64,000 nucleotides of DNA from contig JAKSYS010000229.1 of the NCBI GenBank assembly GCA_022925895.1, forward strand, positions 1-64,000, written 5' to 3'. Shown here piece by piece: positions 1 through 64,000 of this stretch (the first letter of the stretch is position 1; each line of letters opens with the position of its first letter). The notes under the pieces were generated by a model that made no database searches, was not told the origin of the DNA, and was given only the letters and a program-made list of their open reading frames with translations. Made by a program: the position numbers and the translations under genes. The DNA is from Fragilaria crotonensis. Taxonomy: Eukaryota > Bacillariophyta > Fragilariophyceae > Fragilariales > Fragilariaceae.

Positions 1-1863
1 GCGCCACTTCCGCCTTACCGTAGCGAGTTTCAAGAACACCCCAGGCTTGCCAAATAGAGGCATGTCGTTTGTCAACCTCGGTTCCTCGTCTCAAACTAAT
101 GGAGAGGTATGTTAGAGTGGCACAGATGCAGAAATATTCCCCACTGCATCAACTTACAGAGATTTCGCGGCATCAATGTCGCCAAGCTTTACCACAAACA
201 AGGCATACGCTTGCAATACAATGGCATCACGAGGTTTCGCCTGGAGCGCACGTTCGAACAAGTCAATAGCTTTACGGCTGCTTCCATCGGGACGTCTTGA
301 TTCCATGATCGCGTACGCTTGCAGGACACGGGAATTTCGTTTGTCATATTTGAGGACGCTATCAAAGCACTTGGCTGCTGCATCCCAGTTTTCCTTGTCG
401 GCCTCCATCACACCCAACTGCAAGAACGCAGCGGAGCATTTGGGATCGACCTCCAAAGCCATTTGAAAGAGTTCGCGCGCTCTTCGAACGTCACCCGCCT
501 TTTTGTACTCAAGAGCCGCCCATGCTGTATACACATGTGCCGATGGAGGCATGTTCGCTCTCTTGAGCTCGCGTTCGGCCGTCTGAAAGCAAATGCGACC
601 AGCAGCGGCGTTCTGACGGAGCTTTCTCGTTCGCAATTGCGCTAATGCGACCCAGGCAGCAGCATGAGATGGCCTAGATCGAACAGCAGAGATATAGAGT
701 GCTTCGGCTTCCGACAAATGGCCAGCATTTTCTTCCAAGCATCCAGGTGCTTGGAGCAGGAAGGGGTTTCCGGCAAAATCTGGTTGACCATCGGGGGAAA
801 GTGATACAGAGTTAGCAATTCCTGATCTCAAACATTGTCTGGCTAACTTGAAATCGCGTCGTTTCTCAGCAATCCTGGAGAGACCTAGGTAAGCTCTCCC
901 ATCTCTCGGATCAATCGAAAGTGCCTGCTCATAAAGCTCCTGAGCTTCTTCAAGCCGATTCCTTGCCATTTCCTTTTTCGCGAGATATGTGAGTCGATCC
1001 GCATTTATGCGCAAAGCATTTCCAAGGCGTACACCATCTCTGAACTGCACCGCACCATCTCCCATTAAAGAAGTGTCGTACAGAAAATCACTGCCTGCCG
1101 CTGGACGAATGCCGTACACGGCCCCTTCCACCCTTTGCGTCATTTGAAAATCAACAGTTCGATTTTTGGATAGCGCTTGAGCTTTCCAGGACTCGGATGT
1201 TGTATGGGTCGATGCAGATGCTCCGTCAGGCATGACCTTCTCCATCTGATCAGCTTCGGTTCTCATGGGATCATCCGAATTGCGCAATAATTTCTGTTCA
1301 CGCCATAATCGCATGATACTCGATCCGGCAATCGAGGAGCGAAGTTTGGTCGGGATCTTGGCAGGTGTCACCTTCTTCTCTTTCTTCCGCGCATCAAGAG
1401 CAATCTTCTTATCCCTCTCTGTCACCTCAAACAAATCTCGTTGTATCGACGTCTCATCCCAAACTGGTTCGGGGAATAGATTCTCGAATGCCCAAATACT
1501 TGCCGGATTTCCAGAAACAATTTCTTCATATTCCGCCTGTCGCTGTTGTTTGAGTTCGTCTGCTTCCTTTTCCGTAATGGGCTTTTCTCTCTTGCGTTTG
1601 TGCGTCCTGCGGAGTCTCTTTTTGTTGGACTTGGTGAGAGACTCATCCAGAGCCTTGATGTTGCCCAAGGCTTCTGTTCGCTCCTTCTCCGTCTCTGTCG
1701 ACGAGACCATTTGAAAAATGAATGATCGTCTTGGCAGCGTCCTTTGTATTGTATGCGACGAGGCAATAATGCTTGAGCTTGTTAGCGAAGAACAACAATT
1801 CCAAGAAGTGGCTAGCAACGCCACGGCTATACAGAAAGAGGAATGATTGTATCGGCTTTTCAT
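1..1863 (-). CDS. HAT/TPR-repeat RNA-processing factor, HCF107/Mbb1-like (3' end off window)
   Basis: Two exons are visible, 158-1863 and 1-95, and the gene runs off the left edge. The intron at 96-157 (62 bp) has a GTAAGT donor and TTAG acceptor, and joining it keeps the repeat frame. The start is the ATG at 1863; the frame is open further upstream but only from a TTG. The first ~25 residues are hydrophobic, like a signal or plastid leader. A basic Lys/Arg stretch follows, then from about residue 260 a run of ~34-residue helical repeats with HAT/TPR residues (for example RAYLGLSRIAEKR, AWVALAQLRTRK, IWQAWGVLETRYGKAE). This arrangement is known from plant HCF107 and Chlamydomonas Mbb1, which stabilise psbH/psbB transcripts in plastids. 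The family is well supported; the plastid RNA role is inferred. A general TPR protein is the alternative. Confidence 0.72.
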
Positions 1864-2550
1864 TGTTGTCGTCAAAGATTCGTATTGGACAGGTGATACG
1901 AGGATGGTCTCTATACTTGTCTTCCGACGGCTGTAGTCTAGTCTATTTAGTTGTGATGCAAGAGCGAAGTCCAAATGATAACTCTTACTCGCACTCTATC
2001 CTTGTCTATTGTCCAATGCTTTGTTCGGTACGGCAAACAGGTGCCAGGTGCCACCTCAGGGCCGCACAGGAGGAAACAATTTTATTTGTAACGTTTATGT
2101 ATGGCTTGTATGGGCAAAACCAGTTTCGACGAAGCTATTCCAATCCAAGTTCAACTTGCTGGAGGATCGAAATCACACGCCCAAAGCCCAAATCCTGTTG
2201 TCAACGGAATTTCAAATCAACCCACAGGTTAAAAGCAGTGGATTCCTTCTCTCTCTACTAGCGTGGGCTTCTGTTCTTCGTTTTTACGAGTCTACTGGAG
2301 TACTGGAGTATGTAGAATGTACAGTGGATAATTTTCACTGTACGCTAGTACATACAGAACTCGACGACAGTAGTCCAGTAATCATGAATAACGAATTACG
2401 ATGATGACTTAACGAAATGACACAAATCCTCCAACCTCAATCCTTCCTACCGGTCAGATCGATTTCTAACACAACGACTTGAGCTCTGACTCTCATCATC
2501 TCTTATCTCTGAGCATTGAAGTCATCAGTGACTGCTGCCTCCTCGAATTG
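1864..2550. other. Intergenic region between divergent genes
   Basis: This holds the presumed shared promoter region of the HAT-repeat gene (leftward) and ALG3 (rightward). I see no convincing coding sequence. A GTAC/CTGGAGTA-rich patch lies around 2285-2355. Confidence 0.5.
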
Positions 2551-3967
2551 ATGACTGTCACTGTAGCACCACCGCAACAATCATCTCAATCGAAATCAAC
2601 ATCTCGCTTGAGCAAGAATTTGTTTAAACTATGGCATCAATTGGCAGAACGCCATTACGATGGACCATTCATTGCGCTCCTATGCCTTGCAGAAGTAGTC
2701 TTCTGTTGGGCAATTATCCGGGTGGTCGCTTACACCGAAATCGACTGGATTGCCTACATGCAAGAAGTTGAAGGGTGGTGGCTTCATGGCGAACATGATT
2801 ATCGATTGCTTCGTGGTGATACTGGACCGCTGGTCTACCCAGCAGGCTTTCTCTACTTCTTTTGTATCCTTCGATACCTTACTGACAACGGAAGAAACAT
2901 ACGCAGAGCTCAATATTTATTTGCAGCCTTTTATCTTGTACAATTGACAATTGTCTTGCTAATCTATACAAGCGTCCTCAGATGTCGAAAACAACGAAGC
3001 GTGGCGTCCATCTGGAGCTGGAGGTTCGCCATGGGAATGCTATGCCTCAGTAAACGGATCCACTCAATTTTCGTCCTTCGATTATTCAACGATGGCATCG
3101 CCATGCTCTTCTTATACGTCTCCATCTATCTATTCATGAAGAATTCCTGGAAGTGGGGATGTTTGTGGTTCTCATTGGGAGTCTCCATCAAGATGAATGT
3201 CTTACTCTTTGCACCGGGTTTGCTCCTGCTACTGTTACAGAGTCAGAGCTCATTGAAAGGAACCATCCTCTGCTTGCTCGTATGTGCGAGCTCGCAACTT
3301 ATTCTTGGAGCGCCGTTTTTGTTGTCCTATCCAGAATCGTATCTGCGCAAGGCGTTTGAACTTGATCGAGTGTTTTTCTACAAGTGGACTGTCAATTTGA
3401 AGGTGAGTGAGGAGCAGAACCTTTTGCGCAGGTCGACCAGTAGTGTTCGTCTATCCTCACCAATTCTTGTCTTTTATTCGTATGCTCCAGTTCCTGTCCG
3501 AGGAGACTTTTCTTAGCAAACCTCTTGCTGTGATACTGCTAGCGCTTCACCTTGGGGCCCTTGCTTACTTTTGCGTCAAATGGCTCAAATCAGCCAGGTC
3601 ACAATCTCAACCTTGCTTGTTCATTGGCAAACCATTGTCGGCTGACTACGTGGTGTATACGATGATAGTGTCCAACTTTGTCGGGGTAGTTTTTGCAAGA
3701 ACGCTGCATTATCAATTTTACTCCTGGTACTTTCATGCTCTGCCTCTGTTTCTATGGATCTCTCCGACCTACCACGTCATCCTTAGGTTATTGCTGTTGG
3801 GTATGGTCGAGTATGCCTTCAACGTCTTTCCTGCTACGCCGACCAGTTCCATGCTCCTGCAAGTGGCTCACCTTTTTATTATCATCGGGATCAAGTCGCC
3901 CGAGGAATTGGAAATGTCCATAATCGACGAAACAACAACAACGGCTGCAGCAAACAAAGGGGATTGA
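2551..3967 (+). CDS. ALG3: Dolichyl-P-Man:Man5GlcNAc2-PP-dolichol alpha-1,3-mannosyltransferase
   Basis: ALG3 adds the first dolichol-phosphate-mannose-derived mannose on the lumenal side of the ER, extending the N-glycan precursor. Exons are 2551-3402 and 3491-3967; the 88-bp intron (GTGAGT...CAG) joins VNLK to FLSEETFLS in phase 0. The ATG at 2551 is the first in frame. Family hallmarks are the lumenal loop with DTGPLVYPAGFLY, the signature KRIHSIFVLRLFND, and FKWTVNLKF-like residues before the intron (here FYKWTVNLKF). Many hydrophobic segments fit a GT-C type multi-pass enzyme. The product is about 442 residues, close to human ALG3 (438). It ends with an acidic/Thr tail rather than an obvious KKXX signal. 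I see no damage. Confidence 0.93.
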
Positions 3968-4854
3968 TACATATCTGGCTGTCTGGCTTATCCGAAAGTA
4001 CGGTTATGAATGCTACATGGCTTGTGTACTGCATTTGTTTAATGCAGCTCTGATTCCAAACCTGCACCCAGAAAAATCGGTCTCGGATGAATAGGTCCGT
4101 TAATTTGCTTTCGTCTTTGTCGTGGAGCCTCACAAAGAATGCACCCTCTACTAGAGAGTTGTTCCAAGATTGCGCCACGTAGCGATTTCGTTGGAAACTG
4201 CCACTGCGTGTTGATAGGAAGCGAATTGAAAAACAGAAAATGAGAGAGTATTGTTGTGAGTCTATATTTCGAAAGCATGGCAAGTGAAGATAGCGTAGCC
4301 TCAATGCCAATATGTGCAGCTACATCCTAGTAACAGTACTCGTATTGCGACCAGAGCAAGAACCTAACTCCATGTATGCATACACTGTATAGGCACTGCA
4401 GTTTTTGATGTATTGAGCTCTATCACGTGAATAGGGTACAAGTATCTGACGTCTGACACGGTTGATGACAGGCGGTTGTGAGTTTTGAAAAACCACCGAT
4501 CCCGATTTTCGCAAGGTGTTTTTTGTAAAAACACCAAAAAACATCTTAAAAACACTAGCGATTTTTACTCGGACAGGTCTATCGTTCTACCATTCAACGC
4601 ATTTGACGTTTGGCCCAAAATTCTACATTGGATGATAGTAATATCACAAGTCAATTGTTCTTTATTACGTTTTAACATCCATATTCAACCTTTTCAATAG
4701 GTCGCAACTGCATATCTGATAATCTGAAGGTGGAGGCGTAGTATCGTTTTGTGATACAGTAAAAAGTATGAACTGGGATGCAGTGGGATGCAGTATACAG
4801 TACTTGGTCATCACGTACGCACTCTTTGAAAAAACACCTTTTTAGCTCGAAAAT

Positions 4855-4888
4855 AAAAACCACCGCCGCCCAAAACGAGGTGGTTTTT
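4855..4888. repeat. Perfect 10-bp hairpin
   Basis: AAAAACCACC (4855-4864) and its exact complement GGTGGTTTTT (4879-4888) flank a 14-nt loop. It sits in the intergenic region, far from either neighbouring stop codon, so a terminator role is unlikely. It may be the core of a decayed foldback element. Confidence 0.55.
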
Positions 4889-5342
4889 AAAATATAAACG
4901 AAAAAACACTCAGGAAAAACACCTGCCTGCCAACCCTGGTTGAGGACATGGCGATGTCACTCGGCTGCGGAGGATAACAAACTGGAACCTGTTTTGTGAA
5001 GCAGCATTCATGGACACAGTGACAGAGATACTCTGGATCTTTCTCGTTTCGAACATACGAGAAGCGTCAGATTTTCGATCCTCAAATTTTGGCAGTGCAC
5101 CATCCGTGGCAGCAGGACGGGATACCACCCGGTACTCAGCACTGGTACAACTCAATCGTCCCCATGACATGATGTCCATGGTCGTCATTTTATGGCCGAC
5201 AGGGTGCATTTGTACCAGACATGCGATCTCATCGTTCGACATCATTCATCAGGTTTATAATTCACACCGACTATTCAATCCCCTCGTACGCCATTTCTTT
5301 CATCATCTCTACTTGTAGTGCGTTGCGAGTTGGACGTTGTAC

Positions 5343-5376
<34 letters not shown>
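5343..5376. repeat. 7-bp tandem repeat (ACTGCAT, ~5 copies)
   Basis: Nearly five uninterrupted copies of a 7-bp unit lie about 220 bp upstream of the kinase ATG. This is a simple minisatellite. Confidence 0.85.
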
Positions 5377-5595
5377 AACCGGAAACTGAAGATTCAGCAC
5401 CGGGGTTGAGAACTGTGAACTGTAGGAGCAGGTAACCTCCCCACTTTCACCAAGAACCTGGTATTGTACTTGACGACTCTGTGTCTCCCACTCGTTGTAT
5501 CTGAAAAAGGACTGATTCTAGCAGAATCATAAGTGCAACATCACCGCAACGTAATACAGCATACAATATACTCTATACTCCGAAAACACAGCATC

Positions 5596-7167
5596 ATGGG
5601 AGCGAAACAATCGGCTCTGACTCTCAGTCCAAGCACAGTAACAACCTCACAAGAAGGGATTGAAATTGACGATGAATTTGATGACAAGGACGATCAACAT
5701 TGTTGCTTGTGTCCCTTTGGCAAACTACAGCCTTATGCCAAGCTCAAATCGTCGATATCCGATCCCATGGGCACTCCGATTCTCACTCCGGTACATGAAC
5801 GGCGGAAGCGAGAACGGTTCTCGGAAGCAGTGCGCAACAGTCCCGGCGAGCACAACGGTCGGCAGGGGGGATTGGAGAAGGAAAATTCATCCCAAGGACT
5901 GTATTCACGCGATTTGTTGATTCCAAACTCAAATTTTGCTGCTGCTGCTGCTGCTGCTTTCTCCCAGCCAACCTCCCCAACACCAACCTCAAGTCTACGA
6001 AGGCAAGGTATGTTGTCTTCTTTGCAATGTCAATGTGTCTCAACATAATGCGCTATGAATTGTTCAAAGCGATCCACTATACATTGTTGCTTACACTCAA
6101 TCTCCCCGAAACGTTTGTGTTTTTCTGATCATGATCATCTGCCCTTTTTCTTTTCTTGACACCAGGACGCGGAACGATTGTTGAATGCCAAGTACGAACT
6201 CCTCGAGGTTCTGGGTGTGGGCGCAACCTCAACAGTTCACCGCTGCACCGATCGCAAAACCTTTCGCGACTATGCCTGTAAGATTGTGGACAAGCGCCAT
6301 ATTTCAGAAAGTTTTCACGGTATGATGGATCAGTTCCATACAGAAATTCAGGCATTGAAATCACTACGGCATGACAACATTATACAATTGTATGATGTGT
6401 TTATATCGGATGAAAAAATCTTTATTGTCATGGAATTGATGTACGGAGGCGAACTCTTTGATTATGTGGTACAAAAGGGTACTTTGACGGAGGAGGAGGC
6501 GTCAGCTATTGTCCGGAAGGTTACGTCGGCCATTGTCTACATGCATTCCAAGAACATTATTCATCGTGACTTGAAACCAGAAAACTTATTGCTCCACCAC
6601 AGACCCAAGACTCCCATGGATTTGGAAGTCAAAATCATTGATTTTGGACTGTCCAAGTGCATGATCGAACCAGTCACGTCCAGTTTCCTGGGAACACGAG
6701 GGTACTTGGCCCCCGAAATGCTACAACGGTTGGAATACTCGAAAGCAGTTGATACCTGGGCTCTGGGCGTCATCGTCTTTGTTCTCCTGTGCGGCTGTTT
6801 GCCCTTTGATGATGATTCCCAAGGAGCAGCTTCCGATGCTTTGCTTCGAGCTCGGTTTGTCCTACGATTTCCCCGTTGGGCGAAGAATCTGTCAGCATCC
6901 GCCAAAGATTTGCTTTCCAAGTTGCTCGATGTTACTCCAGGTTCGCGGTACACTGCCGAGGAGGCCTTGCGTCATCCTTGGGTCACTGGAGAGACAGCTC
7001 CTTCTGATAATGTATTGGAGAGTCCCGGTCGCATCAAGAAATCTCCTGCCGCACGCAAACACCGGCGTGACAACAGCCGAGACTACAATGCTGTTCAACA
7101 TCAACATCACAATCAGGGCACTCTTGTCGCGCCAAAGCGACATTTGGTGCGAAAGACCAGTATTTAG
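5596..7167 (+). CDS. CaMK-type Ser/Thr protein kinase with N-myristoylation signal
   Basis: The first exon (from ATG 5596) encodes MGAKQSA, a classic N-myristoylation start (Gly2, Ser6), then a Ser/Pro-rich region with an acidic patch, a CC-LCPF cysteine cluster and a poly-Ala run. The kinase domain (6166-7010) has glycine loop LGVGATSTV, VAIK-like Lys in YACKIVDK, HRDLKPEN, DFGLSK and the activation/APE segment FLGTRGYLAPEM. This matches CaMK-group kinases and suggests a membrane-tethered signalling kinase. A basic tail follows; no EF-hands are seen. The junction is awkward: the strong donor GTATGT (6008) and acceptor CAG (6163-6165) give an intron that puts exon 1 and exon 2 in different phases. 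A weaker donor at 6037 keeps the frame, or an indel is present. The kinase call is secure; the link to exon 1 is probable. Confidence 0.85.
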
Positions 7168-7411
7168 CCATGGCAGGTATGGATTTTTGAAAGAGTGTGC
7201 GTGTGGCGATCGCGCATGCCAGTTGAGGATATCAAGACATACGAGTGTGAAAGACTTATCTTCTTCAGTGATGTCAATATGAACGATTTTGGTGATGAGA
7301 AAAATGAGAGCGAGTGTAACCTGTCCTCGTCGACGTATGGAGGCTGATACGGTACAAGTGTAAAGATAGGTGCACGCAGTAACGTTTTCAGAACAGCATG
7401 TACTCTCGTAT

Positions 7412-8554
7412 CTACTCTGTTATCGTATCTAATAGGTTCGCTAAAGAATGGTCCGCTGCCAATGGGTTGACTGTCGTGGTAGTCATCTCGATGGGAAGCT
7501 CACCAAGTCTGCAGCATACGATCGAATTCGTTTCTGATTCGTCATCAGATTCAACATCGACTTGGTTCGTGTTTTGAAACTGACACTGAATTGTGACCAT
7601 AGGAGTCGATGGTATAGCCTGTGGCTCCGAGAACGCTGTCATCCACTCGGAGGTGTATGCTGGTAACTGCAACGATGATAGTGAGCTCTGATGGTTCGGA
7701 AGCACTGTGCTGCCCTTCATTACAGAGGGCAAGTGACCAAAGCTGTACTGCTGTTTCAAGATGATGTTTTGCAGCTCGGATAAAACTGTGGGTAGCCCAT
7801 GCATCTGATTACTTGCAAGGGCGTGGTTCAAAATGATGCGATTGATGGCTTGGATTCGGTCGTCATCTGCCGTGTACAGCGGGGCTGGCGAAGGAAGAGA
7901 ACCAAACAGTGGTATCCCCTCCATCGGTAGTTGATGAATGGTCGATGTGTTCTTTGCCGTAACTCCATCGTCTTCCTGCACGTCAGTGAGTATTGGAGGC
8001 ATGAAATAAAACTGTGGTTCAGTATCCGGAGAACTTGGTTTTCTCACGCCCGTGCCCTTGATTTTGAGTCGCTGAATGCGAATTGCGAGAAATTTCTTTC
8101 CGCGGAGAAAGAACTCATGATAATATCCGCCTCTGTCTGGTCCTGAGGTTAATCGGTTGAATCCATATAAGTTGAGCTGGCGTTGGAAACTTGGAAATTT
8201 GGTCTGTTTGAAGTAATGTGGCATGATCACATCGACGAATTGCTGCTGATTGTGGACTACAAAACATCGCCCATGGGGTTGCCATGAAACAACGTGTGAA
8301 AGTCCATCTTGTTCAATATGATCCAACATTTCATGCAACTTGACAGGAAAGGGAACAGCCATCACCCCTTTTGGGTTGCGATTATTTGGGTAGGAAACAT
8401 CAAGAGAGCCCATGAATTCATTTGAACGCAACGCGAATAAGTCGTTCTTTTCGTTCCCGTAGTCAATGTAGTTGTGAACAACTTCGTCTTCATACATCTC
8501 AGTATCGGTGCGATTTCTTTCCATGATATCGAATACGTTGTCCAGTGAGATCAT
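7412..8554 (-). CDS. Heat-shock-factor-type transcription factor
   Basis: A single-exon, 380-residue protein starting at ATG 8554. The HSF DNA-binding domain spans about residues 67-160: FPVKLHEMLDH, then VVSWQPHGRCFVVHNQQQFV, KFPSFQRQLNLYGFNR (the recognition helix, very typical) and YYHEFFLRGKKFL. HSF domains are strongly expanded in diatoms, where members bind heat-shock-element-like sites. No clear heptad-repeat trimerisation region follows; the rest is Ser/Gln/Pro-rich, possibly activation sequence, with acidic residues near the C-terminus. The gene is convergent with the kinase, about 245 bp apart. It looks intact. Confidence 0.93.
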   Translation of the reverse strand: MISLDNVFDIMERNRTDTEMYEDEVVHNYIDYGNEKNDLFALRSNEFMGSLDVSYPNNRNPKGVMAVPFPVKLHEMLDHIEQDGLSHVVSWQPHGRCFVVHNQQQFVDVIMPHYFKQTKFPSFQRQLNLYGFNRLTSGPDRGGYYHEFFLRGKKFLAIRIQRLKIKGTGVRKPSSPDTEPQFYFMPPILTDVQEDDGVTAKNTSTIHQLPMEGIPLFGSLPSPAPLYTADDDRIQAINRIILNHALASNQMHGLPTVLSELQNIILKQQYSFGHLPSVMKGSTVLPNHQSSLSSLQLPAYTSEWMTAFSEPQAIPSTPMVTIQCQFQNTNQVDVESDDESETNSIVCCRLGELPIEMTTTTVNPLAADHSLANLLDTITE

Positions 8555-10059
8555 GTCGATCCTTCAGGATGTGCAGTTGATTGCATTCAATCCTAGTTGG
8601 AGTGTGTTTTCAACACTTACCCTCGATCACGCTTATATGCCCCGTTATTACCGGTACTTGTAGCGACTCCCTTCAAACTTCAAACGGCGAGTTGGTGTAT
8701 CATCGAAGAAGTTCAACACCGTTCAATACTAGGTGTACTGTACTTGTACTACGTCTGATCCGTATGATATGTACATATGTACATACATATAAGCGACATG
8801 GTCTCATGACTTCATCATCTACGTAGGAACCTTTCTTCTAAATTGACGTGTCAATTTTACTTGAAGCTAGGGGAATGACCTCGCAGGGAATCATTGCTAC
8901 GAATGAAACATATTGGAGGGTCTACTTCGAAAACACTAATAATGTGAACACCATTCAAAGGTGCGTCTCGGGATGTCCCATATCTGCCTCGCGCATGTCC
9001 CTTCTCGCGTTTTGTTAAAAAGAGAGTTGATACTAAAACTGTGCTATTTGTTTAGCCTTAATCAACTTCTATTTTCTTTCACCGGTAGAATCCACTTTTT
9101 GTAGTAGGAACAACTTTTTTAAATTTGAAACATGAAAATGAATGTAAGTATGTTTCTGTACCCGGGACCTTTCAGGCATACGGAACGAGTTCTCTTAAAC
9201 GACAAAGTTGAATGACATTCGATTAAATAACATCTGTCGCATTCGGTACAAAAGTACTACGTAGTCATAGTGAGCAAAGTACCGGTATGTCTTTGTGTTT
9301 CGAATCGTTGCTATGTCGTTTCTTCCTACCAGTCACCGTACACAGATAATGAATGTGACATGTTGAAGGTGAAGGATGAGGTATGATTACTTCGTAAGAT
9401 ACCCACACCGGAAATGACTATATACTCTAGCTAGGTGGTCGTCTACTTGAGTTTTAGAGGGGTTCATTTTTCCTCCTTGTCTCAGATCAACGACAAGTTT
9501 GATGTTGCAGTTGAAGCCACCATACCAGTAGGCCAAAAGCTTTAAACATCGACGAGCATCAGAAAATTAGGTGTGACGCACGCATTGGTTCAATAAAAGG
9601 ACAAAACAAAACTTCACAAAACCCCTTTTTTTCTTTCTTTTTTCAATGAAAACTCATCCCTTATTGAAGACATGAAACAATTACATAACTGCCGGACAGT
9701 TTTGTAGAGCCCAACATAATAACCTACCTCTGACAAAAATGACTTTCACTCTGTTGGAATTTTTTAACAAAAGTGACTTGCAAGAAACTCATGGACGATT
9801 CCAGGAGATGCTGTGGCTGCTATCTTCGATGCCATTTGAGAATTCTATTCAACTCTTGTGTGGCAGATGGCTAAATGATTTTGTTCTTCTTCAGAATATC
9901 TTTCGTTCATTCTTCCTATTTCTGCCAGAGGGGCACTTCTTCAAATGCAACAAGATAATCAGATGTGGATCCCGGGTACAAGATTGATATGTCAACCCTA
10001 GTAGACAGCAGACACAGCTTGAGAGTTCAGTCCAACAAGAACCTCTTCTTTCATCCACT
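8555..10059. other. Gene-free stretch, 1.5 kb
   Basis: Nothing convincingly coding. It includes the HSF gene's upstream region and A/T-rich filler. Short open frames near 9740-9990 resemble no family I recognise and may already belong to the adjacent retroelement relic. Confidence 0.45.
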
Positions 10060-11150
10060 TGGCCTACCCACAGATTGGAGTACATCCTGCGGCAACGTTT
10101 GTACAATTTGTGAGCAGCCTCCCCCAATGGGAAGCTGAATTATTGCATGACATTGACTTGTGCGAAGACCCCTTTACTGTAAGCGATGCACTTGAGTGAC
10201 GGCTGCGTGTGGACAGATAACCAAGGCACTTGTATATGGACGCTTAGCTCCAACTTGGGTGACATAGTTGTACGTGGCATGGGATCAGCTCAGGGAGCCA
10301 AGCAAGGTTGATTCCTACTGCGCGGAAGCATATAGCTAGTAGCTAGCATGATGCTGGCTATGCTTTGCTTTCTTCGTCGCCGGTTGGCAGAGTTCACGAC
10401 CCAACTGGTGGTGCTACCATGGACAGGGATCTTGGCAACGGATAGCCAAGCCTCTTGGATACTATCACGGTCACCACCACACCACGACCATCAAAAGGAG
10501 AACATTGTCGCCCTCAGTACGCAGAACAGAAACCAGCAGTCCTGTTGCACAACTTGATGTGAAGTGGCCGGAGTGGTATTTGCAGAGTAGTATCCTCACG
10601 AAAAGCTTGAACGCTAGCAAGAAGGTGTTAGTACTCTCCAAGCAACATGTGAGGGGCCACCAGGATTGAAAAGTGGCAGGAAACAATATTATATCATTGT
10701 TGCCTTCTGGATTCTGTACAATTTTTTATGGTAATCTAATGGATCCATAATTTTTCACAAATCTCATCTACCTCTGGTGGTGCTTCCTTTGTTGTACCTC
10801 CTGTCAGCCCAGCAGCAGCAGGGTGTGCTATCATCAATGCCCAGCCTGTTGGAGAGAACAAGAACATCTTCAACGAGAATTTCATTAATAACTACGACCT
10901 GGATGCTGAGGGCAACCACGAATCCACCCTCGGCCAGAAAATGGTACAAAACTGTGGTGGACACTTCTCTGTGGAGCATTTTGCTGTAATTAAGGAGCTG
11001 CCATGATAGGGTCATATAGTGCACGCGGCATTGCCGCACTGGACAAGAAAATGAACGTCGGGGGCAAAGATTTCCCTTAAAAGGTTCTTGTTTACTGTTG
11101 TACGTCCATTCAGATGATGGGCAACTAGTACATCTAAGGGCCAAAAATCG
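10060..11150 (+). mobile_element. Decayed retroelement relic (RNase H-like fragment)
   Basis: Reading the plus strand from about 10090 gives a conserved-looking patch with SSLPQWEAELL followed by an SDG...GTCIW...G-MGSAQGA pattern. I associate this with RNase H-like regions of pol genes in diatom and oomycete retroelements. The rest of the stretch is heavily broken and no terminal repeats were found, so the family (LTR or non-LTR) is unresolved. It is an old, non-functional fossil with several breaks. Boundaries are approximate. Confidence 0.35.
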
Positions 11151-11635
11151 AAATAATGCAGTACTTACGAATGCTCAAGTTCGTACAAACTTAAAAAGGT
11201 AGATATTTAGCCGATTTTAGTACATAACCACAATTTTGTTTCCATATTTTTCCACAAGCTCATACATCCGTACTCGTTAATATACGTGTTTGTCTATTTA
11301 TTCAAATTAGTCGTTCTACGTGTTTCTCAACCTATGTACTAATCAGTACCAAATCACGTCTAAGGATTCGGATTGACATTTGAGTTGGTATTTCTGAAGT
11401 CAATACGGATAAATGAGATTTGTGTTTCTTCCTTATGTGTGCGCTCAAACACGTCATCCCTGTTTGTCAGTATGCATGACCAGTTTTCATTGGTTGTCCA
11501 TGAATTAATGTTGATATTGTTAGCCAGTGTTGTGAAAGCAGCCGTTTGATGACACACCCACTTGCAAACACGCAGTGACGCAAACACCACGTTTATTATC
11601 TCTCACAACATAAACAATTCAATCACTCTCAAAAC
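11151..11635. other. 5' flank of the transposase gene
   Basis: A/T-rich, non-coding. It probably includes the left end and promoter of the DNA transposon. I searched by eye for an inverted match to the sequence right of 19505 and found no convincing terminal inverted repeat. Confidence 0.4.
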
Positions 11636-14482
11636 ATGTCAGGATTTGTATGCTACAACCCGCATTGTATGAGCCGTCACAAACTGTTCACAACAGAAAA
11701 GGCATTCACAATCCATTTTCAGCGGTCACCGACATGTTTAGCTTTTCTCCGTCGCGGCCATTCAACAACCACAACACCAGTTGCGCAATATCGCGTTGAC
11801 GCAACCTTTGATGAAAGCGTTTTTACAAGTACCAAACGTCCCAAGCATTTGCGTTGCGAAGTGGTAAATGACTTGTACAATCGTGCAGCTCCATCGTCGT
11901 TGAACGCACTGCCAGCATTGTTGCCACCCGTCATTCATATGACGGAATCACCGTTTGATGATATAAATGACATTCAAAATCTTGTGGATGAACCCAATGA
12001 TATACCTGAATGTCCAACACGTCATGATAGAGTTGCCGCATCACAATTTATGTTTTCTACGGATCAAAAATGGACCATTTCATTGTTAAAGATATTGGAT
12101 GACATAAATGCGCCTGATTATGCGTTTGAATCGGTCTTAAAATGGGCCAGACATGCCCACGCAGATGGGTACTCATTTAATCCCGTCGGTGGGCAATCGC
12201 GATTGAAAAATGTGGATGTTCTGTTTCAATCTGTGACAAACGCACAGAGGCTGTTACCTGCGGTTGTCACTGTGGAGGTGCCGCACGGACCACCGTGCGA
12301 TGTCATCGCTTATGAATTCGCACCGCAATTACTTAACTTGTTGCAAAACCCGTCCATCATGACTGCTGAAAATCTATTGATTGATTTGAACAATCCCTTG
12401 GTACCATATCAGAGCCCTGATGGCAGACTTGGGGATGCGCTTTCTGGGAGTGTGTATCGCGATGCATACCAACGAATGATAACGAATCCGGCACGACAAT
12501 TATTTGTTCCCATTATCCAATGGATCGACCGCACACATGTGACAGGTAATGCCCGATTTTCACTGAAACCATACATGTTCGCGCCAGCTATTTTTAAAGA
12601 GGAGTTTCGTCGTAAGCTACAGGCCTGGGGATATCATGGCTTCCTCCCAAAAGCAAAATTATCATCCGCACAAAATCAAACTAACATGAAACAAGGTGAC
12701 AATGTGCGGAACTATCATGCCCAGTTGGATGCAGTGTTAAGTTCATTTACTTCGGCCGGTCCCTATTTAATGAATGTATCATTGCCAATTGGTCCACAGG
12801 GAATCATGCAAGTGGATGTCGTCACTTGTATTCTGTATGTCATTCAAGACATGCAAGAAGGTGACATGTTGTGTGGTCGATTTGGGTCACATGGAGCAGG
12901 CATTCAGCGACATAGTCGTGCGTGTGATGTCGATCATGAAAATTTGGATAATCCTGAGGTCCAATGTTCTATGCTTTCAGCCCACGATATTGCAGCCATT
13001 GCGCGTGATCCCAACGTGGCAACTCGAAAACGATGGTCACAACATCGTTTGAATAATGTCTTTGATAGCATTCCGATGGCCGACCCAATTCGTGGAATAT
13101 ATGGTGCAACACCGGTTGAAACCATGCATGCGTTTCGTAAAGGCATGATCGAAATGGTCACGTTCTTGATTCTTGAAAATGTCCCTCCCAGCCAGTTGGC
13201 GGCGTTGGACGCCCTTGCAATTCGGTTTCACAATACGCACCGACAAACAATTCGCCGAACGTTTCCTGCAACGGATTTTAGCCAAGGTATCACAAATTTG
13301 ACAAAAATTTCAGCAGCGGAACGTTTGGGTTTGGTATTTTTGTTTGTAATTCTGGCACAATATGATGAAGGATGGCTGATTTTAGAATCCACGTTTGAAA
13401 TGCGGCGAGTAAGAGCCCAAAGTGCTGATAAAAACGCTGCAGCCGAAGAAGCTGCCAACCTTCCTGCTGTGATTTCTGTCTTTGAGGCAATGTTATGTTT
13501 TGATCAATGGCTCAATAAAACCTCATACTGGACCCCGCAGCATCATGCAGAATCCAAAATGGTTGTTCAGAATGCCATCAAAACATTAATGTCCATGTGT
13601 GTAACTGACATTCCACTGTCCAAAAACAAATCGTGGAAGTTTCCAAAGTTTCACGAATTGTTGCATTTACTCGACAATATGGAACGGTTTGGTGCTCCAA
13701 TCAATTATTGTGCGCAACGTCCAGAATCACTGTTAATTCCAGTTGCCAAAAAGCCTGGCCGCCGAGCACAAAAACGTCACAATGGATCTGCTTACGAACT
13801 ACAATCTGCGCAACGCTTGTCGTATTCACTGATGATTAATGCAGTCTATACCAGAATATGGGACACCACAAAAGGTGCCGCTAACGTTCCTGAGAACACC
13901 AATCCTCCGACCAGCACTGGCAAAGCCACTTTTGGAACATTGACATGTGACTTCACAACTGGATATCGGTTGTGTTGGCATACTCAAACCAATGTCTCAT
14001 TGATGCACATTCCCGATACTGTATTGCAGTTCTTGAGTTACCAATTTGGTTCAAAGGTGCATGTGTGCACGGAGCTGAGGCACAACGCATCCACGTATCG
14101 ATGCCATCCATCATTCCAATCTGGAGGTCCTGTTTATGATTGGATGAATGTGAACTTCAAAACCAAAACGTCCAACAGAGTCTCGGTGCATCCGTGCCGT
14201 TTAACTATGGTTGTTGTTACCAACAATCTGCAACCCATTCGACTGGTTGTCCAAAAAGGCTTACACACAACTGGCATCAAATCAGTGCTTCTGACCGAAT
14301 GGTTAATGTCCGACGATTATACCGTTATTGAACCTTCTGATATAGATGGCCCCTGCTTTGCTATTTTGATTAAGGATGATGGCTCTAAAATTTTGCAAAC
14401 GTTGCCTCGCCATTTGTGGGCATCAGAATTTACTGAACCTGTGGACGAGTCAAGCAAATGCTATCTCAAAACAGGGTCATAA
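11636..14482 (+). CDS. DDE-type transposase, CACTA/Plavaka-like
   Basis: An uninterrupted 948-residue frame from ATG 11636. The N-terminus has a C2HC zinc-finger-like pattern (Cys6, Cys11, His27, Cys34) in CYNPHC...HFQRSPTC, as in Plavaka-type transposases, whose N-termini resemble degenerate C2H2 fingers. Around residues 290-345 the run VPIIQWIDRTHVTG...FRRKLQAWGYHGFLP matches the first catalytic-Asp region (Asp near residue 299) and the following 'PY..R...W...GYLP' part of Transposase_21/Plavaka proteins. A later block, RACDVDHENLDNPE..C, then GIYGATPVETMHAFRKGM, fits the downstream conserved core. I could not place the remaining acidic residues with confidence. The KDZ superfamily is the alternative. 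The frame looks whole, unlike its neighbour. Confidence 0.65.
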   Translation: MSGFVCYNPHCMSRHKLFTTEKAFTIHFQRSPTCLAFLRRGHSTTTTPVAQYRVDATFDESVFTSTKRPKHLRCEVVNDLYNRAAPSSLNALPALLPPVIHMTESPFDDINDIQNLVDEPNDIPECPTRHDRVAASQFMFSTDQKWTISLLKILDDINAPDYAFESVLKWARHAHADGYSFNPVGGQSRLKNVDVLFQSVTNAQRLLPAVVTVEVPHGPPCDVIAYEFAPQLLNLLQNPSIMTAENLLIDLNNPLVPYQSPDGRLGDALSGSVYRDAYQRMITNPARQLFVPIIQWIDRTHVTGNARFSLKPYMFAPAIFKEEFRRKLQAWGYHGFLPKAKLSSAQNQTNMKQGDNVRNYHAQLDAVLSSFTSAGPYLMNVSLPIGPQGIMQVDVVTCILYVIQDMQEGDMLCGRFGSHGAGIQRHSRACDVDHENLDNPEVQCSMLSAHDIAAIARDPNVATRKRWSQHRLNNVFDSIPMADPIRGIYGATPVETMHAFRKGMIEMVTFLILENVPPSQLAALDALAIRFHNTHRQTIRRTFPATDFSQGITNLTKISAAERLGLVFLFVILAQYDEGWLILESTFEMRRVRAQSADKNAAAEEAANLPAVISVFEAMLCFDQWLNKTSYWTPQHHAESKMVVQNAIKTLMSMCVTDIPLSKNKSWKFPKFHELLHLLDNMERFGAPINYCAQRPESLLIPVAKKPGRRAQKRHNGSAYELQSAQRLSYSLMINAVYTRIWDTTKGAANVPENTNPPTSTGKATFGTLTCDFTTGYRLCWHTQTNVSLMHIPDTVLQFLSYQFGSKVHVCTELRHNASTYRCHPSFQSGGPVYDWMNVNFKTKTSNRVSVHPCRLTMVVVTNNLQPIRLVVQKGLHTTGIKSVLLTEWLMSDDYTVIEPSDIDGPCFAILIKDDGSKILQTLPRHLWASEFTEPVDESSKCYLKTGS

Positions 14483-14528
14483 TAAAATAAATGTTATACT
14501 TAATTCATGTAAAAGGTTTCAATTTATT
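14481..14528. terminator. Convergent polyadenylation signals
   Basis: AATAAA at 14481-14486 overlaps the transposase stop codon on the plus strand. TTTATT at 14523-14528 is an AATAAA signal for the minus-strand accessory gene, whose frame ends at 14542. The two genes therefore share a compact convergent 3' region. Confidence 0.55.
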
Positions 14529-14541
14529 TCTGTCATCAATG

Positions 14542-17500
14542 TCATTTTTTCAATCCTCTGCTGTCGCTGTCCTTCATATCGAAAAATGTAACCCGCCGGA
14601 ATCCAACAAACTCACTCTTCACCAATGGAGTAGAGGTACAATAATTCAAAGCCTCTTCGCAAAGAGGGAGGGCTTTAACCTCATTCGCATCATACACAAA
14701 TCCTCCATGAATGCAAACGGCATGACAACAGCTACCGTCCGATGCAGTCAGAACACCAAGCAAGAGGTTTCGCGCATCGAGGTCAACTCTCCAATCGAAT
14801 TGTCGAGGCAAACGCCGAATCACTATCCAAGTCGGAAGAATGCTTCGCATGTTTCACAACATTTTCCAAAGCATCGACAACTGCCCCTTTTAAAATTTCT
14901 TCACCGAAATTGTCAATGGTAGATGCCTCGTCGCAAAACCTAGCGAAAACAAAGCTGAAGCAAGGGCCTTCGACACACACAAATCTTTTCCATCAGCTTG
15001 ATTGAAGTGGACAGCAGGCGCCCATAACATTGCAAGTTTGGATGGTGGTGCAAGTGAGATGGTTTGTAATCACCACGGGCACATCCACGAACCCACGTAG
15101 ATCCCCATCTTCAACTCCTTCACAAATGGTTCACCAAATGCCATACTGACAAACTCTTCCTCCAAAGTTGTCTCCTTATTATTTTCCATTCGACCTAACC
15201 ATTTCTCTTTTGAAGTAACAGGCTTTCGAATGACTGACTTTTGCCATTTTGCCTCTTCCTTTTCAAGACGTATTTTCTCATGTTTCTTGATGTTCATTGG
15301 ACTTCTTGCAACCTTAGAAGGTGTGGGTGGTGCCTTTGCTGTGACATTCGGCGTCTGGGAATTGTCTGTTCCAAAGCGAAAGTTTGTCGATTCGCTCCGC
15401 TGGAAGGTCAGCAAATCCAAGCTTCTTTCGCCTCTTGGCATTCGTTACATCCTTCTCATTTATGACCTTCTTTGTTGCTTCATAATCAATCACATGGCGA
15501 ACTTGGGAGGCACATATCGCACACGAACAACTTTATGTTTGGCGATTCTTACTTCAACATCACGTGGAACGTCAGTCCACTTGTCTGTTTGATGCATGTT
15601 GATAATATGTTGAATGTCCACATCTGCATATTCGCTTCGGACCCATTCTTCATCAACTTTTAGTTCTTCTTCAGAGACCACCATTGTTTTTGGATCTGTT
15701 TCGCTTGGTTCTTGATAAACCAAGCGAGCATAAAAGCTGTTGTTTGCTTTTTCAAAGCGGAGCCCCTTAACCATCGTAAGGCGAGTAAACATGAACTCGT
15801 TCGTCAACTCCTTCGTAAACTGAGATCGTTCATTCTTGATACCTTTAATCAACTCACGGATGTATTCTTTCTTGGATTCGGAGCAATCTCGGGCTTTCAT
15901 TTGCTTTGCCCAAAACTCAATCGTTTTCTGGTGATCCTTTTCACTTGACCAGTTCCACTTTTCAAAACTCTCTGCAATAAATTTTGAGAGTTCCGCTTTG
16001 AAACCTTTGTCGATAGTGACAATTGTATCATCTGCAGTCGCTGTAGCATGGTATTTGTGATAGAAGGCCCCAATCGTAGTTGTCGACTGTGTAGAAACCT
16101 TTTGCTGTTTGGCTTCCTCAGTGAGCACGATGTAATCATTGTCGACATCACCATCATCATCATCGCTTTTGAGTCTTCCTTTCTTTCGTTGGGGTACCAC
16201 ATTGTCATCTTCAAACAGAACATCATCAAGATGCAATCGTTTCAACAATTCGCCATCTTTGCGCTTCTTTGTGGGGGTTCGAATGTGAGTTTGATGGGTC
16301 CAAGTTTTGAAGGATCCTCGATCTTCTTGATTGTGTACCCTGGTTCTTCATCTGCCGACTTGTCTTCTTTGTTGGTGTGTCTTCAATTTCGATGTCTGCA
16401 ACGTCGTCTTTTGTTGGTGTGTGGTCGATTCTGATTTCTGCAACAATAGTGTCAGGATCGATTATTGTCAAATCATCAGCAGAGGCTCTTGCGATTTCAT
16501 TTGATTGTGAAGCAACCTGCGTTGCAGCAGCCATCGAAGGCTCTGTCTCTGGCGACATAAAATTGATTTCATTGTCATCAACAGTTTCCCTTAATGCAGC
16601 AGAGGCTTTCGCATCTGGCGACATTAAATTGATTGTCACATTTTCATCCAGATTCATGGATACACCAGCCCCTCTCTTTGCTGGTGATGATAAATCAAAA
16701 GCCTTATCTGCCTTTTCTGCTGGTGAAGATAAATCAACAATGATATTTCTGTCGGGGCTCTGGGAAACATCAATTGCAGATGAATCACCTTGAGCTGCAG
16801 CTTGGTGTCTTTTCTTTTTCTCTTCATCAATTTGTTTGCGCAGTAGGCGAAGTTTTGGCTTGGACAATGTCTGGCGCTTTTTCATTGTGTCGAAATCGGG
16901 CCAAGCAAGTGTACTCTGCTTTGTTTCCAAGTATAATGGATTGACCGAATTGTTCTTGTTCACTCGTTTTGGGAACACCTCATATTGCATAGCAGCCATC
17001 CGATCAAAGAGAACAAACCATTCTTGGCGAAGCATAGTAAGATAATCTGCCAATATCAAGTCGTTGTTTTCCGTCGGGAGTGGTTCAAAAAACCGTCTGT
17101 CAAAGTAGGCAAACCACTCCTTTGTGATGTTATCCTGATGTAGCTCCCAATTCTTCTGAGGACCAAATTGCTCATCGAAATTCATTCGTTCCACTTTTTG
17201 GGTGCAAACATTTCGCAATATAATCCCGACAGCAGCAACAACTCCCACTCCACAGTTCCATCCATCGTCTTGTCGTGGGAGCAAATTTGCTTCTGGGAGA
17301 CGTAAGGCCGGAAAGCTTTTGGTTCCAAGCATATTGCCTTGGGACGTTTTCCAAATGGGAACACCATCTCATAGCCGCACCTTGCGCAGGCATGCTTTCT
17401 TGGTAAACTTTGGTGCTGTATGACAAGTTCAGGAACCAAATGATGCCTGTATCAATGGAGACATCCCGCGTCCCAAACGGATATTTGCTGCAGTATCGGA

Positions 17501-19505
17501 AGAAAAATGGTTTTGGAGAATTGTCTGCATTCTCAATGTCACCAACGTTGTCACGAATGTACCCTGGATTGAAGACAAAAGTAACACTCCAGTGCTCACC
17601 ATCCTCATTTTGAGGGAACACTAATACCTGTTTCGAAAGCAATCCGGGATTTCTCTCGATGATTTCATGCACCACAAAGTCTTGCTGAACTTGTTGTGTA
17701 CGTTTAATCTGTTTCGAACCTGTTCCCAAAATCTTTTGGACCAAGGCTTCGAGTTCCTTTTCATCCATTGATGCATTGTCTTTTTCCAATTGAAGGAGGG
17801 CTTTGTAAGATGCGTGCGCCGCAAAACCTTTCTTCAAGACGCTTCCAAAATAAACAGACAAAATGAAAGTTGCATCTTCATATCTTCCATCACATGTCAA
17901 AATCGAAAGCATCAAGTTTATCTCACCACTCGAAAACCATTGTGTTCCTTCCGATTCACTATGTTGCTTGCGACGGACCAGCGTCATTTCGCCTTTCAAG
18001 AACAACGAATTGGCAGGCAACAAAGGCTCAAGTGGACCAGGCAAGAGTTTGCGCAAAAGCGGTAGTGACATAAATAGATTGTCCGCATCTTTTCGATCGT
18101 AGACGAATCTTCCACCACCTATCAAAAGTGGAGGTGGATACTGGCACCAGAATGGTTGGGTCCTCGGTTCAACATTGACTGTGTCTTCATCATCTTCCTT
18201 GTCCTTGGCGGCATTTGCAGAATTGCGGTAATTCAATTCACCATGGCGCAAATGCATAAGCATTGGGTGCTTTGAATCATTTGTTGAGCGCAAAAAGGAT
18301 GATGGGGTTTGGGATTTCAATGCTGTTTGCAAATGCAAAGGAAGCATTTTAAACCCGTCATCTGCTTCACTTTTGTTCAACTGACGAAAACCAATCATCG
18401 TGTAGAAGTGAAATGCTGATGGTTCTGAACATTGAAGGAACACCTCAATCGTCTTGACATCCTTAATGGATGCACACCGTTTAATAACTTGAACCATCAT
18501 GAACAAACCCACTCCATTGCGGCGCCACGATGTTATCGAAGGCGGATGTGCTGTCAAATGGTGCGTCACTCCCAAGAAAGACACAAATACCGACATTGCT
18601 CCATGATCGTTTGGATCGCGATGCAATTGAAAAGTAACCGCTGACACTGTGATCAGGGATGAGGCATATGGCGTCAGGGATTTCGGTAGAACACCCTTTT
18701 TTGGCAACCCGAAGAGCAAGCATCATGATTGTGATATCTTGTTTCATGGCCCGATCGATTTGTTCTTCCATTGACGGAGAGGGATGGAAAATCTCGGTGT
18801 AAAATTGTCGAGCGCAAGTTAAGAAATTCTTTGGAGCTGTTCCAAAAAGAAATGTTTTCGACGCATTGCGGCCCCAAGAGAACATGGCGAAAATGCCACA
18901 TTTTATTGCCAATGTCTCCAGGCTTGAATATAGCCTCCGCAAACCGAAAGTGTTTGAACCAATTACGGAATGGAGGTAAATTCTGTTCCACAAAGCCGAC
19001 ATCCAACCCACGGATATACGCAGCAATTATGCCGCGCTTCTGTCCATGATTAAGTTGTCCAGCCAACTCATTAATTCCGTCAAACTTATACACCGAAGCT
19101 AATGTTGAAACTTTCGTGGGTGTACTTGGAACAGGAACCACAACATCGACGTCACCTTCAATAAGTTTGTGGATAACCTCAGGAGTGGAAGCGTTGTGCG
19201 GTACTGCCTCACCAGCAGCCTTGGCCATAACCTCAAGTCCTTGCATGGGATCGGCACTTGCAAGATTCGACAATGCCAATGCAGAAGCTGCCAAATCTGC
19301 ATCACCATCAATTCAACAGGAGGCATTTGGCTTGTCTCAGCTCTGGCATTTGCCTCTGAGGACGCGAAACCAAACTATCACTGTTTTCCATCCTACCAAT
19401 CATGAGTGTTGTCTCAGCATTGGTGACTGTTTCTGATGCGGCCGTGGACTCAGCTTCACTATCAACTTCACGAAGCATTTCACTCGTCAAATCTTTCCCA
19501 CTCAT
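14542..19505 (-). CDS. Transposon accessory protein: GNAT + Ulp1-like protease + papain-like module
   Basis: Probably one ~1,600-residue gene, split by several one-base frame changes. From the N-terminus (ATG 19505): an acidic Ser/Thr region; a GNAT acetyltransferase-like block (about 18640-18330) with R-R-N-G-V-G, the acetyl-CoA loop pattern, and FYTMIGFRQL; a Ulp1/C48-like protease block (about 17620-17230) with catalytic-type His in NEDGEHWSV and Cys in RQDDGWNCGVGV; Lys-rich sequence; a run of I-x-L-x-S-P motifs (about 16370-16790) resembling SUMO-interaction motifs; a charged region (15490-16248); and a C-terminal block (about 14990-14590) with Cys in KDLCVSKALASALF, then SCCHAV and FVYDAN, a Cys/His/Asn order like papain-fold peptidases. 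Ulp1 domains deconjugate SUMO-like proteins; here a role in protecting or regulating the transposase is inference. It could also be two genes. Confidence 0.55.
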
Positions 19506-19556
19506 GATGGAGAATCAACAATCGTATGATTTCAATCAGACCTCACAAACTTCAAT

Positions 19557-19988
19557 GACGCCCAATGGCTTGAACGGTCCTTTGCTAAACAAAGGACTAC
19601 TGCACCAACCGAGTAATGTGGGCTTTACCAGTAAGGCACGACGTGTAGGCACACTACTCTTTCGAGCAAGATCCTCGCAGGTGACTGGTGTCCACACACA
19701 AAACCCGAGCTGGTGCAGCAACAGAGAGAAGCAAGGAATGACAGGAACAATAATTGCGTCCTCGCAACAACTGTGGCCAAACAGCACAATGTCCTCCAAA
19801 TCAATCAACAACAATGTACCAGACGTCCAATTTCTTGAACGGTCCTTTGCTAAACAAAAGGACTACTGCACCAACCGAGTAATGTGGGCTTTACCAGTAA
19901 GGCACGACGTGTAGGCACACTACTCTTTCGAGCAAGATCCTCGCAGGTGACTGATGTCCACACACAAAACTCGAGATGGTGCAGCAAC
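19557..19988. repeat. Tandem direct repeat, two ~166-bp copies
   Basis: The segment 19557-19722 recurs at 19822-19988 with a few substitutions and one extra A in a run, separated by 99 bp. It begins immediately upstream of the accessory gene's ATG. The position suggests promoter or subterminal transposon repeats; I see no coding content. Confidence 0.85.
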
Positions 19989-21697
19989 TGAACAATCTTA
20001 TCAATCAATAACGACGACAATGCTTGCCAGCTGAAGTTGTTGGTTGTAAAACTGACAAAACAGATCAAAATTGGAGTGAGTTATTTCGATTGTGATGCAG
20101 CAAAGCAGTTTCCTCTTGGTTGCACAACGGTAAGATCTTGATCAGTACCAGGTACAGTGATAAAGAGTACCTACTGTCAAAGGAACAAGCGCGTAGTAAA
20201 ATACAACACAGTGCTCCTACCACCATGCAGTAGAGGCCACGTGTTTTTGGCGCGTACTACCAGTAAGTACTCACTGTACAAAAACAACAGTGCTGGTACG
20301 ACGATGCCGTAGAAAAGCGTGGAAGTAGAGTTTTTGTACATCCGGGTTACCCTGCGGCAACACACCAAAATTCCCTGATCTCATCCATTCAAAAGAACAA
20401 CAACCTTGTCATCTTCAAAGCCAAAACTCTCACAGATTCATCTCATGACATAAGAGGATGGGATGTTACTTACAGAAACGAATTTGGTGAAGAATTGAGA
20501 AAAGAGTGAATAGAAGTGTGTCAGTTCACTTGAGGATCTGACACTGGATGGAGTTGTGTACCAAAAATGTGTTCGACGCATAACGGTCGTTTAACGTCAT
20601 GTTAACATCGATTTAACGGATAATGTACCGAGAAGGTTTATACTACTTCTTCACACAAACGCAGGTTTTGAGGTGCATTAACTAGCAGGGACCGCAGTGG
20701 TTCGATGCCCGCAGCCCCAAGATCGTCAGTTCCATTTGCGTTCTCGAGGAGCCTTGGCGGTTTGTTTAACAGCAAAAGCAAATTGAATTGCGACATATAT
20801 ATAACGGCACGCCTACAAGACGAGTATCACTATCAACACCGAAACCACACCAAGTAACGATGCATCGAAACACAATTGCAACACAACGGTTGATTCCGTG
20901 ATATAACCGCAGTAGAAAAAACAATGGCAAATACAAAATGAAGAATTTCAAAGCCATTTGCTACGCGAAAAAGCGATGGAACAATAAGCAATCACACGAC
21001 AGCTAACCACCATATACGACAACCGCCAACATATGGAACGACCGGTACAGCAGCAATGTGTTTATCCTATTGTGATGCCGCATCTGCAGAGGCCCACATA
21101 GGTTACACAAAATTGTCTAACAATGAACACGTCTGTATTACGCATTAGCGAGACGGCGAGCAATCAAAGTAAAAGTAAGAACAATACAGTCGTATTGCAG
21201 ACCAGTAGAAGTACCGGCCGAAGTAAAGTACTTACTAAGAACTCAACGATAGTAAAAAGGGCAATGAAAACATTTGATGCAAACTACTAGATTACTTTCA
21301 CGGAAGTAGCGTTGAATCGTGTGAATCCAGTATCTTGTTCTACGTTGAATACAGCGGCAGCACGTTAATTTAATTTACCGTTTTTGTTCTTAGCACGGAA
21401 CCAGTTCACAGTGCCATCAATTTATTACTGAGATTTTAATGCGGAAACAATGTTCAAATTTAAATAATGCGCGGCACGCAATTAAGGTTTGACTTTCAAA
21501 TAAATCGTAAGTCGTAACTTTTGTTTGAACCACAACACGTGTTTTGGTTCACATTTATACATGCAACAAACCACATGTTGTCATACAACATATATCTACG
21601 TTGGATGAAATGATCAATGTTTGAATGAGTTTGCATTAATCGTGGAATTATAAAGACTTACTACAGCACGTTTTACATGAGTTCATAAAACGCAAGT
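19989..21697. other. Gene-free stretch, 1.7 kb
   Basis: A/T-rich with GTAC-rich patches (20140-20300). No supported gene or RNA. It probably contains the right end of the DNA transposon and the left end of the next broken element. Confidence 0.45.
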
Positions 21698-21706
21698 TTG
21701 CTTCAG

Positions 21707-23148
21707 ATGAACGGAATGCATCATCGCGGTCAACTGGACCCATCATCCGTTTTGGATGATGAACTGCCTTCGATACTTACCAAAAACATGTTGTATATGT
21801 CGAGACGAAATGATTGCGCAGTTGCTGAGGCCGTGCAAAGTGATCAAAAAGTACTATATCATCAACAACAACACCAAGTAACGCCGATCATGACTGGTTA
21901 TTCTCCCATGCCATCAATGCGAGACGGCGGAGAAACAGAGCGTGCGTTAATGCCTGGAAATGTTGCAATGGTTCCTCCTCATCCTCTTCCGCTTAACATG
22001 CAGCTTCAAAACACAATTGCGTCGCAACGCATGATGGTGAAAGAGTGTGTCAAAACAAAGTTGTTCAGTCGTCTCAAATTTTTAAAAAGACTTGCATGGT
22101 TTATATGATTTAAGACGTGGCACCGTTTGTTCGATGATTGTTGCTAATTGCAATGTAGCGACAGAAGACGTTGATGAATACTGGTGGGCAGACATGCGTA
22201 AACTTGTTGTTTGTACTCACACAGATCGTCGCAACAACGTCATCAAAAACATGCGCTTAAGATTCAGAGGTCGTACAATTTTATGAATGGCTCGAGTGCA
22301 ATCATATGACTAACGTTTGGTTTTGTTGTGTCAACGCAGACGGCATGTGTGGTAAGATACCGCACTTTAAAGTCAACAATGGTCAAAATGCCGATATGGA
22401 CTACATGTTAGCTATGCGAGACAATTTGGTTCATTATGTTCATTTAATTGATATCTATGCGCCTTGCATTGTGGGACACAGTAATTGGAATGACAAGGCT
22501 AACATGATGAGTTATTGTCGTTCCGATGCTTGTGTTTTCAATGAATATGTGTTCTCGTTAAGCGAAGCCTTTATGCTTCTTGTGTTACTAAATTACACAG
22601 AGACATGGATGTCTGAATTGGCATTGGAACAATCAAAGGTATGACGATAAAGTGCAATGTTTTGATTTTGTTCGATTGCCGTGCTAACACATTGCTATAA
22701 ATATGGCCGATACTTCGTTACAGATTCAAGCACATGTTAACGCTGTTGCGGGTCAGGTCCCGCGATTGTGGTAAGTTCTTGATTGCTGCGTGACAATATC
22801 GCAAGCATGCTACAAAGCTAACACTTGGTGCAATGGTAGGCACCAAAGTATACATTGTCACGAAAACAACGCAACGATACTAATGGTGTAGCTGGGATTG
22901 GATGGACTGAAGATGGCATGAATAAGTTTAATGAGCTCTACGATTCCGTGAAAGAAGACAGGATTTCGCGTGGAGTGATGTTTAATAATCAATTGCTGAA
23001 TGTTTTTTTGGAGCGCCAACGTGTTGTGAAACCAAATCCACGACGTGCAAACAACCGTAAGCGCAAAGCGATGCCACGAGATGATATGGGATGTATTGAC
23101 ACCGTGCTGTGCACAAATGAAAATCCAGACTGCATTGTGCCTTTATAA
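21707..23148 (+). pseudogene. Broken transposon-associated gene of unknown function
   Basis: Three consecutive frames (from ATG 21707, 22092-22286, about 22260-22638) join into protein-like text, and a 201-bp GTATGA...TAG intron (22639-22839) links in phase 0 to a last exon at 22840-23148. Recognisable blocks are KLFSRLKFLK, then DEYWW-ADMRK and RRNNVIKNMRLRFRG, then FSLSEAFMLLVLLNYTETWM, and after the intron GWTEDGMNKFNELYDSVKEDR and a basic tail. I recall this block order from many unannotated diatom proteins linked to repeats, but I know no function. There are two frame changes, near 22090 and 22265, and the true start may be in an upstream exon (a CTTCAG acceptor-like site precedes the ATG). 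Confidence 0.45.
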
Positions 23149-24629
23149 TGTGATTATTTTAATATTGATTAAGATGCAGATATTTACCACACACCACTTC
23201 ATAAATAGACAGTACGATACAACATAATCAGGCGGTGCTAAGTAAAGGAATATGAAATGCAAAATAAAGGATTAACTAGCGACGAAAGATCAGGAGTACG
23301 CCTGATTAGATTACGTTGTTTCGTGAGAAGAAACTTAGGATTCCGTATTCTAAATTATACCGGAATCCATCAATTAGAACTCGGGTGTATCAAAGAGTAT
23401 TTTGTTGGATTCCGAATTCTGGACTTCGGAACATGTGCATACAAAAGTACGGAATACGAAAAAAAAACTAGTACGTGAACAATAATGTGGCATTATTTTG
23501 TACGGATCTATGCATAATTTAATTCGTATAAATCCAAACAAAAAAATAGGGATATGTGACACGAATTCAGGTCTTGCTTTTTAGATGTAGTAGTACATTG
23601 GTAACTTCCACCCAACCAATAATGGCCCAGTTCTCTTTTTGTGTCTAGCTCCCATTGTTGTTATGTTTGTGTTGTGGCAAAAAAGGTTATTGCGCTCCAA
23701 TCCATCATCAGTTGGCATATTGTCATTGATTCTACTCCACCAGACCCGCAGTGCCATTCCATGTATTGCCCTATGTGTTTCCAAACCTGTTCTTTGTCAA
23801 TCTTCCTCGACTACACCATGGATCCAACCATCTCTTGGACTCCAACAACAAGTTGTGAACAAGAATACAATAAGCATGCGGTGATGAAAGTCTTGTCGAC
23901 GGTCGATTGTTAACGCAAGCTCTTGAAGTTGTTCTTGAGAAAATTGAAGCATGCCATTAATATCCCGAAGACTCCTTTAATGTCTTTCCATAGTACAGAC
24001 TCTAGCTACCTTTCCACTCCATTTCATAACTGCACTTTCCAGGTTCCTGCCAATGCTAACTTGAAACAATGTGGCACCATTACCAAGAATAGACAAGAAA
24101 ACACCAAGTACCTTGCTGAGCTTTCCAGCTGCAACTTTGTCAGGAGGCATCCACTATGGCCACCACCTAGCTAGTCATTGACGTTCTTGCTGATGAAACA
24201 ATAAGATCATAAGGACCTTGGAACAAGCTTTGAAACCTCTTTGCATGTCTTCTGTGAGATTCCTTGGGGTAAACTGCTCGGAGTTTTGACTTTTTTGGGA
24301 GAAGATAATCCTCGCGGCCACGGCCGCTGGGATGGGGTACACAGTTGTGGCCGACCGGCCACGACACGGTGACAACCCTATAATTAGTTCATGTTTTATT
24401 TTATTTTATTTGTATTGTTTGTGTTGGGCCGGCCCTTAAGATTAAAGCTTCCGAGGCCCAGATCTTGGAATAAACTTCGTTCCCCGTATTTTACCGCACA
24501 CAGACTCTGAGCAATTGTTGGTGGATTCAACACCAGGAAGTCATGACGGGTCGATGTCCCAATGCGATCCAAATCACATCAGCACGGTATTGGGGTTTAG
24601 TTGTATCTGTCTGGTACTCAAAGTTCCAG

Positions 24630-25322
24630 GTACCACATAAAAATGGCCTTGGCCCAATAAAATGGCTTTGAACCAATCTCTTGTGAAATTCAAGGAACTC
24701 TACACAAAAACAATCCATTTTCCATAATTTCACACCGTGGGCTGACCTATTGTAAAGCTCTCCTCAGATAACCAATAGAGATATGTTCTGCTGATAGAAA
24801 AGCATTTAATTACTCAATTCTCTGAAAAATGCATACTGCAGATGAGGCGTCAAAACATTGTTGCACGACCATTTTTCACATGTCGAGGATGCCCTCCCAA
24901 TTTCTACAAGCTACAGTTCTGAATATTTTCATACGTTTGAGAGAATTCCACTTGGCATTCATTCTACACTATGTGGTACACACAGCTCGTACTACAAAAC
25001 CCTGTACCAATACGAATTTTGATTGACGATTCACTCATCAAACTCTTGTGAAAAATATTAAGAACGGAATATAAAATATTATCTATATATGTATTTATAT
25101 TTATACATGACTTTGAACCAGTAAATGAAAAACGAAGACTTGTATATCATCGATAGGCAATTCGGATCTTGCTCCAGTACCAGGTACTTTGATCATTCCT
25201 CACTGCTGTTGACAAGCAGATGAAGGATCAATGACATAAGAACTGTTCGTTGAACATTCATGTTTCTACGGAGATATAGTAATTTAAAACTCTTGTGGTT
25301 CCAAGCCATTTTTATGTGGTAC
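24630..25322. repeat. 18-bp perfect inverted repeat pair
   Basis: GTACCACATAAAAATGGC (24630-24647) and its exact complement (25305-25322) are about 660 bp apart, with looser similarity beyond the inner ends. The right arm ends three bases before the MITE target duplication. It may mark an older foldback element, or two copies of a dispersed repeat. Confidence 0.5.
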
Positions 25323-25324
25323 AA

Positions 25325-25698
25325 GTACCATGCAGGCTGTGTTATTTTGGGAAAGTTCCCCAAAACACCAAAATATCTTATTTCGGGACATTTTTGAAAC
25401 TTATTTTGGGAACTTTAATTGGGAACGTTACAGTACACAGTACAGTGTGAGTCCTACGTGATTCCTACGTGGATCGTCAGTACATCGATGATATCATACA
25501 GTAATACAGTAATTCAGTACTACTATGACCGAGTCCAGTACGACGCCAATCCCACAAAAATTCGGGCGATGGCCAGTTGATCTCTACTGAATCCTACGTA
25601 TTCTACACGGTTTAAATCGGGAACTTTTAAAATGTTTAATTGGGAACAAATTCCCAAAATAAGAAAAATTTCCCAAAACAACACAGCCTGGTACCATG
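25325..25698. mobile_element. Non-autonomous hAT-type MITE with 8-bp target duplication
   Basis: The element is 25333-25690 (358 bp). It begins CAGGCTGTGTTATTTTGGGA and its other end is the near-perfect complement (TIR of at least 20 bp with one mismatch, extended similarity over ~80 bp rich in TTGGGAA motifs). It is flanked by the direct 8-bp duplication GTACCATG (25325-25332 and 25691-25698). An 8-bp duplication plus a CAG start is the hAT signature. There is no coding capacity. The identical duplication and similar arms suggest a fairly recent insertion. Confidence 0.8.
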
Positions 25699-26118
25699 TA
25701 CCATGTAGTACTGGAGTAGCGTCTATTTCGAGTCGTGATCCGCGTTCAGAAACTGGCTCATAAATTCGCGTTATCAAGCACTCACACCGCGATAGCTTGG
25801 AGTCGCAAGGGACTGAAAACCGCATTAACTTTGAGTCGAGATGCCCGTGCACCGCGTTGTTCCATGATCGCAACTAAGTGAACATAATGTGCTTCTTCAA
25901 TAAACAAACAGAGGCAAGGTCATCATTATTCGGTGGTCAGCAACCTACATTAACAATTACCCCAACATTCAGAGTGAAGCCGAGCTGCTGAATAGTAAGT
26001 TTGCCAGAGCAAAAGTAAAATCGCTTGTCCACTTTTTGCTCGTCGTTGACAGAACTAGTGGAAACCCTCTGGTCTCTGGACTGCGCCCTCTGCACTCTGC
26101 GCCGTGGACAGACTGATC

Positions 26119-28319
26119 ATGATTGAATTTGAGAAGCCGATTGGCCGATTGCAAGGAACTCGAGTACATCTCAGCCTTGCATCATCAGTCTAGCCCGATG
26201 CTCAGACAGGACGCATCGATAACAGGTACGTGGTGGGTAGGTGTTCGTTACTGGTGCTGAGTACAGTGAGCAGTCATATAAATCTCTGATTCCACCAGTA
26301 GCACTGGCCATTAGCCTTGTCAGAAACCACCAGACGCGAGTAAGACCTACTGGTATTTATCTTGATCTTACTCAGTGAACCCTTGCATTTGCAGCCGAAG
26401 ACGTTGTCAATTTTCTGCTTTCTCGACATGGCATCAAGGCAGATTTGACATATGTCGAAAGAAATCTAATGCCCGGTTTGGCCGGCAACATTGACGAATC
26501 ACCTGATGCAGTCTTTGATATCGTGGAGCTTGCCAGCATTTTGCTCATACCACACCTTCGCAAGACTGGAGCCGAGCATGATTGCGAAATGCTTTTCGAC
26601 AAAGTTCTCAAGATGATCACCTTGGATGTCACTGGATCCTCTGACCCCGTACGTTTAGACCGAACTATGATGCTGAACATCATGAAGACCTACGGTGAGG
26701 AGGATGTGTCTTCAGCGGTGGTTGACGAGATGCTCAAAGCAGCTGGGGTACAGAAAAATGGTTCCACAATGTTTGATTACAAAAAATTGGTAAATGCCAC
26801 AACTGCCGACATTCAGCAATACGATCCAGAATGGGAAACTAGAGAAACCACTTACTACGATGACGTTCTCGATGCGAACTTGGAAGACAACGATCCCGAT
26901 GAAGAACTGGCCAAGTCGAACTTCGACGATGCCCCTGACAAGATTCGTCGGATCTTCACTTTACCAACGATTGATACTGTCGCCGAGAATTACAGGTCCA
27001 AAACTTTCAATGTCTTGCTCTGGGTGTTCGTTGTTGTAGCCCTTTTCCAATATGCATCTGACTTTGACACGTCGGTTGGACAGTAAGTCTATCGTCGCCG
27101 TCATACAGAACTTTGGGTTGTCACCATCGCTCTCTTTCTCTCACACAATACGATGCGTTATTGCGCTTCACAGACAGGATTGTCCGACGACATCGTTTAT
27201 GTCCGAGTTTGGATGTCACGTTGGCAACTCGATCGTTGCCTGGTTGATGCTGATGGTACAGCTCATTATTATGGGAACGATCTTCGTCATATTGTCAACA
27301 GCTGGAAACTCCATTCACCTCCAGCACAATCTTCCCAGCTTTGTCGGAGTTATGCTAGGAATTGTAACGATCATGTTCTCCAGCATGTTGTCGTACATCT
27401 TTGAAGTCAAATTCTTTCTAATTAACACCAACAAGTCTTCGTCTGCTGAAGGGCAATTCGGGTTCGGCTTTGCGCTTGCACTGGGTTGTGTCCTCCTTCT
27501 TTTTCAGATAAAGTCTCTTCTCTACGTCCTCATTCCACGGTCAACTTGGAAGAACCTTCCTTTTGCGAACTTCTGGATGACATGTGAAATGGCGAAATCT
27601 GAGTGTTGCACAAAGCAAGCTGCTGCGTATAAAATCAAGAACATGGTCGACCATGCTTTCGCTCAGCACGATGGGAGTATCCTTCGTAAAGCCGAGAGTG
27701 CCAGGGTAAAGTTGAAAGCTTCTTCATTCTTTCGTAAGAATCCGATTGGAGGCAATGTCCTGATGCTCGCCCTAGGTACGTTTCTCCTCCTTACCGATAC
27801 GAGACTCATTTGTGAATGCAACACTTACATTTCGCTTTAGAATGCTGGTCGCTTGGGCTAACGTTGGGAATCATGTTTTTCCGGACGATGAAGCTTCTCT
27901 TGGTAACTTCCTTTTATATTGGGCGACTTGATACACCTCTCTTTGCCCCAGGTGTTGGCATGATTGGACCCTTAATTGTAGACGGCCACCCAGTGCAGTT
28001 CCGAAAGGGTTTGCTCCTTCATGATGCCCATCGTCACCCTTACATGGAACGTCTGGGAGTGATTTATTTGCTCAAGTTAAAGTACGGCGTGCACTTTGCT
28101 AACCGTGCCGGAGGTCAATGGCGCTTGATCTTTGTCATGGCCCTGATGCCATGGCTTCGCCGCTACCGGCTTGACGATAGCATTACGAAATATGCTGGAA
28201 CGAACGAAGAATTTCGTGACGAGCAGCCTCATGCCGCTCATACTGACGCTGGTATATGGGTTCCTCTCATGATCACCGACCCCTCAATCGACTCCGTGGA
28301 GATGATTGATTACTTTTGA
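26119..28319 (+). pseudogene. EF-hand multi-pass membrane protein, copy A (shortened)
   Basis: Exons by splice signals and comparison with copy B: 26119-26225, 26395-27082, 27174-27775, 27841-28319. Exon 2 encodes an EF-hand loop matching D-x-S-x-D...E in NIDESPDAVFDIVEL and a weaker second hand ending in MFDYKKLV, then the first membrane helix (TFNVLLWVFVVVALF). Exon 3 holds further membrane helices; exon 4 ends with the conserved RLDTPLFAPGVG, AHRHPYMERLG and MALMPWL blocks. Relative to copy B, exon 1 lacks 8 bp (frame change) and exon 3 lacks about 0.69 kb in frame, removing several helices. The C-terminal blocks remind me of protist STRA6-like proteins, but weakly. Probably a decaying or neofunctionalised duplicate. 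Confidence 0.6.
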
Positions 28320-29458
28320 TCGAGTGTACTCTCTTAGGTCTTAGTAGTAGGACACAAAGTTATGGATTCTGCGTGAGTACATGGTGAGATGTTCAAGGTT
28401 CAAGGCTCCTAAAAAAATCAACGTCCGACAGCAAAGCGCCTAAGTTAAACATCCCTATATACGTGTATTCCTTATTTATGCATGATGCTTGTATGAGGTT
28501 ATCGGATATGCTGATATACATCATCATACTTGTATGCTCCGTATGATATGGTGCGATAACCAGAAGTATGGCTATGTACGGGATTCGGATTCAAATGAAA
28601 ATTATTCATAACTGATTACCTTTACCGCATATATATGCTGAAGTAGATATGGTAAAAGGTACTAGGTGCAGTTATTTCCATCCTGGTAGACTTGTTGGAC
28701 AAATTGATGACATTCTGTCGCGGGTTCATGGCGCTAATAATAACAAATAAAAGTAGCTGTAACAACATTGATAATAAGATCAACCAAACTTACAAAGATA
28801 GGATTCAAGAAAAACAATTATATATCATCATGTAACTGCGCTGCGATTATGATCTGCATTCGTTCATTATTAGGCGTGATCGAACGTGCAATCGTATCAA
28901 GACACTAGTGTCAGTAATGCGAAGACAACGGTACAGTGGAACCGTATCATACCATGATTTATTTGATAATCGATATTCGATATGTCATACGTCGGTCTTA
29001 CGGTAAGCGCAGATTGGGTTCTTGGACCCGTTCATGATTCTACTGTACTCCGTATGCAATAGCTCATTAGGGTAAAATCATAGGAATAACGGCGCCCTTT
29101 TACCGCGTTAACTTCGAGTCGTATGCGCTCAACCCCGCCAACTTTCAAGTCGAGATGCCCTTACAACGCTTCAACTTTAAGTTGTTACATTGACGCAACC
29201 GCGTAAAAACATAAAGTGCTTCTTCAACACGCAAAGCATCAGCACCGTAAAGCAACGTGGACCCTAACATTCAGAGTCTTTAAGCCGTCAAGCTGCTGAA
29301 TAGTTTGCCAGTGTGTGATCATCGTTCTCAGAGCACAAGGAAATCGGCTGTTTGTTGTTTTTGTCACCTATCTGGTTTGTTGGCAGAACTGGTGGAAACA
29401 AACTACCGGTAGTCTCTGGGCTGCGCTCTACGCACTGGGCTTTGGGGACAGGGGGATC
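28320..29458. other. Region between the tandem gene copies
   Basis: A/T-rich, no supported gene. From about 29100 it matches the upstream region of copy A. In both, a motif of the form ACTTTxxAGTCGAGATGCCC (near 25825 and 29140) lies ~290-320 bp before exon 1, a candidate shared promoter element. Confidence 0.4.
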
Positions 29459-32334
29459 ATGATTACATTTGAGAAGCCGGTTGGCGCACACGCCGATTGC
29501 AAGGAACTTGAGTACATTTCAGCTCTGCATCAGTCTGGTCCGACGCTGAGACAGGACGCATCGATAACAGGTACGTGGTGGGTAGGTGTTCAGTTCGAGT
29601 ACTATCTCTGATTGCTCCAGTGGCACTGGCGACAATGAGCTTTGTCAGATACTGCAGGATGCCTGATAGATACCTTGATCTAACTGGGTGAAACCTTATA
29701 CTTGCAGCCCAAGACGTCGTCAATTTCCTCCTTTCTCGACATGGCATCAAGGTAGACTTGACGTATGTCGAAAATAATATTATGCCCGGTTTGGCCGGCG
29801 ACATTGACGAATCTCCTGACGCAGTCTTTGATCTCGTAGAGCTTGCCAGCATTTTGCTCATACCACACCTTCGTAAGACTGGGGCTGGGGATGATAGTGA
29901 ATTTCTCTTCGACAGAGTACTGAAGATGATCACCTTGGATGTCACAGGATCCTCTGAACCCGTACGTTTAGACCGAACTTTGATGCTGAACATCATGAAG
30001 ACTTACGGTGAGGAGGATGTGACTTCAGCGGTGGTTGATGAGATGCTCAAAGCAGCTGGGGTACAGAAAGATGGCTCGCCTATGTTTGATTACAAAAAAT
30101 TGGTAAATGCCACAACCGCCGACATTCAGCAATACGATCCAGAATGGGAAACTAGAGAAACCACTTATTACGATGACGTTCTCGACAGAACGTCTCTGGA
30201 TGCAAACTTGGAAGACAACGATCCCGATGAAGAACTGGCCAAGGCGAACTTCGACGATGCCCCTGACAAGATTCGTCGGATCTTCACTTTGACAACGATT
30301 GATACTGTCGCCGAGAATTATAAGTCCAAAACTTTCAATGTCTTGCTCTGGGTATTGGTGGTTGTTGTCCTTACCAGTATGCATCTGGGTTTGTAATGTC
30401 GGTTGGACTGTAAGTCTACGATCGCCTTCACACAGAACCTTTATTTGGCACGATCTCTCTCTTTTTCTCACACAATACGATGCGTCATTGCGCTTCACAG
30501 ACAGGATTGTCCGACGACATCGTTTATGTCAGAGCTCGGTTGTCGCGTCGCCAACTCGATCATTCGCTGGTTGACAATTATGGTACAGCTCATTACTTTG
30601 GGAACGATCTTCGTCATGATGTCAACCGCTGGTAATTCCGTTCACCTCAAGCACAATCTTCCCAGCTTTGTCGGAGTCATGCTAGGAATTGTAACGATCA
30701 TGTTCACAAGCCTGTTGTCCTATATCTTCGATGTCGAATTCTCTATCATCAACACCAACAAGTCTTCGTCTGCTACAGGGCAATTCGGGTACCGCTTTGC
30801 ACTTGCACTGGGCTGCTTCCTCCTTCTGTTTCAGATCAAGGGGCTTCTTTACGTCCTCATTCCGCGGTCAAGGTGGAAGAACCTTCCTTTTGCGAACTTC
30901 TGGATGACATGTGAAATGGCGAAATCTGAGTGTTGCACAAAGCAAGCTGCTGCATACAAAACCAAGAGGATGGTCGACCATGCTTTCGCTCAGCACGATG
31001 GCAGTATCCTTCGTAAAGCCGAGAGTGACAGGGTCAAGTTGAAAGCTTCCTCCTTCAAGAGCGCCAGTGCGAAAGCCATGATGATCTTTCAAGCGACTGC
31101 TGACCACCGCGAACGTGTTGGGGGCATTTTTTATACATTTCGAAGGTTGTGGAACGGTTCCTTGTTCAAGGAGGACGGCGTTTTTATCCACGCCGGTCTC
31201 TACGCAATGAACATGTCCCAATGGTTTGTTGCCATCCTCTACATAATCCTATACACGAGCCTCGACCCCTTGGTCCAATCAGCCTACCACCCTGCAACGA
31301 ACGCCCCTTCTGTGGTACCTTCTCCGACAACAATAGCATTTGCTTTTCCTTATCCTTATCTTCCAACCGAGGCTGAAGTTCGATGTGCAGTCGGGGTTGG
31401 TTGTGTCACTGCATTTCTCGCAGCAGCTTCACTCGCAGTTGTTTTGATTCCTTCCAGTGTCAGCACTATCCAGCAGTTTCGCTGCGGTTACATCGGCAGC
31501 CTTCGGTGCCGGAATTTTCCTTTATATCGCGAGGCACCTGATGTTACCACGATCCTGCTTGGATCAACCTTCTGGGGAACGTTGTTCAGTTGTTCGTCCA
31601 TCTTGATAATTGTTGCAACTCTTACTTTCTTCTTGGTATGGAGCGCCACTCGATCACTGGTGATTATCTTGCTTGCAAACATCATTGCAATCCTCCTGAC
31701 CCTCGCCGTCAAGATACTCCTTCTAACATTCGTGCGCCAGTTTATCTTTGTGGGATTCTTTCGCAAGAGTCCGATTGGAGGCAATGTCTTGATGCTCGTC
31801 CTCGGTACGTGTCTTAATGCCAATGAGACTCATTTGTCGATGCAACCCTCACACTTCGCGTAAGAATGCTGGTCGCTTGGGCTAACTGTGGGGACCATGG
31901 TTGTACGAATGTTCAAGGTTATCTTGATAAGTGCACTTTACATTGGGCGGCTTGACACACCTCTCTTTGCCCCAGGTGTTGGGATGATTGGGCCCATATC
32001 TGTAGACGGCCACCCCGAGCAGTTCCGAAAGGGTTTGATCCTTCATGATGCCCATCGTCATCCTTACATGGAACGTCTGGGAGTGATTTATTTGCTCAAG
32101 TTAAAGTACGGCGAACACTTTGCTAACCGTGCCGGCGGTCAATGGCGCTTGATCTTTGTCATGGCCCTTATGCCTTGGCTTCGCAAATACCGTGTCGACG
32201 ATAGCATTACGAAGTATGCGACGAACGAAGCATTTCGTGACGAGCAGCCTTCTGTTGTTCGTACTGACGCTGGTATGTGGGTTCCTACTGACGCCTCAAT
32301 CGGCGCACTGCGGAATATTGAATATTACTTTTGA
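29459..32334 (+). CDS. EF-hand multi-pass membrane protein, copy B (longer)
   Basis: Exons 29459-29570, 29708 to about 30409, 30501-31804, 31865-32334. Introns have GTACGT, GTAAGT and GTACGT donors. It has the same EF-hand pattern as copy A (DIDESPDAVFDLVEL) and about nine hydrophobic segments, including the block missing from copy A (SLFKEDGVFIHAGLYAMNMSQ and four following helices, 31060-31740). The C-terminal AHRHPYMERLG and MALMPWLRKY blocks are conserved. Exon 2 runs into a stop just before its donor because of one missing base at a TT run (30371), where copy A reads through; this looks like an assembly or recent indel. The frame stays open upstream of the chosen ATG to about 29300 with hydrophobic, protein-like text, so an extra 5' exon is likely. 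Calcium-regulated membrane function is inference. Confidence 0.6.
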
Positions 32335-35300
32335 TCGAGTGTAATGCTCTGGATTCTGCGAGAGTAAAAGGCAGGGGAGGCACGTTATGTTTTGCTTTTA
32401 TGGTTTTGCCAAAACCCTCATGGTTCCAGGTTCCAGAACTCAAGGTTTTTGGGTTTTCGCTCACCCCGACAGAAAGCTTGCGCATACGACAAATTAGTGT
32501 GCCTGGGACTGGAACTCGTACTAGTACTCCAGTTGCAGCTACAAGTTCAAGATACTGGCTTATGAAAGTGGCATCAAGTGCAGTATCGAAGAGGTGCTCC
32601 AAATTTTTCCTTGTACAGTTGTAGTTACGCAAAAAACAGCCTGAATGATGCGAAGGTAGAGAACCTGGTTTACATCAATTCAATCTATCATGTCTTTTCA
32701 CAATTGCAATTGGATATCTGATGATGGTCTTGTTGCCGATGATGATGATGCTTCTTGGTACTAGGGTCAGTAATATACCCAGTAACAAGTATCAGTAGCA
32801 CAAGCTGGCCTTGGCAGCTCGGCAGCATAGCCCAAAATATTTAGCATATCTACAGATGTACGAGTACTCCAGTAAAACGTTAAGGTACAGTAATGATTTT
32901 CAGTAGTCTCGTGAGAGTAAACGTAACAATTTTCCTGCTTTAAGGTGATTTCCTAGAAGGTAGGTCTAATGTTTTGGATTACCCGGTAACTACACTTTAC
33001 CGCTTACCCTTTGAGGCAGTTCCGCAGAGATGAACCACGACCAGCCATAATTTTGCGTAGAATGCCAGTACTTTCTTACGTTCTACATGATACACTCCTA
33101 GTATGATCTGATTCTTTTGAGTTTCAGGTTTATCTTTACACTTTACTCAAGAATGCAACTACAAGTGGTGTAGTAGTAAACTTTATTCTCGTTGCATCAT
33201 AACCGATGGATCAAGTTGGCCACTAGATAAATCAACTGATGCATTGGTGACCATGATAGGGATGGAACATGACAAGTAGATGGAGGATGACTTGGACAAC
33301 GGCATTGTTGGTATGCTGAACTTCCAGTTTGATAACGCGTTTGCAGACGATGACTCCGACTGACAAGATATCTCGGAGTGCAGCTAATTTTCAAGAAGAA
33401 GTGTATCATAATTGTCAATTTAGCTATTTTGTAACACCCAACAAACCTTGTTGTTAATTCTACAATCAGCATGAAAATAATTGACAGCTAAAATGTACTC
33501 AATGTGCGTAGTGTCAATGTGCATGAAGGAGTTGTTGTTGTAATCACATAAAATACCCAATAATGACCTATAATTTTTAAAAAGTTAAGGGGTAAAAGGT
33601 TAAGGCATAGTAGCATTTCCTTACATGGTAAAGGTAATGATTTTCATTCGGTGGTTGTAATTTTCTGATATGGGGTAAAGGGTAAAGGTAAGGCATTTCC
33701 TTAAAGCGTAAATGCAATGATATTTCCTTATCGGGTAATTTCTATAAGGGGGTAAAGGCAATGATGATTTCCCAAAGGTTAAAGACGTTTTTCCCCCTTA
33801 ACCTTTTATCGTACACTGTCGAGGCCTTGGCTCATGATACATCTTAAACATAAAACGACTCTGAAGTACTCCAGTACTTGCAATTCAGTATTTAGTTCTG
33901 GCATTGAGCCGCTGTTCACATACCCCTAAGAACCTAGTCTGCATTAGGGTCTACGGGTCATTCCTATTGAACAGAAATCCATGCAAAGTAAACTTTGTTA
34001 ATGAGGAGGAGAAGGAGGAACTTGTTGCATCATTGCTCTTGTCTGCTGCTGTGTAATTTAACGCTGACATTCCTGCTATCATTATAGCATGGTCAACAAG
34101 CAAGATGAATGATACACAATCTTGGTTTGTTCAATGAGCAGGAGCATCTCCAATGAAGCCACTCTGCTATATATTTTGGAACCAAGGCAGATTTCAAGAA
34201 GCATATTTGAATGCCAATTGGCTGCTTTGTTTACAACATGTTGTCTCATGTCTGACAATTGCTTGCTACTGGTTGATGCAGGGATGGCAAGAAGAAGAGG
34301 TGCTGGACAACTTCATGCTGAGCTTCTTTGTCTCTATGCTTTTTTGTTGTTATTGGCTGGTGCCGGCTCTAAGTCAGATACAGTTCTGAACTGGCTGCTG
34401 GTGTAACAATGTTTCAAAACACCATTGTTTTGCTTTTGCTGTCACATCTTCTTCATAGTAGCTTAGAAAAACTTATGCCAACATCCTATATCATTGTCTC
34501 TCTGCTATCATCTCATCATAGTTTGAAAACAATAAACAACAAGGCTGTACACATCTGCATAAATTGCATTGTATTTATTGACAGAAGCCACTTGCAATTG
34601 ACAGTCGATGATGGCTAATCATGTCAGGTTTGATGCATGTTCTGAACATGCATCTTTCCGAACATGTGGCTCAAGAAGTTGAGTTCAAGTATGATGAAGC
34701 TGAGCTCATATTTGGCAATCCTCAATACCACAATCTTGGACAAAAGTCAATCCAGCCAGTCATATAAACAAGAACACAACAGTAACAGCGTACATCATCA
34801 AACACTACCCCTTAACACTAAACAGCATTTAATGGTGGAATTGTTGTTATTCTTAACTTACAATGAACATCACTTTTGCTGTAATCATCAATTAATCCAG
34901 ATTTTGCCTCGTTCAGTGGCTAGGAGACTCAGCAATTCATCTTTTCAAGAAACTCTTATGTAGTATCAAAAAGAGTCTCTGCTCTCCTCCAGGCCAATAG
35001 TAGTCTTGGCATTGTGTTGACTCCACTTGCATCGTCTCATGACAGTACTCCCGGTGTTCAATTCTTTGCTGGTGATTGGGAATTGAACTGACAAAGTCAA
35101 ATTGGATTGGTGAACTTCTTTCATGGCTTGCTGGTCAGTCTTGAATAGGCCATGAGTTTGTTTTGCTGATTGCAATCTCTGCTGACTGCCGTGCATGGTC
35201 CAAAACCTCAGCATTCTTGAGCAATGTGGCAGATCAACAAGACTACTCTCTTGCCATTTGGAAAGGCCAGAATGCTGCTGCTAGCCTTTTCTTTGCCCAT

Positions 35301-36990
35301 GCTTCTCTGAATCACTCAATCTCACAACCATACTCACACTAATCTAAATTCTTGCCAAACATTCAGCAATCTACATTCTTGTTGCAAAGCTACGTCACTC
35401 CCTGACATCGCCGCAAACACTGGCTCCTGCTAGAATGCCTTGGTACCTCCCACTCCTCTGCACATGGGGTGCAACAGCAACTTTCCTGCATTCATTCCTT
35501 GCTTTATGCTAGTATCCCACTTCATTTGGATTCTTCTGATCCGTTGTTACCTACGGTGCTCGAGTGTCATACTGAGCAGCCGATACTGCAAGCAACAATT
35601 TCCTACCACATCCCACTTCGTGTCCTCCCTTGACTGAGACTCCTCTGCTGCTGCAATGTCTCATGCCGTTGCTTCTTACTTCTTTCTGATGAGCCTTCCA
35701 TGCCTGCATTAGTTCCCTCTCTATTGTTACATAGCTCCTGCTGACTGCTTCTTCTTGTTCTTGTGTCCCTAACAAATTCACCCACGTCCTGCTGATGCCA
35801 GCAACATGAAATGAATCAACCTACCATTGGAATAGAGTGGTTATAAACATGTCTACTAGTGACACTATAGTAGAAGAGTTTAGTTATCAAGTGTACTGTA
35901 ACCTACCGGTAGTTTATGTCAGTCTCTACGTTACCGACAACAGAACAGAGAATAGTGATCCATCCCATGGTTGGTGGTGTGCATGGCGCGACCTGTCATC
36001 GACAGGCAGGGGTGCGTTTTCTTGAAAACAGGTAGTATTGTCATTCGTATGCTCCAAGTGGTGCGCTACTCGTATGCAGGACATGGATGAATTTAGTGTC
36101 AATAAATGATAATTGGTGTATGTATACGTATATTGATGGACATGCAGTCATCAATTTCTTGTTGTCTTCAATACATACAAGATTACGACGTGACCCCGTA
36201 TCGATTGACATTTCGGGCTGCGCGCTACTAAATGGGACTCGTAGTATCTAGCGACGGTAGTTGCATAGTAAGGTATCGTTATCGAATCGGGATTGTTGTA
36301 GTTGGAGCACTTGCAGTATAGTGCGTACCATCCTTGTATCTGTGTATGTATATAACCGAATAGGCATTCGAAACAAGGATAGGGACGATTTGGTCGTTCG
36401 TATGTGGGGTCTTGGTTTCTCGTCGTGGTTGGAAGATATCATGTTGTACGGGAAATTTGTATGGATGGGTTTCGTTAAATGTTTCCTGTTTATACGATAC
36501 AGACCTTTCCTGGTAATCAATGTTCGGTGATGCGACAAATCTGTTCAAGAGTCTTTTCAGCCAGTTCGAAAGCCCTAGTTCAAGACTACGAAAGTGGGCG
36601 AGTTATCGAAATGACCGACATTCATATCCGACAGTGACTGTGACCCCATAATCCCAGCAAAGCCGAGTATGACGGGACATTCCGAAAATCCTGATCTGCC
36701 TTAGGTACTGTCTTCTACGTGAATCAGATTTCCTATAAGGAGTGGTATGTGTTTCCCAGTATTGACGGCCCTTCTGGTTGATCGTAATTGTTACTTGCGT
36801 CTCTCCTTGTGCTCGTGATTCGTTTATTAATTGGTGGGGTGTTTCCAATCGCCTTGGGTCATAATACACAATTGAACTTTTTCCCGTATCATTAGACTAC
36901 TCTTGCCTTGCCACGATCACTTTTTGTGTTGCTGCTTCGACGAGTTGTGAAGAACGTAAAATTCACCAAAGCAAACCAACAACAACAACA
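32335..36990. other. Gene-poor region, 4.7 kb
   Basis: No gene I can support. It includes GTAC-rich patches (32760-32890), a GGTAAAGG-rich degenerate repeat (33588-33812), and short frames at 34120-34400 (plus) and 34966-35781 (minus) that look like decayed repeat or transposon text without a recognisable domain. The last 100 bases are presumably the promoter and 5' UTR of the secreted protein gene. Confidence 0.45.
33588..33812. repeat. Degenerate GGTAAAGG-type repeat
   Basis: About ten imperfect repeats of GGGTAAAGG/GGTTAAGG alternate with ATTTCCTTA and AATGATTTTC segments. It is not a regular telomere array; it resembles a degraded minisatellite. Confidence 0.5.
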
Positions 36991-38682
36991 ATGAAAGGAA
37001 TTCGTATCTTATTATCAGCATCTGCATGCGCATCATGTGTTTCACTTGGGCATGCATTGCCATTACAGTTCACATCATCATCATCATCCGTGGAATCAGC
37101 AGGGACAGATTCCATGGAATCAGAGCTTGCTGATCTTGAACTTGCTGATCACGATATTGATGATGATTTAGAATCATCTTTGGGGGATGAATTTCAAAAT
37201 GTGAACCGGGGACTTTCCATCTTCAACAGTGGTATTTTCAATCCATTCAAGACAAGAGGGACACCGTTAGTGTTGGGTGGCAACACTTGCACGTACGAAC
37301 CATCCGATTTTGACTCCGACGTGGTGGGAGAATTCATGGGAACGCCCGAGCTTCTTACAGAAGAGGAAGTTAAGCTTCTCGAAGATGCCTTCCTTAATAG
37401 TTACAATGAAGTTGCGGATGGTCTCTGCGATGAGGAGTTCCATACTCTTTCGAAAATTACCATTTTCGCATCCGAACTTGAAAATACAGGAAGCGGAAAC
37501 CGAGAATTGGAACGACTTGGAGCTCTCTACGGCAATGTCGACAGCACTTCACTGAGATCAAGAAGATTTTCTCTCAAGATCTATGCCGTTGGTTACTGTC
37601 GTGGATGCAAAAAGGAGACTAATCTTTTCGATGATGCCTTCCGTCGCCTTCAGTACTATAAGGATACACTGTCAACAGGCGGGGCCACTTTGTCGGATCG
37701 CAGACCCATTGATAATCCCTCCGATGGAACCAAGTTGGTGTGGAAACGAAGCAAGTACAACTGCGATTGCATTGCCAAGAAGGAACTCCCATCGCGCCCA
37801 CCAGGTTTGGACGAGTTCAAAAACTCATATGGGAAGAAGATCCAAGCGCTTTCGGAACAGGGCCTTCTCAAAAGTGTCACAGCAACCCTTGGTGTTGCAC
37901 CAGTCGTAGAAGTTGAATGTGACGGTCTTCAAGACACGTTTACTTCGGAAATCGTAGTCGACGCGGAAGGAGACCCTGAGAATATTACACCTGAGGAATT
38001 GACGATTGTCCAAGATTTGTTCGTTCAATCTTACTCATCTTCTATTGAGAATGTGTGCGACTCGCTCTTCCGTATGGTTGTTGGGACAGACATTACAGTT
38101 GAAGAATCATCTAGGCGATTGGTTACTTCGTCGTCGTTGGACTTGAACACGTCTACCCGTATGCGCCCTTTCCGCTTCAGGTTCAAGGTTACCGGAAAAT
38201 GCAAGGGATGCAAGTCCGAGGATAGACTCTTTGACGACGCCTTTCGTCGCAGCCTCGCCGACGATTTTCGGTTACATCCTTTTGTCAACGTTCATCACAG
38301 ACATTTGGGCTACATCTTCAATGGCAAGGAATGCTATTGCCTTAAAAATGCCCCCGATCGCCCTCCGTCGAACGTCGAATTCGGTGATATTTTCAGCGTC
38401 AACGTGGTGGACGCAAGCTTACCCAATGTTGTGAAGATCGGTGAAGTCACTCAGATCGACGACACGCTGCCGTCCGAGTCTCCTTCATTAGCTCCAACAC
38501 ACAATCGCCATCCATGGCGCCAACAGAATTCCCCACGCTGTCACCGACGGACACCCCGTCCTTCAGTCCTACTGTCACGGCATCGAGTACGCCTTCGACT
38601 CCGTTCCCGTCACAGCGACCTTCACCTTCGCCATCCAATCCTACGGTGCCGACGGAATCCCCATGCCCTCCCCTCAACCTAG
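36991..38682 (+). CDS. Secreted protein with two repeated Cys-containing domains and S/P/T-rich tail
   Basis: ATG 36991 is preceded by a CAACAACAACA leader. Residues 1-23 form a signal peptide. After an acidic spacer come two copies of one ~180-residue domain (about 37290-37850 and 37910-38400). Each has an N-terminal Cys, LTEEEVKLLEDAFLNSYN or its counterpart, a central YCRGCKKETNLFDDAFRR / KCKGCKSEDRLFDDAFRR block and a CDC or CYC followed by a PSRPPGLDEF / PDRPPSNVEF block. The function is unknown; an extracellular or cell-wall role is inferred. The tail becomes SPTxxPS-type repeats, but in two other frames: a 2-bp change in a CA run near 38500 and a missing C near 38660. The natural stop would then be at 38702-38704. 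Confidence 0.65.
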   Translation: MKGIRILLSASACASCVSLGHALPLQFTSSSSSVESAGTDSMESELADLELADHDIDDDLESSLGDEFQNVNRGLSIFNSGIFNPFKTRGTPLVLGGNTCTYEPSDFDSDVVGEFMGTPELLTEEEVKLLEDAFLNSYNEVADGLCDEEFHTLSKITIFASELENTGSGNRELERLGALYGNVDSTSLRSRRFSLKIYAVGYCRGCKKETNLFDDAFRRLQYYKDTLSTGGATLSDRRPIDNPSDGTKLVWKRSKYNCDCIAKKELPSRPPGLDEFKNSYGKKIQALSEQGLLKSVTATLGVAPVVEVECDGLQDTFTSEIVVDAEGDPENITPEELTIVQDLFVQSYSSSIENVCDSLFRMVVGTDITVEESSRRLVTSSSLDLNTSTRMRPFRFRFKVTGKCKGCKSEDRLFDDAFRRSLADDFRLHPFVNVHHRHLGYIFNGKECYCLKNAPDRPPSNVEFGDIFSVNVVDASLPNVVKIGEVTQIDDTLPSESPSLAPTHNRHPWRQQNSPRCHRRTPRPSVLLSRHRVRLRLRSRHSDLHLRHPILRCRRNPHALPST

Positions 38683-40127
38683 TGTATCACCGACTGTTAG
38701 TTAACCATAGGGACACTATTAATAGACGATGCAGGGGATATAGTTTGTGTGCATGTAGCTACCTTTTATACTACTAGTAATACTTGCATGTGTGAATATC
38801 ACAGAAAGTTCGATGATAGGTTGGCGACAGCCAGTCGTTGATGGAATATACCATGCTACCCGTAATAAATTGGACAGGTCCATCGGAAGGCAATCGCTGT
38901 CTCTCACTCTACTAAGAGAGCCAAGGTTCATGTAATAAAGCTGGTGCTGGTTCACCCAATCTTTTGTTACCAACCAATCGACAGCTGTACTGAAAGGATA
39001 CTGACAGAAGAGTATGCCCAATGCTACATCCGCCCTCTAGCAGAGAGGCCAAAGACACCATACAATAATGAGATACCACCATCAAAGCAAGCAGGTATGG
39101 CGATTCAACTATACCACCGGGTTGTGCGGCTCTTGTGGGATGGTATTGCTAGGTTTTTAGTCCTGGTTGGTCCATTTGCTATTCCGTGTATTACAAGTGA
39201 CAAGTGACACATGATGCTATGTACATGCTATCTTCACATCTTCACTCCAGCCCATCCAGACGACAAAACTTCATTTGCCCGTCCTTCCTCGTAGTGTTTT
39301 GGTATCGCACTCCGGTACTAGTACTCGTACTGAATAGAGTTTTACCGGTTGAGTACTCGTACGGTAGATTGGCAGACGCCTTCCTTTTTTAATGGCAGAT
39401 CCGTCAGGTTGCAGTTCAATCGTTCGGTCCCCTTGTGCTCGTGCCCCGTGTCATCTAATATCGAATTAAGCATATGATAAATTAGAACAGAGTACTGGTG
39501 TACTTCGTTCTAATAATGTGTGGATCAGGGGGACCGGCTGCCTCGTTAATAAGTAGGCTGGCGTGAGCTTGTGCTCATATAGGGCTCTCCACACAATACG
39601 AATCCCGTCGTTTCGATCCTACCAACTTGCTTCGCCATATAAGTATATAAGTATGCACGTGACTTTGAGTGGTTTGTGTCACATTTGTGCATCAGTTGTT
39701 GCATCGTCCGTTCCGAAAGTCGCCATATCTATGAGTCGAGGTACTGTGATACTATTGTGCTACATACATGTTCCTGTAATAATCGTCTGAGTCCATCGAT
39801 CGATTGGTATCCTATTCCCTGGAAAACCATCTGCTTGCATGTCTTCACTCACTTTTTTTCAGACCAAGGAGTTGAGACGTTGAGACGTGTATGTTTCGTA
39901 CCACTAGCTAGTAGTCGGACTCCAGAGTACAACATAAACAGACCTTGACTTGTACACGACTCTGACACACTGCCGTTCATCGTGGATACATTGGCGACAA
40001 AGTCCCTTGCCTCATCATCAGTTCTCCCTTTCGTAGCACAAATCTTCAATTCGAAGTCCAACAAATCAGTAAGGAGGACATTTTCGAGCAAAGTTTGAGC
40101 CATTGATTGTCACTGTTTCAATTTAGA
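38683..40127. other. Gene-free stretch, 1.4 kb
   Basis: No supported gene. GTAC/ACCGGT-rich patch at 39300-39370. The last part is presumably the BTB gene's promoter. Confidence 0.45.
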
Positions 40128-41363
40128 ATGGCAAATGGAAATGAGGCACATGTGAATCTGAATGTGGATCACGGCGCCATTCTGAATGCTAATGCAACTA
40201 AAGCTGCTCGAACGTCACCATGTGATCTTCACGATGCAATTCTCGCCAATTCACAATCGGTCGTGGAATTGTATTTGGAACGAAATGGGGCTGATCCAAA
40301 TCGCAGTCCTCGGTTGCCTCCTGTCGCAGTTGTATCCTCCGCCGAAACGGAACGGGCCAAGGATTTGCATCGAACTCTCGGTCGTGTCTTTCGACGGTGC
40401 CAGGGTGGTACTATTCATCCCCTGCATGTGGCTGTTTGCAATGCCTATCATCACTGTTCCTTTGGAAGGGACCAAGCTTTGGGAATAGTCAAAGCATTGC
40501 TCCGAGCGGGTGCGTGCACCAAGGCACTCTCGAGCGGTATGGTGTACTGCAAGATTGGAACGCATGCCTCGGTTACTATTGCAACTCCCAAAACTGCTGA
40601 CAAGGTTGCACTCTTTCTCAAACGATTCCCCCTTCCGAATCACGAACGCGAGTGTTGTCATATGATGGATGAAGTTGCGACTCTTATTCTTCAAGAAGCG
40701 GCATCCCATGACCTTCAGTCATTATTACAACATGAGAATGATGGCATTTCGCTGGCGAACCTCTCGATCCAAACAACCTACCATCGATTGCTCTATGACA
40801 CGACGTTTACAGACATTACGTTCCAGTGTCCAGACGGTGACGTGGATGCGCACCGATGTGTTTTGGCAAGTGCCACACCGTACTTTAGGACAGCCTTTCA
40901 AGGACCTTGGAAAGACTCACAAAGTCGCGTTTGGAACACTGCCAATTCAGTATCCACGATGCGATCGATTCTGAAATACATGTACACTGGTCAAGTGGAT
41001 GACTACACCTGCATGCATACGATCTTATCCGTGGCGTCCGAGTATCAGTTGGAATCACTGGAAGAGCACTGTGAGGATCGATTGGTAGAATTCTTATCGA
41101 TTGACACGATTCAAGAAGCGCTCGAACTGTCCCACTTGCATCATTTAACCAAGCTTCAAGAGAAATGTTTCGAGTTCATCTACGAGAATGCAACCACAGT
41201 GTTGGTGAGGCCTGAAATGATGAGTCTATCCATTCAAATTCCAGAATTGTGGAAAGACCTTTTGTCTGGGATGGAAGCCTTTCGAAGCAACAAGCGCAAG
41301 CGAGGGGAAGCACTCGGGCAGGAGGTTGTTGGGTCTGCTGACGAAATCAGCAGTCATAGTTAA
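40128..41363 (+). CDS. BTB/POZ-domain protein with ankyrin-like N-terminus
   Basis: Single exon, 411 residues, ATG 40128 (an upstream in-frame TTG was ignored). The N-terminal half resembles degenerate ankyrin repeats: CDLHDAILANSQSVVELYLERNGADPN, then HPLHVAVCNAYHH...ALGIVKALLRAGA. The BTB domain spans about residues 222-345: TFTDITFQCPDGDVDAHRCVLA, TPYFRTAF, and SILKYMYTGQVDD with SVASEYQLESLEEHCEDRL, followed by a BACK-like helical part. BTB proteins commonly act as Cul3 adaptors or protein scaffolds; that role is inferred here. The Lys/Arg cluster SNKRKRGE near the C-terminus could be a nuclear signal. A diverged paralog lies at 43051-44205 on the other strand, beyond chlM. Confidence 0.88.
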   Translation: MANGNEAHVNLNVDHGAILNANATKAARTSPCDLHDAILANSQSVVELYLERNGADPNRSPRLPPVAVVSSAETERAKDLHRTLGRVFRRCQGGTIHPLHVAVCNAYHHCSFGRDQALGIVKALLRAGACTKALSSGMVYCKIGTHASVTIATPKTADKVALFLKRFPLPNHERECCHMMDEVATLILQEAASHDLQSLLQHENDGISLANLSIQTTYHRLLYDTTFTDITFQCPDGDVDAHRCVLASATPYFRTAFQGPWKDSQSRVWNTANSVSTMRSILKYMYTGQVDDYTCMHTILSVASEYQLESLEEHCEDRLVEFLSIDTIQEALELSHLHHLTKLQEKCFEFIYENATTVLVRPEMMSLSIQIPELWKDLLSGMEAFRSNKRKRGEALGQEVVGSADEISSHS

Positions 41364-41692
41364 AAAAAATTCCTCGGCATTGTCTGCACCAGCGGTGATG
41401 CGCAAGACCTACGGAATGTGAATATTTTAGAATTACATGGGGAGTAATGAATAATGAATTTTGAACATTGTAGCAACAACCATTTTGTTCAGCTCTAACA
41501 ACTCGTCCAATATGATCTGTCGCTACTTTGGTCAACACCTCGTGGCCTCCGCACCCCACCAGGAAACGCACCCTCTATAAGACGTGTCAGCAGGTGGTTG
41601 CTGATCGGTACAGATGGGACCGTTGGCAATTCAACTACACATATAATTGAACTCCATGCTGAATGACAGGACTGTCTAACATTATTTCTTTT
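41364..41692. other. Intergenic region between convergent genes
   Basis: Shared 3' region of the BTB gene and chlM. Nothing else seen. Confidence 0.5.
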
Positions 41693-42624
41693 TTACTGCA
41701 CACGTTTGGCTTCCAAAAGTCGTGAAAAGTAAAAGTTGGTGGCAGTCATTTCATCCCTCGCAACCTCAAAGCCTGCTTTTCTCAATGCCTCACGAACGAC
41801 AGTTTCTTCGTGAAGGTACGCCCTTGTCGTTTTAGAAGGACCAGGAAAGAGTTCACCAAATTTCTTCAAAATGTCATAATACCACGTTTTGGGAGCAAAC
41901 GAAATCATGACACGATTCTCCGCCAAACTGCATAAATGGCCGACCATTTCTGCCATTTTGTCTGACGGGTAGTGGATCGCCACATCGACGCACGTGACAG
42001 TGTCGTACTTTCCAGATACCGATTCCAAGTCGGAAGTGTAGAATTCCGCATTCGTCACACCAGCAGCCTTGGCACGACGAGCAGCTTCGTTGGCCATGCT
42101 GTCGGAAATGTCTGACGCTGAAATTTTGGCGCCTGTCAAAAATGAACGCGATCACGATGATCATGATCAAAACGATCAAATGTAGGAAAAAAGATGAGTT
42201 AGCATTGCCGACAAAGTGTCGTGAACTACATCATGTCAACCTCTTGAATACAAAGAAGGCGCAGTATTTTCAACTTACCCATTTGAGCGAGAGGAATAGC
42301 AAGAGATCCGACACCGCAACCGCAATCACAAACAGTCTTTCCGCTAATATCACCATCTGCCTCGACCCAGTTCAAGATTTTTTGAATTGTTTGAGAGTGA
42401 CCATCTCGGATATCCATTTGAACTCCATTGACCTCATCACTATCACTGTAAATCTTGTTCCAACGATTGAAGCCTTCTGTATTGAAATATTCGCGAACTT
42501 CAGTCTTATCGTCGACCACATTGACACGAATGGCAGAGGTCAACTTGTTGGTGTGCGGGGGGACGAATGCAGATGCGCCCCCAACAAGGGACGACGTGAC
42601 AATGAGAAGTGCCGAAAGCTTCAT
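41693..42624 (-). CDS. chlM: Magnesium-protoporphyrin IX O-methyltransferase, plastid-targeted
   Basis: ChlM transfers a methyl group from S-adenosylmethionine to Mg-protoporphyrin IX in chlorophyll synthesis. Exons 42624-42279 and 42132-41693; the 146-bp intron (GTAAGT...CAG) splices inside the SAM-binding region, joining LAQMG to AKISASDIS. The N-terminus MKLSALLIVTSSLVGGASA-FVPP is a signal peptide with the diatom ASA-F plastid cleavage motif. Family hallmarks: YFNTEGFNRWNKIY, VCDCGCGVGSLAIPLA (SAM motif I), DVAIHYPSDKMAEM and a C-terminal RDEMTATNFYFSRLLEA. Total ~261 residues, consistent with a ~230-residue enzyme plus leader. It appears intact. Confidence 0.95.
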
Positions 42625-43050
42625 TGGAGGGTAATCGATGAAACGAGAAGAGAGTGTGTACCTAGTGCAATGTTCCTTCCGTTGTCAAAACAACAACAAA
42701 GTATTGCGAGCGTGAAAAGAGTCAATGAGGAAGAACGTGGTCCGATATGTTAATTTTCAATGGGACCGCCTATCTGTTGGCACCACTTGGAAGAAGAAGA
42801 TCGATAGGGAACTTCAAGTTGCTTGTATGATCCAACAATATCCACGCAAACAGAGAGAATTTGAGATTCCATGACCGATTATACACTACCGGTAGTAGAC
42901 CAGTACCAGTACTTATTTGCCCTATGTACCACGCAAACTACGTGAAACCAGGTACCAGTACCGGTATTTGGACTCAATGTCAAAAGCAGAACGACGACTG
43001 CAGTCTGCAGTTTAGTTCTCTACTAATAAAATACCACGTCGTAATCGACT
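42625..43050. other. Intergenic region
   Basis: chlM promoter side and the 3' end of the second BTB gene. GTACC/ACCGGTA-rich patch at 42885-42965. No gene seen. Confidence 0.45.
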
Positions 43051-44205
43051 TCAAGAATTATTGGAACTTGTAGTCGATTTTCCAGCAGATGCACCTGTCA
43101 CAACTGTCGATGCCGTTTTCGGTTGGTCAATTTGGCTATAATCACCGCCGACAGCCATTAGAATTTCTTGCCACAATTTTGGATTTTCCTTGGCAAGTGC
43201 CAGGATTTTGGGTGCCCCAGAGCAATGGGCAATGGTTGCCGTTGCAAAAATCTAGGCATTCCTTTTTGATCCATCGTGCCTTGTGCCGTTCCCCAACATC
43301 CAACATGATGCGAACATTATGGATCGTCAAGCGTTCCCGCACTTTCCGGCACAAATTTGCTCTAGAGCTTCCAATTGATACTCGGATGCCACGGCAAGTA
43401 ACGTGGCAGTTTCGGATTCCAGTGTAGTCTCTTCAATCTGTCCCGTATATATGAATTGAAGGACTGCTTTCATAACATAAGATTTTCGATTCACAGTCAG
43501 TCGTCTGGATCCATCTTTAGGAAAGGTATCTCTCATAACCGGCGATGCCGCGGCCAACAAATTGCAATGCGCTGGCAACTCCACTCCATCCGAACACACG
43601 ATTGTCATATCGGAATATTTTTCTGACAGACACAAGTCACGGTAGTTCTTCGCCACCAGCGCTGATATCGTCACTTTGGGTGTCGGACGGCGCTTCTGCG
43701 CCGTTCGTGCCGCAACTAATCGGACTAGAACCTCATCCATCATATCGACCCGTTCGTCCGCGTGAATTGACGATGTCTTGACTTTTTTGAGGCTGAGTGA
43801 GAGGGAAATTGGATCGAGTGGCGCGCCGGGGCTGCTAATGTTGAGGTCTCCAATGTTACAAAAGAGAACATTGTTGCATGAGGTTGATACATCCGCGCCA
43901 GCCTCCAGCAGCAAGTCAATTATCTTGAGAGCTCCAGCTCTTTGTTTCGAGGCAATGCCATCCATGCGACCGTGATGATACGCATTGACGACGGCAACAT
44001 GAATTGGGGCGCATACAAAATCGGCATTTTCTCCGAGGATGCGTTCCGTGTCTTCCACTTTGCCGTCCGCATCCTTCAGCACATCTTCAAGCAGGGACAG
44101 CTTCGGTCGACCATTGGGATCCTTGTTTTCTTCCTTCAGGCAATGCTCCACAAGGCACGCTGAGTTGCCCAGAATTGCGTCGCACAGATCAAGACTTTCA
44201 GTCAT
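43051..44205 (-). CDS. BTB/POZ-domain protein, paralog with two frame changes
   Basis: ATG 44205. Same architecture as the 40128 gene: ankyrin-like N-terminus (LCDAILGNSACLVEHCL, PIHVAVVNAYHHGR, IIDLLLEAGADV) and a BTB domain (KYSDMTIVCSDGVELPAHCNLLAAASPVMRDTF, VLQFIYTGQIEE, VASEYQLEALEQICAG). The first frame stops at 43327, but natural BTB C-terminal sequence continues in a second frame (RERLTIHNVRIMLDVG...KKECLDF) and a third (AHCSGAPKILALAKENPKLW) to a stop at 43051-43053. The switches fall at an AAA run (43343-43345 on the plus strand) and a five-base T run (43246-43250), so assembly error is likely; recent pseudogenisation is the alternative. Confidence 0.75.
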
Positions 44206-44974
44206 TGTCAATTGTCAATTTCTGAGGTCAAGCAGTCATTCTACGGGACACGGCACGAAATGTGTATTTTTTACAATATATTCGTACGCGTATGTGAAAA
44301 ATGATGCCTCAATATGTTACCATGTGGAGCAGAGATTAGTCATTGGCGCGCAATTTCATGGTGGTTCAGCGCGCAGACTCCATCAATTACAGTACTGCAT
44401 CTACAACTGTACTGGACATTATTGCTGGATTTCTGACGCACTGATGTACTCGACTACGACGGTACTGGGTTACAATGCGGAACGTATGACGTACTGTAGG
44501 ATATACGGAGTACTGGAGTACGGAATAAAGTCTGGTCCCTGACGTCAGATCGAATGGCACCCGGAATGCAAAGGTACCAAACAGATGACGCAAGTGACAT
44601 CTATGAAAAATGAGATTTTTCTTACACATGAAACGCGGAACAGATGTGAGGAGAGTTGAAAGTGAACATTTCTTCGAAGGAGAACCTTCAACATCATCTT
44701 TTTGCGCGTGCTGTTACTATGTACCTGGTACATGTACCGTTCTTTTAAATGCACACAGTGTGTTAAGAATTGATTTCCTTCACAAGCATCACTGATCGCA
44801 GCTGTTTGGTGTTTCGAAGTCCTTCCTTCTCTCTGGCATCTCATGCCTACACCACTTACCACCACACAAGAGAAGAGTAACGGATACAACTGCTAGCAAG
44901 ATCGTATCATTATAAAATCTTTACATGTATTGACAACGACAGAAGGCAGAGGTCCCTCAACTTGACGAATCACA
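44206..44974. other. Intergenic region, 0.77 kb
   Basis: Presumed divergent promoter region between the BTB paralog and the small membrane-protein gene. GTACT/CTGGAGTA-rich near 44390-44530. No supported gene. Confidence 0.45.
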
Positions 44975-45343
44975 ATGAAAAGGTCATTTTCGTCCCTAAC
45001 CTATTATTCGCGTCGAAGACAACAACAACTGCAGCAGCAACAACAGAGGCGTCAACGACGACGACAGCAACATGATCACAATGGCACATTTCTCGGCGGA
45101 TCGCGATTCCTATCATCTGACGTTAAAAAAGAATTGACCGACAAGGAACAAAAGGAAAATGCTCGTTGGGCCATGGGATTCTTTGGTATCATCCTCTTTG
45201 CCAATTTCTTCACCGTCTGGCAGGAGTGGGACGCTCTCACAGGGAATACGGCAGAAGTTCCAACCAAGATCTCCAATGGTTCGGAAGAAGTTGATGTCGT
45301 TACGGACGACAGCAAAGCGCCACTGCCCAAGTATAGTTATTGA
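44975..45343 (+). CDS. Small single-helix protein, possibly mitochondrial
   Basis: 122 residues from ATG 44975. The N-terminus (MKRSFSSLTYYSRRR) is basic and hydroxylated like a mitochondrial presequence, followed by a Gln/Arg-rich low-complexity run and a SRFLSSD segment that could be a cleavage site. A soluble charged helix (KKELTDKEQKENARWA) leads into one membrane helix (MGFFGIILFANFFTVWQEW) and an acidic tail. This resembles small accessory subunits of inner-membrane complexes, but I recognise no family. Confidence 0.6.
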   Translation: MKRSFSSLTYYSRRRQQQLQQQQQRRQRRRQQHDHNGTFLGGSRFLSSDVKKELTDKEQKENARWAMGFFGIILFANFFTVWQEWDALTGNTAEVPTKISNGSEEVDVVTDDSKAPLPKYSY

Positions 45344-45776
45344 TTCTTTGTGAAATTAGGGATTGGGAGGTGTGTGACAGCGGATGAAGTTTATGAACAA
45401 CGGGCAATACTGAGAAGCTACAGGTCTGTTTGATGTTATTGACGAAGCTATCTCGCGTACAAGATAGACCTTGCAGCGTGGCATAGTCATAGCAAGATGT
45501 GCAAATATTAAGCAGCAGTTAGCAATTTACAACGAGGCCATGGGCGTTATGTGCTGTTCCTCCGGCTTTTTGACCTTCAAGCCATGTGCTTTGACCTCGA
45601 ACACGTACTTTCGAGCCACGTCGGTGCTCGCTTTGGTATACATGCGAATCGCAGTGCATGCGAATCGCAGTGCATGCGAATCGCAGTGCATGCGAATCGC
45701 AGATTATGCATATTTATTTGAAAGCAAGTCTACCGTCAGCATCTAGTTGATTGAATACTTAAAAACCCTGCTCTAC
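45344..45776. other. Intergenic region with 16-bp minisatellite
   Basis: 3' region between convergent genes. It contains the tandem repeat listed next and no supported gene. Confidence 0.5.
45641..45702. repeat. 16-bp tandem repeat, ~3.9 copies
   Basis: Near-perfect tandem copies of CATGCGAATCGCAGTG, each containing the near-palindrome GCGAATCGC. Lies about 300 bp past the small-protein gene's stop. Confidence 0.9.
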
Positions 45777-46682
45777 TCATGCACGAGTTGAATCCGAAGG
45801 TGACATCTCTTCAGGTCCGTCATGGCTGTTGTGAATAACCTGCAATACCGACTCTTGAATCTGAATACATAGTTCTTGCCAATCCGATTTATCTTTAGGA
45901 GGACGTCTCATGACGTGTCCTCGTTCTTCCATCACTTTGATCAGAAATTTCCTTGCCATTTCCTTTCGATTCCGTCTCATTTCCATCCGTGCCCTTAATC
46001 TGTTGTCCTTGGTATCATGAATCCCTTGGTGTCGTACATATTGTTCAACTTCTTTCGGTGTCGGGGCTGGTCGTTTCGTAATGATGGAATAGTTTTGATC
46101 CGTATCGAGACAATGAATGATGACAGCAATCCTCCAAGGTGATATCCAGTTTTGTTTCTTCTCGTCAATGGTGATCCCGTGCTTGTCCTCCAGCATTTGT
46201 TTCAATGAATCATGGTAACGTTCCTGCAAGACACTCATTTCCAATTCGGTTATTCCTTCTTCGTCCGTGGTATTTTTCGATTTTCTTTCTTTGTCGTCAT
46301 CATCATCGTAGTAATCAGAATCATGATAATTGTCGGATTCCTCATCCTTGCCAACAACCTTTGCTTCTTTGAATTGATTCGGCCCCGTCCCGTGGCTCTC
46401 GGATTCGGAATGTAACCATCTCGACAGCTCCACCGCACGCAAACGTCGCGAAAAGTCTTGTCTATTGATATTGCTGTAGCAGTGAAATGATTGACTGTGT
46501 CGTTGTTGTGGATCCTGTTGATGCTCCATGGGGACCATTCTTCCAGTGGCAGTGGCAGTGGCAGTGGCAGCAGATGAGAAACGATAGTGATGTGACCATG
46601 GCATTCGTTTCGCACACGTTCTTGTTCTTGTTACTTGCAGCGCTACGGAGCCACTCTTGCTACCAACCGATTGCATCATCAT
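45777..46682 (-). CDS. Hypothetical protein, possibly mitochondrial
   Basis: 301 residues from ATG 46682. The N-terminus is Ser/Arg/Thr-rich (RTRTCAKRMPWSHHYRF) and fits a mitochondrial presequence; an Ala-Thr repeat from a CAGTGG-type hexanucleotide run follows (46540-46572). The middle is very acidic (SDYYDDDDDKE). The C-terminal ~150 residues are charged and helical: SVLQERYHDSLKQMLED, ISPWRIAVIIHCLD, and a basic run RARMEMRRNRKEMARKFL. I recognise no family. It looks like a genuine gene because the reading frame is clean for 900 bp and its C-terminal part is amphipathic. Confidence 0.6.
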   Translation of the reverse strand: MMMQSVGSKSGSVALQVTRTRTCAKRMPWSHHYRFSSAATATATATGRMVPMEHQQDPQQRHSQSFHCYSNINRQDFSRRLRAVELSRWLHSESESHGTGPNQFKEAKVVGKDEESDNYHDSDYYDDDDDKERKSKNTTDEEGITELEMSVLQERYHDSLKQMLEDKHGITIDEKKQNWISPWRIAVIIHCLDTDQNYSIITKRPAPTPKEVEQYVRHQGIHDTKDNRLRARMEMRRNRKEMARKFLIKVMEERGHVMRRPPKDKSDWQELCIQIQESVLQVIHNSHDGPEEMSPSDSTRA

Positions 46683-47176
46683 AGTTGTGTGTTGATGTTG
46701 TTGTGCGCCAATGCGTCAAGATGCGGTTCTATGGAGTTGTGTGAGTGTTGATGGGTATGGTGGTATAATTGTCAACCTCTGAACTCTGAACTCTGTATAA
46801 CACTCTGAACTCTGAACTATGAAACTTAATGAACGATAGATGCTCTACTGGAGTACGAGAACTGTATCATATGGACACCCAAGGATTTACGTGTGAGATG
46901 GCATGCCTGCGAGACAGTAAGCGTCCAGGACTACAAGTATGCCTGCTGGAACGCTGGCACTTGTGGCGGTACGATTACTTGTACTACGACTACACATCAA
47001 GTTCTTGTCAGTACAACAGTACCGGTGTTCCAGTGCTGCAGTACATCGACAACTGCGGCCGCAATGCCCAAGAGCCCGCGCGCACGTCCTCACGAAACAA
47101 CATCTTGTTGTCATTGCTCCCCCAAAATCAAGGAGATGTCCCTTAGCCATGAAATCATGATCACTAACGATTAACA
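46683..47176. other. Divergent promoter region, 0.5 kb
   Basis: Between two divergent genes. Contains GAACTCT repeats (46780-46815) and a GTAC-rich stretch (46845-47050). No supported gene. Confidence 0.45.
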
Positions 47177-49543
47177 ATGAAACAATCTAAATTACAACCG
47201 AGCGAAACAGAACGAGAACGACTCTTGCTTCGCGAATGTCTATACGCGCTCCAGGGGATGAACGGGGAGAATCTCCATTTTGATTCCGTGGTCGAGCCTA
47301 CTCATACTGGTAGTACTACCGGTACTGTTGTATTCAAGTGCGATTTTCGAAATGATGTCTGTCACGATCCAGCCTTGGTTGCCTCCTCAAACTTGGTCAT
47401 GGCGCGCATGACGCGATGCAACAGTTGTGCGGAGAAGTGGGTTGGTATTACCGTCGAATACAGACCTACATGGATTCGTCTCATTCCCATGATGCCATTG
47501 CTCGCGCATGGGCCGAGGCATTGGCACTGCAACTCAACCAATCGTATCATACCTTGTTGGCTGATCTTGATTATCAACTTCAACAAGAACAACAAGAAGG
47601 TAGTGGACATGACGCTGTGCCAGATCTGACACTCCGACGTCTCATGATTCGACTCGTGGAACCTGCTGGCCAACTTAGAACCTTGGCCATTCTTGTCGAT
47701 GGCATGGCAAATCTTTCTGGAGGTCCACTCTTGACAGCGTTACATCGACATTCAATTCATGGAGATACACGACACTCGACGTTGACACAGAACATGTTGC
47801 GAGCCGCCTCCCAACCGTGGTTTCGTGCACTTTACTTGTGGACGATTCAAGGCGAATTGGTGCCGACCGATTTCTTTGTCCAGCTAACCACTGCCGAGCG
47901 TTCCAACCATGCCAACAATATTGGTGCCACGACTGCTTCTACCACTGGCGATGTATGGCACTCGTCCTTCAAACTCGTACAAGAACAGGTGCCAGAAATT
48001 CTTCCGCCGAGTTTGGTTCAACCATCATTCAATGTTGGCAAAGGAATCAATTTTATACGGCACTGTCTACTAGAACATGGATGGAAAATGGATTTAAACG
48101 ACGATTCTAATGCCGAAGCGTGTGACGATGATCCAGAACGCTTGGGCTACCAATATGCAGATGACAACAAATTGATACAAACGATGAAGCGGGCCGAACA
48201 ACAAGTCAATCAACACATTGTCATGTCACTCAAGGAGAAACATCATCTGGTGCAACATTTACGTGGTTTAAAGCAGTTCTTGCTGTTGGGCCAGGGAGAC
48301 TTTTCTCGGTCCTAATGGATGGGCTCCATTCCGAGTTTGATGGAAAGGGCATTGCTGGAATATATGACTATTCCTTGATGAGTGTCGTTGATGCTGCTCT
48401 CAAGAGCACAAACGCTATCGACTTGCCTCCATATGTTTTGGGACGTCTTGGTGTCAAACTGAAGTTAGAGGAGAACGAAGATGCTCGCTATCAGTTTGGA
48501 CCTCCAAAGGGCACAGAACGCTCAGAGACTCGGACAGGTTGGGACATTTTCGCACTCGAGTATCGAATTCCAGAACCACTTGCCGCGATTGTTCATACGC
48601 GGGCGATGCACCAGTATCACCGTCTTTTTACCCTTTTGTTTGGTCTCAAACGTGTCGAATACATGCTCAATCACACATGGCGACAAAGTACGGCACTGCA
48701 CCATGCCATTCAAATTTATGCCCAACACAACGCCATTCAAGCGGCCACCAATGCAGAATACGCCCAAACCACGGCGCTTCTTCGTCACATATCCATGGTG
48801 CGCCAATCCATGATGCATTTCGTCGTCAATTTAAAGAGTTATCTCTTCTTGAAGTCCTTGAAGGTGCATGGAACACACTAGTGACACAACTTGAGAATGG
48901 TGCGTCATCACTTGACGACATTATTCAAGCACACGATGCATACCTGGCGGACATTGTGCAAAAGAGTTTATTGGGAGATGACGATGATCATGATGGTACA
49001 TCCACTGCTAATAACAATGAGGACGAGGAGGATGTCGTGGCGGAAGCATTGGGGATTCAATTGCAAACCTTGCTCACGCTGGCGCTCGAGTTTTGTACCT
49101 ATCAAAAACAGCTCTTCCACGATGCAATCCAACAAGCTGAACGGGCCACCGAAAAGCTCAAGGAAGCCGACCGACGTCTCAAAGAAGGGCATTGGGGTTT
49201 TGGTTCCGAGAGGGATGTCAAGGAAGCCAAGACATTCTTTGGGTTGACGGACGAGGGGAAATTAAGGAGTGTGATTACCATGGAGAAGGACTTTCATCGA
49301 AGCACGGGACAGTTCTTGACGTACATCCATCAGATTTCTCACGGTACAACAGCATCAGCATTTGGGGACACAATAACGAGATCGCCGTCAACAAATGACA
49401 GCGTTTCGACTTTTGTAAGGCGTGATCAATTCAGTCATGACGCATTGAATTCATTGACGTTCCAATTGGACTACAGTAGTTTTTTACAATGTTGGTCGAC
49501 AGTAATGTTCGATTTTGCAACACGATGGTGTAAAAATAACTAA
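47177..49543 (+). CDS. Gamma-tubulin complex component 3 (GCP3/Spc98 family)
   Basis: GCP3 builds the gamma-tubulin complex that nucleates microtubules. The protein matches animal GCP3 along its length: HDAMQQLCGEVGWYYRRIQTYM, DLTLRRLMIRLVEPAGQLRTLAILVDG, SQPWFRALYLWTIQGEL, FNVGKGINFIRHCL, then RGLKQFLLLGQGDF (the strongest signature), GWDIFALEYRIPEPLAAIVHTRAM, LFGLKRVEYML, EVLEGAWNTL and DDIIQAHDAYLADI. The length (~790) is a little below the human protein (907). The frame changes three times: near 47395, at the TTTT run 48301-48304, and near 48812. Conserved residues continue across each change, so one-base homopolymer errors are the simplest reading. It is convergent with the acidic coiled-coil gene, 51 bp apart. 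Confidence 0.9.
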
Positions 49544-49594
49544 TCAGCTCATGGCGCAGAACACTCATTATCTAGACAAACGATGCGATACCAC

Positions 49595-52269
49595 TCATTG
49601 ACTAGGTCGTGTACGTTTGGCACTCGGCCTCGTATCATCCACGTCGTCATCGGTCAACGTTCCATCCAAACGACGACGTGACGGCGTACTTGGCAATTGC
49701 CTATCCAACTCGCGCCGTTTCCGCTGATGCGGCGGACTGTTGTCCATCTCAGCACAGCTGCTGTCGAAGTCAGACTTACAGTCTGCATCGTTGTAGTGGG
49801 CTGAGAGCAAGCTCCCGGCTTGTTCCCCATCGATCCCTTTCAAAAACATGTTAGTCATCAGGATAGGGTCAAACGCGTCAATGGAGGGGAAATGAGACTC
49901 ACCCAATTCTATCAGCTCATAATCAAGCCTGTCTTTCAGACTCTTCAAATCAGCTCTCATCTCAGCGACAAGGTTCTCCACACGCGATGCCTTGTCGGTG
50001 GTAGTTGCAAGAGCTCTCTCGTTCATGACACGCAATCTTCGCTGACGTGCCAGCTCGTTGCGACGTTGTAGCACCTGTGCTCGGAGCAGCGAGAGCTCGT
50101 CCCGAATGTCCTCCCATTCTCTAAACTTGGCTGGGACCCCCTTGTTTTCGATTTTGCCCAAGATGGCACCATTGTCATAAAGGCTAGAATTCAGTCCGAG
50201 CTCCAACGAAACGATGGGTATGTCTGCCATTCGCACAGCGCGACCAGCTGATGTCGGCAACATATTAGAACCAAAAGGCAGGAACGCTGACACAGTTTCC
50301 TTGACTCTGGTGGGGCCCTTCTCTCTAACATCCTTGGTCGATTCATTGGAACCTGCGTCGTCGGCATTATCCGCTTTCGACTCCTTACTGGGAATAGCAC
50401 TGATGGCTCCAACACCAAAATTTGCCATTGCGGCAAGATCAATACATCCAGCTACGGAAAGGGCTGTGTCAACCATGCCTTTCCATCGCGATACCAGCAT
50501 GGCATCTGAGAAGGACGAGACATCGTCTTCACAAGACAAGGATCCCAGAGAAAAAAAACCAACCCCGTACGGAAGTTTAACGCACGCCCGAGGACCTAAA
50601 AGACCGTCAACCTTTCCTGGCAGAGCTTGCGCCTTTTCGCTCGCTCTCTTTTTGTCAATGGGGTGGATCTTTTTGTGGTTCTTCTTATCCATCCCTTTGC
50701 CTCCCACACCACCAACCTTTGAGTCACCATTTACCGAGCCACTCACATCGGAAGGACCAAACCCGTGATGGGCTGTTCTAAGAGGCGCGGTCGTCATAAC
50801 AGAGCCGGCCACCGGCGCTTCAGTAGCGTCAAGCTCGCAGGGTGCAAAGACATGAAGCACTTGCCCGCTGCCGTATGGTGATTGCACTGTCTGTCCAGGT
50901 AGGATCCAAGCACTTGCTGGTTTTTCATGTTCGATCTTCAGACCCCTTTCCCAATCCATAAACGACTTGGCAGGAACGCCGCCAATGCCCGCCGCAGGTT
51001 GTTCCTCAGGTAACGGATCGTCCTTGACAGGAAGATTGGCAATCTCGGCCCCCTTTTGCTTCAAGACATGCAAGACATCCCGCATGACGTAGCTTCCCTT
51101 CCCGACCCCACGGCTTCGAGTCCTGGACTGAAGCAAATCCGCTGCCTTGACACATTCGAGCTGGATAGCATTAAACTCAGTGTTCAACAATGCGCCTTCT
51201 TGTTCAAGTCCCTTGACTTGAGCAAGAAAGTGAGCCCGCAAATGTGCCGAAACCGATTCCATTCGCTCTCGTTCCGCCTGGGCATCAATAAGTTCCTGTC
51301 GTGTCCTAGTGACCGTTTTGCGATACGAATTCAAGTCCGTTTCGACATCGGCAGGTTGGCGCTCCCATCGCATCATGCGGTGCTTCTTTTCGGTCCAGCG
51401 GACTCCGGTGGTAGCGGCGGGTTGAATGCCGTCACTGTTTACAATGTGCGGTGAAATTTCCGCATCTTCATCCGGTGGCAAAACAAAGACTCGACGGGAT
51501 TAAACCTGTCTGATCCAGCGCTGTAGGCAAGGCACTTCCAGCAGGGTCTGGCACCGTTCTCATCTTCGGACGGTCCGAATAAGTCCTCCTCCTCCTCGAT
51601 CGCTTCAACATCATCCTCGTCTCGACGATTCCTGTTCTGCGATTTCGCATTCAACTTACTTGCAATGCCGGTCGGCGACATGTGCGTCCTTGCAAGAAGC
51701 AAGTCATGCTTGACTTCCGCCTTGAATAAAGCGTGAAAGCCATCGACATCAGGAAGGAATCGCGTTCTTGTTCGTCGCTCCTCTTCGCCAAGAGAATCGA
51801 GGAAGGAAGCGCCAACTGGACGTGGTTCGACCTCTGCTTCTTCTGGCATTTTGTCACGAAGTACGTCGGCATCAGTTTCACGTGAATGGTGACGACCCCG
51901 AGTCGAGTACTGTGGCGCTGTGTCAGCACCGGAAGCCGGAGCCGAAACGGCAGATGGAGTATCAGCGGGTGGCTCTTCTTCCATAACTTCATCATCTTGC
52001 GATGTCCCCTCCTCGTCTCCTTCCTTCTCATCTGAATCCTCCTCTTGTTTGATAGCACTAGTAGCACCTCCATTCTCCGGATCATCCGTAGCGTCATACA
52101 TGCCATCTTCTGCATCGTCACCATCGGCTGTTCCTGCAGCGTCCGTGGTATCAACGTTGGTATCGGATTCCTCGTCATCTGGTTCGGTGCGAACTTCATC
52201 GTCGTAAAGGTCTTCATCATAGTGGTCGCCGTTGTGGCGGTTGCGACCTAGATTGCCGTTGGTCTCCAT
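49595..52269 (-). CDS. Acidic coiled-coil protein with PYGxG motifs, probably nuclear
   Basis: ATG 52269. The N-terminal ~200 residues are highly acidic, then FLPDVDGFHALFKAEVKHDLLLART and a CWKC pair. The frame changes at T runs near 51481-51489; conserved-looking text (LPPDEDAEISPHIV) continues to the stop at 49595, giving ~890 residues. The middle has a coiled coil (SYRKTVTRTRQELIDAQAE), WILPGQTVQSPYGSGQVL and ACVKLPYGVGFFSLGSL (a repeated P-Y-G-x-G motif seen in many stramenopile proteins), and a second coiled coil (ELSLLRAQVLQRRNELARQRR). The C-terminus is basic (SAKRTRPSQ). A 66-nt segment at 49837-49902 has good intron signals yet is also open in frame. Function unknown. Confidence 0.65.
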
Positions 52270-53764
52270 TGCTTGCGTGACGGTTCTGCCGTTTTCGATT
52301 TCGTTGTTGTGGTTGTTGTTGGTGCTGAAGTAGGGATGTTGCGGAGGCGTCCTTCCGAAATGAATTTATTGTTCTTATGAGTGTCGTCGTCAGGGCTGGC
52401 CATGTGAAACGTCAGCGAGACTACAAACCAGGTACCTAGTCACCTACCAGTACTCTTGAGAGTATTTGTCGCAACAAGCAAGTAGTGTGAGTTAGGCTTC
52501 TCAACGAGGATGAGATTGAGGAGTTTTTCAAGTGATGTCATACGCATTACGCATTGCATGGTGTTGAATGAGGGAGGTCGAGCCACAGGAGAAATCAGAC
52601 ATTCAGCGACGTGAGGAGTCTGGTTGAAGTACGGCATGGAACGAACAGTGTTCCGTCCGCTCTACCAGTTCGGTACTCCAGTCCTACCGTACTGTACTCG
52701 TGATACAGTACGCAGTACGCCAACTGTGTCCGACGAAAACACTGGCACTGGTTGTACGTGGATGATGTACTAATTCCTCTGTAGCGTTGAGCTCGAAGGA
52801 AAACAAGAATTGCAATGCAAAGCCAACGCGCAATGGAAGGTATCAAAATTGAGAATCAAGGCCGTCTCCGACGCCAAGAATTCTTGAAGGAGCCTTGGCT
52901 ACACTCTGGAGGTGATTTGGAGGAAGGCTGCAAAGGAAGGAAGCCGGATATCCCTCTTCGATGTTTGGTACAACAACGACATGCACATGGGGACTTACAG
53001 TGGTTTTTGTTTTGAAGTGTATGTGGAGAATTGTGTCATCCTTTCATCATCCTCTAATCATTTTACTGGGTTATGGCGTACCGGTACTGTTCTCTCTACT
53101 GTCCTTCCTCGGCCCGTCCATGATGTCACACATCCGACACCGCGCGTATGAAATACTGTCGTACTGTATACTGGAATACAATTACAATGATGTCAAGCTG
53201 CGAAGCCGCCAAAATATAGTATCTTGTGCGCAGGGTCATATGTATTCATACTTCGAATGGTATCTTGAGCGGCCCCGCTCGATATTCCTATTTATTTCGT
53301 GTTTGATTGGGAGGAGTGGCTGCAGGCACATGTCCGGTATCCGATTGAAAATTACCAATGCTGTATATCTGTATGAAAATTCGCACCCTCGCTGTTCAGG
53401 GAATTTACGTGATACATCTGCGTTATACACTTGTATATACATGTAGTACCAATACTCCACTATTGCTACATACTTATGCAGCTGAAAAAGGTTTGCTGTA
53501 TCCATACTTTCTCTGTTCTCTCTTGGTGTCACGTTGGTCGTTTCTGCAATCTTCAAACATCTTCATTGGTCGGATATAGTGCTAACGTGACTTGAGAGTT
53601 GTTAGCTTGAAGGCGTATTGGATGGTTTGATTGAATTTTGTGGGCTTTTGGTTGTCACCATTATTGCATTCTGAAGTATCGGAGTATCGGTGATTGGAGT
53701 ACCCCACTTGCCAACTGCCATCATCTATCCTTGCAACGATCAAAACAAAACAAAGTTATACTCA
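52270..53764. other. Gene-poor stretch, 1.5 kb
   Basis: Divergent promoter region between the coiled-coil gene and the MYB gene. Short frames around 52815-53020 show no recognisable domain. GTAC-rich at 52670-52740. Confidence 0.45.
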
Positions 53765-55172
53765 ATGGCACCCTCGAACCCTTCCGTGCTCTCACCATCA
53801 CCATCACCGGCAGGGACGATTGTGTCTCCGTTGACAAGTATGTCTACGTCTACAAGTACGACGACAAACGCATCGGCTCAGGGGGAATCCAGTGCTGGCG
53901 ATTACACCAAGATCACATCACAATCAAACAACAGTGGTCCTGGTCGGTCGGGACGATGGACACCCGATGAAAAACTGTTATTTCTTCATGGGTTGAAACT
54001 TCATGGGAGAGGACGATGGAAAAAGATTAGATATTACCTTCCAACCAGGTACGTTGCAATGTTTGTGTGATGGTCACTTGCATTCCAAACTCCACGTCTG
54101 GACGTACAAGATGCCAATGATGGTTGGATATATATTTGAATGTCTGCCTCACCATTGCATTGCAACTCACATTTGTGTGCCACCAACCACTTACTTTTTT
54201 CCTTCAGAACGTTAATTCAGATCAAATCACATGCCCAAAAGGTTCTTAAACGAGAAGAACTGGGTGATAATGTGTTTTGCCATTAAAGGCAAATAAGGAT
54301 AAGGTCGATGCCTTACTCCAAGACAAGTCGAAATTGTACACCCAACGGATGAACGATCCAGTCACAACTCTCATGTCATCCGATGGTCGATATCATACAA
54401 TATCCATGCAGCAGCAGCAGGAAGAGACTGGATCCAACCATACGGAGCAGCAGCAACCACAACAGGGTCTACCGGTAGTGCAGACGCCATTGCCTCCTGG
54501 ATGTACGTAATTGTCATTCGGTGCCATGTTTGTTGCCGATATGTCATTGGAATAAAATTTCATTGTGTAGTTTTTCTCACCAAACCTACTCGCATTACCA
54601 CAGACCCCAGTCCTTACTACAAGACAACAGTTGGAAATCCAAGCCATCCAATGCCTCCTTATGTGTTCCAGACACCAGGAACAAACCATCCTCCAGATCC
54701 GATGCAACAACAATTATCCTCGGCAGGACCACCGTACAATACTAATCATCATCACCACAATCAACACCATTCGCCAATGATGCACCATCATCATCATCCA
54801 CAACAATCACAGCAGCAACAACACCACTACTACAATCATTCCCATCAACAACATCATCATCCACCACAACATGGCATTGTCCATCACATATCACCACCCC
54901 ATCCATCGCCACACCAACAACCACAACACTTGACGCCACCGCCATTCAAGGTGGGTGTCCAAGATGGCGCCAGGATGGTACCTGATGCCGGAACGGCTGC
55001 AGCACCCACAAACCGCCCTACTGAGCAGCAGCAGCAACAACAACTGTTCCCCCGAGTCTTACATCCACAAACACCGCAATCACGCAAGGCTACGACAGAT
55101 GCATTGGCGGCGGCTGCTCTGTGTGAATTGTTTCGTGGTGAAGGCAAGGATCTTGAACAAGTGAGTGTATAA
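53765..55172 (+). CDS. SHAQKYF-class single-repeat MYB transcription factor
   Basis: Exons 53765-54048, 54208-54502, 54604-55172. The MYB repeat is split by the first intron (GTACGT...CAG): GRWTPDEKLLFLHGLKLHGRGRWKKI-RYYLPTR then TLIQIKSHAQKVLKREE. The SHAQK motif in the third helix is diagnostic of the 1R-MYB class that includes plant circadian and light-response factors (CCA1/RVE-like, LUX-like relatives). The rest is very rich in Gln, His and Pro, typical of activation sequence, with poly-His/poly-Gln runs at 54740-54870. One base is missing at the TTTT run 54275-54278, where text continues in the next frame (PLKANKDKVDALLQDK). The stop at 55170 overlaps a possible donor (GTGAGT), so a further exon cannot be excluded. 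Confidence 0.85.
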
Positions 55173-55425
55173 GTGACAAAAAGTGACGCACACTTGCTTT
55201 CACGCGCACGCAGATCCCCTATTCACGTGTTCTTCACGACATTTTGCCACACATGACATTCAGTCGTCACCCATCACGAATGCTATTTGGTTTCTTGCCT
55301 GGTTAACAAGGGGCAGGGGTACTAGCAGATAAAATGCAGCTAAACTAGAGAATTAATTATGGCAACACAAAAACTGCTGGCCGTAGTTACCAGCTCTCCA
55401 CGGGTTTGAAAGTAGGAAAAAACCC
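55173..55425. other. Short convergent intergenic region
   Basis: 3' ends of the MYB and MiaB genes. Nothing else seen. Confidence 0.5.
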
Positions 55426-57997
55426 TCAAGGTACGATCCTACCCACCAAATAGTAGGTTTGACATTCATGGACCAACACTTGTACCAGCTTGCCACTCAA
55501 TTCATCAATATCACCATCACAATAACAAATGTACCCCTGCGTCGTTCGTCCCATCACTTGTGTGGGGACCTTGATGTTGCGCTCTTCCACCAAAATCTCC
55601 ACAGTCCGTCCCAACATGCGTTGTCGCCGTTCGGCGGCGTGCAATTTGTTTAATACGTTGATTCGTCCCAGGCGTTCTTGCTTGACACTATCATCGATTT
55701 GATTCGTCCAAACGGCGGCAGGAGTGTTGGGGCGGGGAGAGTAGGCAGCAGTATTGACAGAATCGAATTTCACAAGAGTCATCAAATCTAAAGTATCTTG
55801 GAAGTCCTGCTCTGTTTCCCCGGGGAAACCGACAATGACATCAGCTGTAATCGACGCTTCGGGAAGACGCTGATGATGACATGGGGACAACGTTTGTGTG
55901 AGAACTTTGGGGAAGCCAAGTAACCGCATCGTTGCGTTTGCATTCATAATCCTCGCTTACCGTTCGAATCCTATCCACAATCATGAGATACTTTTCTCTT
56001 GTATGACCGCGACCCATGGCAGCCAGAATCGCATTGGAACCGGACTGGAAGGGTACATGAAAGGAATGACAGGCGGAGGGGGTTTCCGCCACGGCATCAA
56101 TGACGCCCAAACTCATGTAGCGAGGATGCGATGTTACGAATCTCAAGCGCTCCAACCCCGGGACTGATCCTGCGGTACGAATCAGATCTGAAAATCGACG
56201 TTTCGGAACCATATCACGACCGTAGGCGCTATCGACACAAATGAATTACGGAGCGAGAGATGTGAGTGCGAGGAATGCATACAGTCGCAGTGGCAGTCGT
56301 CAGAGTAGCGTCATACGTACTCAATGTTTTGGCCCAACAAGGTAATTTCTTTATAACCTTGACTGACGAGCTGGGTAATCTCCGAAATGATACTTTCAAC
56401 AGGTCGACTTTGCTCCACTCCACGGGTAGTTGGTACGATGCAGAACGTGCATCGCTCATTACAGCCATAAATGACATTGACCCACCCAGCCACGGAGCTT
56501 GAACGACGAGGTTTAGTGGAGTCTTCCATGATATGAGCGGCATCCGTCGCTACGACTTGGTTACCATTCGACACATCCTCCAACAAATCTGCCAATCGGT
56601 TAGCATATTGCGGTCCCATGACAAGATCAACTTCTGGTGCTTTTCTCAACAACGCTTCTCCTTCTTGCTGAGCGACACATCCAGCAACGACAATGACAAC
56701 ATCTTCTCCTTCCCGTTTTCTTTTGGCATGAGGACCAATACGACTGTAGACTTTCTGTTCGGCATGATCCCGAATGGAACACGTGTTGAGAACTACCAGA
56801 TCTGGTTTTTTGAATTTCGTTTCTTCGTCTGGACCAAGTTTTCGGATGCCCAACGCCTGCAATTGTCCTTCCATGCGTTCACTATCGGCCTGATTCATTT
56901 GGCACCCCATGGTTTCCATCACATACGTCAAGTCCGGTCTAGTAGAAGTGGCAGTAGTCGCAGCACCACTAGTGCTGCTGTCATCATCATCATTGGAAGA
57001 CGACATCGTCTTCGGTAATAGTAGAGCTCCACCTAAGATACCTTGACCTGCAATTCCAATCTTGTTGCGGGGTCTCGTTGCGGCCATTTTGCGAACATCC
57101 ACCATGACATCGGCAACCTGGACCAGGTGGATGCCACGCACCGATTCGACCATGACAATGTCACCCGGCTTGTGTAAAAGACATGATACCAAAGTATATG
57201 CAATGATGAGGAAATTTGATGAGGGTTTTGAATGGATTTGTTCATGTTAAATCATGAATGTAACGAGTTGTTCAACTCCAATCGTCTGCTCCGCACATCC
57301 ACTCACCTTGGTATTCATGTGCATGATCTTTTTCCTCGCATCTGGAGGAAGGATTGGATCTAAATGATGATCGGCATGATCATCACTTTCATCGTCATGA
57401 TCACGGTCAACATCTGTACTGCTGCTTTTGCTGTTTGCATTTGTATTCACATTGACATTCACCCATCCGATACACCCCTTCTCTTCTCTCGTAATGGCAC
57501 AATTCGAAATTTGTAATGCCAATTCATCAAAGGCCAACGCTGCAGTTTTGAGCCCGTACAGTGTTTGAGTGGCCAATTCTTCTGTCGCAAAGAGAATGTG
57601 ATTCAAACGAATTGCCGTCAAATGCTGACGACCCGAAGATACAATTTTACGTGAATCCAATTCTTCACCCCGTTGGACGGGATACTTTGGCATCCTTTTG
57701 TTTCTTGATGATGTTGTTGTAGAAGTGGTTGATGTTGTAGCAGATGTTGTTGTTGCATATGCTTCTGCTGAAGATGATGTCCTTGGTACTTTATAGTCGG
57801 AAGACACCATGGCAAGCGATGATGCTATGGTACGTCCGTGTCGGACAGCGTCAACATCTACATTACCATCAGTCTTCAGAACTGGAATAGCAATAGGAAC
57901 ATTACAGTGACGTTTCAGGACTGACACAGTCACGAAGCTCTCACTAGGAACCAGTAGCAGAATCGACGCCGATATTAATAACACAAAAAAAGCTCAT
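55426..57997 (-). CDS. Parvulin-like PPIase fused to MiaB-type tRNA methylthiotransferase
   Basis: Exons 57997-57307, 57168-56321, 56228-55961 and 55869-55426; all introns are GT-AG and 90-140 bp. The C-terminal ~480 residues are a MiaB/CDK5RAP1-type enzyme, which adds 2-methylthio to i6A37 of t[41 protein letters not shown], the radical-SAM cluster [42 protein letters not shown] and a TRAM-like end. Ahead of it, across the first intron, is a parvulin-like fold: [42 protein letters not shown], then [18 protein letters not shown]. The start ATG 57997 followed by a T7 run gives a signal-like leader ([19 protein letters not shown]) only if one T is removed; plastid targeting is inferred. A misjoined pair of genes is the alternative. 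Confidence 0.8.
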
Positions 57998-59644
57998 CGT
58001 CATTCTCGAAACAACCCGCATGTTCTTTGTTTGGGATCAGCAAGTTCGTGCACATACAGTTTTTTCCGTCGTGTCGTCATGTCCATCAAATACGGGCACA
58101 GTACTCGTTCTTACCGAACCGTTGTTCATGGGCTGTAGACGTACTGTATGTATGTATGTATAGATGTATACACATCAGCATGTTTGTATGGGCAGTAGAT
58201 GTTGGTATTAGGTACTCGTATCCTCTAATTGTACTTTGTACTGGAGTACCATCTGCCGTACGCATATACTGGAGTACCTGTACTATTGTACATGGTACTG
58301 TGTAATATATGTATGAAATGATAGAGGTCTATGTTTAGTACGTCGTAAAGCCTACTTGTACCTGTACTCCGAGCATACAATTCGAATGGCTGCGGATGTT
58401 CTCCAGGAAGGTCCGGCCCAAGCACGTTTCGCGATTAACAGATGTACCTTAAGGATGTGCGCGCCAGCCAATGACCGGCCGGCGTGATGAGAGCTTGTTA
58501 GGATCTTTGTCGTATCATTCGAGCTGGCAAGGTTCAGCAAATGTCAGCAGATTTCTTTTTCGTCAGCAAATGTCAGCAGATTTGCTTTTCGTCAGCAAAT
58601 GTCAGCAAACTTGATTCTCGTCAGCAAACGTCAGAAGATGTCAGCATCACCGTAGCTTTTGTACTGGAAAAAACTCGTTTTCGTCATCATATGTCAGAAA
58701 ATGTCAGCAGATTCGAATTTCGTCAGCAGACGTCAGCAAATTCGTTTTTTGTCAGCGGATGTCAGCAGATCTGTCTTTTCGTCAGCAAGTGTCAGCAAAA
58801 ACGACGATGACGCTGGCATAACCAGTTTAGCACCAGCCAGACACAGAACGGAAATGATTTTCGCCTCCGGCCAGCGTGAATTCGACCTTGATTCACGACT
58901 AAGCGTGTATTGCCGGACCTTCCAGAGTTTCGTTGGATGGCACGACGACAGGTCACGAGCCACGAGCCACACACGGACGCCCAGATAAAGTGATATTGTA
59001 CCAGGTACTGGTACTGTACGTTGGTAGTTCTATGGTAGTCAGTTCCTTCGAATGTCCAAACCACTGCAACTGTATACCACAATTGTGAGTTCGGAGTACT
59101 GTACAATGTACACCGGAGACCGGAGTAATCCGGAGCAATTGCAGATTTCAGTCTTACTGTGCTCTAAACGTATCGATGACTCGAGGATGACCCTGCATAA
59201 AGAGACGTGCGATGGAAAATACGATTAAAAAAACCAGGAACAGATCCACACACGCTAATGGAGGGCTGCCCACGATTTGCGATGGATGAGACAGCGACGA
59301 TGATAAACGTTCACGCGATGCGTAATAATTCTAACCAGAAAATTCTTGTTTTCCATTGTTCCAACGCATTGCATGCTTTCGTTGTTTTTCACCGAATGCA
59401 GGGTGTCAACGATTGAGCGATAATCAGCGCAGAAATCTGAAAAAGGTATAATTGCCAGTGCCAAAAACTCTAGTTACTTAAAATCTTACGCCACCATGCA
59501 CTTAAGATGTAGTAGCAGGACTACTAACATGGCGGTCACGAACCAACTAATTATGGTAATCAGGAAGTTCGCTGAATGGGCCTGTCCTGGACATTCATTC
59601 CATTCTACACCCTGCTTCGGTGTCACTGGGGTTTTAGGCATGTC
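57998..59644. other. Intergenic region, 1.6 kb, with tandem repeat
   Basis: No supported gene. Includes GTAC-rich stretches (58140-58375, 58990-59110), a short GTAT run, and the degenerate repeat at 58536-58799. Confidence 0.5.
58536..58799. repeat. Degenerate TGTCAGCA-based tandem repeat
   Basis: About seven imperfect ~30-bp units, each built of TTCGTCAGCAAATGTCAGCA plus a variable A/T-rich spacer. Each unit carries two or more GTCAGCA boxes. One unit is interrupted near 58640-58680. Confidence 0.75.
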
Positions 59645-60160
59645 TTAAGAGGGGTTGTTTCCCACTCCACCCATCATGCCCTTCGGAGCAGGAGCAGGCA
59701 GAGGCTGCTTGAGATCCCGTCCACCCATCGTGCCCTTTGATGGCCCAGGAACCTTTGGCGCCTTGAGAGCCCGTCCACCCATCATAGTGACCTTTGATGG
59801 TCCAGGAATTTTGGGCTCCCCCTTGGTGAGGGTCCGTCCTCCCATCATAGTGCCCTTTGGTGGTCCAGGAATTTTGGGCTCCCCCTTGGTCAGGGCACGT
59901 CCTCGCATCATAGTGCCCTTTGATGGTCGAGGAATTTTGGGCTCCCCCTTGGTGAGAGCCCGTCCACCCATCATAGTGCCCTTAGGTGGTCCAGAAATTT
60001 TGGGCTCCCCCTTGGTCAGGGCACGTCCTCGCATCATAGTTCCCTTTGATGGTCCAGGAATTTTGGGCTCCCCCTTGGTGAGGGTCCGGACTTGATCATC
60101 GGCGGCGACGGCACCTTGAGTGAAAATGCCGAGGATGGCGAAGAAAAGGCTGAGCTTCAT
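59645..60160 (-). CDS. Secreted repeat precursor, 21-residue units with RxL at each junction
   Basis: 171 residues from ATG 60160 (an earlier in-frame GTG-type start was ignored). A signal peptide (MKLSLFFAILGIFTQGAVAA) is followed by about six tandem units of ~21 residues, consensus L-TKGEPKIPGPSKGTMMGGR-A, and a shorter Pro-rich end (LPAPAPKGMMGG). Every junction reads R-T/A/D-L: seven RxL sites. In diatom silaffin and cingulin precursors, RxL marks proteolytic processing during silica biomineralisation. The units are Lys/Pro/Gly/Met-rich, with Lys spaced 4-6 residues apart, and lack Cys. The 63-bp DNA repeats are highly similar, so the array is young or homogenised. Secretion is clear; a silica or wall peptide role is inferred. 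A generic structural repeat protein is the alternative. Confidence 0.8.
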   Translation of the reverse strand: MKLSLFFAILGIFTQGAVAADDQVRTLTKGEPKIPGPSKGTMMRGRALTKGEPKISGPPKGTMMGGRALTKGEPKIPRPSKGTMMRGRALTKGEPKIPGPPKGTMMGGRTLTKGEPKIPGPSKVTMMGGRALKAPKVPGPSKGTMGGRDLKQPLPAPAPKGMMGGVGNNPS

Positions 60161-62146
60161 GGTACAGACGACGATAATCACTGATTTCCGGAAATTGTGA
60201 TTTATGAGTCTGGCACACGGCGTTGACAGTGTCTTGTCAGTGTTATGACTTGGTGACCCTTCGTAGAGAAAAAACCCTCGAATAACGAATTTGCAGCGAG
60301 CGTAAAGCGGTTCCGCATGCGGCTTAAATCTTGGAAATCGAAGTACTCAGGTACACTTGATATCTAATAGAATTATGTGCAGTACATGTACACCATCCCA
60401 TTTCGGAGAATTACAGAGCATAAAAAAAAGTGTCCACTGATTCTATCTACGCTTGTGTATAAACAATTCGCAACACCCGACATATTTTCCTAAGACTCGG
60501 TGGTTAAATGCCTTTCCACTTATAGCAACGCAGCCACAAGGGTTGCATCAAAGGTCAGTGGACATCTGGGAGGGTCGTCACATTTCCGAAGGATTTCAAA
60601 GTTGTCAGAAAGTTCTGTCGAATTAACGTCTTCTGTATGCCTGGCTTGACGAAAGGTATTCACTCGGGTCATCGTTCGCGTGTGAGCCAATATGAATTTC
60701 AGTAGCGAATCCCGAATGCACGCATACATTGTGGACACAATTTTATAGGAGTCATTTACACCTATCTATGTAATATATACAGTAGGCATTTTTGGATGGG
60801 TACTGGGTATGTTTTCAGGGCTACCCTGTACTACGAGTACTTGTTTGCAGCCAGCAATTGAGTTCTGATCTGATATCGGATCCACTGGACCGGTACAGTA
60901 GTAGGATGTAGTAAGTAATGTAATGTTCAGTAGTGGTTGATACAGAACAAAACCTCAGTTCTTGAATGTGTGAACCTAATGATTTGTGACATCTAATGGA
61001 GATCAATCCAAGGTTTGAAATATGAAGGCTTACATTTTCAAACTAAATCAATATCAGCCAGTACTAGCTAGAGTATAGAGTCCAACGATTGCTTTAGTAG
61101 GTAGAATCTAAACACGAACAAGAACAAACGGACACCGGACTTGTTACTAACAAGTCCAGTGCAGAGAAGCATGCTGGTGGCTGTTCATTACTCATGGTGT
61201 GGTTGGCTGGCTCAACTTAATGACACATGCTGGATCTGCCATCAATGATTGCCATTGCCATTCTATCTACTGACGGCGCGCCCTCTGCTGTCCAGCATGG
61301 TCACTTTTCATGCCGCCATTGTCATCCTTCTCAGCATCCAAATCAATCCATTGTTCCTGTTGACAAAGTGTCACCAGCATTATAAACTTCTAACAGGGTG
61401 GCAGATCAATACAGGAACTATGTTTGAAGGTGTCTGAAATCAATGATAGCTACCCGCCATACATTTAACTCATAGCAATATGCATTGCTCCACTGTTTGC
61501 TGGATACCTTCAAGGACCAAGAAGTGAACTTCAATGGTTAGTAGCACTACTACTTTATTAGTAGTCAGCATGATCAGAACTGTATAACAATTATTGCACC
61601 AATATTGATGCTGGCTTCTCGGTAGACGTCTATATTTTTTGGATTGCTAACTAATTCAATAATTGCTTTCACATCTTCGATATTGTCTCCATCTCTGACT
61701 CCCACACCGGATATTCATACTTACATCTTACATCGGGTACCAGTATCGGGTGTTATATGTTATATACATAGAGAGGAGTGAATGTCTCTCAAGTCTGACT
61801 TAAAAAATTCCCTTACATACGGGTACACGGTAGACTCCATACAAACGAAAAAAGACTACCCGGTAGGGAGAGAGTAGCTGTCCGGCTCGCATGCTTTATT
61901 TTCGCACGCCCACCGGCCGTCAAATCGTAATCGAAGTCGAACGTCTAACGAGATATTAACTGTTTTATTCACTCTCTAAAACGTCACGTTGTAGCGATAA
62001 GCAAGACCCGAACGGTATCAAGCCGTTCCATCGATTTATCACTTGTCCTGATTTAAGTATGCTCGTGAGGACGTTCCTCGGCACCTCCGATTCGAACACT
62101 CATCTTTAAGCGTATATGTGTTATCATCATACAACCTAGGAATGCA
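60161..62146. other. Gene-free stretch, 2 kb
   Basis: No supported gene. GTAC-rich at 60780-60910. The stretch 61240-61440 looks like decayed repeat text. It presumably includes divergent promoters for the RxL-repeat and PQQ-FAS1 genes. Confidence 0.45.
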
Positions 62147-64000
62147 ATGCAGTTTGCGGTCGCTATTGTAGCTTTGGCAGCCCAGGCAGCGGCGCAGACA
62201 GCCTTCCTAGCATCCCCCGTCCTACTTTGGACCGGCAACATTTCTCCAGTTAAGGAAGGAAATGAGTGTGCCTTAGCACCTGCGAACCCACTGCTCCTCT
62301 GCACAAGCGCCGAGGGACTCGTCAGTGCGTTGCCGACAACCACCACTAGTGGTGCCGCCGTTGCCACGTGGGTATACCCGACTGATGGCAGTGTATCGTC
62401 GAGCACCAGTGGAATCACTTTCAGCTCCGATGGCTCGTCGTTTGTTTACAGCACGACCGCTTCCGACACCACTGGTAGTCTTATTTGGTACGTTCAGGTC
62501 GACAATGACACTTGCTGCGTTACACATGTTCGCATTCTTCTAACCTTTCAACGCCCCCCTTCAGTCATGTTCACCACGTTTCAGTACCTGATGGGACTTC
62601 TAAGTGGTTGTCAGAATCGCTTATTGGAGCCTGCTCTGGAACTCCCCTTCTCTCGGGCAACGACGCATACGTCTTCCTGACTCACAACGGGAATGCTTCC
62701 GGTACTTTCAGTGTGCTCAGCGCTAGTGACGGGACAATCGTCTACCAAGAATCTGATCCAGTCCAGTTCCTGAGTCCTCCAGGAATCTACTTCTCTCCAC
62801 TGCAGGGCAACTACGCTGAGGGGATCGGCAACAACAACGACATCGTCGTCTTTGGGAACAGACCCAAACCCACTGACGATGGCGTCCCTGATCTAAATTC
62901 AATCTACGCCTTCCAATTTCCAATTGGATTCGTTGCCGGAAGTAATGTTACGTCGACACTTGGCCTTGTCAACCTTTACAACAAGACGGATTTTCAAGCC
63001 ACGACAGCGCCCCTTATTACGAACAGTGGAAAATCCATGTTCTGGGGTGTGTCCCGAAGCTACGTGGTTGGTTGGATCGATGGTACATTCGATCGCGATC
63101 CTGGCGGTGCAAGCATCGGCTTCGGGCGTGGAGATCCTCCATCGCTACCCATTTTGGCAGATTTGGCCATTGGAGCTAACTCGGCTACTCCTACGATCTA
63201 CACCGGAAATGCTGGCCCTGGCTTTGCAGCTATCTCTACTGCAGGTGATCTGGAGCTTTTGTGGAATTACACCACTGTGTCTCCAGTCTATACCCAGGCA
63301 AAGGTTGCCGGTGCCACGGCAGACGAAGTGGTCTTCTTCATCGAAGACGCAGGCGTTGCGTACGCTCTGGACGCCGCTTCAGGAGACTTGCTTTGGGAAA
63401 ACGCCACCAGTGGCTCGGTCCGTGGCAACTTCGCGCTGAACGCCGCTAGTGACACCATTTACTTCGCTGATACCAGCGGAATTGTTTCTGCCTGGCAGGT
63501 TGCGGAGCTCGGAGCTCCGACAAGCTTCGCTCCAATCGCGTCGCCTCAATTGTCTGGTCCAACCCTCAGCGCAACTTTGTCACCTGCTGCCTCGCCCTCC
63601 GCCACTGGCTCCTCTGCTCCAGCTGCCGTCCCAACCGTGGCAGGCAACTTTACTTACGATGTAATTCTTGCCAATCCCAATGTCACTATCCTTCCGACAC
63701 TGATCAGCATTCTCAATCTTACTTCGGCGTTGTCAACTGCGACATCGACGCTCACGGTTTTTCGCACCATATGATTCGGCCTTCACAACAGCCTTCAACC
63801 AGTCTTACATCGACCTTCTCACGGATGATCCACTGTGGGTCCATCATCTGAGCTGTCTCGTCTCTGCACATGCCATCCCAAAGTTCACTGACACCACCGA
63901 TTTGTGGACTGACGGCGAAAACGTCACTAATCTCAATAAGGAGCCTGTCACGCTTGGTACCAATCCTCCTAGCGTGAATGGAATCACCATTGATTCTAAG
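62147..64000 (+). CDS. Secreted PQQ-type beta-propeller protein with fasciclin domain (3' end off window)
   Basis: ATG 62147. A signal peptide (QFAVAIVALAAQAAAQ) starts exon 1 (62147-62487); the intron at 62488-62564 (GTACGT...CTTCAG) keeps phase. The propeller part has PQQ-like blades: FSVLSASDGTIVYQ, AISTAGDLELLW, FFIEDAGVAYALDAASGDLLWE, and TIYFADTSGIVSAW. A Ser/Pro/Ala linker (63530-63640) leads to a FAS1 domain: TYDVILANPNVTILPTLISIL, then, after a frame change at the T run 63758-63762, APYDSAFTTAF and LLTDDPLWVHHL up to the window edge. FAS1 domains mediate extracellular adhesion. Many N-x-S/T sites fit a glycosylated wall or mucilage protein. An adhesive role is inferred. Confidence 0.75.

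Follow-up and report, generated by a model that had tools for sequence, protein, structure and literature searches.

A diatom Plavaka-type DNA transposon and its convergent partner gene, encoding an acetyltransferase domain and putative cysteine-peptidase-like domains

Ulp1 and OTU domains on transposons are already known, as are single transposon genes directed against host marks (TET/JBP, VANC, Ulp1, OTU). Fungal PlavakaB elements (CMCT clade) have CATCA..TGATG ends and a TSD of 2 or 3 bp, and some of them bear an accessory gene for a TET/JBP DNA-mark enzyme (PMC12730594). In Kaonashi/KIU (Mutator/VANDAL), Ulp1 lies on an accessory gene, and the accessible part of the source reports anti-silencing for the VANC family (PMC13317346). 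According to the available sections of two further papers, Ginger1 carries an OTU or Ulp1 domain joined to the C-terminal end of its transposase (PMC2836005), and some CryptonF/CryptonS members of oomycetes and a diatom encode a C48 peptidase (PMC3212892).

We analysed a window of 64,000 nucleotides (the whole stretch, to which all positions refer) that holds a related but distinct arrangement. As in fungal PlavakaB, there is a Plavaka transposase between ends starting CATC, with a 2-bp TSD in three of the five copies checked; the host, however, is a diatom, and the accessory gene combines a GNAT, a probable C48-like and a putative second peptidase-like domain rather than TET/JBP, which was not found in Pfam scans of the element's frames. 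The locus shares with Kaonashi/KIU a DNA transposon with an Ulp1(-like) domain in an accessory gene, whereas GNAT and a second peptidase are not mentioned in the accessible text on those elements (PMC13317346). Ginger1 likewise ties a ubiquitin/SUMO-type cysteine peptidase to a DDE transposase, but by fusion, as far as the available sections go, whereas at our locus the three predicted modules sit on a gene of their own, convergent to the transposase (PMC2836005). CryptonF/CryptonS are also stramenopile transposons with an extra C48 protein in some members, but they are tyrosine recombinase elements for which the available text describes no acetyltransferase or second peptidase (PMC3212892). 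Our literature searches brought up no account of such a three-module partner.

The whole element spans positions 11131-23587 (~12.5 kb) and holds both the Plavaka transposase and the partner gene. Homology among copies ends at the left TIR core, CATCTAA (11131..11137, plus strand), which is preceded by a 2-bp TSD (TA); the right core, CATCTAA on the minus strand (23581..23587), is followed by TA. These termini (CATC..GATG) agree with PlavakaB except at the fifth base (CATCTAA vs CATCA). Seven copies, that of the window included, were found at 98-100%, and among the five whose flanks were read, these flanks differ. With both ends read in five copies, three showed 2-bp TSDs; in the other two the TSDs mismatch reciprocally, as expected if those copies had been cross-joined. 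The claim of a sequence-only reading that the genes are transposon-borne was borne out. The element is best explained as a diatom DNA transposon of PlavakaB type that looks autonomous and has been active recently, with a stable core of two genes, a DDE transposase and the large accessory protein convergent to it. Given several near-identical copies and some intact TSDs, the element may still move, and such possible ongoing movement would make transposon escape from silencing in stramenopiles directly testable. Immediately upstream of the partner lies a direct repeat of ~170 bp (19557-19725 and 19822-19991). A third gene, present as remains (21689..23148, plus strand) and without a significant Pfam match, recurs near Plavaka loci, as judged from one anchor coordinate per place.

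The transposase frame is open from 11579 to 14482 on the plus strand, with its first Met at 11636, and the protein (11636..14482) matched the Plavaka family PF18759 over the cut-off (E 9.2e-12; 45.3 bits, cut-off 26.3). Asp residues occur at WIDRT (12521-12535) and IQDMQEGD (12842-12865), followed by HxxxH (13649-13666) and the Glu of RPES (13718-13735). In an alignment of nine, D317 and D424/D429 are invariant (9/9), and FHEL[LK]H and RPE are present in all seven rows that reach them. The placing of these motifs (a leading pair of Asp, then H(3-4)H and Glu) is our own reading, as is a probable Cys/His finger at the N-terminus. At the place where we read a CxxC after the second Asp, it occurs in 4/9 rows, and in the window transposase Ser replaces its first Cys.

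On the opposite strand, the partner gene of about 1,600 codons (14542..19505, minus) runs from a Met at 19505 to a stop at 14542. It ends 59 bp from the transposase as read here, matching the sequence-only description of an intact transposase facing a ~5-kb coding stretch some 60 bp away; in a sister copy (C106, L002) the partner end lies ~20 bp beyond 14542. In the window copy, changes of reading frame divide the gene into six or more pieces. Compared with the majority of seven near-identical copies it has 17 private indels, 12 of them in homopolymers, which far exceed its three private substitutions; decay is therefore rejected for this copy, and read or assembly error fits better. Both counts are higher in another copy, L007 (25 substitutions, 56 indels), which may reflect greater age or poorer sequence. 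None of the copies examined holds the whole gene in a single frame. GNAT and C48-like blocks share a frame in 7/10 copies (in one of them extending to the zone after the linker), the post-linker zone and the C-terminal block share one in 4/10, and in one further copy a frame links the C48-like block to the post-linker zone. Such bridging frames make separate genes unlikely, and the 5 kb of the minus strand appear to form one gene.

The motifs named before our analysis (acetyl-CoA loop, HW...DGWNCG, Cys/HAV/DAN) were all present, and the partner motifs keep their order even among relatives whose amino-acid identity falls to about 35%. Together with dN/dS of at most 0.53 in all pairs allowing computation, this argues that the motifs are more than chance. 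All three blocks are under purifying selection, with dN/dS of 0.15 (L008-L047) and 0.18 (L043-L044) for GNAT, 0.25 (L008-L039) and 0.26 (L043-L044) for the C48-like block, and 0.07-0.09 (L039 with L047 and L040) for the C-terminal block, for which one close pair gave 0.39; dS was saturated in many between-subfamily comparisons. Beyond the charged linker, a conserved zone (SSEKDHQKTIE ... PRDVEV; 15550..15948, minus) had no significant family match.

RRxGxG, the acetyl-CoA loop, and FYxxxGF are GNAT motifs, and both are invariant in 6/6 copies; in the window they lie in the GNAT core (18330..18656, minus; Pfam stretch 18330-18530) as WRRNGVG (WRRxGxG, 18501-18530) and FYxxxGF (18375-18407). PF13673 was matched over the cut-off in the window (E 3.9e-5) and in L008 and below it in three more diverged copies, while one further copy matched only another GNAT model, also below the cut-off. 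A profile search of PDB returned NAA50 (E 2.9e-5). The GNAT assignment is supported by these results, and acetyltransferase activity is predicted.

We favour, with a probability of roughly 0.45 for the reading as a whole, a partner composed of GNAT, an Ulp1/C48-like domain, a charged linker, the conserved zone and a second cysteine-peptidase-like domain, for which we infer the following mechanism. The partner would be brought to the element or to its transposase, where it could strip SUMO/ubiquitin-type marks and acetylate proteins nearby; as a result, the element might evade silencing, or the transposition complex might survive. The model for this would be VANC (including Ulp1-bearing VANC), Ulp1, OTU and TET/JBP, which are thought to aid other transposons. 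It is a more doubtful possibility that the diatom Plavaka has its own multi-enzyme editor, which would write marks through GNAT, erase them through the C48-like domain, with its unusual Cys at the acid position, and the second peptidase, and so lift host silencing at the element. If true, transposon accessory genes would gain a new class and peptidases a new family. An acetyltransferase and two peptidase-like domains, kept over deep divergence in a diatom, may point to a richer counter-defence.

Pairing with the transposase was evaluated from place lists that comprised the best 47 of 640, 41 of 206, 90 of 159, 66 of 542 and 52 of 225 candidates; many minor matches were left out and, by our reading, lie at places already counted. 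Among the places counted, the C-terminal block converges on the transposase at 53/66, a C-terminal or GNAT/C48 block is present at 58/66, and the C-terminal block lies downstream at 45 of the 54 GNAT/C48 places. No non-convergent partner block was found within 6 kb of a transposase at these places, so that chance neighbours are rejected, and co-inheritance with the transposase held up against the alternative of unrelated genes. The remaining 8/66 counted transposase places have no partner block, so that the pairing has exceptions or these copies are fragmentary. Across five subfamilies, transposase distances correlated with those of GNAT-C48 (r 0.90, reached by 1/120 label permutations, the true one) and of the C-terminal block (r 0.86, reached by 4/120). 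The transposase and partner diverge together, and the deep nodes of three small trees disagree. Tight convergent pairing and co-divergence are expected of a protein pair, and Ulp1/OTU has been suggested, in the available part of the Ginger1 paper, to be active in transposition itself (PMC2836005). It is therefore conceivable, if rather unlikely, that the partner acts chiefly on the transposase, stabilising or switching its complex by SUMO/ubiquitin removal or acetylation and leaving host silencing unaffected; linkage within one mobile element, however, would alone also yield co-divergence.

The Ulp1/C48-like block (16931..17657, minus; in the window copy the frame changes between its His and Cys halves) contains GEHWSVTFVFN (17568-17600), FFRYCS (17487-17507) and PRQDDGWNCG (Q..DGWNCG, 17249-17284). 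HW, Q140 and C146 are invariant in 7/7 copies, the Gln lying six residues ahead of the Cys. The acid position is an invariant Cys (FRYCS, 7/7), with no invariant Asp/Glu from His to Gln in these seven copies, whereas Asp stands there in 8/8 ordinary C48 domains from this genome; we thus call the block C48-like and not C48. None of eight scanned copies reached the PF02902 cut-off, although three matched below it (best E 0.017; one covers profile positions 85-204), and the His half had a weak Pfam match in two copies. A whole-genome C48 scan gave 63 matches, none at any partner locus, and the profile search of PDB returned unrelated weak matches only (best E 0.11). When aligned by hhalign with eight C48 domains, the Cys block scored above all 200 column shuffles; the His half did no better than shuffles (200/200 reached its score), so the C48 reading draws on the Cys block, on Pfam matches that are weak and on visual inspection of the motif. 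The earlier Ulp1-like assignment therefore stands as probable through its Cys block, without the Pfam family call or the usual acid.

The C-terminal block (14584..15012, minus) has Q77, C84, H170, D181 and N183 invariant in 8/8 members, and papain-like (clan CA) peptidases have Q, C, H and N/D in this sequence order. In the window these residues fall in VHFNQ (14998-15012), GKDLC (14977-14991) and the HAV...DAN segment, HAVCIHGGFVYDAN (14683-14724). No Pfam match was obtained in any of the eight members, and PDB returned a nanobody only (E 0.96), so the proposed papain-like identity is retained at motif level. The two AlphaFold models made without relatives (mean pLDDT 39.5, the one considered for GNAT, and 34.0) were too poor for use.

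The Cys at the acid position would suit a reading in which neither the C48-like nor the C-terminal block is catalytic, both binding ubiquitin/SUMO as readers, and GNAT is the sole enzyme of a scaffold or recruiter. We regard this as unlikely: a binder needs neither the invariant Cys, His and Gln of the former block nor the Q, C, H, D and N of the latter. Two cysteine-peptidase-like domains on either side of a long charged linker, apparently in one gene, might also suggest polyprotein-like self-processing into GNAT and other parts, but nothing in our data calls for it and we consider it improbable. Captured host genes useless to the element, or unrelated neighbours, are very improbable: plant transposons commonly capture genes, according to the accessible part of PMC13317346, but order and orientation fixed at tens of loci, the purifying selection and the old divergence with the transposase contradict it.

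Outside this genome, no relatives were found among the viral contigs searched with alignments A3, A4 and A5 or among other genome contigs searched with A5. The transposase search of viral contigs gave one match (L052), whose record had no match to the GNAT-C48 protein; this contig, which bears phage genes, appears to be an assembly chimera. That the host is a diatom is supported by 19 silicon-transporter matches in this genome, 18 of them over the cut-off, which was passed in 0/14 control genomes.

The Plavaka-family DDE transposase of the window (11579-14482, plus strand, first Met at 11636; PF18759, E 9.2e-12 in Pfam) is convergent with a minus-strand partner gene that runs from a Met at 19505 to an end at 14542 or about 20 bp beyond. 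This gene encodes a GNAT domain, a C48-like block, a charged linker, a conserved zone and a C-terminal block. We counted genomic places from searches with two transposases, two GNAT-C48 proteins and one C-terminal block. Among the matches listed, 53 of the 66 transposase places had a convergent C-terminal block within 4 kb, 58/66 had either this block or a GNAT/C48 block (within 9 kb), and 8/66 had neither. Seen from the partner, and again among the matches listed, a convergent transposase accompanied 53/68 C-terminal places (15/68 were without one), and 45 of the 54 GNAT/C48 places were followed on their own strand by a C-terminal block, with 4/54 lacking both this block and a convergent transposase. 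Non-convergent arrangements of transposase and C-terminal block within 6 kb were absent among the counted places (matches listed). The chance expectation of pairing at one site is about 0.002; an earlier count from fewer searches was 38/41 (among matches listed). Across five subfamilies, transposase distances correlated with GNAT-C48 distances (r 0.90, reached by the true labelling only among 120 permutations) and with C-terminal block distances (r 0.86; 4/120 permutations). Trees of the three parts disagree at deep nodes.

Similarity among copies begins at 11124-11131 and ends at 23587-23589 (three copies fetched), which delimits an element of about 12.46 kb with a CATCTAA inverted repeat at both ends. 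Both ends were read in five copies, and three of these showed a 2-bp target-site duplication (TA, TA, AT). The 2-bp flanks of the other two, on contigs G000:C527 and G000:C620, mismatch reciprocally (TA/AG versus AG/TA), which suggests that their halves were exchanged (cross-joined) in the assembly or by recombination. For fungal PlavakaB, the available text of a 2025 paper (PMC12730594) gives CATCA..TGATG termini and duplications of 2 or 3 bp. Seven copies, including that of the window, are 98-100% identical over the partner region, and further copies are more diverged.

In the window copy, the partner gene is spread over several frames. Compared with the majority of the seven near-identical copies, 3 substitutions are private to it, as are 17 indels, 12 of which lie in homopolymers. 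Read or assembly error is the simplest reading of these breaks. GNAT and C48-like blocks share one frame in 7/10 copies examined (up to 1350 codons, once extending to the post-linker zone), the post-linker zone and C-terminal block do so in 4/10, and the C48-like block and post-linker zone in one further copy; none of the copies examined had the whole gene in a single frame. Nei-Gojobori dN/dS was estimated between copies and relatives (L numbers), many distant pairs being saturated synonymously and yielding no ratio. The GNAT region gave 0.15 (L008-L047) and 0.18 (L043-L044), and 0.30-0.53 in more distant computable pairs with dS near or above 2. Ratios for the C48-like region were 0.25 (L008-L039) and 0.26 (L043-L044), with 0.05 and 0.21 in two pairs at dS near 3. 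The C-terminal block gave 0.07 and 0.09 (L039 versus L047 and L040), 0.10-0.24 in more distant pairs, and 0.39 in the close pair L040-L047.

The GNAT domain matched PF13673 in the window (E 3.9e-5) and in L008 (3e-5), while more diverged copies matched this or sister GNAT models below cut-off, and L043 matched a PHROG acetyltransferase family at E 0.017. A six-sequence profile found N-alpha-acetyltransferase 50 in PDB (E 2.9e-5), and the RRxGxG and FYxxxGF motifs are invariant (6/6). In the C-terminal block, Q77, C84, H170, D181 and N183 are invariant (8/8), a motif that fits a papain-type cysteine peptidase; searches of Pfam families and PDB chains returned no family match and no meaningful chain match, respectively.

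The C48-like block has HW, FFRYCS, Q-x-D and C without variation in 7/7 copies. Pfam C48 matched 3/8 copies, all below cut-off (best E 0.017), with the L045 match spanning profile positions 85-204. In hhalign, the Cys block aligned to eight ordinary C48 domains of the same genome (A6) with probability 29.5 (E 5.7e-4) and exceeded all 200 column shuffles. Control comparisons (C-terminal block with A6, A5-A6; GNAT with A6, A3-A6; C48-like with C-terminal block, A4-A5) gave a probability of 0.1, and the His half showed no signal against ordinary C48 domains (200 column shuffles). We call the block C48-like and do not file it as C48, because the Asp invariant in 8/8 ordinary domains is replaced by Cys. 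Genome-wide, 63 C48 matches were found (59 over cut-off), 0/63 at partner loci. Two C48 frames, L049 and L051, also bear a Cys/His tail, presumably the one seen in Mutator-type elements.

The available text of earlier reports describes Ulp1 or OTU domains in Ginger1 (PMC2836005) and VANDAL/KIU transposons (PMC13317346), C48 in some Cryptons of oomycetes and one diatom (PMC3212892), and TET/JBP in Plavaka elements (PMC12730594). Titles and abstract openings on Plavaka, diatoms, Ulp1, GNAT, proteases and VANC with transposons, a scope outside which most subscription papers fall, yielded neither the three-module partner nor a diatom Plavaka. As the best-supported reading, the partner would be an accessory protein that alters the modification of proteins, by acetylation and by removal of SUMO or ubiquitin, at the element or on the transposase, whereby silencing may be escaped or the transposition complex protected. 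With the catalytic acid absent, the C48-like part may be a non-catalytic reader.

The assembly containing the window (881 contigs, 62.1 Mb) holds 19 silicon-transporter matches, 18 over cut-off, versus 1/14 control genomes with matches and 0/14 over cut-off; the diatom host guessed in the sequence-only reading therefore stands. One 1456-aa open frame (G000:C97:29749-33762) carries three tandem silicon-transporter domains.

A third, broken gene lies inside the element at 21689-23148; no significant Pfam match was found for it, and its relatives, a large share of which are weak matches, occupy 82 genome places; at 53 of these a Plavaka anchor lies no more than 12 kb away. Directly upstream of the partner gene is a direct repeat of about 170 bp (19557-19725 and 19822-19991), and BLAST pieces suggest a single unit in contigs C106 and C874. 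In C106, another, diverged Plavaka transposase starts about 200 bp past the right terminus of the element copy (L053, 2631-2978). On the IMG/VR contig L052, positions 2212-7052 hold a DDE_Tnp_1_7 transposase, which we take to be of piggyBac type, and a Plavaka-like transposase frame. The latter continues in the same reading frame into apparent phage genes, and L052 is probably an assembly chimera.
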